32,943 nt of DNA from Arcobacter sp. (GTDB lineage: Bacteria > Campylobacterota > Campylobacteria > Campylobacterales > Arcobacteraceae): NCBI GenBank assembly GCA_002685075.1, contig NYWO01000102.1, positions 1-32,943 on the forward strand, written 5' to 3'. Positions within the stretch are counted from its first letter, which is position 1. Each line of letters starts with the position of its first letter. Position numbers and translations under genes: made by a program. Shown here one piece after another: positions 1 through 32,943 of this stretch. The notes beneath the pieces are model-generated. The model had not been told where the DNA came from. It was given only the letters and a program-made list of their open reading frames with translations, and did no database searches.

Positions 1-129
1 AGAAGCTGGATTATTAGATATTTCTAATAAATAGGTGTTACTAAGTGGTGCACTTTTGCACTGCATATTGGTGCATTTTTGGATTGCACTTGACATTCTA
101 GCACTACTCATATACATAACTCTATACAT
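1..129 (-). CDS. Unknown protein, 5' end only
   Basis: A minus-strand reading frame starts at an ATG at 127-129 and stays open for 43 codons to the window edge, so only the N-terminus is present. The start is supported by an AGGAG ribosome binding site seven bases upstream and a TATAAT -10 element about 27 bases upstream. The visible peptide begins MYRVMYMSSARMSSA and has two cysteines in a CTNMQC stretch. I do not recognise the family. Later in-frame methionines (residues 5, 7, 12) are possible starts, but the first has the best ribosome binding site. The DNA here repeats TGCA/GTGCA words several times. Confidence 0.5.
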   Translation of the reverse strand, partial: MYRVMYMSSARMSSAIQKCTNMQCKSAPLSNTYLLEISNNPAS

Positions 130-156
130 TTAGTACTCCTATTCTTTTAATAATTT

Positions 157-162
157 ATTATA
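157..162 (-). promoter_or_regulatory. -10 element of the edge gene
   Basis: Read on the minus strand this is a perfect TATAAT, 27 bases before the ATG at 129 with an AGGAG site between them. No clear -35 is seen, which is common in Campylobacterota promoters. It also separates this gene from the ferritin gene upstream on the same strand. Confidence 0.45.
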
Positions 163-227
163 TAATAAAAGAGTACTTAAACAGTATCTTTTTAGTATTT
201 TTTTATGTAAAATAACTTTTTTTGTTG

Positions 228-737
228 TTATGCTACAGTTGGATCAATAAAAGTTCTAGAAGCTAGTTCTTTATCAATTGTGTATAATCCAAAACCATTA
301 TCTCCCACAAGTTTGATATGGTCAATAATTTCTGATACCGTAGCTTCTTCTTCTACTTGTTCTGTTACATACCATTGTAGTAAGTTATATGTAGCATGGT
401 CTTTATCTTTCATTGCTAAGTCAGATAAGTTATTTAAGTTCTTAGTCATTGTTTGTTCATGTGCTAATGATTTTTTAAATACATCCAATAATGATTTATA
501 TTCAACCTTTGATGCTTTAAGCTCTGGAAGTTTAATACAAACATCTTGATCTTCAAGATATTTAAAAAATTTCATACCATGAGAAACTTCTTCTTGATAT
601 TGAATTAAAAACCAAGATGATGCACCATTAAAACCTTCTTTTGAACAGTATGCACTCATTCCTAAATAAATATATGCTGATTGAAACTCTTTGTTTAATT
701 GTTCTATTAATGCTTCTTGTAAATTTTTGCTAATCAT
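228..737 (-). CDS. ftnA: Non-haem ferritin
   Basis: A 169-residue bacterial ferritin, the normal length for FtnA-type cages. It would oxidise Fe(II) and store iron in a 24-subunit cytoplasmic shell. The ferroxidase ligands known from E. coli FtnA are visible at the same positions: E17, E50, H53, E94, Q127 and E130, with Y24 nearby. The family signature sits in NKEFQSAYIYLGMSAY and EEVSHGMKF. The start is supported by an AAAGG ribosome binding site just upstream. It is monocistronic and divergent from a tiny plus-strand unit at 837. The only 3' structure is a weak hairpin (ATAAC/GTTAT) just past the stop. I see no convincing Fur box. This family protects against iron-driven oxidative stress, which fits SodB and cytochrome bd further along. 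Confidence 0.96.
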   Translation of the reverse strand: MISKNLQEALIEQLNKEFQSAYIYLGMSAYCSKEGFNGASSWFLIQYQEEVSHGMKFFKYLEDQDVCIKLPELKASKVEYKSLLDVFKKSLAHEQTMTKNLNNLSDLAMKDKDHATYNLLQWYVTEQVEEEATVSEIIDHIKLVGDNGFGLYTIDKELASRTFIDPTVA

Positions 738-759
738 GTTATATCCTTTTGTATTCTTA

Positions 760-765
760 AGTATA
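760..765 (-). promoter_or_regulatory. -10 element of the ferritin gene
   Basis: On the minus strand the sequence reads TATACT, 22 bases before the ferritin ATG, with the AAAGG ribosome binding site in between. No clear -35 is visible. Confidence 0.4.
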
Positions 766-836
766 TCAGAAAATTAAATATTAGTCACAATAATTATTTA
801 GTCCAACAGTTAAGGAGTAATTAATACTTACAGATA

Positions 837-842
837 TATAAT
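837..842 (+). promoter_or_regulatory. -10 element of the 27-codon unit
   Basis: A perfect TATAAT on the plus strand, placed so that transcription would start about 20 bases before the small ORF at 871. The 133-base gap to the ferritin start therefore contains divergent promoters. Confidence 0.5.
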
Positions 843-870
843 AATACAAATTTACGAAAAGGGTTATACA

Positions 871-954
871 ATGAATGAATTAATTTTAGCTTTACAATCT
901 GCTGCGAGTAGTATTTTAGATATGTCTGCTTTTTTTGGTTGGGGTGGATTTTAA
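871..954 (+). CDS. 27-residue small protein or peptide
   Basis: A 27-codon ORF translating to MNELILALQSAASSILDM followed by a C-terminus ending FFGWGGF. It has an AAAAGGG ribosome binding site seven bases before the ATG, its own TATAAT promoter element upstream, and a perfect 9-bp terminator hairpin six bases after the stop. Together these make a complete transcription unit of about 140 bases, which is why I call it despite its size. The peptide has a short amphipathic or hydrophobic helix and an aromatic/glycine tail with no charged residues after the aspartate. I know no matching family. Alternatives are a small regulatory RNA from the same unit, or a membrane-active peptide. Its neighbours are ferritin and a TonB receptor gene, both on the other strand. 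Confidence 0.5.
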   Translation: MNELILALQSAASSILDMSAFFGWGGF

Positions 955-959
955 TATTT

Positions 960-987
960 AGAGATAAGTTTTCTTATCTCTATTTTT
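960..987 (+). terminator. Hairpin terminator of the small ORF unit
   Basis: Perfect 9-bp stem AGAGATAAG/CTTATCTCT with a TTTT loop, followed by ATTTTT. It lies between the small ORF and the end of the convergent TonB receptor gene, whose stop codon is at 986-988. It could work weakly in the other direction too. Confidence 0.8.
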
Positions 988-2992
988 AAAACTTATATTT
1001 AAAAGTTACTAAAAACTCTCTGCCTTTTGTAAAAGCTCCATTTTTAAAACTAGTTAATGTTGAACCTGCTGGTATTCTATTGTCTCTATCTAGTAAATTT
1101 GTAATATTTAAATTTAATGATGTATTTTTATTAAAATGATGATTTATATTTGTTGTTACATTTATATTAGCATTACTATTTTTCCCGTATCTAGTTGATG
1201 TTCCATTGATAATTGGGGCTTTCATAGAACTTATATAGTTAAGTAATAAAGAGTATCTTGTCTTATCTTTTAAGTATGACATTTGTATTTTTCCTAAAAC
1301 TTTAGGTGAAAAATCTGGATCATAGTTTGTTGAACCATCACTTGTTTGATTTTTTGTATCTTGTAAGGTAATACTTGATGATGTTTCAAAGTTATAGTTT
1401 GGTTTATATGTTACTGCAAATTCAAAACCTTTTGTAAACTTATTGCCAATAGCAGAGGTTGGAAGACTTGAACCATTTTGAGTAAATAAACTGATATTTT
1501 TAGCTTCATTATAAAAAATGGAAGAGTTGATTTGATATTTTTTTGATAGATATATATAGTTTATCTCACTACTATTTATCTCTTCAAATTTATCTATACT
1601 AGAGTAGGTAAGCTGATTTGCTTTTCCATATAAAAACTTTAAGTGATTATTTGAATTTATATGATAAATGGCACTGAATTCAGGTAAATAATCTGCTTTA
1701 CTATCTATATTTCCAGTAATTATTTGATCAAATTCTGTATCACTTAAATCATTATCTTGTTTAAAAGTCATAAGAAAATCATTTCTTTTTGTATATCTTA
1801 TTCCACTATTAAATTCAAATTTATCAGAAAACTTATACTGTAGTTTAGAATACAAATCATAACTTGAATAAGTATAATTTCTTTCATTTGCAATTGTATT
1901 TAGTGTGGCATTTAAATTATAATCGATATCTTCATAACTTGAACCTATCAAAAATTTTGTTTTATCATTTACAATATAGTTTAAATGTATATCAAATTGG
2001 TTTCTTTTTACTTTATTATGATTATTTACAGTGGCATTTTCATCTTCTAATATATTAAAATCATCTATATCATAACTCTTTTGAGATGTAATAAAGTTAG
2101 CTTTATAACTTAAGTTCTCACTTAATTCATCTTCATATGTAAGTGCTAAAGATTTCTCTACTTGTTCTACTTCATTTCCATTTCTATATGTTGGTTCTAT
2201 ATATATCCCATAATTTGTTTCAGAGATATTAATATCAGTAGTTAAGTTTTTATATCTATGTGAAAAATCTAAAGTTTTATATTTATTTTCAAGTAAACCT
2301 TTTAAATTTTCTACAGCACTTGATGGTCTTGAACTATAATAACTTGAATCAAAAGCATCTTCTAAATCACCATCAATTCCATCTGTTTGATAAAAACTAG
2401 TATTTAATGTAAATCCACCATCTTCATTTTTATGATTTACTCTTGCAAATACTTTTTCTTGTCCATTATTACCTTTTGAAAGTGAAACTATATTTTTTTC
2501 ATTAAAATCATTAGTTATTATATTAATAGAACCATACATTGAGTTACTTCCATAAGTAACGGCTTGTGGTCCTTTTATAATCTCAATCCTATCAATTGCT
2601 TCAATAGGAGTTGCAAAAAAGTTTCTATTTGATGTTCCACCTCTTGGAATCCTAAGCGGTGTTATTGTATTGTTGTTAATCATTAATTTAAAAGAGGACC
2701 CTAAACTTCCTCTAGAACCTATTTGGAAATGCTCAGTATCATCAACTATAAATAATCCTGGAATATGTTTTAATAACTCCTCAAGTGTTGAATAATTATA
2801 TTTTTCAATCTCTTTTCTTGTAATTACTGTAATATTTGCAGGAATTTCTTCTATTCTTTGATAACTCTTTGTTGCTGAATATATTTTTATATTCATTAAC
2901 TCTTCAAGTGATAAGTCATCTAAAGAGTCTAAATTACTTTGGTTTGCATATAGTACATTTGCAAGCAATAGTGTACTTAATATAATTTTCAT
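986..2992 (-). CDS. TonB-dependent outer-membrane receptor
   Basis: A 668-residue outer-membrane receptor. The first ~17 residues form a signal peptide (MKIILSTLLLANVLYA). A short N-terminal segment with SLEELMNIKIYSATK is typical of the family, and a plug domain follows at about residues 45-165 (ITVITRKEIE, then IEIIKGPQAVTYGSN). The rest is beta-strand-rich barrel and ends in phenylalanine (LVTFKYKF), the usual BAM signal. Substrate cannot be told from sequence. It is the last gene of a four-gene operon: its ATG overlaps the kinase stop as ATGA, and its AGGAG ribosome binding site lies inside the kinase gene. The co-transcribed kinase, YfiR-like protein and EAL regulator suggest that ligand uptake or binding is tied to signalling (inference). 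No tonB, exbB or exbD lies in the operon. Confidence 0.93.
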   Translation of the reverse strand: MKIILSTLLLANVLYANQSNLDSLDDLSLEELMNIKIYSATKSYQRIEEIPANITVITRKEIEKYNYSTLEELLKHIPGLFIVDDTEHFQIGSRGSLGSSFKLMINNNTITPLRIPRGGTSNRNFFATPIEAIDRIEIIKGPQAVTYGSNSMYGSINIITNDFNEKNIVSLSKGNNGQEKVFARVNHKNEDGGFTLNTSFYQTDGIDGDLEDAFDSSYYSSRPSSAVENLKGLLENKYKTLDFSHRYKNLTTDINISETNYGIYIEPTYRNGNEVEQVEKSLALTYEDELSENLSYKANFITSQKSYDIDDFNILEDENATVNNHNKVKRNQFDIHLNYIVNDKTKFLIGSSYEDIDYNLNATLNTIANERNYTYSSYDLYSKLQYKFSDKFEFNSGIRYTKRNDFLMTFKQDNDLSDTEFDQIITGNIDSKADYLPEFSAIYHINSNNHLKFLYGKANQLTYSSIDKFEEINSSEINYIYLSKKYQINSSIFYNEAKNISLFTQNGSSLPTSAIGNKFTKGFEFAVTYKPNYNFETSSSITLQDTKNQTSDGSTNYDPDFSPKVLGKIQMSYLKDKTRYSLLLNYISSMKAPIINGTSTRYGKNSNANINVTTNINHHFNKNTSLNLNITNLLDRDNRIPAGSTLTSFKNGAFTKGREFLVTFKYKF

Positions 2993-4572
2993 ATTTTCTC
3001 CTCATAAGAGTATGTTCTAGGTATTTTAATAATAAACTGTGTACTTATGTTCTCTTCACTTTTAAATGTAAGAGAGCCTTTTAATTTTTGATAAATAAGA
3101 TTATAAACAATATTTAATCCAAGTCCCGTTCCACCTGCATTTCTTTTTGTTGTGATAAATGGTTCAAATATCTTTTCTTTTATACTTAAATCAATACCTT
3201 TTCCGTTATCTTCATAAACTATCTTAATCATATCTTCCTCTATTGTAATCATTACATTTATTTTTGCATTAGTTCTAAAATCGCTAAAACCATGAATTAT
3301 TGAATTTTGTATTAGGTTATTAAATATTTGGGCAATAACTCCTGGTGATGTTTTAATTAATAAATTATCATCTTCATTTTTAATTATAATTTCTACAGGT
3401 ATTGTTTTTAATTTATTATTATTAGTTAGGAATATTTCTTCAATATAATTTTTAATATTAAATTCTCTAACATCATTTGTTACTTGATCTACAGAAATTT
3501 GTTTAAAACTTTTTATTAACTCAGATGAATAATGTAAACTCTTTATTAGTAAAGATGAACTATCATTTAATACCTTTAGCCTTGATTCCATAACAGATCG
3601 TTTTAATGTTCCATTTTTCAAGTCTTGTAGCAAATAGTTTGATTCTTTTTTTATTATAGAACTACTTGTTATTGCATTTCCTAATGGAGTATTAACTTCA
3701 TGGGCTATTCCACTTACTAGATTACCTAGGGCTGACATCTTTTCTGATTGAATTAATTGTTCTTGAGCCTCTTTTAACTCTTTTAAACTCTTCTCTAATA
3801 GTTCTCTTTTTTTATTTAATTCATTAGTTCTGTATGATACTTGGTTCTCTAAATTTACTGTTGATTTTTCCATATCCATAAGAAGTGAATTATATGCTTT
3901 ATATAAAGAACCAATTTCATTTTTTGAATCATGACTTACTCTTATTTTATAATTTCTAGTTTTTGCAATTTCTTCTGAAGTTTTTGCAAGATGAAGAATT
4001 GGTTTTAATAAATAATCACTTAAAAGAATTGAAACCCCATATGTTATTATTAATAATATAATTGTAAAAAATATAATATCATTAAAAACTTTTTTTAATA
4101 TAGTAGTGATAATTTTTGTAGATTTTTCAATATATAAAGTTCCATAAATATTTCCTTGATGTTTAAGTGCTATAGTTATTTTTAATGTACCAAAATTTAA
4201 AAAATCCTTATTCATATTATCAAAGTAATATTCTTTAAATTCTGGATTTATTTCACTTTGCTTTTTAGAAGGATTATATTGTGCAAATATATTTTTATCA
4301 TTATCAAAAATTATAACTCTTAATATATTATGATCTTTATTTAGTTTATTTAGTGTTTCTTCTGCCCCTTCTATATCATTGAAGATTAAAGGGGTAACAC
4401 TAAATTCTGCTAGTAAATTGGCTTCAATTAGAGAGTTTTGTAAAAAACTATCCTTCTTTTGTTCAATACTTGAAGAGAAATTAAAATATGTAACTATAAA
4501 GACAATGAATGAGAATATGATGATAAAAGTAATTACTAATTGACTTCGTATAGATAAGCTTATTATTTTCAT
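2989..4572 (-). CDS. Membrane sensor histidine kinase with HAMP domain
   Basis: A 527-residue sensor kinase. Transmembrane helix 1 is near residues 11-29, a periplasmic sensing region follows to about 162, helix 2 is at about 163-185, then a HAMP segment and a coiled coil (RELLEKSLKELKEAQEQL). The dimerisation box carries the phospho-accepting histidine at about residue 291 (GIAHEVNTPLGNA). The catalytic domain shows an N box (IFNNLIQNSIIHGF), G1 (DNGKGI) and G2 (GGTGLGLNIVYNL), so it should be active. There is no receiver domain. The gene lies two bases after the YfiR-like gene and overlaps the receptor start by four bases. The likely partner is the REC-EAL regulator encoded first in the operon. 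The periplasmic domain may read the YfiR-like protein or the receptor (inference). Confidence 0.93.
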   Translation of the reverse strand: MKIISLSIRSQLVITFIIIFSFIVFIVTYFNFSSSIEQKKDSFLQNSLIEANLLAEFSVTPLIFNDIEGAEETLNKLNKDHNILRVIIFDNDKNIFAQYNPSKKQSEINPEFKEYYFDNMNKDFLNFGTLKITIALKHQGNIYGTLYIEKSTKIITTILKKVFNDIIFFTIILLIITYGVSILLSDYLLKPILHLAKTSEEIAKTRNYKIRVSHDSKNEIGSLYKAYNSLLMDMEKSTVNLENQVSYRTNELNKKRELLEKSLKELKEAQEQLIQSEKMSALGNLVSGIAHEVNTPLGNAITSSSIIKKESNYLLQDLKNGTLKRSVMESRLKVLNDSSSLLIKSLHYSSELIKSFKQISVDQVTNDVREFNIKNYIEEIFLTNNNKLKTIPVEIIIKNEDDNLLIKTSPGVIAQIFNNLIQNSIIHGFSDFRTNAKINVMITIEEDMIKIVYEDNGKGIDLSIKEKIFEPFITTKRNAGGTGLGLNIVYNLIYQKLKGSLTFKSEENISTQFIIKIPRTYSYEEKI

Positions 4573-4574
4573 AA

Positions 4575-5090
4575 TTACTTCTTATCCTTTACGATTTTTG
4601 CAAGTTTTAATATTTTATAACTTGCTTTTAAATTAGCATTTTCTAAAGATTCTTGATTTATTATAAATTTAATTCTTTTTTCTTTATAATAGATACCTAA
4701 ATGCATACCCTGATATACATCATCAGGAAATTCAGTAATTATTAAAATTGGTTTATTTTTTATTCTTTTTAGAATTAAGTCAATATTTACAGAAGATTCT
4801 TTTGTAAAATAAATAAGATTTAAATCATCAATCTCATCTTGTGTAAAGTTATTAATATTATATATTTTTATATCTAAGTTATGAATCTTTTTATTACTAT
4901 AAAATATTTCCATATCTTTTGATATTTTTTCATTTTTGTAAATACCAATTTTAAAATTATCTTTTATTTCAGGCCATTGAATAAATTGTGTTATTTTTTC
5001 TATTAAAGAAATTTTTATTGAACTTGAAGCGTCAATATTTGAGGATATTAGGATTATAAAAAAGATTGTTTTAATTAGTAGCTTAAACAT
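4575..5090 (-). CDS. YfiR-like (DUF4154) periplasmic protein
   Basis: A 171-residue exported protein with an N-terminal signal segment (KTIFFIILISSNIDASS). The pattern matches the YfiR/DUF4154 family: an early KITQFIQWPE stretch (the family's F-x-x-W-P), LIYFTKES in the middle, and late KIKFIIN-like and SLENANLKASYKILKLAKIV strands and helix. In Pseudomonas, YfiR represses the membrane diguanylate cyclase YfiN from the periplasm. Here no YfiN-like cyclase is adjacent, so the target is probably the neighbouring histidine kinase (inference). No cysteines are visible, so the disulfide control known for Pseudomonas YfiR is unlikely. Gene gaps on both sides are two bases. Confidence 0.8.
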   Translation of the reverse strand: MFKLLIKTIFFIILISSNIDASSSIKISLIEKITQFIQWPEIKDNFKIGIYKNEKISKDMEIFYSNKKIHNLDIKIYNINNFTQDEIDDLNLIYFTKESSVNIDLILKRIKNKPILIITEFPDDVYQGMHLGIYYKEKRIKFIINQESLENANLKASYKILKLAKIVKDKK

Positions 5091-5092
5091 AA

Positions 5093-6796
5093 TTATTTTA
5101 AGTCACCTTCAGGTTTACCAAAATAATATCCTTGAGCATAATCAATACCCATACTACTTACTTTATCAAAAACTTCTTTGGAATGAACGTACTCTGCTAT
5201 TGTTTTTACTTGTATTTTTTTAGAATATAAATAAATTGCCTCAGTTATATACTCTGAATATTTATCTTTATGAATATCTTTTATAAAAGCACCATCTATT
5301 TTTACACTATTTATATCTAATGCTTTTAATTGAGAAAAGTTTGAATATTCAGCTCCAAAGTCATCAATACTTAGTAAAAATCCAGCTTTTTTTAGTTGTA
5401 TTAAATTTTCTTGTGCATATATGTTTTTGCTAATACTAGCTTCTTCTAAAATTTCTAAAGAAATTCGTGATGGATTTATATCATATTGATTACAATGTAT
5501 AAGTAAGTTTTCTACAAACTTTTTATTCATTAAATCATGATTTGTAATATTTACAGAAAATTCTAAATTATTAGAAGAAAATTTTTGGCAAGCTTGTTCA
5601 AATACGATTTTTGTAATTTTTGTTAATAATCCAGCATTTCTAGCAGCTCCTAAAAAATGAATGGGAGTGAAAATCTCATCATTATATTTTAGTCGTACTA
5701 ATGTTTCATATTTAACTATCATTTGTGTTTTACAGTCAACTATTGGTTGATAGTAAGTAAGTATATTCTTTTCTTCAATTGCTTTTGCAAGTCTTTTTGA
5801 CCATAAAAGATTGTTATTTATTATCTTGATAGTAGCTAATTCTTCTGAATAGAACTCTATTTTATTATCTTGCTTTTTTCTTGAAGCAAATACTGCAATT
5901 TCTGCTTTTGGTAGTAAATCTTTTGTTGAATTAGAAATACCAATACTTACACTTAAAAATAGTCTTAAATCCTCTATATTAAAATATTTTGAACTTAAAC
6001 GAGATTTTATTTTTAATGCAGTATCTAATAAGTACTTATCTTCTTTATTTTCAAAAAGTAAAACAAACTTATCTGATTCTATTCTATATATTGACTCTGT
6101 ATCTACTTTACTATCTTGTAATATATTTGCAATTTTGCATAAAATTTGATCCCCAACTAAATAGCCATATGCATTATTAATAGAACTAAAAGAGTCAACA
6201 TCAATAAGTATTAATGAACCATTTTTTACTTTCTTTAAATCACTATATAATTTAGATCTTGAGTAGAGGTTTGTTATTGAGTCATTTGTTAAGCTATTAA
6301 AAAGTTCATTTTTTTTATTTTCAAGTTCACTTATTTGTTTATATTGTGCAAGTGCAGTTCTTGTAGTTGTATATAATTTTGTAGTTGTAAGTTCTGTTTT
6401 TTCTTTATAATCATTTATATCATATTTATTAATTATCTCATGTTCAGGTGCATAACCTGGTTGTCCTGTCCTTATAATAATTCTAATTAATTTATTTCCT
6501 AAGACATTTCTAATATAATCAACTACTTGTAATCCTGCATCATTTGATTCCATAACAATATCAAGTAATACAAATGCAAAATCAGAATTATCTAATAATA
6601 AATTTTTAGCTTCTTTTGCAGAGTATGCTGAAATTAAATCTAATTCTCTATTATCAAATGAAAAATCATGAAGTGCTAATTTTGTTACAGCATGAACTTC
6701 TTTATCATCATCAATAATTAAAACTTTCCACTTGCTATTTTGATTATTTATATTAATACTGTCCTCTTCTATAAAAATTAAGTCATCATTATTCAT
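5093..6796 (-). CDS. Response regulator: REC, degenerate GGDEF, EAL
   Basis: A 567-residue cytoplasmic regulator. The N-terminal receiver has an acidic cluster in VLIIDDDKE, the predicted phospho-acceptor D79 (FVLLDIVME) and RTGQPGYAPEHE, a variant receiver seen with output domains. The GGDEF domain (about 170-325) is degenerate: the active-site loop reads YRIESDKFVLLF instead of a GGDEF core, so cyclase activity is unlikely. The C-terminal EAL domain (about 335-565) keeps its catalytic set: ETL for EAL, NITNHD, EILEE, DDFGAEYS, VKIDG, AEYV and AQGYYFG. It should hydrolyse c-di-GMP, with the GGDEF domain perhaps binding GTP as a switch. It is the first gene of the operon and probably receives phosphate from the kinase encoded at 2989-4572. 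Confidence 0.92.
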   Translation of the reverse strand: MNNDDLIFIEEDSININNQNSKWKVLIIDDDKEVHAVTKLALHDFSFDNRELDLISAYSAKEAKNLLLDNSDFAFVLLDIVMESNDAGLQVVDYIRNVLGNKLIRIIIRTGQPGYAPEHEIINKYDINDYKEKTELTTTKLYTTTRTALAQYKQISELENKKNELFNSLTNDSITNLYSRSKLYSDLKKVKNGSLILIDVDSFSSINNAYGYLVGDQILCKIANILQDSKVDTESIYRIESDKFVLLFENKEDKYLLDTALKIKSRLSSKYFNIEDLRLFLSVSIGISNSTKDLLPKAEIAVFASRKKQDNKIEFYSEELATIKIINNNLLWSKRLAKAIEEKNILTYYQPIVDCKTQMIVKYETLVRLKYNDEIFTPIHFLGAARNAGLLTKITKIVFEQACQKFSSNNLEFSVNITNHDLMNKKFVENLLIHCNQYDINPSRISLEILEEASISKNIYAQENLIQLKKAGFLLSIDDFGAEYSNFSQLKALDINSVKIDGAFIKDIHKDKYSEYITEAIYLYSKKIQVKTIAEYVHSKEVFDKVSSMGIDYAQGYYFGKPEGDLK

Positions 6797-6827
6797 CTAG
6801 AAAATCCATTCAAATATTAGTTATTAA

Positions 6828-6872
6828 AGTATATATATCTTATATTAATTGTAAAATGATGTATATTTTACA
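6828..6872 (-). promoter_or_regulatory. Promoter with operator-like inverted repeat
   Basis: On the minus strand a TTTACA -35 (plus-strand 6850-6855) and a TATACT -10 (6828-6833) are 16 bases apart, about 30 bases before the regulator ATG. The -35 lies inside a perfect inverted repeat, TGTAAAAT at 6850-6857 and ATTTTACA at 6865-6872, with a 7-base spacer. This looks like a binding site for a dimeric regulator controlling the four-gene operon. The rest of the 258-base divergent gap to 7054 is AT-rich with no ORF seen. Confidence 0.55.
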
Positions 6873-7054
6873 TATAAAAGAATAAAAATATGGTACTTAA
6901 ACTATTATAGGTAAATAAATATTATTTTTTTATTAAAATTTCAAATTTAATTTTTAAACTACTTCTCTATTAATAGATTAGTTTTTTAGTTTAAAAGTAA
7001 AATAACATAGATTTAGATAAAATCACGAAAATATATAATATAGGAAAATATAAT

Positions 7055-7975
7055 ATGGCAATTTATACATGTGGACATACAACTCCTGATTCAGATTCAA
7101 TCTGTTCAGCTATTTCATTAGGTTATTTATTAAATAAAATTGGACGTGAAGCAATTCCTGCACGTCAAGGACCTGTTTCTCCTGAAACACAATTTATTTT
7201 AGATAAGTTTGGTTTTGAAGCACCATTATTAAAAACACAATTTGCTGGTGAAGAATTATTTATCACTGATTATTCAGATAAAGGTCAAGCACCTGCTGAT
7301 ATTGATCAAGCTACTGTTGTTGGTATTGTAGATCACCATAAATTAGGAGATATTACTACTTCAACTCCATTAGAGTGTTGGATTAGACCTGTTGGTTGTA
7401 CAAATACAATTGTAAAAGAAATGTATGATTATCATGGTGTTGAAATTCCAGCTAATATTGCAGGAATTATGTTATGTGCGATTCTTTCTGATACTGTAAT
7501 TTTCAAATCACCAACATGTACTCCAATTGATATGAAAATTGTTAAAGAATTAGCAGCAATTGCTGGTGTTAACGATTTTGCAGCTTTAGGGATGGAAATG
7601 TTCAAAGTAAAATCAGCAGTTGATGGAGTACCTGTTAGAGAATTAATCTTAAGAGATTATAAACCTTTTGATATGCATGGAAGCGCTGTTGGAATTGGAC
7701 AATTAGAAGTAATTGATTTAGCTATTTTTGATTCAATTAAAGATGATTTAGAATCAGACTTAGAAGATTTAAGAGCAGAAAAAAATCTTCACACAGCTTG
7801 TTTAATTTTAACTGATATTATGAAAGAAGGTTCAGAAATTCTTGTAGCTTCAGTTGATAACTCAGTTTTTGAAAAAGCTTTTGATATTGAATTAGTTGAT
7901 GGAAAAGTTTGGTTAGATGGTTGTCTTTCTAGAAAAAAACAAATTATTCCTTTCTTAGAACCTGCATTTGCATAA
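7055..7975 (+). CDS. ppaC: Manganese-dependent inorganic pyrophosphatase
   Basis: A 306-residue family II pyrophosphatase of the DHH superfamily. It hydrolyses pyrophosphate in the cytoplasm and pulls biosynthetic reactions forward. Metal-binding motifs are visible: GHTTPDSDS (H8, D12, D14), D72 in ITDYSD, and D93-H94-H95 in VDHHKLGD. The C-terminal DHHA2 domain ends with the substrate-binding SRKKQ motif at about 292-296. Length matches the short form without CBS domains. The start follows a TAGGAAAATATAAT ribosome binding region. The gene has its own upstream region and a strong terminator, so it is monocistronic. Its codon and base composition is slightly richer in GC than neighbours, as expected for a highly expressed gene. 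Confidence 0.97.
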   Translation: MAIYTCGHTTPDSDSICSAISLGYLLNKIGREAIPARQGPVSPETQFILDKFGFEAPLLKTQFAGEELFITDYSDKGQAPADIDQATVVGIVDHHKLGDITTSTPLECWIRPVGCTNTIVKEMYDYHGVEIPANIAGIMLCAILSDTVIFKSPTCTPIDMKIVKELAAIAGVNDFAALGMEMFKVKSAVDGVPVRELILRDYKPFDMHGSAVGIGQLEVIDLAIFDSIKDDLESDLEDLRAEKNLHTACLILTDIMKEGSEILVASVDNSVFEKAFDIELVDGKVWLDGCLSRKKQIIPFLEPAFA

Positions 7976-7980
7976 ATGCT

Positions 7981-8027
7981 TTAAATAATTCCCCTTTTGG
8001 GAATTATTTAAGTACTTTATTTTTTTA
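7981..8027 (+). terminator. Terminator after ppaC
   Basis: A perfect 13-bp stem (7981-7993 with 7999-8011) and a CTTTT loop, the inner pairs being CCC/GGG. A run of T residues lies a few bases downstream (8015-8026). It isolates ppaC from the riboswitch-controlled operon. Confidence 0.85.
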
Positions 8028-8084
8028 TAATCACCACTTTTTAAAATCTTAAGCCTAATATAGATAAAATCCAATTTATATAAT

Positions 8085-8230
8085 TAATCAGGTGAATAAC
8101 TTTTCAGTAAATTCATGGGAAATAGGTGAAAATCCAATACTGCCCCCGCAACGGTAATTTGTGTAAAACACAATAAGTCCGGAGACCGACCTTTTTAGTT
8201 TTCGATGCAAATCAGGCGGGGTGTCCTGAA
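8085..8230 (+). promoter_or_regulatory. Cobalamin riboswitch
   Basis: The conserved core of the AdoCbl/cobalamin aptamer is readable: an AGGTG near 8090, GGGAA at 8117, GGTGAAAATCC at 8125-8135, ACTGCCCCCGCAACGGTAA at 8139-8157, and AAGTCCGGAGACCGAC at 8175-8190. The kissing-loop interaction is also visible: CCCCGC (8144-8149) is complementary to GCGGGG (8216-8221), which begins at the 3' base of the first arm of a downstream stem TCAGG/CCTGA (8212-8216, 8225-8229) and runs into its loop. Candidate -10 elements lie at 8065-8070 (TAAAAT) or 8079-8084 (TATAAT). About 70 bases separate the aptamer from the AGGAAG ribosome binding site of the CobN-like gene. A bulged AT hairpin at about 8230-8258 could be part of the switch. 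Cobalamin would be expected to repress the downstream operon. Confidence 0.93.
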
Positions 8231-8310
8231 AGTAAGAAATAGTTTATTCTTTACTTACCTTATTTTACTCCAATTGACTTTTGTATTAATTTTTATTAAT
8301 AGGAAGTTTA

Positions 8311-11300
8311 ATGTCACTACTCAAACATTTTTTAGTGTTTTTTCTAATGTTTATTTTTTCAATAAATATTTTCGCCCAAGAAAATAGTAAATCTATTTTC
8401 ATTGTTGTTTCAGATAGGTCAGCTGCAGGATTAAATTCTGGTGCTAATTATTATTTGAAAAACTCTAATGATAAGATTTCTGTACGTACTGTTTCTCAAA
8501 TTTTGAATATGAGTAATACAAAGATTCAAGAAGAAATAAACAAAGCTGATATTGTTTTATATGCAGCTGTTTTTGGTGATGTAGTTGAAAAACTATTATC
8601 AAAAAACTATGAGGGTGTTAAAACTCTTAGCTCTCTTCAAGGAGATAGACGATTAATCTCTTTGAATAAAGATATTTCAAAAGCAGATTATACTTCTATT
8701 CCTTCAAAACTATTACTTAAAGATAAAGAGATATCTTCATACCAAGAATTACTGAACTTAAAACAAAAAGAGTTTAGAAACTATTCATATTACCTACAAG
8801 CAAGAGCTTATTGGGATAATAGAGGTAGTCAAAATATTTCAAACCTTTTTTCTTTTTTATCAAATAGTACATTAGATAAAAAAACATGGCCAAAGGTTTT
8901 AGAATTAAAACAAGTAAGATATTTTTTAAATGCAAATGCTTCTAAAACATATGAAAGTATAAGTGAATTAAAAAAAGATTTAAAAGATGATACAAATGTA
9001 ATATTTATTTTAGATAATGATAGAGCAGATAATTCAAGTGATTGGAAAGTTCATGAAGAAATTTATAAACAATCAAAATTACAAGTAGTATCAATTTTAA
9101 GTTCATGGGGAAAACCAAGTTTTCAAGCAGTTCATAGTTTAGAAGAATTAACAAAAAGTTTTTCTTCAAAACAAGCTTTTTCAATTATCTCTTTACAAGA
9201 TTTTGTAATAGGTGGTGGTGAGTCAAGACAAGATGTTACTAAAAGTTTAGAGAACTTAAATGTACCCGTTTTAAAAGCATTAAGAGTTCTTGATACAAAT
9301 GCATTATCTTATTCTTTATCATCTCAAGGCTTACCTGTTAATTCTGTTCATTATCGTATTTCTATGCCTGAACTTCAAGGAATAGGGCAAGTTTATATCT
9401 TAGCTATGAATAATGATTCTTCACTTGATTTACAAACAGGTGCTTTAATCATTGATACAAAATTAATGAAAGATGAAATTAAAAATATTATCAAAAAATC
9501 AAAAGCATGGATGAATTTAAAAACTAAAGATAATAGTGATAAAAAAATTGCAGTAATTTATTATAACCATCCTCCAGGAAGACATAATATTGGGGCAGAT
9601 AATTTGAATGTTCCAAAGTCACTATTTAAAATATTAAATGAGTTAAAAACTCAAGGCTATGATGTAGGTGAGTTGCCAAATTCTAGTGAAGAGTTATTAG
9701 ATCTTTTACAAGCAAAAGGTGTTAACTTACCAAATGATAAAAAAGCATTAAAAGAACAAAGCCAAAAAGTGGCAAAAGTAACTCTTGAAGACTATGAAGC
9801 GTATTTAAAAACACTTCCTTTAGATATTCAAGCTGAAATGAAATTTGGACCATTAAGTGCACTTCATGTAAAAATTGAAAGCTTTTTAAATGAAGATATA
9901 AAAACAGTAAAAGGTTCAAATAAAGCACCTTCTTATAAAGCAATAAAAGATTATATGCATAAAACTATTTCTAATTTACATCATGCACTTGATGGTGTTA
10001 GAAGTAAGAGTAGACAAAGGTCAATTAATTTATTAAAACAATTAGAAGATGAATATGAAAAAGTTTTAAAATTAAGTCAAGATGAAAAAGAGTTCTCTTT
10101 AGAAAACTCTACTGCATTAAAAGATGCAATTATTAAAATGGAAATAGAAGGTATTAGAGGTTGGGGTGCTGCTCCTGGTGTTGTTATGGTTTGGGATAAT
10201 GAACTTCTTGTACCTTCTGTAACTTTTGGAAATGTGATTTTAGCACCACAACCACCACGTGGTTGGGAGTTAAATGAAGAACTTCTTCATGCAAATTTAT
10301 CTTTTCCTCCAACTCATCAATATCTAGCTTTTTATTACTACATGAAAGATAAATTTAAAGCTGATGGTATTATTCATGTGGGTCGGCATTCAACTTATGA
10401 ATTTCTTCCACGAAAGAGTGTTGGTCTAAGTGCAAGTGATTACCCATCACTTATTATTGAGGGAATTCCTAGTATTTATCCATATATTGTAGATGGAGTA
10501 GGTGAGGGTATTCAAGCTAAAAGAAGAGGTCAAGCTATTATGATTGACCACTTAACTCCACCTTTAGCAACTACAAAACTTTACGATAATTTATTAGAAT
10601 TAAGACAGTTAATTGAAAGTGCAGAAGCAGCAAGTGATGATAATATTAGAAAGAATGCTATTAATAAAATAAAAGTATCAATTGATAAAATGAACTTACG
10701 AGCTGAATTAATTGAGAGTATGGACGAAGAATTACAAGTTAGAGGTATTGGTTTTGATGAGGTTGATGATGAGTTTTTACTTCATGAAGTAGGTCATTAT
10801 TTAACACATTTACAAGAAGAGTTTATGCCTTTAGGACTACACACCTTTGGACAAGATTGGACTTCAGAAGCAATTGATACGATGATTGAATCTATGAGTA
10901 AAGACTCTATAGTTTCCCAAGAAACAAAACAAAACTTAATTATTTCACCTAAAAAAGAGTTAGAATCTTTAGTAAATGCTTTAAATGGTGGATATGTAAG
11001 TGCAGGAAAAGGAAATGACCCAATTAGAACCGCTTCTGCACTTCCTACTGGACGAAATTTCTATGCTTTAGATGGTAGTTTAATTCCTTCAACTATTGCT
11101 TATGAAATAGGTGTTAAATTAGCACAAGATATAAGAGCTAAAAAAGAAAAAAACTCTCATAAAAAAGAAGCAGTTATTCTTTGGGCTTCAGATACAGTAA
11201 GAGATGAAGGTGCAATGGTTGCTTTTGGTCTTGATTTATTAGGTGTAAAACCTATTTGGAATAGTAGAGGAATTTTAAAAGGTTTAGAAAAACTTTCTTT

Positions 11301-12705
11301 AGATGAAAAAAGAACAAGTAGAGTTGATGTAGTATTTACATCATCTGGATTATTTAGAGATTTATATGGTTCTCAATTAGCATTATTAAATAAAGCAGTA
11401 TTAATGGCAATTGATTCTTCTTACGATGTAATAATTAATAAATATCCAGCTTTAACTTTATCATTAGAAAGTGCTTTATCAACTTTAGGTGAATTAAAAG
11501 TAGGTGGACATGAGAGTTTAGAAGTAAATGCTGTTGCTTTAAATTGGGTAGAAGAAGCAAGAGAAATATTGAAAAATAATCCTAATATGAATCTTGAAGA
11601 AGTTGGTAAAAAAGCATCTTATAGAGTTTTTGCAACTGCTCCTGGCTCTTACGGTGCAGGAATAAATAGATTAGTTGAACGTTCAGGTTCTTGGAATGAT
11701 AGAAAAGAATTAGGTGATGTATTTATTAAAAGAGTAGGATATGCTTATTCAGAAGATTTAGAAGGACAAGTTGCCCTTGATAGTTATAAAAGACAATTAA
11801 AAAATGTTGAAAACACATACTTAGGACGAGCTAGTAATCTATATGGTTTAATTGATAATAATGATACTTTTGATTATTTAGGAGGTCTAAATTTAGCTAT
11901 TGAAACAGTTACAGGAAAACAACCAAACTCTTTTGTAATTGATAATTCAAATTCAAAGAATGTTAAAATTGAAGCACTTCAAACAGCACTTTTAAGTGAG
12001 TTACGAGGAAGATTTTTAAATCCACAATGGATCAAACCTTTAATGAGTGAAGGTTATAGTGGTGCACGAACTATGGGAAGTGAATTTATAGAGTATCTTT
12101 GGGGATGGCAAGTTACTAGTCCTGAGATTATTACTAATTGGGTTTGGGAAGATGTAAAAGCTGTTTATATTGATGATAAATTAGATTTAGGTTTAGATGA
12201 GTTTTTATCGTCAAATCATCAAGTTCAAGTTCAAACAAATATGTTAGCAGTAATGTTAGTTGCAATACAAAAAGACTTTTGGAAAGCAGATGAAAAAACA
12301 CAAAAAGAATTAGCTCAGAAGTTTACACAAAATATAATCAAAAATGGAATACCAGGAAGTGGTCATACTCATGCAAATCATCCTATTTATGATTTTGTGA
12401 AAACTAAGATAGACAAAGAATCTGCAAAAAAACTAGAAAAAATACTTAATGAATCAAGACTTGATAATGTAGCTTTAAAAACTACTCCAAGTACTATTCA
12501 AGAGATTAACTTAGAAGAAAAACTACAAAAACAAGAAATAAAAAAAGTAGAAGAGTTAAATACAAAAGAGAATGAAAAAATAAAAGAAGAGTCTAAAAAT
12601 GAATCAGATGAAGAATCATTTATAAAATATTTTATATTAGCAGCAATATTAATTCTTTTAGCAGGACTAATTAAATCAATCTTCTTTTCAAGAGTAAAAG
12701 GATAA
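8311..12705 (+). CDS. cobN: CobN-like chelatase, exported and membrane-anchored
   Basis: A 1464-residue protein of the CobN/magnesium-chelatase H-subunit family. Family motifs include WGAAPGVVMVWD, ILAPQPPRGWE, HLTPPLATTKLYDNL and, at about 689-702, HVGRHSTYEFLPRK, where classical CobN usually reads HGTxEWLPGK. Unlike cytoplasmic CobN it starts with a signal peptide (LVFFLMFIFSINIFAQE, to about residue 23) and ends with a charged, probably coiled-coil linker (EIKKVEELNTKENEKIKEES) and one transmembrane helix at about 1437-1457. The bulk should therefore sit in the periplasm, tethered to the inner membrane. No CobS/CobT ATPase is adjacent. The next genes encode ExbB-like and DUF2149 proteins, and a cobalamin riboswitch precedes it. 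Roles to consider are corrinoid or metal-tetrapyrrole insertion, removal or uptake, as proposed for related HmuS-type proteins; which one is not decided by sequence. An AGGAAG ribosome binding site supports the start. Confidence 0.9.
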   Translation: MSLLKHFLVFFLMFIFSINIFAQENSKSIFIVVSDRSAAGLNSGANYYLKNSNDKISVRTVSQILNMSNTKIQEEINKADIVLYAAVFGDVVEKLLSKNYEGVKTLSSLQGDRRLISLNKDISKADYTSIPSKLLLKDKEISSYQELLNLKQKEFRNYSYYLQARAYWDNRGSQNISNLFSFLSNSTLDKKTWPKVLELKQVRYFLNANASKTYESISELKKDLKDDTNVIFILDNDRADNSSDWKVHEEIYKQSKLQVVSILSSWGKPSFQAVHSLEELTKSFSSKQAFSIISLQDFVIGGGESRQDVTKSLENLNVPVLKALRVLDTNALSYSLSSQGLPVNSVHYRISMPELQGIGQVYILAMNNDSSLDLQTGALIIDTKLMKDEIKNIIKKSKAWMNLKTKDNSDKKIAVIYYNHPPGRHNIGADNLNVPKSLFKILNELKTQGYDVGELPNSSEELLDLLQAKGVNLPNDKKALKEQSQKVAKVTLEDYEAYLKTLPLDIQAEMKFGPLSALHVKIESFLNEDIKTVKGSNKAPSYKAIKDYMHKTISNLHHALDGVRSKSRQRSINLLKQLEDEYEKVLKLSQDEKEFSLENSTALKDAIIKMEIEGIRGWGAAPGVVMVWDNELLVPSVTFGNVILAPQPPRGWELNEELLHANLSFPPTHQYLAFYYYMKDKFKADGIIHVGRHSTYEFLPRKSVGLSASDYPSLIIEGIPSIYPYIVDGVGEGIQAKRRGQAIMIDHLTPPLATTKLYDNLLELRQLIESAEAASDDNIRKNAINKIKVSIDKMNLRAELIESMDEELQVRGIGFDEVDDEFLLHEVGHYLTHLQEEFMPLGLHTFGQDWTSEAIDTMIESMSKDSIVSQETKQNLIISPKKELESLVNALNGGYVSAGKGNDPIRTASALPTGRNFYALDGSLIPSTIAYEIGVKLAQDIRAKKEKNSHKKEAVILWASDTVRDEGAMVAFGLDLLGVKPIWNSRGILKGLEKLSLDEKRTSRVDVVFTSSGLFRDLYGSQLALLNKAVLMAIDSSYDVIINKYPALTLSLESALSTLGELKVGGHESLEVNAVALNWVEEAREILKNNPNMNLEEVGKKASYRVFATAPGSYGAGINRLVERSGSWNDRKELGDVFIKRVGYAYSEDLEGQVALDSYKRQLKNVENTYLGRASNLYGLIDNNDTFDYLGGLNLAIETVTGKQPNSFVIDNSNSKNVKIEALQTALLSELRGRFLNPQWIKPLMSEGYSGARTMGSEFIEYLWGWQVTSPEIITNWVWEDVKAVYIDDKLDLGLDEFLSSNHQVQVQTNMLAVMLVAIQKDFWKADEKTQKELAQKFTQNIIKNGIPGSGHTHANHPIYDFVKTKIDKESAKKLEKILNESRLDNVALKTTPSTIQEINLEEKLQKQEIKKVEELNTKENEKIKEESKNESDEESFIKYFILAAILILLAGLIKSIFFSRVKG

Positions 12706-12707
12706 TT

Positions 12708-13169
12708 ATGTTTTCATCAATATCTGTAGGATTAATGCACCAAATCACAGCTATTTTATTAGAACCTGTTTCGTGGGCTTTAATATTTTTTGTTGTTTGG
12801 GGTTTATATGAAGTTGGTATAAGTATAGGTGAGCGAACTGTTGAGATAAATAAACTTATCAAAACAAATGATATTCCTTATGTTTTATCAATTGCAAAAA
12901 AAAGAATTGAAAGAGCTGATTTTATTACAAGATTAGCTCCTATGTTAGGACTTATGGGAACATTGATTCCATTAGGTCCTGGACTAGCAGCTCTTGGTGA
13001 TGGTGATGTTAAAATCTTAAGTACGGCTATGTCTGTTGCTTTTGATACAACTGTTTTAGGTTTATTAGCTGGAATGACTGGTTTTATAATTTCAAGGCTT
13101 CGAAAAAGATGGTATGACAAGGCTTTAACAATTATGGAAGAGCAAGTGGAAAAGAAATATGAAAAATAG
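12708..13169 (+). CDS. MotA/TolQ/ExbB-family proton-channel protein
   Basis: A 153-residue inner-membrane protein, short for the family. One hydrophobic segment is at about residues 15-37 (WALIFFVVWGLYEVG). A second long region has the ExbB/TolQ signature (RLAPMLGLMGTLIPLGPGL) and then a segment with VAFDTTVLGLLAGMTGFIIS, ending in basic residues. In the family these helices form the pentamer around an ExbD/TolR/MotB partner and conduct protons. The start is two bases after the CobN-like stop and the end overlaps the next gene by 11 bases, so the three are translated together. It most likely energises the anchored CobN-like protein rather than TonB (inference from context). Confidence 0.85.
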   Translation: MFSSISVGLMHQITAILLEPVSWALIFFVVWGLYEVGISIGERTVEINKLIKTNDIPYVLSIAKKRIERADFITRLAPMLGLMGTLIPLGPGLAALGDGDVKILSTAMSVAFDTTVLGLLAGMTGFIISRLRKRWYDKALTIMEEQVEKKYEK

Positions 13170-13464
13170 ATTTTCAAGTGATCATTTTATAAAAGAAGAT
13201 GATGAACCTTTAGGTCCATTAGCAAATCTTGTTGATATTATTTTAGTTTTTGCTTGTGGTTTAATAGCAGCTCTTGTAGCAATTAGTCCTAATTTACAAG
13301 AACATTTTAATGTTGAAGATTCTCAAAAAATTACCCAAGGTAAAGAGTTGGCAAATGTACCTAAAAATATAAAAGATAGTTTAGATTCAAAAGAAGGATT
13401 TAAATCTTTAGGTCAAGTATATAAAGACCCAAAGACTGGAAAATTAATTTTAATTAGTGAATAG
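13159..13464 (+). CDS. DUF2149 protein, ExbD-like topology
   Basis: A 101-residue protein matching the DUF2149 pattern DDEPLGPLANLVDIILVFACG. A short polar N-terminus precedes one transmembrane helix (about 20-43) and a small periplasmic tail. The helix begins with L-V-D-I-I-L-V, which resembles the P-L-V-D-V-M-L-V of ExbD/TolR, where the aspartate is the proton-carrying residue. Together with the ExbB-like partner just upstream (11-base overlap), this supports an ExbB/ExbD-type motor. DUF2149 genes are known to sit next to CobN-like and ExbB-like genes. The family has no settled function. It is the last gene of the riboswitch operon and ends 22 bases from a convergent gene. Confidence 0.85.
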   Translation: MKNRFSSDHFIKEDDEPLGPLANLVDIILVFACGLIAALVAISPNLQEHFNVEDSQKITQGKELANVPKNIKDSLDSKEGFKSLGQVYKDPKTGKLILISE

Positions 13465-13485
13465 TTTTATGGTTGATATATTGTT

Positions 13486-14697
13486 TTAAGAAAAGACCTT
13501 ATTGATATCATTAACTATTCTTTCATCGATATATCCTTTTGACCCATGATCTAACAAGATATTCATGGTATCTTTATGACTCATACTTTTTCTGTATGGT
13601 CTTTCTTCTGTTAGGGCTTGATAAATGTCTAAACAACCCATTAATCTTGAATCAAAACATAATCTATTTGCATCAAAACCATAAGGATATCCATTTCCAT
13701 CTAGTTTTTCATGATGATTAGCAGCCCATTCAACAATATCTTCAAAACCAGAAATCTTTTCTAAGGCTTGTCTTGTATAATAAGTGTGACATTTAATAAT
13801 CTCAAACTCTTTTTTTGTTAAAGCACTTTGTTTATCTAAAATCTTATTTGGAACAGCTAGTTTTCCCAAGTCATGAAGATTAGCAGCAATTATCATTTTC
13901 ATTGTTTTTTCTTTTTCATATTCATAAAAATTACACATTTCTTCAACTTTTTGTGTTAGTCCTGACGAATGTCTTGATGTAAAAGAAGAGTTTGAATCTA
14001 TTATTCTACTGAAGATTGAAGATAGTTTAACTAAATCTTCTAATTCAATATTCATAGTAAAATCTGTAGTTTTATTTAATACTAGTTTTTCTAAATTATT
14101 TGATTGTAAATCAAACCAAAAGGCAGGTTTGCTAGCTAAGCTATTAAAATTTTTCACTAACTGTGGTGAATATAGAGTGTTTGTTTTGTCATTTATAAAC
14201 TTGACAATTTTTTCTCTATTTTCAATAGAAGGATTCTCAAAATGAAATATATTATCAACAGTATCTGCAAGAGCTATTATTTGAGATAATAAAGGGATTT
14301 GTTCTCCCTTAAGTTTATAAGAACCTGTACCATCAAAATTTTCATGATGATATTTTACTATATTATTATGATTAGATAAGAATGGAAAATCAATAATATT
14401 CCTTTCACCTATTTCACAATGTTGTGTATATTGTTCAAAGATACTCAAGTTTTCTTTTTTTGGATCATTTTCAAACTCATTAACTGTATCCTCTTCACTT
14501 AATCCATTATCATGTAAGATAGAAAAAGAACACAAATCAAATTTTTCTTTATCACTTAAAATATAAAAATCTGCTAGTCTTAATGCAATATAAGCAACTC
14601 TTTTTGAATGATAAGAAGTAGAACCTAAGGTATTGATTTCGACAAAATCTAGTGCATCTGAAACAGCTAGTAAGAATTGATTTAAATTAAATTTCAT
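13486..14697 (-). CDS. Tandem HD / HD-GYP phosphodiesterase
   Basis: A 403-residue soluble protein with two HD-type hydrolase modules. The first (about 25-190) has HSKRVAYIALRLAD, LHDNG and HHENFDGTGS, so it keeps HD-like residues but lacks a proper GYP. The second (about 240-400) has RHSSGLTQKV, ANLHDLGKL, HHEKLDGNGYPYG and DIYQALTEERPYR, the full HD-GYP signature of c-di-GMP phosphodiesterases. No sensor domain, signal peptide or transmembrane segment is seen. The gene stands alone, convergent with the CobN operon, with a -10 element (TATAAT) about 30 bases upstream. The first module may have become regulatory. This tandem arrangement is met in Campylobacterota and Vibrio. Confidence 0.9.
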   Translation of the reverse strand: MKFNLNQFLLAVSDALDFVEINTLGSTSYHSKRVAYIALRLADFYILSDKEKFDLCSFSILHDNGLSEEDTVNEFENDPKKENLSIFEQYTQHCEIGERNIIDFPFLSNHNNIVKYHHENFDGTGSYKLKGEQIPLLSQIIALADTVDNIFHFENPSIENREKIVKFINDKTNTLYSPQLVKNFNSLASKPAFWFDLQSNNLEKLVLNKTTDFTMNIELEDLVKLSSIFSRIIDSNSSFTSRHSSGLTQKVEEMCNFYEYEKEKTMKMIIAANLHDLGKLAVPNKILDKQSALTKKEFEIIKCHTYYTRQALEKISGFEDIVEWAANHHEKLDGNGYPYGFDANRLCFDSRLMGCLDIYQALTEERPYRKSMSHKDTMNILLDHGSKGYIDERIVNDINKVFS

Positions 14698-14724
14698 GTT
14701 AACTCATTTTATTATTTTTTGCTT

Positions 14725-14730
14725 ATTATA
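14725..14730 (-). promoter_or_regulatory. -10 element of the HD-GYP gene
   Basis: Minus-strand TATAAT about 28 bases before the ATG at 14697. No ribosome binding site better than a weak TGAG is visible. Nothing else is seen in the 118-base gap to the next gene. Confidence 0.4.
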
Positions 14731-14815
14731 ACAAAATAAATAAAATTTAAATGTAAAAATAATTATAGAAAATCTACTTTTACAGAAGTTTATAAAGAAA
14801 ATTAATAAAAATAAT

Positions 14816-15397
14816 TTATAAATTAATTAAATCTTCTTTATTAGTTATTTGTTTTTCAATAACTTGAATACCTTTTGCAAGAAGAGAATTTTTTAAACCT
14901 TCTCCTATTTTTGTAGATAAAAATATATTTACATTAAAATCTAAAAATATTTGAGGTAAAACAATTGCAGGTTTTGAAGCTTTTACATAAACATCACTTT
15001 CAATTGATTTTATTAAAGTTACTTCATTATCTTCAATTTTGTATATAGATATATATTGGTCTGTTGATAATATAGATTCAAAGTTATCTTTACTTGCAGA
15101 ACAAATTGCAACTATATAAGGTGTATTTGCATCTTCAATAGAAATTTTATTTCCATAAACAATTGCTCTTGTTAACTTTTGTCTTGCATTTTTTAAAATT
15201 CTAGTAAATGTAGGCCTTGAAACCTTCATACTTTCTGCTGCTTTTTCTTGATATAAGTCTAAAATATCCATTAAATAAATAGCTTCCATTTCTTCATCTA
15301 ATAGATGAGTAATCCCATTGTATGATTTATTCTCGGGTATATAATCTTTAAATGCTGGTTTAAAGACTAAATTTCTTTTTGTTTTTTCTCTTCCCAT
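14816..15397 (-). CDS. DUF134 HTH regulator with NifX-like domain
   Basis: A 193-residue protein. The N-terminal part (about 1-90) fits DUF134 DNA-binding proteins: LLDEEMEAIYLMDILDLYQEKAAE, then a sigma-factor-like helix-turn-helix in MKVSRPTFTRILKNARQKL. The C-terminal part (about 95-190) resembles the NifX/NifB-type dinitrogenase iron-molybdenum cofactor domain (IVAICSASKDNFESILS, VFLSTKIGEGLKNSLLAKGI). In DUF134 proteins this pairing suggests a cluster- or metal-responsive regulator. It is divergent from the DUF4492-cydAB operon, which ends in another NifX-like gene. The shared intergenic region holds a perfect 15-bp inverted repeat that is its most likely operator (inference). There are two cysteine-poor domains and no ligand site can be named. 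A CCTTGT-derived ACAAGGATA ribosome binding site precedes the ATG. Confidence 0.85.
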   Translation of the reverse strand: MGREKTKRNLVFKPAFKDYIPENKSYNGITHLLDEEMEAIYLMDILDLYQEKAAESMKVSRPTFTRILKNARQKLTRAIVYGNKISIEDANTPYIVAICSASKDNFESILSTDQYISIYKIEDNEVTLIKSIESDVYVKASKPAIVLPQIFLDFNVNIFLSTKIGEGLKNSLLAKGIQVIEKQITNKEDLINL

Positions 15398-15442
15398 TAT
15401 TATCCTTGTTTAGAATAATATCAAAATTTTGTTAAATTATTC

Positions 15443-15487
15443 TTGACATATGTTCAATAAAGTGTTATTATTTTGAACATATGTCAA
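15443..15487 (+). promoter_or_regulatory. cyd operon promoter inside a 15-bp inverted repeat
   Basis: The arms are 15443-15457 (TTGACATATGTTCAA) and 15473-15487 (TTGAACATATGTCAA), exact reverse complements with a 15-base spacer. Each arm is itself nearly palindromic around ACATATGT, so two dimers could bind. The left arm contains a consensus -35 TTGACA (15443-15448), and TATTAT at 15466-15471 is a good -10 with 17-base spacing. Transcription would start near 15478. A repressor bound here would cover the whole promoter. The divergent DUF134 gene starts 46 bases from the left arm, so autoregulation is plausible. Confidence 0.75.
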
Positions 15488-15501
15488 CAAAAGGAGATTT
15501 T

Positions 15502-15714
15502 ATGTTGAATTTAAAAAATATTTACTCTTTTTATATAAATGGTTTTAAAAACATGACTATTGGAAAAACACTATGGAAACTTATATTAATAAAGCTATTG
15601 GTTATATTTCTTTTTCTTAACTATTTTGTACATGATAAATCGTTAAAAACTGAATATAAGACATATGATGAAAAAGTTGATTTTGTATATAAAAATCTAA
15701 CAAAAGATAATTGA
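15502..15714 (+). CDS. DUF4492 small membrane protein
   Basis: A 70-residue protein beginning MLNLKNIYSFYINGF, with one transmembrane helix at about 25-43 (WKLILIKLLVIFLFLNYF) and a charged tail. DUF4492 proteins are found just upstream of cytochrome bd oxidase genes in Campylobacterota. The frame is open from an earlier ATG at 15481, but that codon lies inside the operator and about three bases from the predicted transcription start. The ATG at 15502 has an AAAGGAG ribosome binding site five bases upstream, so I use it. It ends 10 bases before cydA. A role in assembly or stability of the oxidase is likely but unproven. Confidence 0.85.
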   Translation: MLNLKNIYSFYINGFKNMTIGKTLWKLILIKLLVIFLFLNYFVHDKSLKTEYKTYDEKVDFVYKNLTKDN

Positions 15715-15724
15715 GGAAAATAAA

Positions 15725-17254
15725 ATGGAAGAACATTTAGTTGATTGGTCAAGAGCTCAATTTGCCCTAACTGCAATGTATCATTGGATATTTGTTCCAT
15801 TGACATTGGGACTTGGTTTTATTGTAGCTATTATGGAAAGTATATACGTAAAAACAAATGACGAATTTTGGAAAAAAACTACAAAATTCTGGATGGGTTT
15901 ATTTGCTATTAACTTTGCAATTGGAGTTGCAACTGGAATTATAATGGAGTTTGAGTTTGGTACTAACTGGGCAAATTACTCTTGGTTTGTAGGTGATATT
16001 TTTGGTGCACCTTTAGCAGTTGAAGGTATTTTAGCATTTTTTATGGAAAGTACTTTTTTTGCTGTTATGTTTTTTGGATGGGATAAAGTAAGTAAAGGTT
16101 TTCACCTTCTTTCAACTTGGTTAGTAGCCGTTGGTTCAAATCTATCTGCACTTTGGATTCTTGTTGCAAATGGATGGATGCAATATCCAGTAGGTATGAC
16201 TTTTAATCCAGATACAGTAAGAAATGAAATGAATAACTTTTGGGATGTTTTATTCTCACCTGTTGCTGTAAGTAAATTTTTACATACAATTGCAAGTGGT
16301 TATGTATTAGCTTCATTATTTGTAATTGGTATTAGTGCTTGGTATTTATTGAAAAAAAGAGATATTTTATTTGCTAAAAGATCTATTATTATAGGTGCTA
16401 CTTTTGGACTTATTACTTCATTGTTTTTAATTTTAAGTGGAGATGAGTCAGCTCACCAAGTGGCACTTAAACAACCTATGAAACTTGCAGCAATGGAAGG
16501 TTTATATGAAGGAACAACAGATGCTGGAATTGTAGCTATGGGAATATTAAATCCTAAAAAAACAATTTCAAATGATGAAGAACCTTTCCTTTTAGAAGTA
16601 ACAGCTCCATACGCACTTTCACTTCTAGGATACCACGATATCCATGCTTTTGTTCCTGGTATTAAAGATTTAGTTTATGGTAACGAAGAAATGGGAATTA
16701 TAAGTACCCAAGAAAAAATGCAAAAAGGAAAACTTGCAGTTCAAGCTTTAGAAGATTATAAAGAAGCTAAAAAAACAAAAGATGAAATACAATTGATTCA
16801 ATCAAAAAGTATACTTGATGAAAACATGAAGTATTTTGGTTATGGGCATATTAAAAAAGCTGAAGATGTAGTCCCTCCTGTTGCTATTAGTTTTTATTCA
16901 TTTCATATTATGGTAGCCCTTGGGTCTTGGTTTACATTACTTTTTGCAATGGTTCTATTTTTTGCAACAAAAAGAGATATTCTAAATTATCCTTTACTTT
17001 TAAAATCAGCTTTATGGAGCATTCCATTGGGTTATATTGCTAGTGAAGCTGGTTGGGTAGTTGCAGAAGTTGGAAGACAACCTTGGGCTATTCAAGATTT
17101 GATGCCTGTTGGAATTGCAGCTACTAAAATAGCTAGTACAAATGTAATGATAAGTTTCTTTATCTTTGCTACTTTATTTACAGTGTTATTAATAGCTGAA
17201 GTTAAAATAATGACAAAACAAATAGGACTTGGACCTGAAAGTAAGGAGAATTAA
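15725..17254 (+). CDS. cydA: Cytochrome bd ubiquinol oxidase subunit I
   Basis: A 509-residue integral membrane protein, subunit I of the bd-type quinol oxidase, which reduces oxygen with electrons from quinol. Expected features are present: H20 (haem ligand) in MYHWIFVPLT, the acidic MEFEFGTNW and VEGILAFFMEST stretches with conserved glutamates, H187 in SKFLHTIASGY, the quinol-loop QPMKLAAMEG, and the GRQPW motif late in the chain. Length is close to the E. coli protein. It is the second gene of the operon, with a GAGG ribosome binding site. In Campylobacter the matching enzyme is a cyanide-tolerant oxidase; whether this one is cannot be read here. Control is probably by the operator at 15443-15487. 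Confidence 0.97.
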   Translation: MEEHLVDWSRAQFALTAMYHWIFVPLTLGLGFIVAIMESIYVKTNDEFWKKTTKFWMGLFAINFAIGVATGIIMEFEFGTNWANYSWFVGDIFGAPLAVEGILAFFMESTFFAVMFFGWDKVSKGFHLLSTWLVAVGSNLSALWILVANGWMQYPVGMTFNPDTVRNEMNNFWDVLFSPVAVSKFLHTIASGYVLASLFVIGISAWYLLKKRDILFAKRSIIIGATFGLITSLFLILSGDESAHQVALKQPMKLAAMEGLYEGTTDAGIVAMGILNPKKTISNDEEPFLLEVTAPYALSLLGYHDIHAFVPGIKDLVYGNEEMGIISTQEKMQKGKLAVQALEDYKEAKKTKDEIQLIQSKSILDENMKYFGYGHIKKAEDVVPPVAISFYSFHIMVALGSWFTLLFAMVLFFATKRDILNYPLLLKSALWSIPLGYIASEAGWVVAEVGRQPWAIQDLMPVGIAATKIASTNVMISFFIFATLFTVLLIAEVKIMTKQIGLGPESKEN

Positions 17255-18388
17255 ATGGGATTTGGAACACTTGAACTTTTAACACTTCAACAATATTGGT
17301 GGATAATTATTTCTTTATTAGGTGGTCTTTTTGTATTTATTATGTTTGTTCAAGGTGGACAAACATTAATGGATAAATTAAGTGATAATGAGACAGAAAA
17401 AACTATGATAATAAATAGTATTGGTAGAAAGTGGGAATTAGGTTTTACTACTTTAGTTTTATTTGGAGGTGCTTTATTTGCAGCTTTCCCATTATTTTAT
17501 GCAACTAGTTTTGGTGGCGCTTATTGGGTATGGTTAGCAATTTTGTTTTGTTTTATTATTCAAGCTGTAAGTTATGAATATAGAACAAAACCTAATAATT
17601 TTTTAGGACAAAAAACATATGAAATGTTTTTGAAAATAAATGGAAATATTGGAACTTTTTTATTAGGAGTTGCTATTAGTACATTTTTTAGTGGAAGTGA
17701 ATTTATCATTGATTCAAATAATTTTGTAGATTGGCAAAATCCATTACGAGGTCTTGAAGCTTTACTTAATCCTTATAATTATTTACTAGGATTTGCACTT
17801 GTATTTTTAGCAAAAATCAGTGGAGCATTGTATTTTATTAATAATATAGATCATGAGCAAATTAGACAAAAAGCAGTTAAATCAATCAAAATAAATATGA
17901 TTTTCTTTCTAATTTTCTTTCTTAGTTTTATGACTTGGATTCTAATAAAAGATGGATATGCAGTTGCTAAAGATGGGTTTGTATCTATTGAAAGATTTAA
18001 GTATCTACAAAATTTTATTGATATGCCAATTGTTTTAGCTATGTTTTTAATAGGTGTTGCAATGGTAATAATAGCGGTATTTGTTACTATAACTTTTAAA
18101 AAAACTTGTTGTATTAAAACAGGTGGAATAGGAATTGTTCTTACTGTTATGGCTGTTTTATTAAATGTTGGATTAAATGATACATCTTACTATCCATCAA
18201 CTGTTGACTTGCAAAGTAGTCTTACAATAGTAAATAGCTCAGGTAGTCACTATACTTTAATGACAATGGCTTATGTATCATTGATGGTACCTTTTGTATT
18301 AGCTTATATTACCTATGCTTGGTATAGCATGGATAAAGTAAAAATAACAAAAGAAGAAATAGAATCCCCTGATTCTCATAATTATTAA
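17255..18388 (+). CDS. cydB: Cytochrome bd ubiquinol oxidase subunit II
   Basis: A 377-residue multi-spanning partner of CydA, with the typical N-terminus (LQQYWWIIISLLGGLFVFIMFVQGG has the family Q-x-x-W and G-G-Q pattern) and about eight hydrophobic helices. The ATG follows the cydA stop directly with no gap, and its AAGGAG ribosome binding site is inside the cydA 3' end, so the two are translationally coupled. Subunit II carries no redox centre of its own in the family but is required for haem incorporation and stability. The end (about 360-377) is hydrophilic. A 33-codon ORF follows after 13 bases. Confidence 0.96.
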   Translation: MGFGTLELLTLQQYWWIIISLLGGLFVFIMFVQGGQTLMDKLSDNETEKTMIINSIGRKWELGFTTLVLFGGALFAAFPLFYATSFGGAYWVWLAILFCFIIQAVSYEYRTKPNNFLGQKTYEMFLKINGNIGTFLLGVAISTFFSGSEFIIDSNNFVDWQNPLRGLEALLNPYNYLLGFALVFLAKISGALYFINNIDHEQIRQKAVKSIKINMIFFLIFFLSFMTWILIKDGYAVAKDGFVSIERFKYLQNFIDMPIVLAMFLIGVAMVIIAVFVTITFKKTCCIKTGGIGIVLTVMAVLLNVGLNDTSYYPSTVDLQSSLTIVNSSGSHYTLMTMAYVSLMVPFVLAYITYAWYSMDKVKITKEEIESPDSHNY

Positions 18389-18401
18389 GAAGGTTAGAAA
18401 T

Positions 18402-18503
18402 ATGCAATATTTAAGTGAATTAATTTGGTTAAGTCTTTGGCCCGTGGTTATATATCTAGGATATAAAATCTCAATAATAAATGCAACAAAGGAGATAAAA
18501 TGA
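18402..18503 (+). CDS. 33-residue membrane protein, CydX-like by position
   Basis: A 33-codon ORF starting MQYLSELIWLSLWPVV and ending NATKEIK. It has an AAGG ribosome binding site eight bases upstream and its stop overlaps the start of the next gene as ATGA, so it is clearly in the operon. The peptide is one hydrophobic helix (about 7-24) with a short basic cytoplasmic-type tail. Size, single helix and location directly after cydB match CydX/CbdX subunits of bd oxidases, although I see no clear sequence similarity to E. coli CydX. A subunit or assembly peptide of the oxidase is the best guess. Confidence 0.65.
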   Translation: MQYLSELIWLSLWPVVIYLGYKISIINATKEIK

Positions 18504-18877
18504 TTGCAATACCAGTAAAAACAAATAAAGAAAATACAGCAGTGTCAACAATGTTCGGGAAAGCTAAATATTTTGCTTTAATCTCAAATGATAGAGTTGA
18601 AATTATAAGAAATGAACATGCAGGAGGAAGAGCAGTAGCTACATGGTTAAAAAGTAAAAATGTAGATACTCTTATAACTTCTCATATGGGTGATAATCCT
18701 TTTTCTGTGCTTCTAGAAATGGGAATAAAAGTTTATTTTGCAGGAAATGAAAGAATTGAAATTAATGATGTTTTATTAAAATATGCAGATGGAGAATTAC
18801 CACCTTTAACTTTAGAAAATTTTAAAATACTTATGAAAGATGATTTACACAATAATCGTAAATCAAAAAATAAATAG
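18500..18877 (+). CDS. NifX/NifB-type iron-molybdenum cofactor domain protein
   Basis: A 125-residue single-domain protein of the dinitrogenase iron-molybdenum cofactor biosynthesis family. Typical segments are MIAIPVKTNKENTAVSTMFGKAKYF at the start (the family's G-K/R-A-x-x-F), VDTLITSHMGDNPFSVLLEMGIKVYF in the middle, and a hydrophilic lysine-rich end. Such domains bind iron-sulfur or iron-molybdenum clusters in nitrogenase maturation, but no nif genes are nearby. It is the last gene of the cyd operon, and the divergent regulator carries a similar domain, so a role in cluster or metal signalling for the oxidase is possible (inference). An AAAGGAG ribosome binding site precedes its ATG. No strong terminator follows; an AT-only hairpin at 18879-18909 is weak. 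Confidence 0.82.
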   Translation: MIAIPVKTNKENTAVSTMFGKAKYFALISNDRVEIIRNEHAGGRAVATWLKSKNVDTLITSHMGDNPFSVLLEMGIKVYFAGNERIEINDVLLKYADGELPPLTLENFKILMKDDLHNNRKSKNK

Positions 18878-18954
18878 TTAAATTAAAAGTTCTATATTTA
18901 TTTAATTTATAGTAATATTGGTAATTATATTAATTTAAACAAAAAGGATAAAAA

Positions 18955-19530
18955 ATGAAACATATATTAATGACTTTACCTTACACTTTAGATGCCTTAG
19001 AACCTTTAATGTCAAAAGAGACTTTAGAGTTTCACTATGGAAAACATCACCAAACTTATGTTAATAAATTAAATGAATTAATTGAAAATACGAAATATGA
19101 AGATTTATCATTAAGTGAAATAATCAAAAGTTCAGAGGGAGGAATTTTTAATAACGCAGCCCAAGTTTCTAATCATGACTTTTTCTGGAATGGTTTAACT
19201 CCTAATCAAACAAATATTCCTTCGAATCTTGAAGATGAGTTAGTTAAAGCTTTTGGAAGTGTTGAAGAGTTTAAAAAAGAATTTACAGCAAAAGCAATAG
19301 GACAATTTGGTTCAGGTTGGGCTTGGTTAGTTCAAGATGAAAATAAAAACTTAAAAATAATTACAACTTCAAATGCACAAACTCCAATACAAAGTGATTT
19401 AAATCCACTTTTAGTATGTGATGTTTGGGAACATGCGTATTATATTGATGTAAGAAATGCAAGACCAGCTTATTTAGAAAACTTCTGGAAACTTGTAAAT
19501 TGGGATTTTGTAGCTAAAAATTTAGTTTAA
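18955..19530 (+). CDS. sodB: Iron superoxide dismutase
   Basis: A 191-residue cytoplasmic Fe/Mn-family superoxide dismutase. The metal ligands are visible at H27 (FHYGKHHQTY), H74 (VSNHDFFWN), D156 and H160 (VCDVWEHAYYID). The glutamine in FNNAAQ (Q70) is the position that marks the iron type. A small oddity is QVSNHDFFWN where most Fe enzymes read QVWNHTFYWN. The ATG at 18955 has an AAGGA ribosome binding site seven bases upstream; the internal methionine at residue 6 (MTLPYTLD) matches the usual family start but has no such site. Monocistronic, followed by a long hairpin. It removes superoxide generated by respiration or iron chemistry. Confidence 0.97.
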   Translation: MKHILMTLPYTLDALEPLMSKETLEFHYGKHHQTYVNKLNELIENTKYEDLSLSEIIKSSEGGIFNNAAQVSNHDFFWNGLTPNQTNIPSNLEDELVKAFGSVEEFKKEFTAKAIGQFGSGWAWLVQDENKNLKIITTSNAQTPIQSDLNPLLVCDVWEHAYYIDVRNARPAYLENFWKLVNWDFVAKNLV

Positions 19531-19541
19531 AAAAAAGAAAA

Positions 19542-19584
19542 AAAGAAAGTTTGATAATAGTCAATATATTTATCATCTTTCTTT
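19542..19584 (+). terminator. Long hairpin after sodB, overlapping the next promoter region
   Basis: The arms AAAGAAAG-TGATAA (19542-19557) and TTATCA-CTTTCTTT (19570-19584) pair over 14 positions with small bulges. The U-rich 3' arm makes it a plausible terminator. A perfect TATAAT follows at 19587-19592 and should be the -10 of the DUF1566 gene at 19623. Confidence 0.55.
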
Positions 19585-19622
19585 GATATAATTCAATCAA
19601 ATTATTATTATAAGGTTGATTT

Positions 19623-20054
19623 ATGAAATTTTTAGTATTTCTTTTTTTCACTACTTTTTTTACTTTTGCAAATGCAGAGTTTCTTTCTTTTAGTGAAAAT
19701 ATTATAAAAGATAGTAAAACAAATTTTCTTTGGCAAGATAATAAAGATGTAAAAGAAAAAATAATGAATTATTCGCAAGCATTAGATTATTGTAATAATC
19801 TTGAATTAGATGGAAATAAGAACTGGATCCTTCCTGATTTTATGGCTTTATTTTCTATTGTAAATACTAAAGTATATAATCCAACATTATCAAAAAAGTT
19901 TAAGTATTATATCTCAGATAATTATTGGACAACTAAAACATTTGGTCATGCAAAAAGTGGTGAAGCTTTTGTAATAAATTTTTTATCAGGAGCTTTTAAT
20001 AGAGAACTTATGGAAGATAAGTTTTATGTAAGATGCTATAAAAAGGCAAATTAA
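19623..20054 (+). CDS. DUF1566 exported protein
   Basis: A 143-residue protein with a signal peptide of about 18 residues (LVFLFFTTFFTFANA). The mature part shows the DUF1566/Lcl-like pattern: TNFLWQDN, MNYSQALDYCNNLELDGNKNW, LPDFMALFSIV, and a terminal YVRCYK. In this domain family a conserved W, the YC pair and the final RC cysteine are typical; the two cysteines may form a disulfide in the periplasm. The family is loosely linked to surface lectin-like folds and has no firm function. It has its own TATAAT promoter and is followed 18 bases later by the ybaK gene, which has its own ribosome binding site. Confidence 0.8.
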   Translation: MKFLVFLFFTTFFTFANAEFLSFSENIIKDSKTNFLWQDNKDVKEKIMNYSQALDYCNNLELDGNKNWILPDFMALFSIVNTKVYNPTLSKKFKYYISDNYWTTKTFGHAKSGEAFVINFLSGAFNRELMEDKFYVRCYKKAN

Positions 20055-20072
20055 ATATTAAAAAGGAGCAGT

Positions 20073-20540
20073 TTGACACCTGCAATTAATGAACTAAAAA
20101 AAAATAAAATCACCTTTGTTATGCATAAATATAAACATGATCCGAAAGTTGCAAATTATGGTTTAGAAGCAGCAGAAAAGTTAAATCTTGATGCGGCTCG
20201 TGTTTATAAAACTTTATTAGCTGAATTAAATCCAAAAGAGTTAGTTGTATGTATAATTCCTGTAAATAAATCTTTAAATTTAAAAGCTGTTGCAAGTTCT
20301 TTTGAGTGTAAAAATGCTGTTATGGCAAATAAAGATGAAGCTCAAAAAGCAACTGGGTATCTATTAGGTGGGATCTCTGCTTTTGGACAGAAGAAAAAAC
20401 ATAGAACATTACTTGATATAAGTGCAAAGACTTTTGAAACTATTTATATATCAGGTGGAAAAAGAGGCTTAGATATAGAAGTAAATCCAAATGATATTAT
20501 TAAAGTTTTAAACTCAAAATATGAAGAGTTAAGTGTTTAA
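20073..20540 (+). CDS. ybaK: Cys-tRNA(Pro)/Cys-tRNA(Cys) deacylase YbaK
   Basis: A 155-residue YbaK/EbsC-family aminoacyl-tRNA editing enzyme, which hydrolyses Cys mischarged on tRNA(Pro). The family pattern is clear: TPAINELKKNKITFVMH at the start, DAARVYKTLLAE with the catalytic-type lysine, FECKNAVMA, and the GYLLGGISAFGQKKKHRTLLD loop with conserved glycines. It starts with TTG, supported by an AGGAG ribosome binding site five bases upstream; no ATG in frame gives a full-length protein. The stop overlaps the next gene's ATG as TAATG, so the two are translationally coupled. Confidence 0.95.
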   Translation: MTPAINELKKNKITFVMHKYKHDPKVANYGLEAAEKLNLDAARVYKTLLAELNPKELVVCIIPVNKSLNLKAVASSFECKNAVMANKDEAQKATGYLLGGISAFGQKKKHRTLLDISAKTFETIYISGGKRGLDIEVNPNDIIKVLNSKYEELSV

Positions 20541-21628
20541 TGGAACCTTTAAAAAATTTATTTGATAAAGAGTTTATAAGAAAATTTACTTCAAATATTA
20601 AAAAATACTCACCTACTTTTGATGAAGAACTCTATGTTTCTTTAGTCTTATCTAAGCTAGAAACTTTAGAATTAAAATCTAGGATGAGATTAATCTCGTC
20701 TAATTTAGAAATATGTTTAAAAAATGATTATAAAGAAAATATCAAGATATTAAAACTTGTAAAAGAAGACTTTTTTAAGAAAGAAACTACAAGTTTACAA
20801 ACTATGGTTTTATCAGATTTTGTAGAGGTTTATGGCTTAGAATATTTTGATATCTCATTAGAAGCATTAGAAGTTTTTACAATAGATTCAAGTTCTGAAT
20901 TTGCTGTAAGAGAGTTTATTCTAAAAGATGAACAAAAAGCCATGAAATATCTTTATAAATGGGCAAAAAGTTCAAATGAACATATAAGAAGATTAGCTAG
21001 TGAAGGTTGTAGGCCTAGACTACCATGGGCTATTTCTCTTCCATCTTTTAAAACAAACCCAAATCCTATTTTCCCTATTTTAAATGAACTCAAAAATGAT
21101 GAATCTTTATATGTAAGACGTTCAGTTGCAAATAATTTAAATGATATTTCAAAAGATAATCCAAGTTTAGTAATAAGTTTTATAGAAGAAAATATTGGTT
21201 TCTCAAAAGATTGTGATTTACTTCTAAAACACGCAGCTAGAACTTTACTAAAAAAAGGTGATAAAAAAATATTAGAAATATTTGGCTTTAGAAAAATAGA
21301 TGATTTAATTTTAAAAGATTTTATTTTAGATGATAAGGTTTGTATAGGAGAGAATTTAAATTTTTCTTTTGAACTTGAAAGTAAAAATAAAATAGGTCTT
21401 TTAAGACTTGAGTATGAAATTGATTTTCAAATGGCAAATAATAAAAGAAGCAAAAAAGTTTATATGCTATCTCAAAGTGATGTTAAATCTTATAGTAAAA
21501 GTATTAATAAAAAGCACTCTTTTAAAACTGTAACTACAAGAAAATACTATTTAGGTACTCATTTTATTACTCTTATTGCAAATGGTGTTAAAATGCAAAC
21601 AAAAGAGTTTCTTTTAACAAAGCCTTAA
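20540..21628 (+). CDS. DNA alkylation repair protein, AlkD-like HEAT fold
   Basis: A 362-residue protein of the AlkD-related DNA alkylation repair family. The middle region contains HEAT-like helical repeats with the characteristic stretch SNEHIRRLASEGCRPRLPWA (about 150-170), followed by SLYVRRSVANNLNDISKDNP. The last ~90 residues form a beta-rich tail (FELESKNKIGLLRLEYEIDF), a typical addition in this longer subfamily. AlkD enzymes excise bulky or cationic alkyl bases; the exact activity of this subfamily is less certain. It is coupled to ybaK by a one-base overlap. Nothing suggests horizontal transfer. Confidence 0.85.
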   Translation: MEPLKNLFDKEFIRKFTSNIKKYSPTFDEELYVSLVLSKLETLELKSRMRLISSNLEICLKNDYKENIKILKLVKEDFFKKETTSLQTMVLSDFVEVYGLEYFDISLEALEVFTIDSSSEFAVREFILKDEQKAMKYLYKWAKSSNEHIRRLASEGCRPRLPWAISLPSFKTNPNPIFPILNELKNDESLYVRRSVANNLNDISKDNPSLVISFIEENIGFSKDCDLLLKHAARTLLKKGDKKILEIFGFRKIDDLILKDFILDDKVCIGENLNFSFELESKNKIGLLRLEYEIDFQMANNKRSKKVYMLSQSDVKSYSKSINKKHSFKTVTTRKYYLGTHFITLIANGVKMQTKEFLLTKP

Positions 21629-21675
21629 CTATTAAAGAGTAAGATTTTAATAATAAATATTATAAGGATTTTACT

Positions 21676-24600
21676 ATGGCAACATCAGATATTCAAGCAA
21701 TTTGTTCGCAATTATTAACACCTGATGATTTAGCAGTTGATGATAAACTCTTTGAACAAGTTTTAGAAGAAAAAATAGTTACAAAAATACAAGAAAATAA
21801 AAGATCAAAATATGTAAAAATATTTTCAAAAAAACAACTTTTCTTATCTCATATTACACCACTTCTTCATAGTATCGGATTTGAAATAATTGATGAAGTT
21901 ACCTATAATGTAACAAATAATAAGGAACTTATTTATATTTCAAGATTTAATTTAAATGTAGAAGATTTTGAAAAAGTAGAAAAAGCAAAAGATAACTTAG
22001 AATATATTATAAGTTACTCACTTAAAGACTGTACAATTAAATACTCAAAGGCTTATAGCTTAGTTTATAAAGAAAATCTCACTTTACGAAAGATTATGCT
22101 AATTCGTGCATTTATAGAGTATATAGATCAAGCAGTTTTAACAATAAATTCAGCAACAATTTTAAATACTTTAACAAGAAACCATAGCTTAGCATGTATG
22201 TTTGTAAAATATTTTATTACAAAATTCGAACCAGGTATTAAAAATAGAATTAAATTTTTAGAAGAAATTGAAGATAAAATAAAAGCAGAGATTAAAAAAA
22301 TACCACAAATTATTGATGATAAAATATTAAATATCACTTTATTATTTTTAAAATCACTCTTAAGAACAAACTACTTTTTAGATCAAGAAACAATCTCCTT
22401 TAAAATTGATACAAAAACATTTAGTAAAGATTTAAAAGGCTTACAACCAAATTTAGAAAACTTTATTTATCATAGAGATTTTTCTGGACTTCATTTAAGA
22501 ATGTCAAAAGTATCACGTGGTGGTTTACGATGGTCTGATAGGCATGATGATTATAGACAAGAAGTAAAATCACTTATGATAACTCAAGAAGGTAAAAACT
22601 CTATAATTATTCCTGATGGATCTAAAGGTGCTTTTGTAATTAATAAAAATGTTCAAGATATTACAAAAGAATATTTTACAGAAATTTATTCACTATATAT
22701 AAATGCAAATTTAGATTTAGTTGACAATATGATTGATGGAAAAATTGTAAAAAATGAAAAAGTAGTTTGTTATGATGAAGATGATCCATATTTTGTTGTT
22801 GCTGCTGATAAAGGAACTGCATCTATGAGTGATGTAGCAAACAGTATAGCAATTGAAAGAAATTACTGGTTAGGTGATGCCTTTGCAAGTGGTGGAAGTA
22901 ATGGTTATGGACATAAGGATTTAGGTATCACTGCACGTGGTGCTATTATGTCTTCAAAACGTTTCTTTATTGAAGAAGGTATTGATATTTATAAAGATGA
23001 GGTATCTGTTGTTGGAATTGGTTCTATGAGTGGAGATGTATTTGGTAATGGAATGATTGAATCAAAAACATTTAAATTATTAGCAGCTATTTCACATAAA
23101 GATATATTTATAGACCCAAATCCTGATATCAAAAAATCATATATTGAAAGAAAAAGATTATTTGAATCTAAAAATGGTGGATGGAGTAATTATGATAAAT
23201 CAATCATTTCAAAAGGTGGAGGAATTTTTTTAAGAAGTGATAAAGAGATTACTTTAAGTACTGAAGTTAAAAAACTATTAGGTACAAATCAAAAAATAAT
23301 ATCAGGTGAAGAGTTATGTAAAAAACTATTAACTTTAGAGATTGATATGTTATTTAATGGTGGAGTTGGAACTTATGTTAAAGCTAGTGATGAAAATAAT
23401 TTAGATATTGGCGATAAACAAAATGAAGCTGTAAGAGTTGATGCAAATGAAATAAAAGCAAAAGTTGTATGTGAAGGTGGAAACTTAGGTTTTACTCAGA
23501 AATCAAGAATAGAGTTTGCTTTAAATGGTGGAAAAATACATCAAGATGCTATTGATAATTCAGCAGGTGTTAATACATCAGATCATGAAGTAAATTTAAA
23601 AATTTTATTAAACAGTATCCAATCACAAGGACTTTTAACAAAAAAACAATCAGAGGAAACCCTTCATTCATTAAAAGAACAAGTAGTTCAAATGGTGTTA
23701 AAAAACAACTATGACCAAGCATTTGTAATCTCTATTGATGAAAGATTTTCAAGAAAATATCAAAATGATTATATAAAATCAATAGAAGTTCTTGAAGAAA
23801 ATATTGAAGCTTTTAATAGAAAAGATTTTTATATTCCTAAAAATGACAATATTAGTGATGTAGTTGATATTCATGGTTCAATAGTTCGTCCAGTATTAGG
23901 TTCACTACTTTCTTACTCTAAAATTTTTGTTAAAAAGATACTTTTAGAATCTGATTTTGTTGATGATAAGTCTACATTACAATATCTTTACAGATATTTC
24001 CCAAAATCTTTTGTAGGTGCATATGAGCATGAAATTTTAAATCATCCTTTAAGAAGAGAAATTATAGCAACAGTAATTGCAGATGTTGTAATAAATCATC
24101 AAGGTGTTACATTTATTTCAGATTATGAAAAATTAGGAACACAAAGATATTTATTAAAAATAAAATCTTATTTAGTTGCAAAACAATTATTTGGAGCTAA
24201 AGATATTAGAGAAAAAATATATTCGCAAGATTCAGTTATGAATATTGAATTACAGTATAAGCTAATAAATAAATTAGAATACACTTTATATGCAAGTACA
24301 AAATGGATGGTTAAGTATCTAAAAAATAATCAATTAGATGCTGCCCATATCTTAGATCATAAAGATGAATTATTTACTTTATTATCTCAAATACATAATC
24401 AAAATATTGAAGTATTAATTGAAAGGGATGATACATTTAATCAATTCTTCTCAGTAATTGATTATCTAAGATTTGCAGTTGCTGCGATTATTATAAAAGA
24501 AGATACTCATCATTCATTTAAAGATGTTATTGTTCTATTCTATTCATTAATCCATGAATTTAATATTTTAGAGATTATTATTGAATTAAATAAAGTACAA

Positions 24601-24861
24601 ATTACAAGTCCAAGTGATATGACACTTAGAAATCAAGTTTTACAGTTTATAGAGTTTATTGTTGTTCATTACACTAAAAAAGTTTTAGAATTCCAAAGAG
24701 TAAATGAAGAACCAAAAGATGCTTTTGCTAACTTTATCTCTAATGAAAAAGATGTTTTTTATAAAGTAAGACGTCATTTAGATGATTTTATAGCAAAAGA
24801 TACAAAAGATATTAAAGAAATAGCAATTACAGTAAATCAGTTAATGGTATCATTAATATAA
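21676..24861 (+). CDS. Large NAD-dependent glutamate dehydrogenase
   Basis: A 1061-residue NAD-glutamate dehydrogenase converting glutamate to 2-oxoglutarate and ammonium. The catalytic half is well conserved: LHLRMSKVSRGGLRWSDRHD, IIPDGSKGAFV with the active-site lysine, ADKGTASMSDVANSIA, GHKDLGITARGA, and the nucleotide-binding VVGIGSMSGDVFGNGMI. FNGGVGTYVK and EGGNLGFTQKSRIEFA follow. The well-known 180-kDa class is about 1600 residues, so this is a shorter form lacking much of the N-terminal regulatory region, with a C-terminal helical region kept. An AAGGA-type ribosome binding site is seen upstream (ATAAGGATTTTACT). Likely used for amino acid catabolism, common in Arcobacter-like bacteria. 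A perfect hairpin overlaps the stop codon. Confidence 0.93.
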   Translation: MATSDIQAICSQLLTPDDLAVDDKLFEQVLEEKIVTKIQENKRSKYVKIFSKKQLFLSHITPLLHSIGFEIIDEVTYNVTNNKELIYISRFNLNVEDFEKVEKAKDNLEYIISYSLKDCTIKYSKAYSLVYKENLTLRKIMLIRAFIEYIDQAVLTINSATILNTLTRNHSLACMFVKYFITKFEPGIKNRIKFLEEIEDKIKAEIKKIPQIIDDKILNITLLFLKSLLRTNYFLDQETISFKIDTKTFSKDLKGLQPNLENFIYHRDFSGLHLRMSKVSRGGLRWSDRHDDYRQEVKSLMITQEGKNSIIIPDGSKGAFVINKNVQDITKEYFTEIYSLYINANLDLVDNMIDGKIVKNEKVVCYDEDDPYFVVAADKGTASMSDVANSIAIERNYWLGDAFASGGSNGYGHKDLGITARGAIMSSKRFFIEEGIDIYKDEVSVVGIGSMSGDVFGNGMIESKTFKLLAAISHKDIFIDPNPDIKKSYIERKRLFESKNGGWSNYDKSIISKGGGIFLRSDKEITLSTEVKKLLGTNQKIISGEELCKKLLTLEIDMLFNGGVGTYVKASDENNLDIGDKQNEAVRVDANEIKAKVVCEGGNLGFTQKSRIEFALNGGKIHQDAIDNSAGVNTSDHEVNLKILLNSIQSQGLLTKKQSEETLHSLKEQVVQMVLKNNYDQAFVISIDERFSRKYQNDYIKSIEVLEENIEAFNRKDFYIPKNDNISDVVDIHGSIVRPVLGSLLSYSKIFVKKILLESDFVDDKSTLQYLYRYFPKSFVGAYEHEILNHPLRREIIATVIADVVINHQGVTFISDYEKLGTQRYLLKIKSYLVAKQLFGAKDIREKIYSQDSVMNIELQYKLINKLEYTLYASTKWMVKYLKNNQLDAAHILDHKDELFTLLSQIHNQNIEVLIERDDTFNQFFSVIDYLRFAVAAIIIKEDTHHSFKDVIVLFYSLIHEFNILEIIIELNKVQITSPSDMTLRNQVLQFIEFIVVHYTKKVLEFQRVNEEPKDAFANFISNEKDVFYKVRRHLDDFIAKDTKDIKEIAITVNQLMVSLI

Positions 24862-24878
24862 GCTTTGCTTATATTAAT
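24852..24878 (+). terminator. Hairpin at the glutamate dehydrogenase stop codon
   Basis: A perfect 11-bp stem (ATTAATATAAG at 24852-24862 with CTTATATTAAT at 24868-24878) and a CTTTG loop. The stop codon is inside the left arm. There is no U-tract right after it, so it may be a stabilising 3' structure rather than a full terminator. Confidence 0.4.
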
Positions 24879-24926
24879 TGATTAAGTAAATATTTGTTAT
24901 ACTTATGAAAAGTAAAAGGATAATTT

Positions 24927-25133
24927 ATGAGTAATTTTAATAATGAACCAAGTAATGATAAAATTGAAGATTATGATGGAAAAGAATCAAATGAAAAAAG
25001 AAATATAGTTAGATTAGTAGTGATTATCTGCTTATTAGTAGGTGGAGTTATTGCATATTTAAAGACTACTTCATTGCCTAGTGATTATATCGGAACGCAA
25101 GAAAATCCAGGAATTAACACAAGTAAGAAATAG
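24927..25133 (+). CDS. Small single-pass membrane protein
   Basis: A 68-residue protein with an AAAAGGA ribosome binding site nine bases before the ATG. The first ~27 residues are hydrophilic and acidic (NNEPSNDKIEDYDGKES). A transmembrane helix follows (about 28-46, VRLVVIICLLVGGVIAYL) and a polar tail outside the cytoplasm by the positive-inside rule. I do not recognise a family. It follows the glutamate dehydrogenase gene by 65 bases and is convergent with the globin gene, sharing a palindromic terminator. Confidence 0.65.
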   Translation: MSNFNNEPSNDKIEDYDGKESNEKRNIVRLVVIICLLVGGVIAYLKTTSLPSDYIGTQENPGINTSKK

Positions 25134-25147
25134 TATATTAAAAACAA

Positions 25148-25167
25148 AGTAAGATTTAAATCTTACT
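25148..25167. terminator. Bidirectional palindromic terminator
   Basis: A perfect 20-bp palindrome (AGTAAGATTT and its complement) between convergent genes. For the minus-strand globin gene it is followed by a U-rich run (TTTGTTTTTAATA), so it works best in that direction; the globin stop codon lies in it. On the plus strand the following bases are less U-rich. Confidence 0.7.
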
Positions 25168-25594
25168 CTGTTGTGTTCATCATCCAAATTGAGAATACAT
25201 CTAAATAATTCCAAAAAGATTTTTTTAAATCTTCTGGCATATCTAGAGGTTTTAAAATCATAATATAAGATTCTAACCAAACTCTTCGAGCTTCTTGAGT
25301 AATAGCAAATGGTGCATGCCGTGCAGCCATCATAGGTTTACCCCTATTTTGATCAAAATGTCGCTCACCTCCACAAATTTGAATAAAGAAATCAGCAGAA
25401 TGTTTTTTCGCTAATTCAAATCCTTGTTCTGATGGTGGAAATAAGCCTCTGATATTACTTTGTTTTAATAAATCATAGTGATCCGAAATAAGTTTTCTCA
25501 TCCCATCTTCACCTAAAAAATCTAGTACCCTTGGATCTGGTTTTACAACTGGTGGTCTAGTTCCTACTTGACCTTCTGTTATATTAAATTCCAT
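25163..25594 (-). CDS. Truncated haemoglobin, group II-like
   Basis: A 143-residue 2-on-2 globin. The C-terminal half has the family pattern ICGGERHFDQNRGKPMMAARHAPFAI, in which the H of RHAPF is the proximal haem ligand, followed by RRVWLESY, whose W fits group II. It has about 20 extra N-terminal residues (EFNITEGQVGTRPPVVKPDP), a proline-rich extension seen in some proteobacterial members. Such globins bind oxygen or nitric oxide; Campylobacter relatives help with nitrosative stress or oxygen handling. An AAAGG ribosome binding site precedes the ATG. Monocistronic. The 148-base gap to the next gene holds both divergent promoters, with TATGAT and TATATT-like -10 candidates near 25706-25722. 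Confidence 0.88.
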   Translation of the reverse strand: MEFNITEGQVGTRPPVVKPDPRVLDFLGEDGMRKLISDHYDLLKQSNIRGLFPPSEQGFELAKKHSADFFIQICGGERHFDQNRGKPMMAARHAPFAITQEARRVWLESYIMILKPLDMPEDLKKSFWNYLDVFSIWMMNTTE

Positions 25595-25742
25595 ATTATT
25601 AACCTTTTTATATATAAATTATGTGTATTTTATGTGCAAATTTTTGCAAACTAATAATACTATATCTATTCTAAATTCTAATAGAAAATTATATTTATTA
25701 AAAATATGATAAAATATTATATATTAAAAAATTTGGAAATAA

Positions 25743-26363
25743 ATGGCAGTTAATACTAAAAAAATTGTAGAATGTTATAGCTGTGGATTATTTGTAAATA
25801 AAGATTCCTTAAGTAACTTATCTAGTAAAGAATCAAAATCAAAAATATTAAAATGCCCAAGATGCAATAGCAAGATAATATATAAAGAAATACATAGTAT
25901 AGATTCTTTATATTATGCAATATCTTCTTTACTACTTTTTACTATATTAAATATATATCCTTTGATATCTTTATCTTTGGGTGTTACACAACTTCAAGCT
26001 ACCCTTATAGGTACAGTTTCAATTCTTTTAGAACAAGGTTTTTTCTTTGTAGCCTTAGTCGTATTTTTTACAATTATAATTGCTCCAATATTTAATTCAC
26101 TTATTATCATTATATTTTTTATTCAAAAGTATACAAATTTGAAATTTCTAACAAATACGCTTCTTCATGATAGTTTCTATTTTTTTAAACATTGGGGATT
26201 TATTGAAGTATTTATTATAAGTATAATTGTTACATATATCAAGCTTATTGGAATGGTATCATCAACAAAATTTGATATTGGCTTTTATGTAATGTTATTA
26301 TATATACTCTGTTTGTATATGTCAAATAGAAAATTTTCTGGAAAAGAAGTGTTTGGTGATTAG
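25743..26363 (+). CDS. letA: PqiA/LetA-like membrane protein, first half
   Basis: A 206-residue inner-membrane protein with an N-terminal zinc-ribbon of two CxxC pairs (C11/C14 in CYSCG and C38/C41 in CPRCN) and about four hydrophobic helices. This is one PqiA domain. In E. coli, LetA (YebS) and PqiA carry two such domains in a single chain of about 420 residues; here the second is a separate gene starting at the next base. The partner gene at 26938 is a seven-domain MCE protein, so the pair corresponds to LetA of a lipid-transport system. The ribosome binding site (TTGGAAAT) is weak. Confidence 0.85.
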   Translation: MAVNTKKIVECYSCGLFVNKDSLSNLSSKESKSKILKCPRCNSKIIYKEIHSIDSLYYAISSLLLFTILNIYPLISLSLGVTQLQATLIGTVSILLEQGFFFVALVVFFTIIIAPIFNSLIIIIFFIQKYTNLKFLTNTLLHDSFYFFKHWGFIEVFIISIIVTYIKLIGMVSSTKFDIGFYVMLLYILCLYMSNRKFSGKEVFGD

Positions 26364-26945
26364 ATGTTATTAATTTCATGTAAAAACTGTCATAAGGTTT
26401 ATGAAAAAGAAAATTATGATGAGTTTGTATGTACCCAGTGTAAACATAAAGTACAAAAAAGAGTAAAAAACTCATTACAAGTGTCTCTTGCTTTGACAAT
26501 TTGTGCAATACTTTTATATATACCAGCAATGCTTTACCCTATGATGGAGATTACTAAACTAGGAATTAAAACACAAAGTACGATATTAGAAGGGATTATT
26601 AGTTTTTTAGAATATGAAAACTATTTTATTGCTTTTGTCATTTTTACAGCAAGTGTTATAATACCTTTGATAAAATTATTGGGCTTATTATTGATTTTTA
26701 TTTCATTAAAAATAGATATTAAGTTGAGAAATAAAAATAAAAATAGAATATTTAAATTTATACATTTAATTGGAAAGTGGTCTATGATTGATATATATGT
26801 AGTTGCTATTTTAGCATCAGTTATTCAAATGGGTGAACTTTTTAATATAAAAGGTGGTTTAGCAGCAACATCTTTTGCACTAGTTGTAATACTAACTATG
26901 ATAGCTGCAAATAGATTCGATACAAGGATTATTTGGGATGATTGA
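26364..26945 (+). CDS. letA: PqiA/LetA-like membrane protein, second half
   Basis: A 193-residue PqiA-domain protein. It again has two CxxC pairs at the N-terminus (C6/C9 CKNC and C23/C26 CTQC) followed by about four transmembrane helices (LALTICAILLYIPAMLYPMMEI, ASVIIPLIKLLGLLLIFI-type segments, and the late TSFALVVILTMIAANRFDTR). The ATG follows the upstream stop codon directly, and its end overlaps the MCE gene by eight bases. The two LetA halves together have the length of one E. coli LetA (399 residues), and translational coupling would give equal amounts. Confidence 0.85.
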   Translation: MLLISCKNCHKVYEKENYDEFVCTQCKHKVQKRVKNSLQVSLALTICAILLYIPAMLYPMMEITKLGIKTQSTILEGIISFLEYENYFIAFVIFTASVIIPLIKLLGLLLIFISLKIDIKLRNKNKNRIFKFIHLIGKWSMIDIYVVAILASVIQMGELFNIKGGLAATSFALVVILTMIAANRFDTRIIWDD

Positions 26946-29601
26946 GAATAAACAAATAGAGCAAAAAGAAGATCTTGTCTATAAAGTAAAAGAGAAGGAG
27001 CAAAAAGCAGTCTCTTTCATTTGGATTTTACCCATTATAATTCTTTGTATTTTAGCTTGGATTTCATATGAATCATATATGAAAAAAGGTGTAAATATTA
27101 CTGTTGTTTTTAAAAATGCAGAAGGTCTTAAAGAGGGTGCAACAACACTTGAATATAAAGGTTTACAATTAGGAAAAGTTACTAAAATAAACATACATGA
27201 TGATTTAAAAAATGTAAAAGTTAATATTTTAGTGAAAAGTGATGCGGCTAAATATGTAGCGAGTGAAGGTTCTAAGTTTTGGATTAAAAGACCTACTATT
27301 TCACTTACTAAAGTATCAGGGTTAAGTACACTAATTGATGGTTTTAAAATAGAAATATCTCCAAAGTTTATGAATGAAAATGATTCTGAAGAGATAAAAG
27401 AGAAATATGATTTTATAGGACTTGACAGTAGACCTGATGATGAATTAATAAGTAATGGATATTATGTTTCTTTAATTGCAAATGATAAAGATAGTATTGA
27501 AATAGGAACACCAATTTTTTATAATAAATATCAAATAGGTGAAATTGTATCAAAAGATTTTAAATTTGAAAATGTGTTCTTAAAAGCATATATTTATGAT
27601 AAATACAACTACTTAGTAAATAAAAGTTCAAAGTTTATGTTAAATGAGGCTTTAAATGTTAGTTATGGTCCAAGTGGTCTTAATATAGAAGTAGGCTCTT
27701 TATACTCAGCACTTGTAGGTGGAGTAACTGTAATAACATCTAAAAGAGATGCTAAGAAAATTCAAAAAGATGAGGTATATACTTTATATTCAGGAAAGGA
27801 TTCATTTGAGCAAAAAGAGTATATTCATATTAAATTTTCTAGTATTGAAGGATTAGATGAAAACACTCCAATTATTTATAAAGGTTTTACAATAGGAAAG
27901 ATTACAGACCTAACTTTAAATGATAATGATATTACATCAAAAGCTTTTATTTATAAAAAATATAAATACTTACTTACTTCAAATACAGAATTTTTTATAC
28001 AAGCACCTGAGTTTAGTTTGGAAGGTGTTAAAAACTTAGGGAACATTATAAAAGGAAACTATATCTCTTTGAATTATAAAGAAGGTGAGGCTTCCAAGAT
28101 ATTTGTTGCAAAGAATTTTAATGAAAATAAAAATTATGATTCATCATTGATTTATACATTACAAACTGATAATTTAAACTCTATTACAAAAAGATCAAAA
28201 ATCTACTTTAAAAATATTGAAGTAGGAGAGGTTATTGATTATTCATTAGCAAATGATTTTAGAAAAATAAATATAAAGATACTTATAAAGCAAGAGTATA
28301 AAAAACTTATTCATAATCATACTCTTTTTTATGATATGAGTTCAAAACTTTTAGAGCTAAAAGATTTTAATCTTGATATTAATTATAAAGGGATTAAACC
28401 TCTTTTAAATGGTGCTATTGCTATTTCTGAACTAAGACGTGACAAAAAACAAACTAAAAAAAGTTTTAAATTGTATGAAAGCTATAGTGATATAGAAAAG
28501 CTAAAAAGATTACATAATGATGGATTTACTATAAATGCATATTTTAACAATGATTTTAAAATTAAAAAAGATATGGCAGTAGTTTATAAAAACCAAGAAA
28601 TAGGCTTTGTAAAAGAAATAAATTTTAATAGTAAAGAATCAAAGGCCAAACTATTTATCTATAAAGAGTATAAAAAATACATAAATAAAACAAGCAGATT
28701 TTATAAACAAGGTGTTTTGGATATAAAAGCTTCTTTAAACGGAATTTTATTGAATATGGATAATTATACTTCATTATTAGAAGGTTCGATTGTTTTAGAA
28801 AACAATACAAATATGTTATATGAAAAACATCATATCTTTGCCTCAAAAGATGAGATGAAAGATTCATCAAATAGTATTATTATTGTTTTTGATGATGTTG
28901 AGGGTATTCATGAACAGTTTTCTCAACTTACATATAAAGGTGTAAAAGTAGGGAAAGTCACTAATGTTTCACTTAATTCAAAGCAAGAAGTTGTAGTTAG
29001 AGCACAGATTTTTGATGATTATGATTCTTTTACAAAAGAGGGTACAGTTTTTTATTTAAAGAAACCAAAAATTTCATTACAAGAGGTGTCAAATATTGGT
29101 TCAACGGTTATGGCTGTAAATATTGGTGTTATAAAAAGTAAAAAAGCAAAATATCAAACAAAATTTAAAGGCTTTGATACTCTTCCTTCTCTTGATAAAT
29201 CATACCATGGAACAATATTCAAAGTTTATACTACTAATGCTTCAAGTGCAAATGTAGATTCTCCAATATATTATAAAAATGTTCAAATAGGAAAAATCAA
29301 TAATATTGACCTTTCAGAAGATGCAAGTACAGTTATTATGGATTGTTTGATATATGAAAAATATACTAAATTTATTAGAACTAATTCAGTATTTTATGAC
29401 ATAAGTGGTTTTAATATGAAATTCTCAATATTTTCAGGTTCAAAAGTAGAATCAAATACTTTTACAAGTATTTTAAAAGGTGGTTTAATGGTAGTTACAC
29501 CTTATGAATATAACAGGCCCGCAAATACTAAAGATAAGTTTATATTAAAAGAAGAGTTAAGAGAGGATTGGAAGAGTATAAGTCCTAGTATAAAGTATTA
29601 G
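26938..29601 (+). CDS. letB: LetB-like protein with seven MCE domains
   Basis: An 887-residue protein anchored by one N-terminal helix (about 25-44), with the rest periplasmic. Seven MCE (MlaD) repeats can be counted, each opening with a strand and an L/I-x-Y-K-x-x-x-x-G-K/E motif: near residues 52, 173, 294, 403, 529, 645 and 758 (e.g. LEYKGLQLGKV, IIYKGFTIGKI, LTYKGVKVGKV, IYYKNVQIGKI). Seven repeats and this length match LetB (YebT, about 877 residues), which forms a hydrophobic tube across the periplasm for lipid movement, rather than three-repeat PqiB. No PqiC-like lipoprotein gene follows. It closes the three-gene operon, ahead of a clear terminator. Confidence 0.9.
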   Translation: MIENKQIEQKEDLVYKVKEKEQKAVSFIWILPIIILCILAWISYESYMKKGVNITVVFKNAEGLKEGATTLEYKGLQLGKVTKINIHDDLKNVKVNILVKSDAAKYVASEGSKFWIKRPTISLTKVSGLSTLIDGFKIEISPKFMNENDSEEIKEKYDFIGLDSRPDDELISNGYYVSLIANDKDSIEIGTPIFYNKYQIGEIVSKDFKFENVFLKAYIYDKYNYLVNKSSKFMLNEALNVSYGPSGLNIEVGSLYSALVGGVTVITSKRDAKKIQKDEVYTLYSGKDSFEQKEYIHIKFSSIEGLDENTPIIYKGFTIGKITDLTLNDNDITSKAFIYKKYKYLLTSNTEFFIQAPEFSLEGVKNLGNIIKGNYISLNYKEGEASKIFVAKNFNENKNYDSSLIYTLQTDNLNSITKRSKIYFKNIEVGEVIDYSLANDFRKINIKILIKQEYKKLIHNHTLFYDMSSKLLELKDFNLDINYKGIKPLLNGAIAISELRRDKKQTKKSFKLYESYSDIEKLKRLHNDGFTINAYFNNDFKIKKDMAVVYKNQEIGFVKEINFNSKESKAKLFIYKEYKKYINKTSRFYKQGVLDIKASLNGILLNMDNYTSLLEGSIVLENNTNMLYEKHHIFASKDEMKDSSNSIIIVFDDVEGIHEQFSQLTYKGVKVGKVTNVSLNSKQEVVVRAQIFDDYDSFTKEGTVFYLKKPKISLQEVSNIGSTVMAVNIGVIKSKKAKYQTKFKGFDTLPSLDKSYHGTIFKVYTTNASSANVDSPIYYKNVQIGKINNIDLSEDASTVIMDCLIYEKYTKFIRTNSVFYDISGFNMKFSIFSGSKVESNTFTSILKGGLMVVTPYEYNRPANTKDKFILKEELREDWKSISPSIKY

Positions 29602-29609
29602 TTTAAAAT

Positions 29610-29640
29610 AAGAAGAAAGATTTAATTTATCTTTCTTCTT
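29610..29640. terminator. Bidirectional terminator after the LetAB operon
   Basis: A perfect 12-bp stem (AAGAAGAAAGAT at 29610-29621 with ATCTTTCTTCTT at 29629-29640), 7-base loop and T-rich flanks on both strands. It ends the letB transcript. It also lies at the 3' end of the convergent small HTH gene, whose stop codon is in the right arm. Confidence 0.85.
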
Positions 29641-29824
29641 TTCTCTTATTTAAAGATTGAGCAATCTCTTTTAGTTCCGTTATATTCTCTTCAGCTTTTT
29701 TTATTGTTTCTTCTATCGCAAAACCTTGCATAATTATTTTATATAAATTCGGTTTATTCTTTCTCCAATTTCTTATTGTTTTAACATCAACATCTAAAAA
29801 ACCTGCCATATCCCTTTGTGTCAT
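29627..29824 (-). CDS. Small helix-turn-helix protein
   Basis: A 65-residue protein beginning MTQRDMAGFLDVDVKTIRNW, which fits a helix-turn-helix of the Xre/MerR-like type: Q-R-D-M-A-x-F-L-D-V as helix 2 and V-K-T-I-R-N-W as the recognition helix. A lysine/glutamate-rich helix follows (EETIKKAEENITELKEIAQ), possibly for dimerisation. An AAAAAGG ribosome binding site is seven bases before the ATG. It is divergent from the large helicase gene and probably controls the intergenic region, which has two AGG...CCC repeats. Such small regulators commonly guard defence or restriction genes (inference). No toxin partner is adjacent. Confidence 0.65.
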   Translation of the reverse strand: MTQRDMAGFLDVDVKTIRNWRKNKPNLYKIIMQGFAIEETIKKAEENITELKEIAQSLNKRKEER

Positions 29825-29875
29825 TTTATACCTTTTTATTAGTAAAAGTACAAGAGATTCTTTTATTTTCTAACA

Positions 29876-29951
29876 AGGTATAAGTTACCCTTTATATTAA
29901 TATTTAAAGGAAAATAATACCTGTTTAATAATTTATAGGGTAATATATCCC
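29876..29951. promoter_or_regulatory. Repeats in the HTH/helicase divergent region
   Basis: Two similar 15-mers, AGGTATAAGTTACCC (29876-29890) and AGGGTAATATATCCC (29937-29951), start 61 bases apart, about six helical turns. Between them CCTTTA (29889-29894) and TAAAGG (29905-29910) form an inverted repeat. These are candidate operator sites for the small HTH protein. The 156-base gap holds no further ORF. Confidence 0.4.
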
Positions 29952-29980
29952 TTAAAAAATTAAATTTAAGAGAAAATGAT

Positions 29981-32943
29981 TTGATAAAAACTTTCGATAA
30001 TAAAATAAATATTGTAGGCGATGATTTAAAAAGTACTATTAGTAAAAGTTCTAAAATAGCAGTAGCTTCATCACTTTTCTCTATTTATGGATTTGAAAGT
30101 TTAAAAAAAGAGTTAAGCAAGATTGAAAATCTCCGTTTTATATTTACTGATCCTACTTTTATAAAAACAGATAATGAAAATAAAAAAAGCAAGTACTTCA
30201 CTATAAATCAAGCAAATATAGAAAAATCAATAAGTGGAACTTCATTTGAAATAAATCTAAAAAATGAACTAAAAGGTAAAACAATAGCCAAAGAGTGTAG
30301 GGCTTGGTGTGAACAAAAAGTACAATTCAAATCAAACCGTGGAAATAATTCGATTCAATCTATGTTAATAGTAGACAATGAAGAAGATAAATCCACATAT
30401 CTTGGAATGAATGAGTTTAGTAGTGCAGGATTTGGCTATAAAAAAGATGATTCAGCGCTAAGACTTATAAATAAAATTGAAGACGATAACACTACAAAAG
30501 AGTTTCTAAAAAATTTTGATAGTGTTTGGAATGATGAAAATATATTAAAAGATATTACTCCAGAAGTAATAGCTTATATTGACAATCTTTATAAAGAGAA
30601 TTCTCCTGAGTTTATTTATTATCTTATTTTATATCATATTTTTGATGAGTTTTTAGAAGATTTAAGTGAAGATGAACTTGCAAATGAAAAGACAGGTTTT
30701 AGAGATAGTGTAATATGGAATAAACTTTATGATTTTCAAAAAGATGCAGTTTTAACTCTTATAAATAAGCTTGAACGATATAACGGTTGTATTTTAGCTG
30801 ATTCAGTAGGACTTGGTAAAACTTTTACAGCTCTTGGAGTAATAAAATATTATCAAGAAAGAAATAAATCTATTTTAGTACTTTGCCCAAAAAAATTAGG
30901 TGATAACTGGAAAACATTTTTACATAATTATGAAGACAATCCACTCTTACTTGATAGATTAAATTACGATGTACTTTATCACACAGATATTTTAAGAGAA
31001 AAAGGTTTTTCAAATGGTGTTGATTTATCAAGAATTAACTGGTCGAACTATGATTTAATAGTAATAGATGAATCCCATAATTTTAGAAATAACGATGCAA
31101 GAAAAGAGAAAACCACAAGATACCAAAAACTTCTAAATACTATAAAAACAGGTGTAAAAACAAAACTTTTAATGCTAAGTGCAACACCTGTAAATAATCG
31201 TTTTAAAGATTTAAAAAACCAATTGGCTCTAGCTTACGAAGGTCAAACAAATATAAAAAATGAAAAACTAAATGTATCAAACTCCATAGATGCAATCTTA
31301 CGAAAAGCCCAACTTACTTTTAACAATTGGTCAAAATTACCAAGTGAAGAAAGAAACACAAAAAAACTACTTGATGAACTAAACCAAAATTTTGATTTTT
31401 TTAAACTTCTTGATAGTGTTACAATTGCACGAAGTAGAAAACATATAGAAAAATATTATGACATGGAAAAAATAGGAAAATTTCCCACAAGATTAGAACC
31501 TCAAACTTTAAGATGTGATATTACAACTCTTGAAAATGTTATGAAAATAGATGAAATATACAAAAAATTATCTACTTTTAATATGGGTGTTTACACTCCT
31601 TTTAATTATATCTTAGAATCCAAAGAAGGTTTTTATAGTAAGTTATATGATGATAAGACAAATAATAATGCAACATTAAAGCAAAAAAATAGAGAAAACA
31701 ATCTAAAGATTTTAATGCGTGTAAACTTTCTAAAAAGACTTGAAAGTTCTGTTGATAGCTTTAGAATTACTTTAGATAACTTTGCATCAAATATTAAAAA
31801 TATTTTAGAAAAAATAGAAGAGTTTGAGAATGGATTTGAAAACTCTATTGATGATGAGAATAGTATTGAAATTGAAGATATGGAAAATGAACAGTGGCTT
31901 GATGATGAATTTAGCATAGGTAAAAAAGTAAAAATAAATCTATGTGATATGAACACAACAGGATGGAAGCAAGACTTAGAAGAAGATTTACAAACAGCTT
32001 TATATCTTTTAGCAGATATGAAAAAAGTAGATTTTAAAAATGATACAAAACTAAATATTTTAAAATCAAAAATCATAGAAAAAATAGAAAATCCAATCAA
32101 TAACAATTATCATAATACACAAGAAAATAAAGCCAATAAAAAAATCATAATCTTTACAGCTTTTGCAGATACGGCAAACTATTTGTATGAGCAACTAAAA
32201 GATTTTAATTTATCTTTAAATCTTCAAACAGCAAAAATCACAGGAAGTGGTGCAAATAAATCTACATTAAATATTCACAATGAATTTAACAATATACTTT
32301 GTCATTTTTCACCTCTTTCAAAAAACAAAAAACTAAAAGAAAAAGAGCTAGATATTTTAATAGCAACTGATTGTATAAGTGAAGGACAGAACTTACAAGA
32401 TTGTGACACGCTTATAAATTATGATATTCACTGGAATCCAGTAAGAATAATTCAGCGATTTGGTAGAGTTGATAGAATTGGAAGTAAAAATGAGTTTATT
32501 CAACTAATTAATTTTTGGCCACAAATAAGTCTAGATGAGTATATAAATCTAAAAACTAGAGTTGAAACTCGTATGTTTATGGTCGATACAACAGCAACAG
32601 GAGAAGACAATGTTTTAACAAATAAATCTTCACAAATGGACTTTAGAAAACAACAGCTTCAAAAACTACAAAATGAAGTAGTAGATATTGAAGATATGGA
32701 TAGTTCTATTTCTATTACTGATTTAGGATTAAATGACTTTCGTATGGATTTAATAAACTTTTTGCAAACAAAAGGCGATATAAAAGATGTAAGTTGCGGT
32801 ATGCACACAGTATGTAAAAAAGATATAAGTAAAAACATAGAAGAGGGCGTGATATTTGTACTAAAAAATATAAATAGTGATGTAAATATTGACAATATAA
32901 ATCAACTTCATCCTTTTTATTTAGTTTATATTTCACAAGATGG
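29981..32943 (+). CDS. PLD-like / SNF2-family helicase, 3' end cut off
   Basis: The frame is open from 29939 to the window edge (987 codons from the TTG at 29981, with no stop), so the C-terminus is missing. The first usable start is TTG with a weak AAGAG ribosome binding site nine bases upstream; the frame has no ATG before 30362. The N-terminal ~230 residues follow the phospholipase-D-like pattern that often precedes such helicases (KIAVASSLFSIYGFESLKKEL, YLGMNEFSSAGFG, SVWNDENILKDI), but the catalytic H-x-K is replaced by QKVQFK. Helicase motifs are intact: Walker A DSVGLGKT (274-281), DESH (363-366), SAT (400-402), EGQNLQDCD, and motif VI QRFGRVDRIG (from 825). It is an ATP-dependent DNA translocase. 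In related bacteria, as I recall it, this gene leads a cluster with a DUF4391 protein, a DNA methyltransferase and a type III-like restriction helicase. Those would lie beyond the window. Confidence 0.88.
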   Translation, partial: MIKTFDNKINIVGDDLKSTISKSSKIAVASSLFSIYGFESLKKELSKIENLRFIFTDPTFIKTDNENKKSKYFTINQANIEKSISGTSFEINLKNELKGKTIAKECRAWCEQKVQFKSNRGNNSIQSMLIVDNEEDKSTYLGMNEFSSAGFGYKKDDSALRLINKIEDDNTTKEFLKNFDSVWNDENILKDITPEVIAYIDNLYKENSPEFIYYLILYHIFDEFLEDLSEDELANEKTGFRDSVIWNKLYDFQKDAVLTLINKLERYNGCILADSVGLGKTFTALGVIKYYQERNKSILVLCPKKLGDNWKTFLHNYEDNPLLLDRLNYDVLYHTDILREKGFSNGVDLSRINWSNYDLIVIDESHNFRNNDARKEKTTRYQKLLNTIKTGVKTKLLMLSATPVNNRFKDLKNQLALAYEGQTNIKNEKLNVSNSIDAILRKAQLTFNNWSKLPSEERNTKKLLDELNQNFDFFKLLDSVTIARSRKHIEKYYDMEKIGKFPTRLEPQTLRCDITTLENVMKIDEIYKKLSTFNMGVYTPFNYILESKEGFYSKLYDDKTNNNATLKQKNRENNLKILMRVNFLKRLESSVDSFRITLDNFASNIKNILEKIEEFENGFENSIDDENSIEIEDMENEQWLDDEFSIGKKVKINLCDMNTTGWKQDLEEDLQTALYLLADMKKVDFKNDTKLNILKSKIIEKIENPINNNYHNTQENKANKKIIIFTAFADTANYLYEQLKDFNLSLNLQTAKITGSGANKSTLNIHNEFNNILCHFSPLSKNKKLKEKELDILIATDCISEGQNLQDCDTLINYDIHWNPVRIIQRFGRVDRIGSKNEFIQLINFWPQISLDEYINLKTRVETRMFMVDTTATGEDNVLTNKSSQMDFRKQQLQKLQNEVVDIEDMDSSISITDLGLNDFRMDLINFLQTKGDIKDVSCGMHTVCKKDISKNIEEGVIFVLKNINSDVNIDNINQLHPFYLVYISQD

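Follow-up and report, generated by a model that had tools for sequence, protein, structure and literature searches.

A predicted operon, consisting of a cobalamin riboswitch followed by genes for an exported CobN-like chelatase subunit, an ExbB-like protein and a DUF2149 protein, was identified on a contig of 32,943 nucleotides (the whole of the DNA analysed, hereafter the window). The source, a marine bacterium represented by a 2.68-Mb assembly that is 86.5% complete, belongs to Poseidonibacter (Arcobacteraceae, Campylobacterota), its nearest named relative being Poseidonibacter lekithochrous (96% identity). We propose, with the chances about evenly balanced, that the three gene products form a periplasmic, B12-repressed chelatase for corrinoid salvage, with a dedicated proton-driven motor replacing the AAA+ ATPase. 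The sequence shows a riboswitch, export features, a fixed gene trio and a corrin-type active-site residue, and ring synthesis, CobST and ChlID are missing from the window genome and its complete sister genomes; the coupling of the motor, the substrate and the direction of the reaction are what we infer.

Locus layout and the cobalamin riboswitch

The following features were assigned to the locus:

8073..8208, + strand: cobalamin (B12) riboswitch aptamer (RF00174; cmscan 64.7 bits, E 5.5e-14, gathering score 31.5)
8311..12705, + strand: CobN-like class I chelatase subunit, predicted to be exported, 1464 aa (PF02514, 808.9 bits)
8311..8376, + strand: signal-peptide-like N-terminus of about 22 aa, ending in IFA before QE (hydropathy; cleavage site placed by eye)
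10381..10416, + strand: GRHSTYEFLPRK signature, containing HSTYEFLPRK (His-693 aligns with HmuS His-538)
11848..11886, + strand: LIDNNDTFDYLGG motif (Asp-1185 aligns with HmuS His-1209, the ChlH His and the CobN Asp)
12625..12675, + strand: C-terminal transmembrane (TM) helix after a charged linker (hydropathy)
12708..13169, + strand: ExbB/TolQ/MotA-like proton-channel protein, 153 aa, HmuU-like (PF01618, 41.6 bits)
13159..13464, + strand: DUF2149 protein, 101 aa, with a single TM helix, putatively ExbD-like, HmuV-like (PF09919, 44.7 bits)

The gap between the riboswitch and the cobN ORF is 102 nt, the ExbB-like gene starts 2 nt past the cobN stop codon and the DUF2149 gene overlaps the ExbB-like gene. 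An initial annotation had recognised the riboswitch, which the Rfam score bears out, and the CobN-like gene, but had overlooked the ExbB-like and DUF2149 genes, which are the most informative elements here.

Cobalamin riboswitches of this kind switch genes off when B12 is plentiful. The element described here was the only one of its class found in the window genome; folding of the leader against shuffled sequences gave no significant structure (z -0.16) and did not resolve the expression platform. Among 84,980 species genomes scanned, 80 close relatives of the CobN-like protein were recovered, spanning Campylobacterota, Gammaproteobacteria, Nitrospirota, Nitrospinota and Myxococcota. A two-motif scan, which gave 1 chance match in 2.9 Mb of shuffled control sequence, placed a riboswitch motif upstream of cobN in 54 of 76 relatives' loci (within about 600 nt in 41 of them), and Rfam confirmed one further riboswitch, at locus L114. 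Orthologues with 62-96% identity were present in 8 of 100 related genomes, the window's included, all of them Arcobacteraceae, and each of these eight carries exactly one cobalamin riboswitch, situated just upstream of cobN. The same arrangement was found in three further Arcobacteraceae (G126, G137 and G139). Separately, a strong cobalamin riboswitch (92.7 bits; L064, 242-417) was identified in a ring-making Arcobacteraceae genome (G037) that does not have this CobN.

Within the window, no hmuY-like or receptor gene lies beside the trio, the sole receptor (986-2992) being encoded on the opposite strand as part of a signalling cluster. This cluster (986-6796, minus strand) comprises genes for the TonB-dependent receptor, a CHASE8/HAMP histidine kinase, a YfiR-like protein (TOL_0243 type) and a GGDEF/EAL response regulator, and resembles a c-di-GMP signalling system linked to the outer membrane. 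Furthermore, the window encodes at 14816-15397 a DUF134 DNA-binding domain fused to a dinitrogenase iron-molybdenum cofactor (NifX-like) domain.

The exported CobN-like subunit

CobN-Mg_chel (PF02514) was the only Pfam domain detected in the 1464-aa ORF, whose product is the only PF02514 protein and CobN homologue of the window genome; the possibility of a chance ORF was considered and rejected. Comparison with the PDB gave HmuS (9D26) as the best match, with ChlH and CobN next. The best NCBIfam models were those for CobN, yet the protein scores under every NCBIfam CobN cut-off. Its N-terminus reads MSLLKHFLVFFLMFIFSINIFA, followed after the predicted cleavage site by QE, and its C-terminus, EESFIKYFILAAILILLAGLIKSIFFSRVKG, is preceded by a linker rich in K, E and N, with positive residues after the TM helix suggesting that the C-terminus is cytoplasmic. 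The hydrophobic stretches at the two ends are shared by the relatives as judged by hydropathy, in agreement with the envelope location that the initial annotation had deduced from them.

The motif HSTYEFLPRK had been described as an alteration of the conserved HGTxEWLPGK. It was read correctly, but does not support a changed reaction: GRHSTYEFLP is near-invariant, occurring with the catalytic His in nearly all of the 80 relatives, and the motif is therefore a signature of the clade and not a product of decay. A degenerate CobN was considered and rejected as well.

A tree of 37 rows was built from exported CobN-like proteins, cytoplasmic CobN and BchH. The exported proteins (the window protein's clade, HmuS and those of Geobacter (Trichlorobacter) lovleyi, Runella, Azospirillum and others) separated from cytoplasmic CobN and BchH, and the window protein's clade received 100% support. 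Forcing this clade together with cytoplasmic CobN was rejected (AU test, p-AU 0.0017). The phylogeny that had been suggested as a check therefore places the protein outside classical cytoplasmic CobN, and evidence against export of its N-terminal segment was likewise not obtained. Gene neighbours divide in the same manner: cytoplasmic CobN genes lie next to genes for AAA/VWA or ChlID proteins and encode no TM helix, whereas the exported ones have ExbB and DUF2149. Sinorhizobium cobN has neither kind of neighbour adjacent to it, its CobST being encoded elsewhere in the genome.

The position corresponding to HmuS His-1209 (LSLDHxxEFMGG in HmuS) is His in HmuS and ChlH/BchH and Asp in the solved CobN structures (9UK9, 7C6O); it was found to be Asp in 15 of 15 clade members. 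The equivalent of the catalytic His-538 of HmuS is retained as His-693. However, the axial haem ligands Met-79 and His-254 of HmuS correspond to Val and Asp in the window protein, and similarly in 14 clade members, in an alignment that is weak across domains I-II. The Met-rich insertion of HmuS is also absent, with no more than 4 Met in any 60 residues of the window protein, although two of three HmuS-type controls likewise had no strong one. Identity with the HmuS-type haem dechelatase was rejected on these hallmarks (Met-79, His-254, His-1209 and the insertion). As the HmuS ligands and insertion are missing, the 1209 site holds Asp, the tree sets the protein apart and its partners are ExbB and DUF2149, it is by the defining features of the two neither HmuS nor a classical CobN.

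Exported CobN genes outside the clade were also observed. A second type, 26-28% identical, occurs in five other Arcobacteraceae (G016, G036, G039, G040 and G049; loci L054-L060), with an HGTQEW motif, Asp at the HmuS-1209 site and adjacent ExbB and DUF2149 genes; DUF4198, a TonB receptor or an RND pump is encoded nearby at several of these loci. An exported CobN-ExbB-DUF2149 set of Azospirillum (L184, 4266-8997) has His at the HmuS-1209 site and is possibly a haem-type member outside Bacteroidota. On a Runella plasmid (L069, 6174-11162) such a set forms part of a cluster for NiFe-hydrogenase maturation, next to genes for a TonB receptor and for a protein annotated as a urease accessory factor, a hint that a nickel-linked version may exist.

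Partner proteins, gene neighbourhoods and host genomes

The AlphaFold model of the ExbB-like protein has a pLDDT of 86, and its top 43 Foldseek matches were all ExbB/TolQ chains (E about 0.01, prob 1.0). For DUF2149, profile comparison with ExbD returned only a 12-column TM motif with an Asp, this residue (Asp-26) being invariant in 24 aligned relatives; a fold search with its low-confidence model gave no tie to ExbD. The ExbD-like nature that we infer for DUF2149 rests on this short motif and, as a second support, on a statement about HmuV by Mesle et al. 2023 (PMC10100974).

Using a profile search of all frames for the ExbB-like gene, both partner genes were found to adjoin cobN in every relative whose downstream sequence was long enough (78/78), as well as in the window, and the unbroken CobN copies among these possess the hydrophobic C-terminal segment. 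CobN and DUF2149 co-occur in the same 13 of the 100 related genomes; in the other 87, DUF2149 was absent and CobN gave just two matches, both weak and short. A copy on a Marinobacter plasmid (L065, 10001-14257) has jointly lost the C-terminal TM helix, ExbB and DUF2149 while keeping a signal-like N-terminus. In T. lovleyi, where the operon follows tandem cobalamin riboswitches, a separate exbB-exbD-tonB set lies beside the ExbB-DUF2149 pair. DUF2149 was found also in Methanosarcina acetivorans, an archaeon without an outer membrane. The ever-present pair, the TM anchor with its linker, the joint loss in Marinobacter, the separate set of T. lovleyi and the occurrence in M. acetivorans argue that the pair would serve CobN itself and not TonB.

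In the aerobic pathway, cobalt is inserted between the steps of CobB and CobO, the place of CobN-CobST. In some relatives, CobN-ExbB-DUF2149 occupies this slot in the gene order. The Colwellia order is riboswitch, unknown gene, CobB, CobN, ExbB, DUF2149, CobO; that of Nitrospina is BtuF-BtuD-BtuC-CobQ-BtuB-CobN-ExbB-DUF2149-CobB-CobO-CobS-BluB-CobD-CbiB; and that of the Marinobacter plasmid, behind a riboswitch, is BtuB-BtuF-BtuC-BtuD-CobB-CobN-CobO-CobQ-BluB.

The ring-synthesis marker CbiC/CobH was absent from 53 of 57 host genomes and present in four, while CobQ was found in all host genomes examined. The window genome, in which gene absence was judged by family searches, has no CbiC but does have a BtuB-BtuF-BtuD-BtuC-CobB operon and a CobS-CobD-CobQ-CbiB cluster. 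Together, the riboswitch, this BtuB operon and the corrin-type Asp bear out the corrinoid context that had been proposed for the locus. The reported lack of the AAA+ partners CobS/CobT also held: CobT (PF06213) was found neither in the window genome and its complete sister genomes nor in any Arcobacteraceae tested, and no ChlID-type subunit scored above the cut-off in any of the 57 host genomes. CobT was absent from 45 of 53 genomes, the CobT-like matches in the remaining eight being from outside the Arcobacteraceae. CobB, CobQ and CbiB are also present in trio-less Arcobacteraceae, one of which (G003) is likewise without ring synthesis; the trio is thus an addition to salvage and not a requirement for it. 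The association of the trio with ring loss among Arcobacteraceae was weak (0/8 vs 18/53, roughly p 0.05, calculated by hand).

Proposed function and comparison with known systems

Class I chelatases require an ATP-driven AAA+ motor and work in the cytoplasm, and the periplasm contains no ATP. In the proposed mechanism, the operon would be off in B12, and a periplasmic CobN-type chelatase anchored in the inner membrane would be made when B12 is short. Its substrate would be corrinoids scavenged through BtuB by bacteria that are unable to build the corrin ring. The ExbB-like protein and DUF2149, as an ExbD-like partner, would form a dedicated proton-driven motor coupled to the C-terminal TM helix of CobN, standing in for CobST/ChlID, which drive the cytoplasmic chelatases with ATP. 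Most probably the reaction would consist in placing cobalt into salvaged corrin rings, or in another metal repair of them, after which the product would be imported by BtuFCD and finished by CobB, CobO, CobQ and CbiB.

The initial annotation had raised metal removal or transport, in preference to insertion, as a possibility. We consider cobalt insertion likelier than removal, because the gene is B12-repressed and its hosts mostly lack ring synthesis, so that stripping cobalt when B12 is short would be self-defeating, and because the trio of some relatives sits in the CobB-to-CobO slot. In its most specific form, the trio would be a cobaltochelatase driven by the proton motive force, an ExbB/ExbD-like channel taking the place of AAA+ and cobalt being inserted in the periplasm into scavenged metal-free or damaged corrin rings. 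This is put forward as a tentative possibility; if true, cobalt import would not be needed for ring-less bacteria to complete B12. The chemistry itself may not depend on the motor, since HmuS strips haem of its iron in vitro when neither its membrane helices nor ExbB/DUF2149 are present (PMC12583661).

A rather doubtful alternative is that of an energised corrinoid-handling device, a TonB turned around, in which the chelatase fold binds corrinoids and ExbB/DUF2149 pulls them off BtuB or passes them to BtuF. The C-terminal TM helix after a flexible charged linker, together with a proton channel, does mimic TonB-ExbB-ExbD, TonB-dependent receptors are common neighbours, and a role in corrinoid transport was proposed for the T. 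lovleyi cluster (PMC3403914). However, the metal-site His and the corrin-type Asp are kept throughout, and HmuS is an enzyme. The separate exbB-exbD-tonB set alongside in T. lovleyi and the presence of DUF2149 in an archaeon without an outer membrane also speak against such a device.

It is unlikely that the protein is an HmuS-type dechelatase that strips imported haem or cobalt tetrapyrroles of their metal in the periplasm, with the riboswitch merely tying it to cobalt or B12 status. Architecture and partners match hmuS-hmuU-hmuV, HmuS is the top PDB match, HmuS falls within the single branch formed by the exported CobN-like proteins, and HmuS is known to take iron from haem (PMC12583661). 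Against this stand the substitutions Met-79 to Val, His-254 to Asp and His-1209 to Asp, the missing Met-rich insertion and HmuY, the cobalamin riboswitch and the B12 gene neighbours of relatives, while a ring-less cell short of B12 would, by removing cobalt, destroy the very thing it needs. A classical cytoplasmic CobN, with its N-terminus mis-read and CobST missed in an incomplete assembly, is highly improbable: despite the corrin-type active site, the best NCBIfam models and the slot by CobB and CobO in some relatives, grouping with cytoplasmic CobN was rejected by the AU test, the TM helix and ExbB/DUF2149 run throughout the relatives, neither CobT nor ChlID was found in complete sister genomes and the score lies under every NCBIfam CobN cut-off.

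Surveys of B12 genes have noted cobalt-chelatase annotations in genomes without most of ring synthesis, ascribing them to overlap with other chelatases (PMC6461909). The clade described here provides a concrete case: a chelatase unit, predicted to be exported and repressed by B12, in bacteria of several phyla that are auxotrophic for B12 and in many cases marine. Should the motor reading of the trio be true, class I chelatases would be powered in two different ways, and the annotation of a gene as CobN should not be taken as a sign that B12 is made. Furthermore, Asp or His at the HmuS-1209 position is a simple residue that may predict a corrin or porphyrin substrate.

HmuS, BtuS, riboswitch-linked hmu-like operons and an unexplained G. 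lovleyi CobN have already been published. In the open-licence literature searched, no account was found of this clade, of its corrin-type active site or of the CobB-CobO slot in ring-less genomes, and no proton-motor replacement for CobST was described. The hmu-like operons of Bacteroides fragilis (Mesle et al. 2023, PMC10100974) and the BtuS proteins (Rodionov 2003, as cited in PMC6460266) share with the window a cobalamin riboswitch before an exported CobN-like gene, and a role in cobalamin or metalloporphyrin salvage was proposed for them. The B. fragilis operons are of Bacteroidota sequence with two HmuR copies, and neither a motor hypothesis nor a CobB/CobO slot or a pattern of ring loss was found in these accounts.

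The CobN of G. lovleyi plasmid pSZ77 (Wagner et al. 2012, PMC3403914) resembles that of the window in lacking CobST, in having ExbB/DUF2149, TonB and B12 genes adjacent and in being preceded by riboswitches, there in tandem. It differs in its HGTHEWLSGK motif, in its place on another branch of the exported clade and in its neighbouring DUF2162 and second ExbB-ExbD-TonB set. With HmuS of Bacteroidota and its partners HmuU/HmuV (Nath et al. 2025, PMC12583661), the window protein shares the exported CobN fold, the TM anchor and the ExbB-like and DUF2149 partners, but it occupies a separate branch of the tree and is accompanied by a riboswitch and B12 genes instead of HmuY. With the aerobic cobaltochelatases CobN-CobS-CobT and CobN-ChlID it shares the CobN fold, the catalytic His, the corrin-type Asp motif and the CobB-CobO pathway slot; those systems are cytoplasmic and have ATP-driven AAA+ partners, whereas the unit of the window, in a genome without ring synthesis, is predicted to be exported and to act with ExbB and DUF2149.

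Follow-up and report, generated by a model that had tools for sequence, protein, structure and literature searches.

The window, i.e. the whole stretch of 32,943 nucleotides analyzed here, carries on its + strand a set of three genes which ORF calls and a profile search of the window identified as coding for a CobN-like, an ExbB-like and a DUF2149 protein. The ExbB and DUF2149 ORFs are located directly downstream of the CobN-like gene and share 11 nt; this overlap and the matches of the two proteins to PF01618 and PF09919 bear out what an earlier note on this DNA had stated. A cobalamin riboswitch, absent from the account of the earlier note, is positioned immediately upstream of the CobN-like gene, and the same element is found at homologous places in relatives. 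Judged by spacing, no further gene joins the operon, which comprises the following features:

8073..8208, + strand: cobalamin riboswitch RF00174, operon leader (Rfam 64.7 bits, gathering 31.5, E 5.5e-14)
8311..12705, + strand: CobN-like (BtuS/HmuS-type) exported protein of 1464 aa with N-terminal signal peptide (PF02514, E 1e-242)
12487..12519, + strand: candidate linker or docking site next to the membrane, sequence PSTIQEINLEE (P-[ST]-x-[IV]-x-E-[IV] motif)
12631..12702, + strand: membrane helix at the C-terminus of the CobN-like protein, followed by a short basic tail (hydropathy)
12708..13169, + strand: putative stator subunit of the ExbB/HmuU type, 153 aa, 3 helices (PF01618 MotA_ExbB, 1.3e-10)
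13159..13464, + strand: DUF2149/HmuV-type subunit, 101 aa, one membrane helix with D26 (PF09919, 1.8e-11)

Among relatives, Poseidonibacter lekithochrous comes closest (ExbB 96%). In the CobN tree, the window protein and its kin from Campylobacterota are nested within a gammaproteobacterial clade, which suggests that the system was acquired by horizontal transfer. DUF2149 is rare in the phylum of the window, with matches in 6/298 genomes, one of these matches being a TolR. Elsewhere in the window, one run of genes on the - strand (986-6796) codes for a TonB-dependent receptor, a sensor kinase, a YfiR-like protein and a GGDEF/EAL protein and resembles, by NCBIfam, the YfiR-linked TOL_0243/0244 set. 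At 14816-15397, a DUF134 DNA-binding-like domain is joined to a weak NifX/FeMo-cofactor-type domain.

The best PDB match of the CobN-like protein is HmuS (9d26, 1.9e-112), a heme de-chelatase anchored by helices at both termini, from the hmuS-hmuT-hmuU-hmuV set of Bacteroidota (PMC12583661). Exported CobN-like proteins have been described as a third type of CobN relative and named BtuS; B. fragilis BtuS1 and BtuS2 were studied for heme iron, and the main text of that paper does not mention ExbB and DUF2149 (PMC6460266). The window protein belongs to this exported BtuS/HmuS type, as it combines a signal peptide and a C-terminal helix with a position in the tree within the motor-linked CobN clade, apart from cytosolic CobN. 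Its operon shares with the hmuYRSTUV operons the exported CobN-like protein with C-terminal helix, ExbB (HmuU) and DUF2149 (HmuV) but lacks HmuY, HmuR and HmuT, and further differs in its cobalamin riboswitch and its clade. The residue set of the heme de-chelatase, His-538, His-1209 and Glu-1212 of HmuS, is likewise not present: the triad reads H/D/D in the window protein and its clade, compared to H/D/Q in most cytosolic CobN and H/H/D in BchH, and H/H/E occurs only in the Bacteroidota loci (HmuS) and in L018.

The cobalamin riboswitch was detected in 20/24 scanned loci of the window's clade, and operons of relatives hold genes for B12 salvage or import (BtuR/CobO, CobQ/CobB, BtuF-like, BtuC-like, CbiB, CobS, CobU and CbiZ). 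Together these point to corrinoids as cargo, and heme had been set aside as cargo of the window system once the riboswitch was found. We infer from these sequence features that the window encodes a corrinoid system and not a heme system, with a corrinoid as its putative cargo. A role of the window protein as an HmuS-like heme de-chelatase of the periplasm, as its best PDB match and the conservation of His-538 might indicate, appears very improbable in view of the riboswitch, the B12 genes of relatives, the H/D/D triad and the separate tree branch. A single CobN was found in the window genome. CbiC, CobS, CobT and BtuR were not found, so that no de novo corrinoid route is seen, although these absences are provisional in a genome that is 86.5% complete.

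The ExbB-like subunit matches PF01618 with 41.6 bits (cut-off 22.9) and has three long helices. Its AF2 model reaches a pLDDT of 93.7, and the best Foldseek matches of this model are nearly all ExbB/TolQ. We placed T85 and T115 at T148 and T181 of E. coli ExbB (numbering according to PMC12905483). T85 is invariant in 59/59 ExbB sequences and is the predicted pore partner of the DUF2149 aspartate; T115 is Thr in 51/59. The DUF2149 protein matches PF09919 with 44.7 bits (cut-off 27.1), the only profile reported for it, and is not among the matches of the ExbD/TolR profile PF02472 in the window genome. Its D26 (codon GAT, 13234-13236) is part of the sequence A-N-L-V-D26-I-I-L-V-F and lies within a single membrane helix (residues 19-42) of the AF2 model. 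This model is confident for the helix only (pTM 0.30) and predicts a small C-terminal beta hairpin. An ExbD-like periplasmic domain is not apparent in it and a fold search returned no match, both with a model that is poor outside the helix.

The earlier note had likened this helix to the proton-carrying aspartate helix of ExbD/TolR and stated that its reading would be refuted if the aspartate were not conserved across DUF2149. The residue is, however, D in 135/136 DUF2149 sequences and E in one. The aligned rows (n=95, 94 DUF2149 and one TolR) contain D in 94 cases and E in 1, and D is found in 42/42 further DUF2149 from methanogens and Firmicutes, loci that were mostly fetched by Pfam profile alone and some of which may share genomes with others. 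An Asn three residues ahead of the Asp is nearly invariant. The DUF2149 profile weakly matches a genuine TolR in a TolQRA cluster (E 9e-4; own profile 1.5e-12), and hhalign of DUF2149 with ExbD places Asp on Asp, over the helix only (E 1.1e-3, probability 21%). Based on this cross-match and profile alignment, the likeness of the helix to ExbD/TolR exceeds chance at the level of sequence. No relative of DUF2149 was found in viral contigs. With ExbB-ExbD-TonB and TolQ-TolR-TolA the window system has in common a three-helix subunit with conserved pore Thr, a one-helix partner with a membrane Asp and a third one-helix protein. It differs from them in that its DUF2149 model, poor as it is outside the helix, has no periplasmic domain of ExbD size, in that the pair is also present in monoderms, and in its proposed client, which is C-terminally anchored and itself the cofactor protein.

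A C-terminal helix is present in 69/69 CobN from loci with the motor pair but only in 1/18 CobN/BchH proteins from 17 loci without it (Fisher 4e-17, for sequences that are not independent, since motor-linked CobN form one clade). The single control with a helix, L150, is a C-anchored exported CobN (4613-8731) with a CobW-like gene and then a CobN of the cytosolic type downstream, and neither ExbB nor DUF2149 occurs within its locus. In Marinobacter L149, which is nested in the motor clade, the signal peptide is retained while the C-terminal helix and the two motor genes have been lost, although the C-terminus may reflect a frameshift instead of a true loss. CobN frames that are split into at least two pieces beside intact motor genes (L040, L044, L063, L074 and L080) are probably due to frameshifts or assembly errors. 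If the C-terminal tail were a mere anchor or sorting signal and the pair had an unrelated function in the same cofactor operons, the layout of motif, helix and basic end would find a simple explanation, as it is that of a tripartite sorting signal, and so would the weakness of the tail motif in single sequences. We nevertheless consider this rather improbable, since such a reading is at odds with the linkage of helix and motor and with their co-loss in L149, and the tail in diderms is explained without any sortase.

As 12 aligned DUF2149 sequences proved too diverse to serve for scanning, ExbB was used as query instead. DUF2149 was located <=400 nt downstream of HmuU-type ExbB in 75/80 loci that had been fetched by the ExbB motif alone, and many of these 80 loci come from Methanobrevibacter, other methanogens, Firmicutes and Actinomycetota. 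DUF2149 is present in 134/150 genomes of the methanogen phylum and in 43/113 genomes of the Firmicutes class containing Sporotomaculum, two groups in which an outer membrane is not expected. ExbD was detected in 0/30 DUF2149-positive genomes tested of this Firmicutes class. The assumption that methanogens have no ExbD was rejected because an ExbB/ExbD-like pair is present beside another gene set: L113-L115 are methanogens with a second ExbB/ExbD-like pair, which has an ExbD-type Asp helix and adjoins other conserved genes.

Previous work described HmuU and HmuV as ExbB- and ExbD-like and linked them to TonB and the HmuR receptor (PMC10100974, PMC12583661). The view of the earlier note that this stator role of DUF2149 is not established has to be qualified: the likeness to ExbB/ExbD is in print, but with TonB/HmuR as object (PMC10100974). 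In such a role, the pair would serve as an auxiliary ExbBD and energize TonB together with an HmuR/BtuB-like receptor in the outer membrane, as has been stated for B. theta (PMC10100974, PMC12583661), and TonB-dependent receptors do adjoin many diderm copies. However, the pair and its C-anchored partner are also found in archaea and Firmicutes, L013 and L023 possess a TonB-ExbB-ExbD set of their own beside the ExbB-DUF2149 pair, and the window operon contains no receptor while its genome has four other ExbD/TolR loci. We therefore regard energization of TonB as unlikely.

Another published assignment, for HmuU/HmuV together with HmuT, is inner-membrane heme transport (PMC13227078). Accordingly, the pair and HmuT/DUF2162 could constitute an inner-membrane importer of tetrapyrroles or metals to which the CobN-like protein merely delivers the substrate. 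In many loci of archaea and Firmicutes (L079, L084, L091, L097, L100, L116-L145 and L166-L177), ExbB-DUF2149 is preceded by a membrane protein at the HmuT position (DUF2162 in L079), and several Firmicutes loci show the order HmuT/DUF2162-like gene, ExbB, DUF2149, CobN. Still, an HmuT-like gene is found neither in the window operon nor in the operons of most diderm relatives, the relatives of ExbB are stators and not permeases, and an importer would leave the linkage with the C-terminal helix unexplained, so that this alternative, too, is unlikely to hold. The occurrence of HmuT-like genes in archaea and Firmicutes indicates that HmuT is not heme-specific. HmuY, HmuT and HmuV have been termed diagnostic of heme transport (PMC10100974), a view that our findings contradict for HmuV and HmuT.

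Occurrence in monoderms, separate TonB stators, the linkage of anchor and motor and the co-loss in L149 all argue for a motor that acts on the anchored protein and not on the outer membrane. We consider it fairly probable that ExbB and DUF2149 are a proton-driven stator acting on the C-terminally anchored CobN-like cofactor protein. These genomic observations partly support the suggestion of the earlier note that the anchored CobN-like protein is the object of the stator, to which it would be physically coupled. We infer stator assembly, proton flow, a force on CobN, a corrinoid as cargo and a powered step. ExbB and DUF2149 would assemble into an inner-membrane stator of the ExbBD/TolQR type, expected as 5:2, and protons would travel past D26 of DUF2149, opposite T85/T115 of ExbB. 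In TonB-ExbBD and TolAQR, a single helix of TonB or TolA borders the ExbB/TolQ pentamer (PMC12905483). By analogy, the CobN-like protein would dock on ExbB with its C-terminal helix, which proton flow by D26 would set in motion. The stator would then act on this helix and the adjoining linker, with the large CobN-like body residing in the periplasm, and the movement could lead to conformational cycling of this body and hence to binding, distortion or release of the corrinoid, or of metal and ligand.

Cytosolic class I chelatases require an AAA+ motor (CobS/CobT or ChlI/ChlD), and the periplasm has no ATP. The window protein shares its homologous CobN/ChlH body with CobNST cobaltochelatase and ChlHID Mg-chelatase but is exported and anchored, and CobS/CobT were not found in its 86.5% complete genome. 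As ATP is absent from the periplasm, we propose that a proton motor would take the place of the ATP-driven CobS/CobT or ChlI/ChlD. Soluble HmuS without membrane helices halts after one or two turnovers, for which the authors give other causes (PMC12583661); this behavior fits the action of a motor, which could account for it if our reading is true. On the other hand, in vitro heme de-chelation by HmuS proceeds with no motor present, T115 is replaced by Val in 8/59 ExbB, L150 is anchored without a motor and the tail layout resembles sorting signals, all of which count against this reading.

ExbBD-type proton-driven stators are seen as machines for the outer membrane, motility or phage defence. 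Instead of the outer-membrane transport to which it has been assigned until now, the task of the ExbB-DUF2149 pair is probably to energize the scavenging of cofactors at the cell surface. If true, this would be a new use of such stators, on exported chelatases and cofactor proteins and with archaea and single-membrane bacteria included, and would explain how class I chelatases act where ATP is absent. In the literature searched, mostly outside subscription journals, we found no proposal that the pair acts on HmuS or CobN. The corrinoid setting, the spread to methanogens and Firmicutes, the linkage with the C-terminal helix and the tailed unrelated surface proteins described below are new here.

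In many loci of archaea and Firmicutes, the pair has as its large neighbor not a CobN but an exported protein with other domains, namely FmdE, NosD/beta-helix, PQQ-propeller, Big_2/Fn3_assoc or molybdopterin-oxidoreductase-like domains. These neighbors also end in a single membrane helix and a short charged tail. By a strict hydropathy rule, a C-anchored large neighbor, CobN or other, was assigned to 56/93 pairs compared to 10/282 other large genes of the same loci. The motor can thus not be called dedicated to the CobN-like protein, as the earlier note had it. A more general reading, which we put forward tentatively and at somewhat less than an even chance, is that ExbB-DUF2149 is a proton-driven cell-surface motor that docks a shared C-terminal tail and powers exported metal-cofactor proteins, also in archaea and monoderm bacteria, and that it replaces the AAA+ ATPase on exported CobN-like proteins. 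The metal cofactors concerned would be corrinoids and heme, possibly also the molybdenum cofactor.

The tails were compared by unsupervised motif search. With a flat background the search settled on low-complexity Ser/Gly linkers, so this result was dropped and the real background used instead. Archaeal CobN tails contain a K-[SA]-x-E-[IV]-[SN] peptide about 20 residues ahead of the helix. In non-CobN clients, this motif reached p<0.05 in only 4/14, and its best position lies 18-23 residues ahead of the helix in 9/14, a band that was picked post hoc. A tail peptide shared by CobN and unrelated clients is therefore no more than suggestive. Diderm CobN tails have a conserved peptide of their own, P-[ST]-x-[IV]-x-E-[IV], and the non-CobN motif did not transfer to them (1/43). 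As further observations on Firmicutes loci, molybdenum-cofactor riboswitches lead ExbB-DUF2149 operons in L088 (721-837 and 11051-11170) and L095 (6354-6483). The surface protein adjoining the motor in L087 and L088 resembles molybdopterin oxidoreductases.
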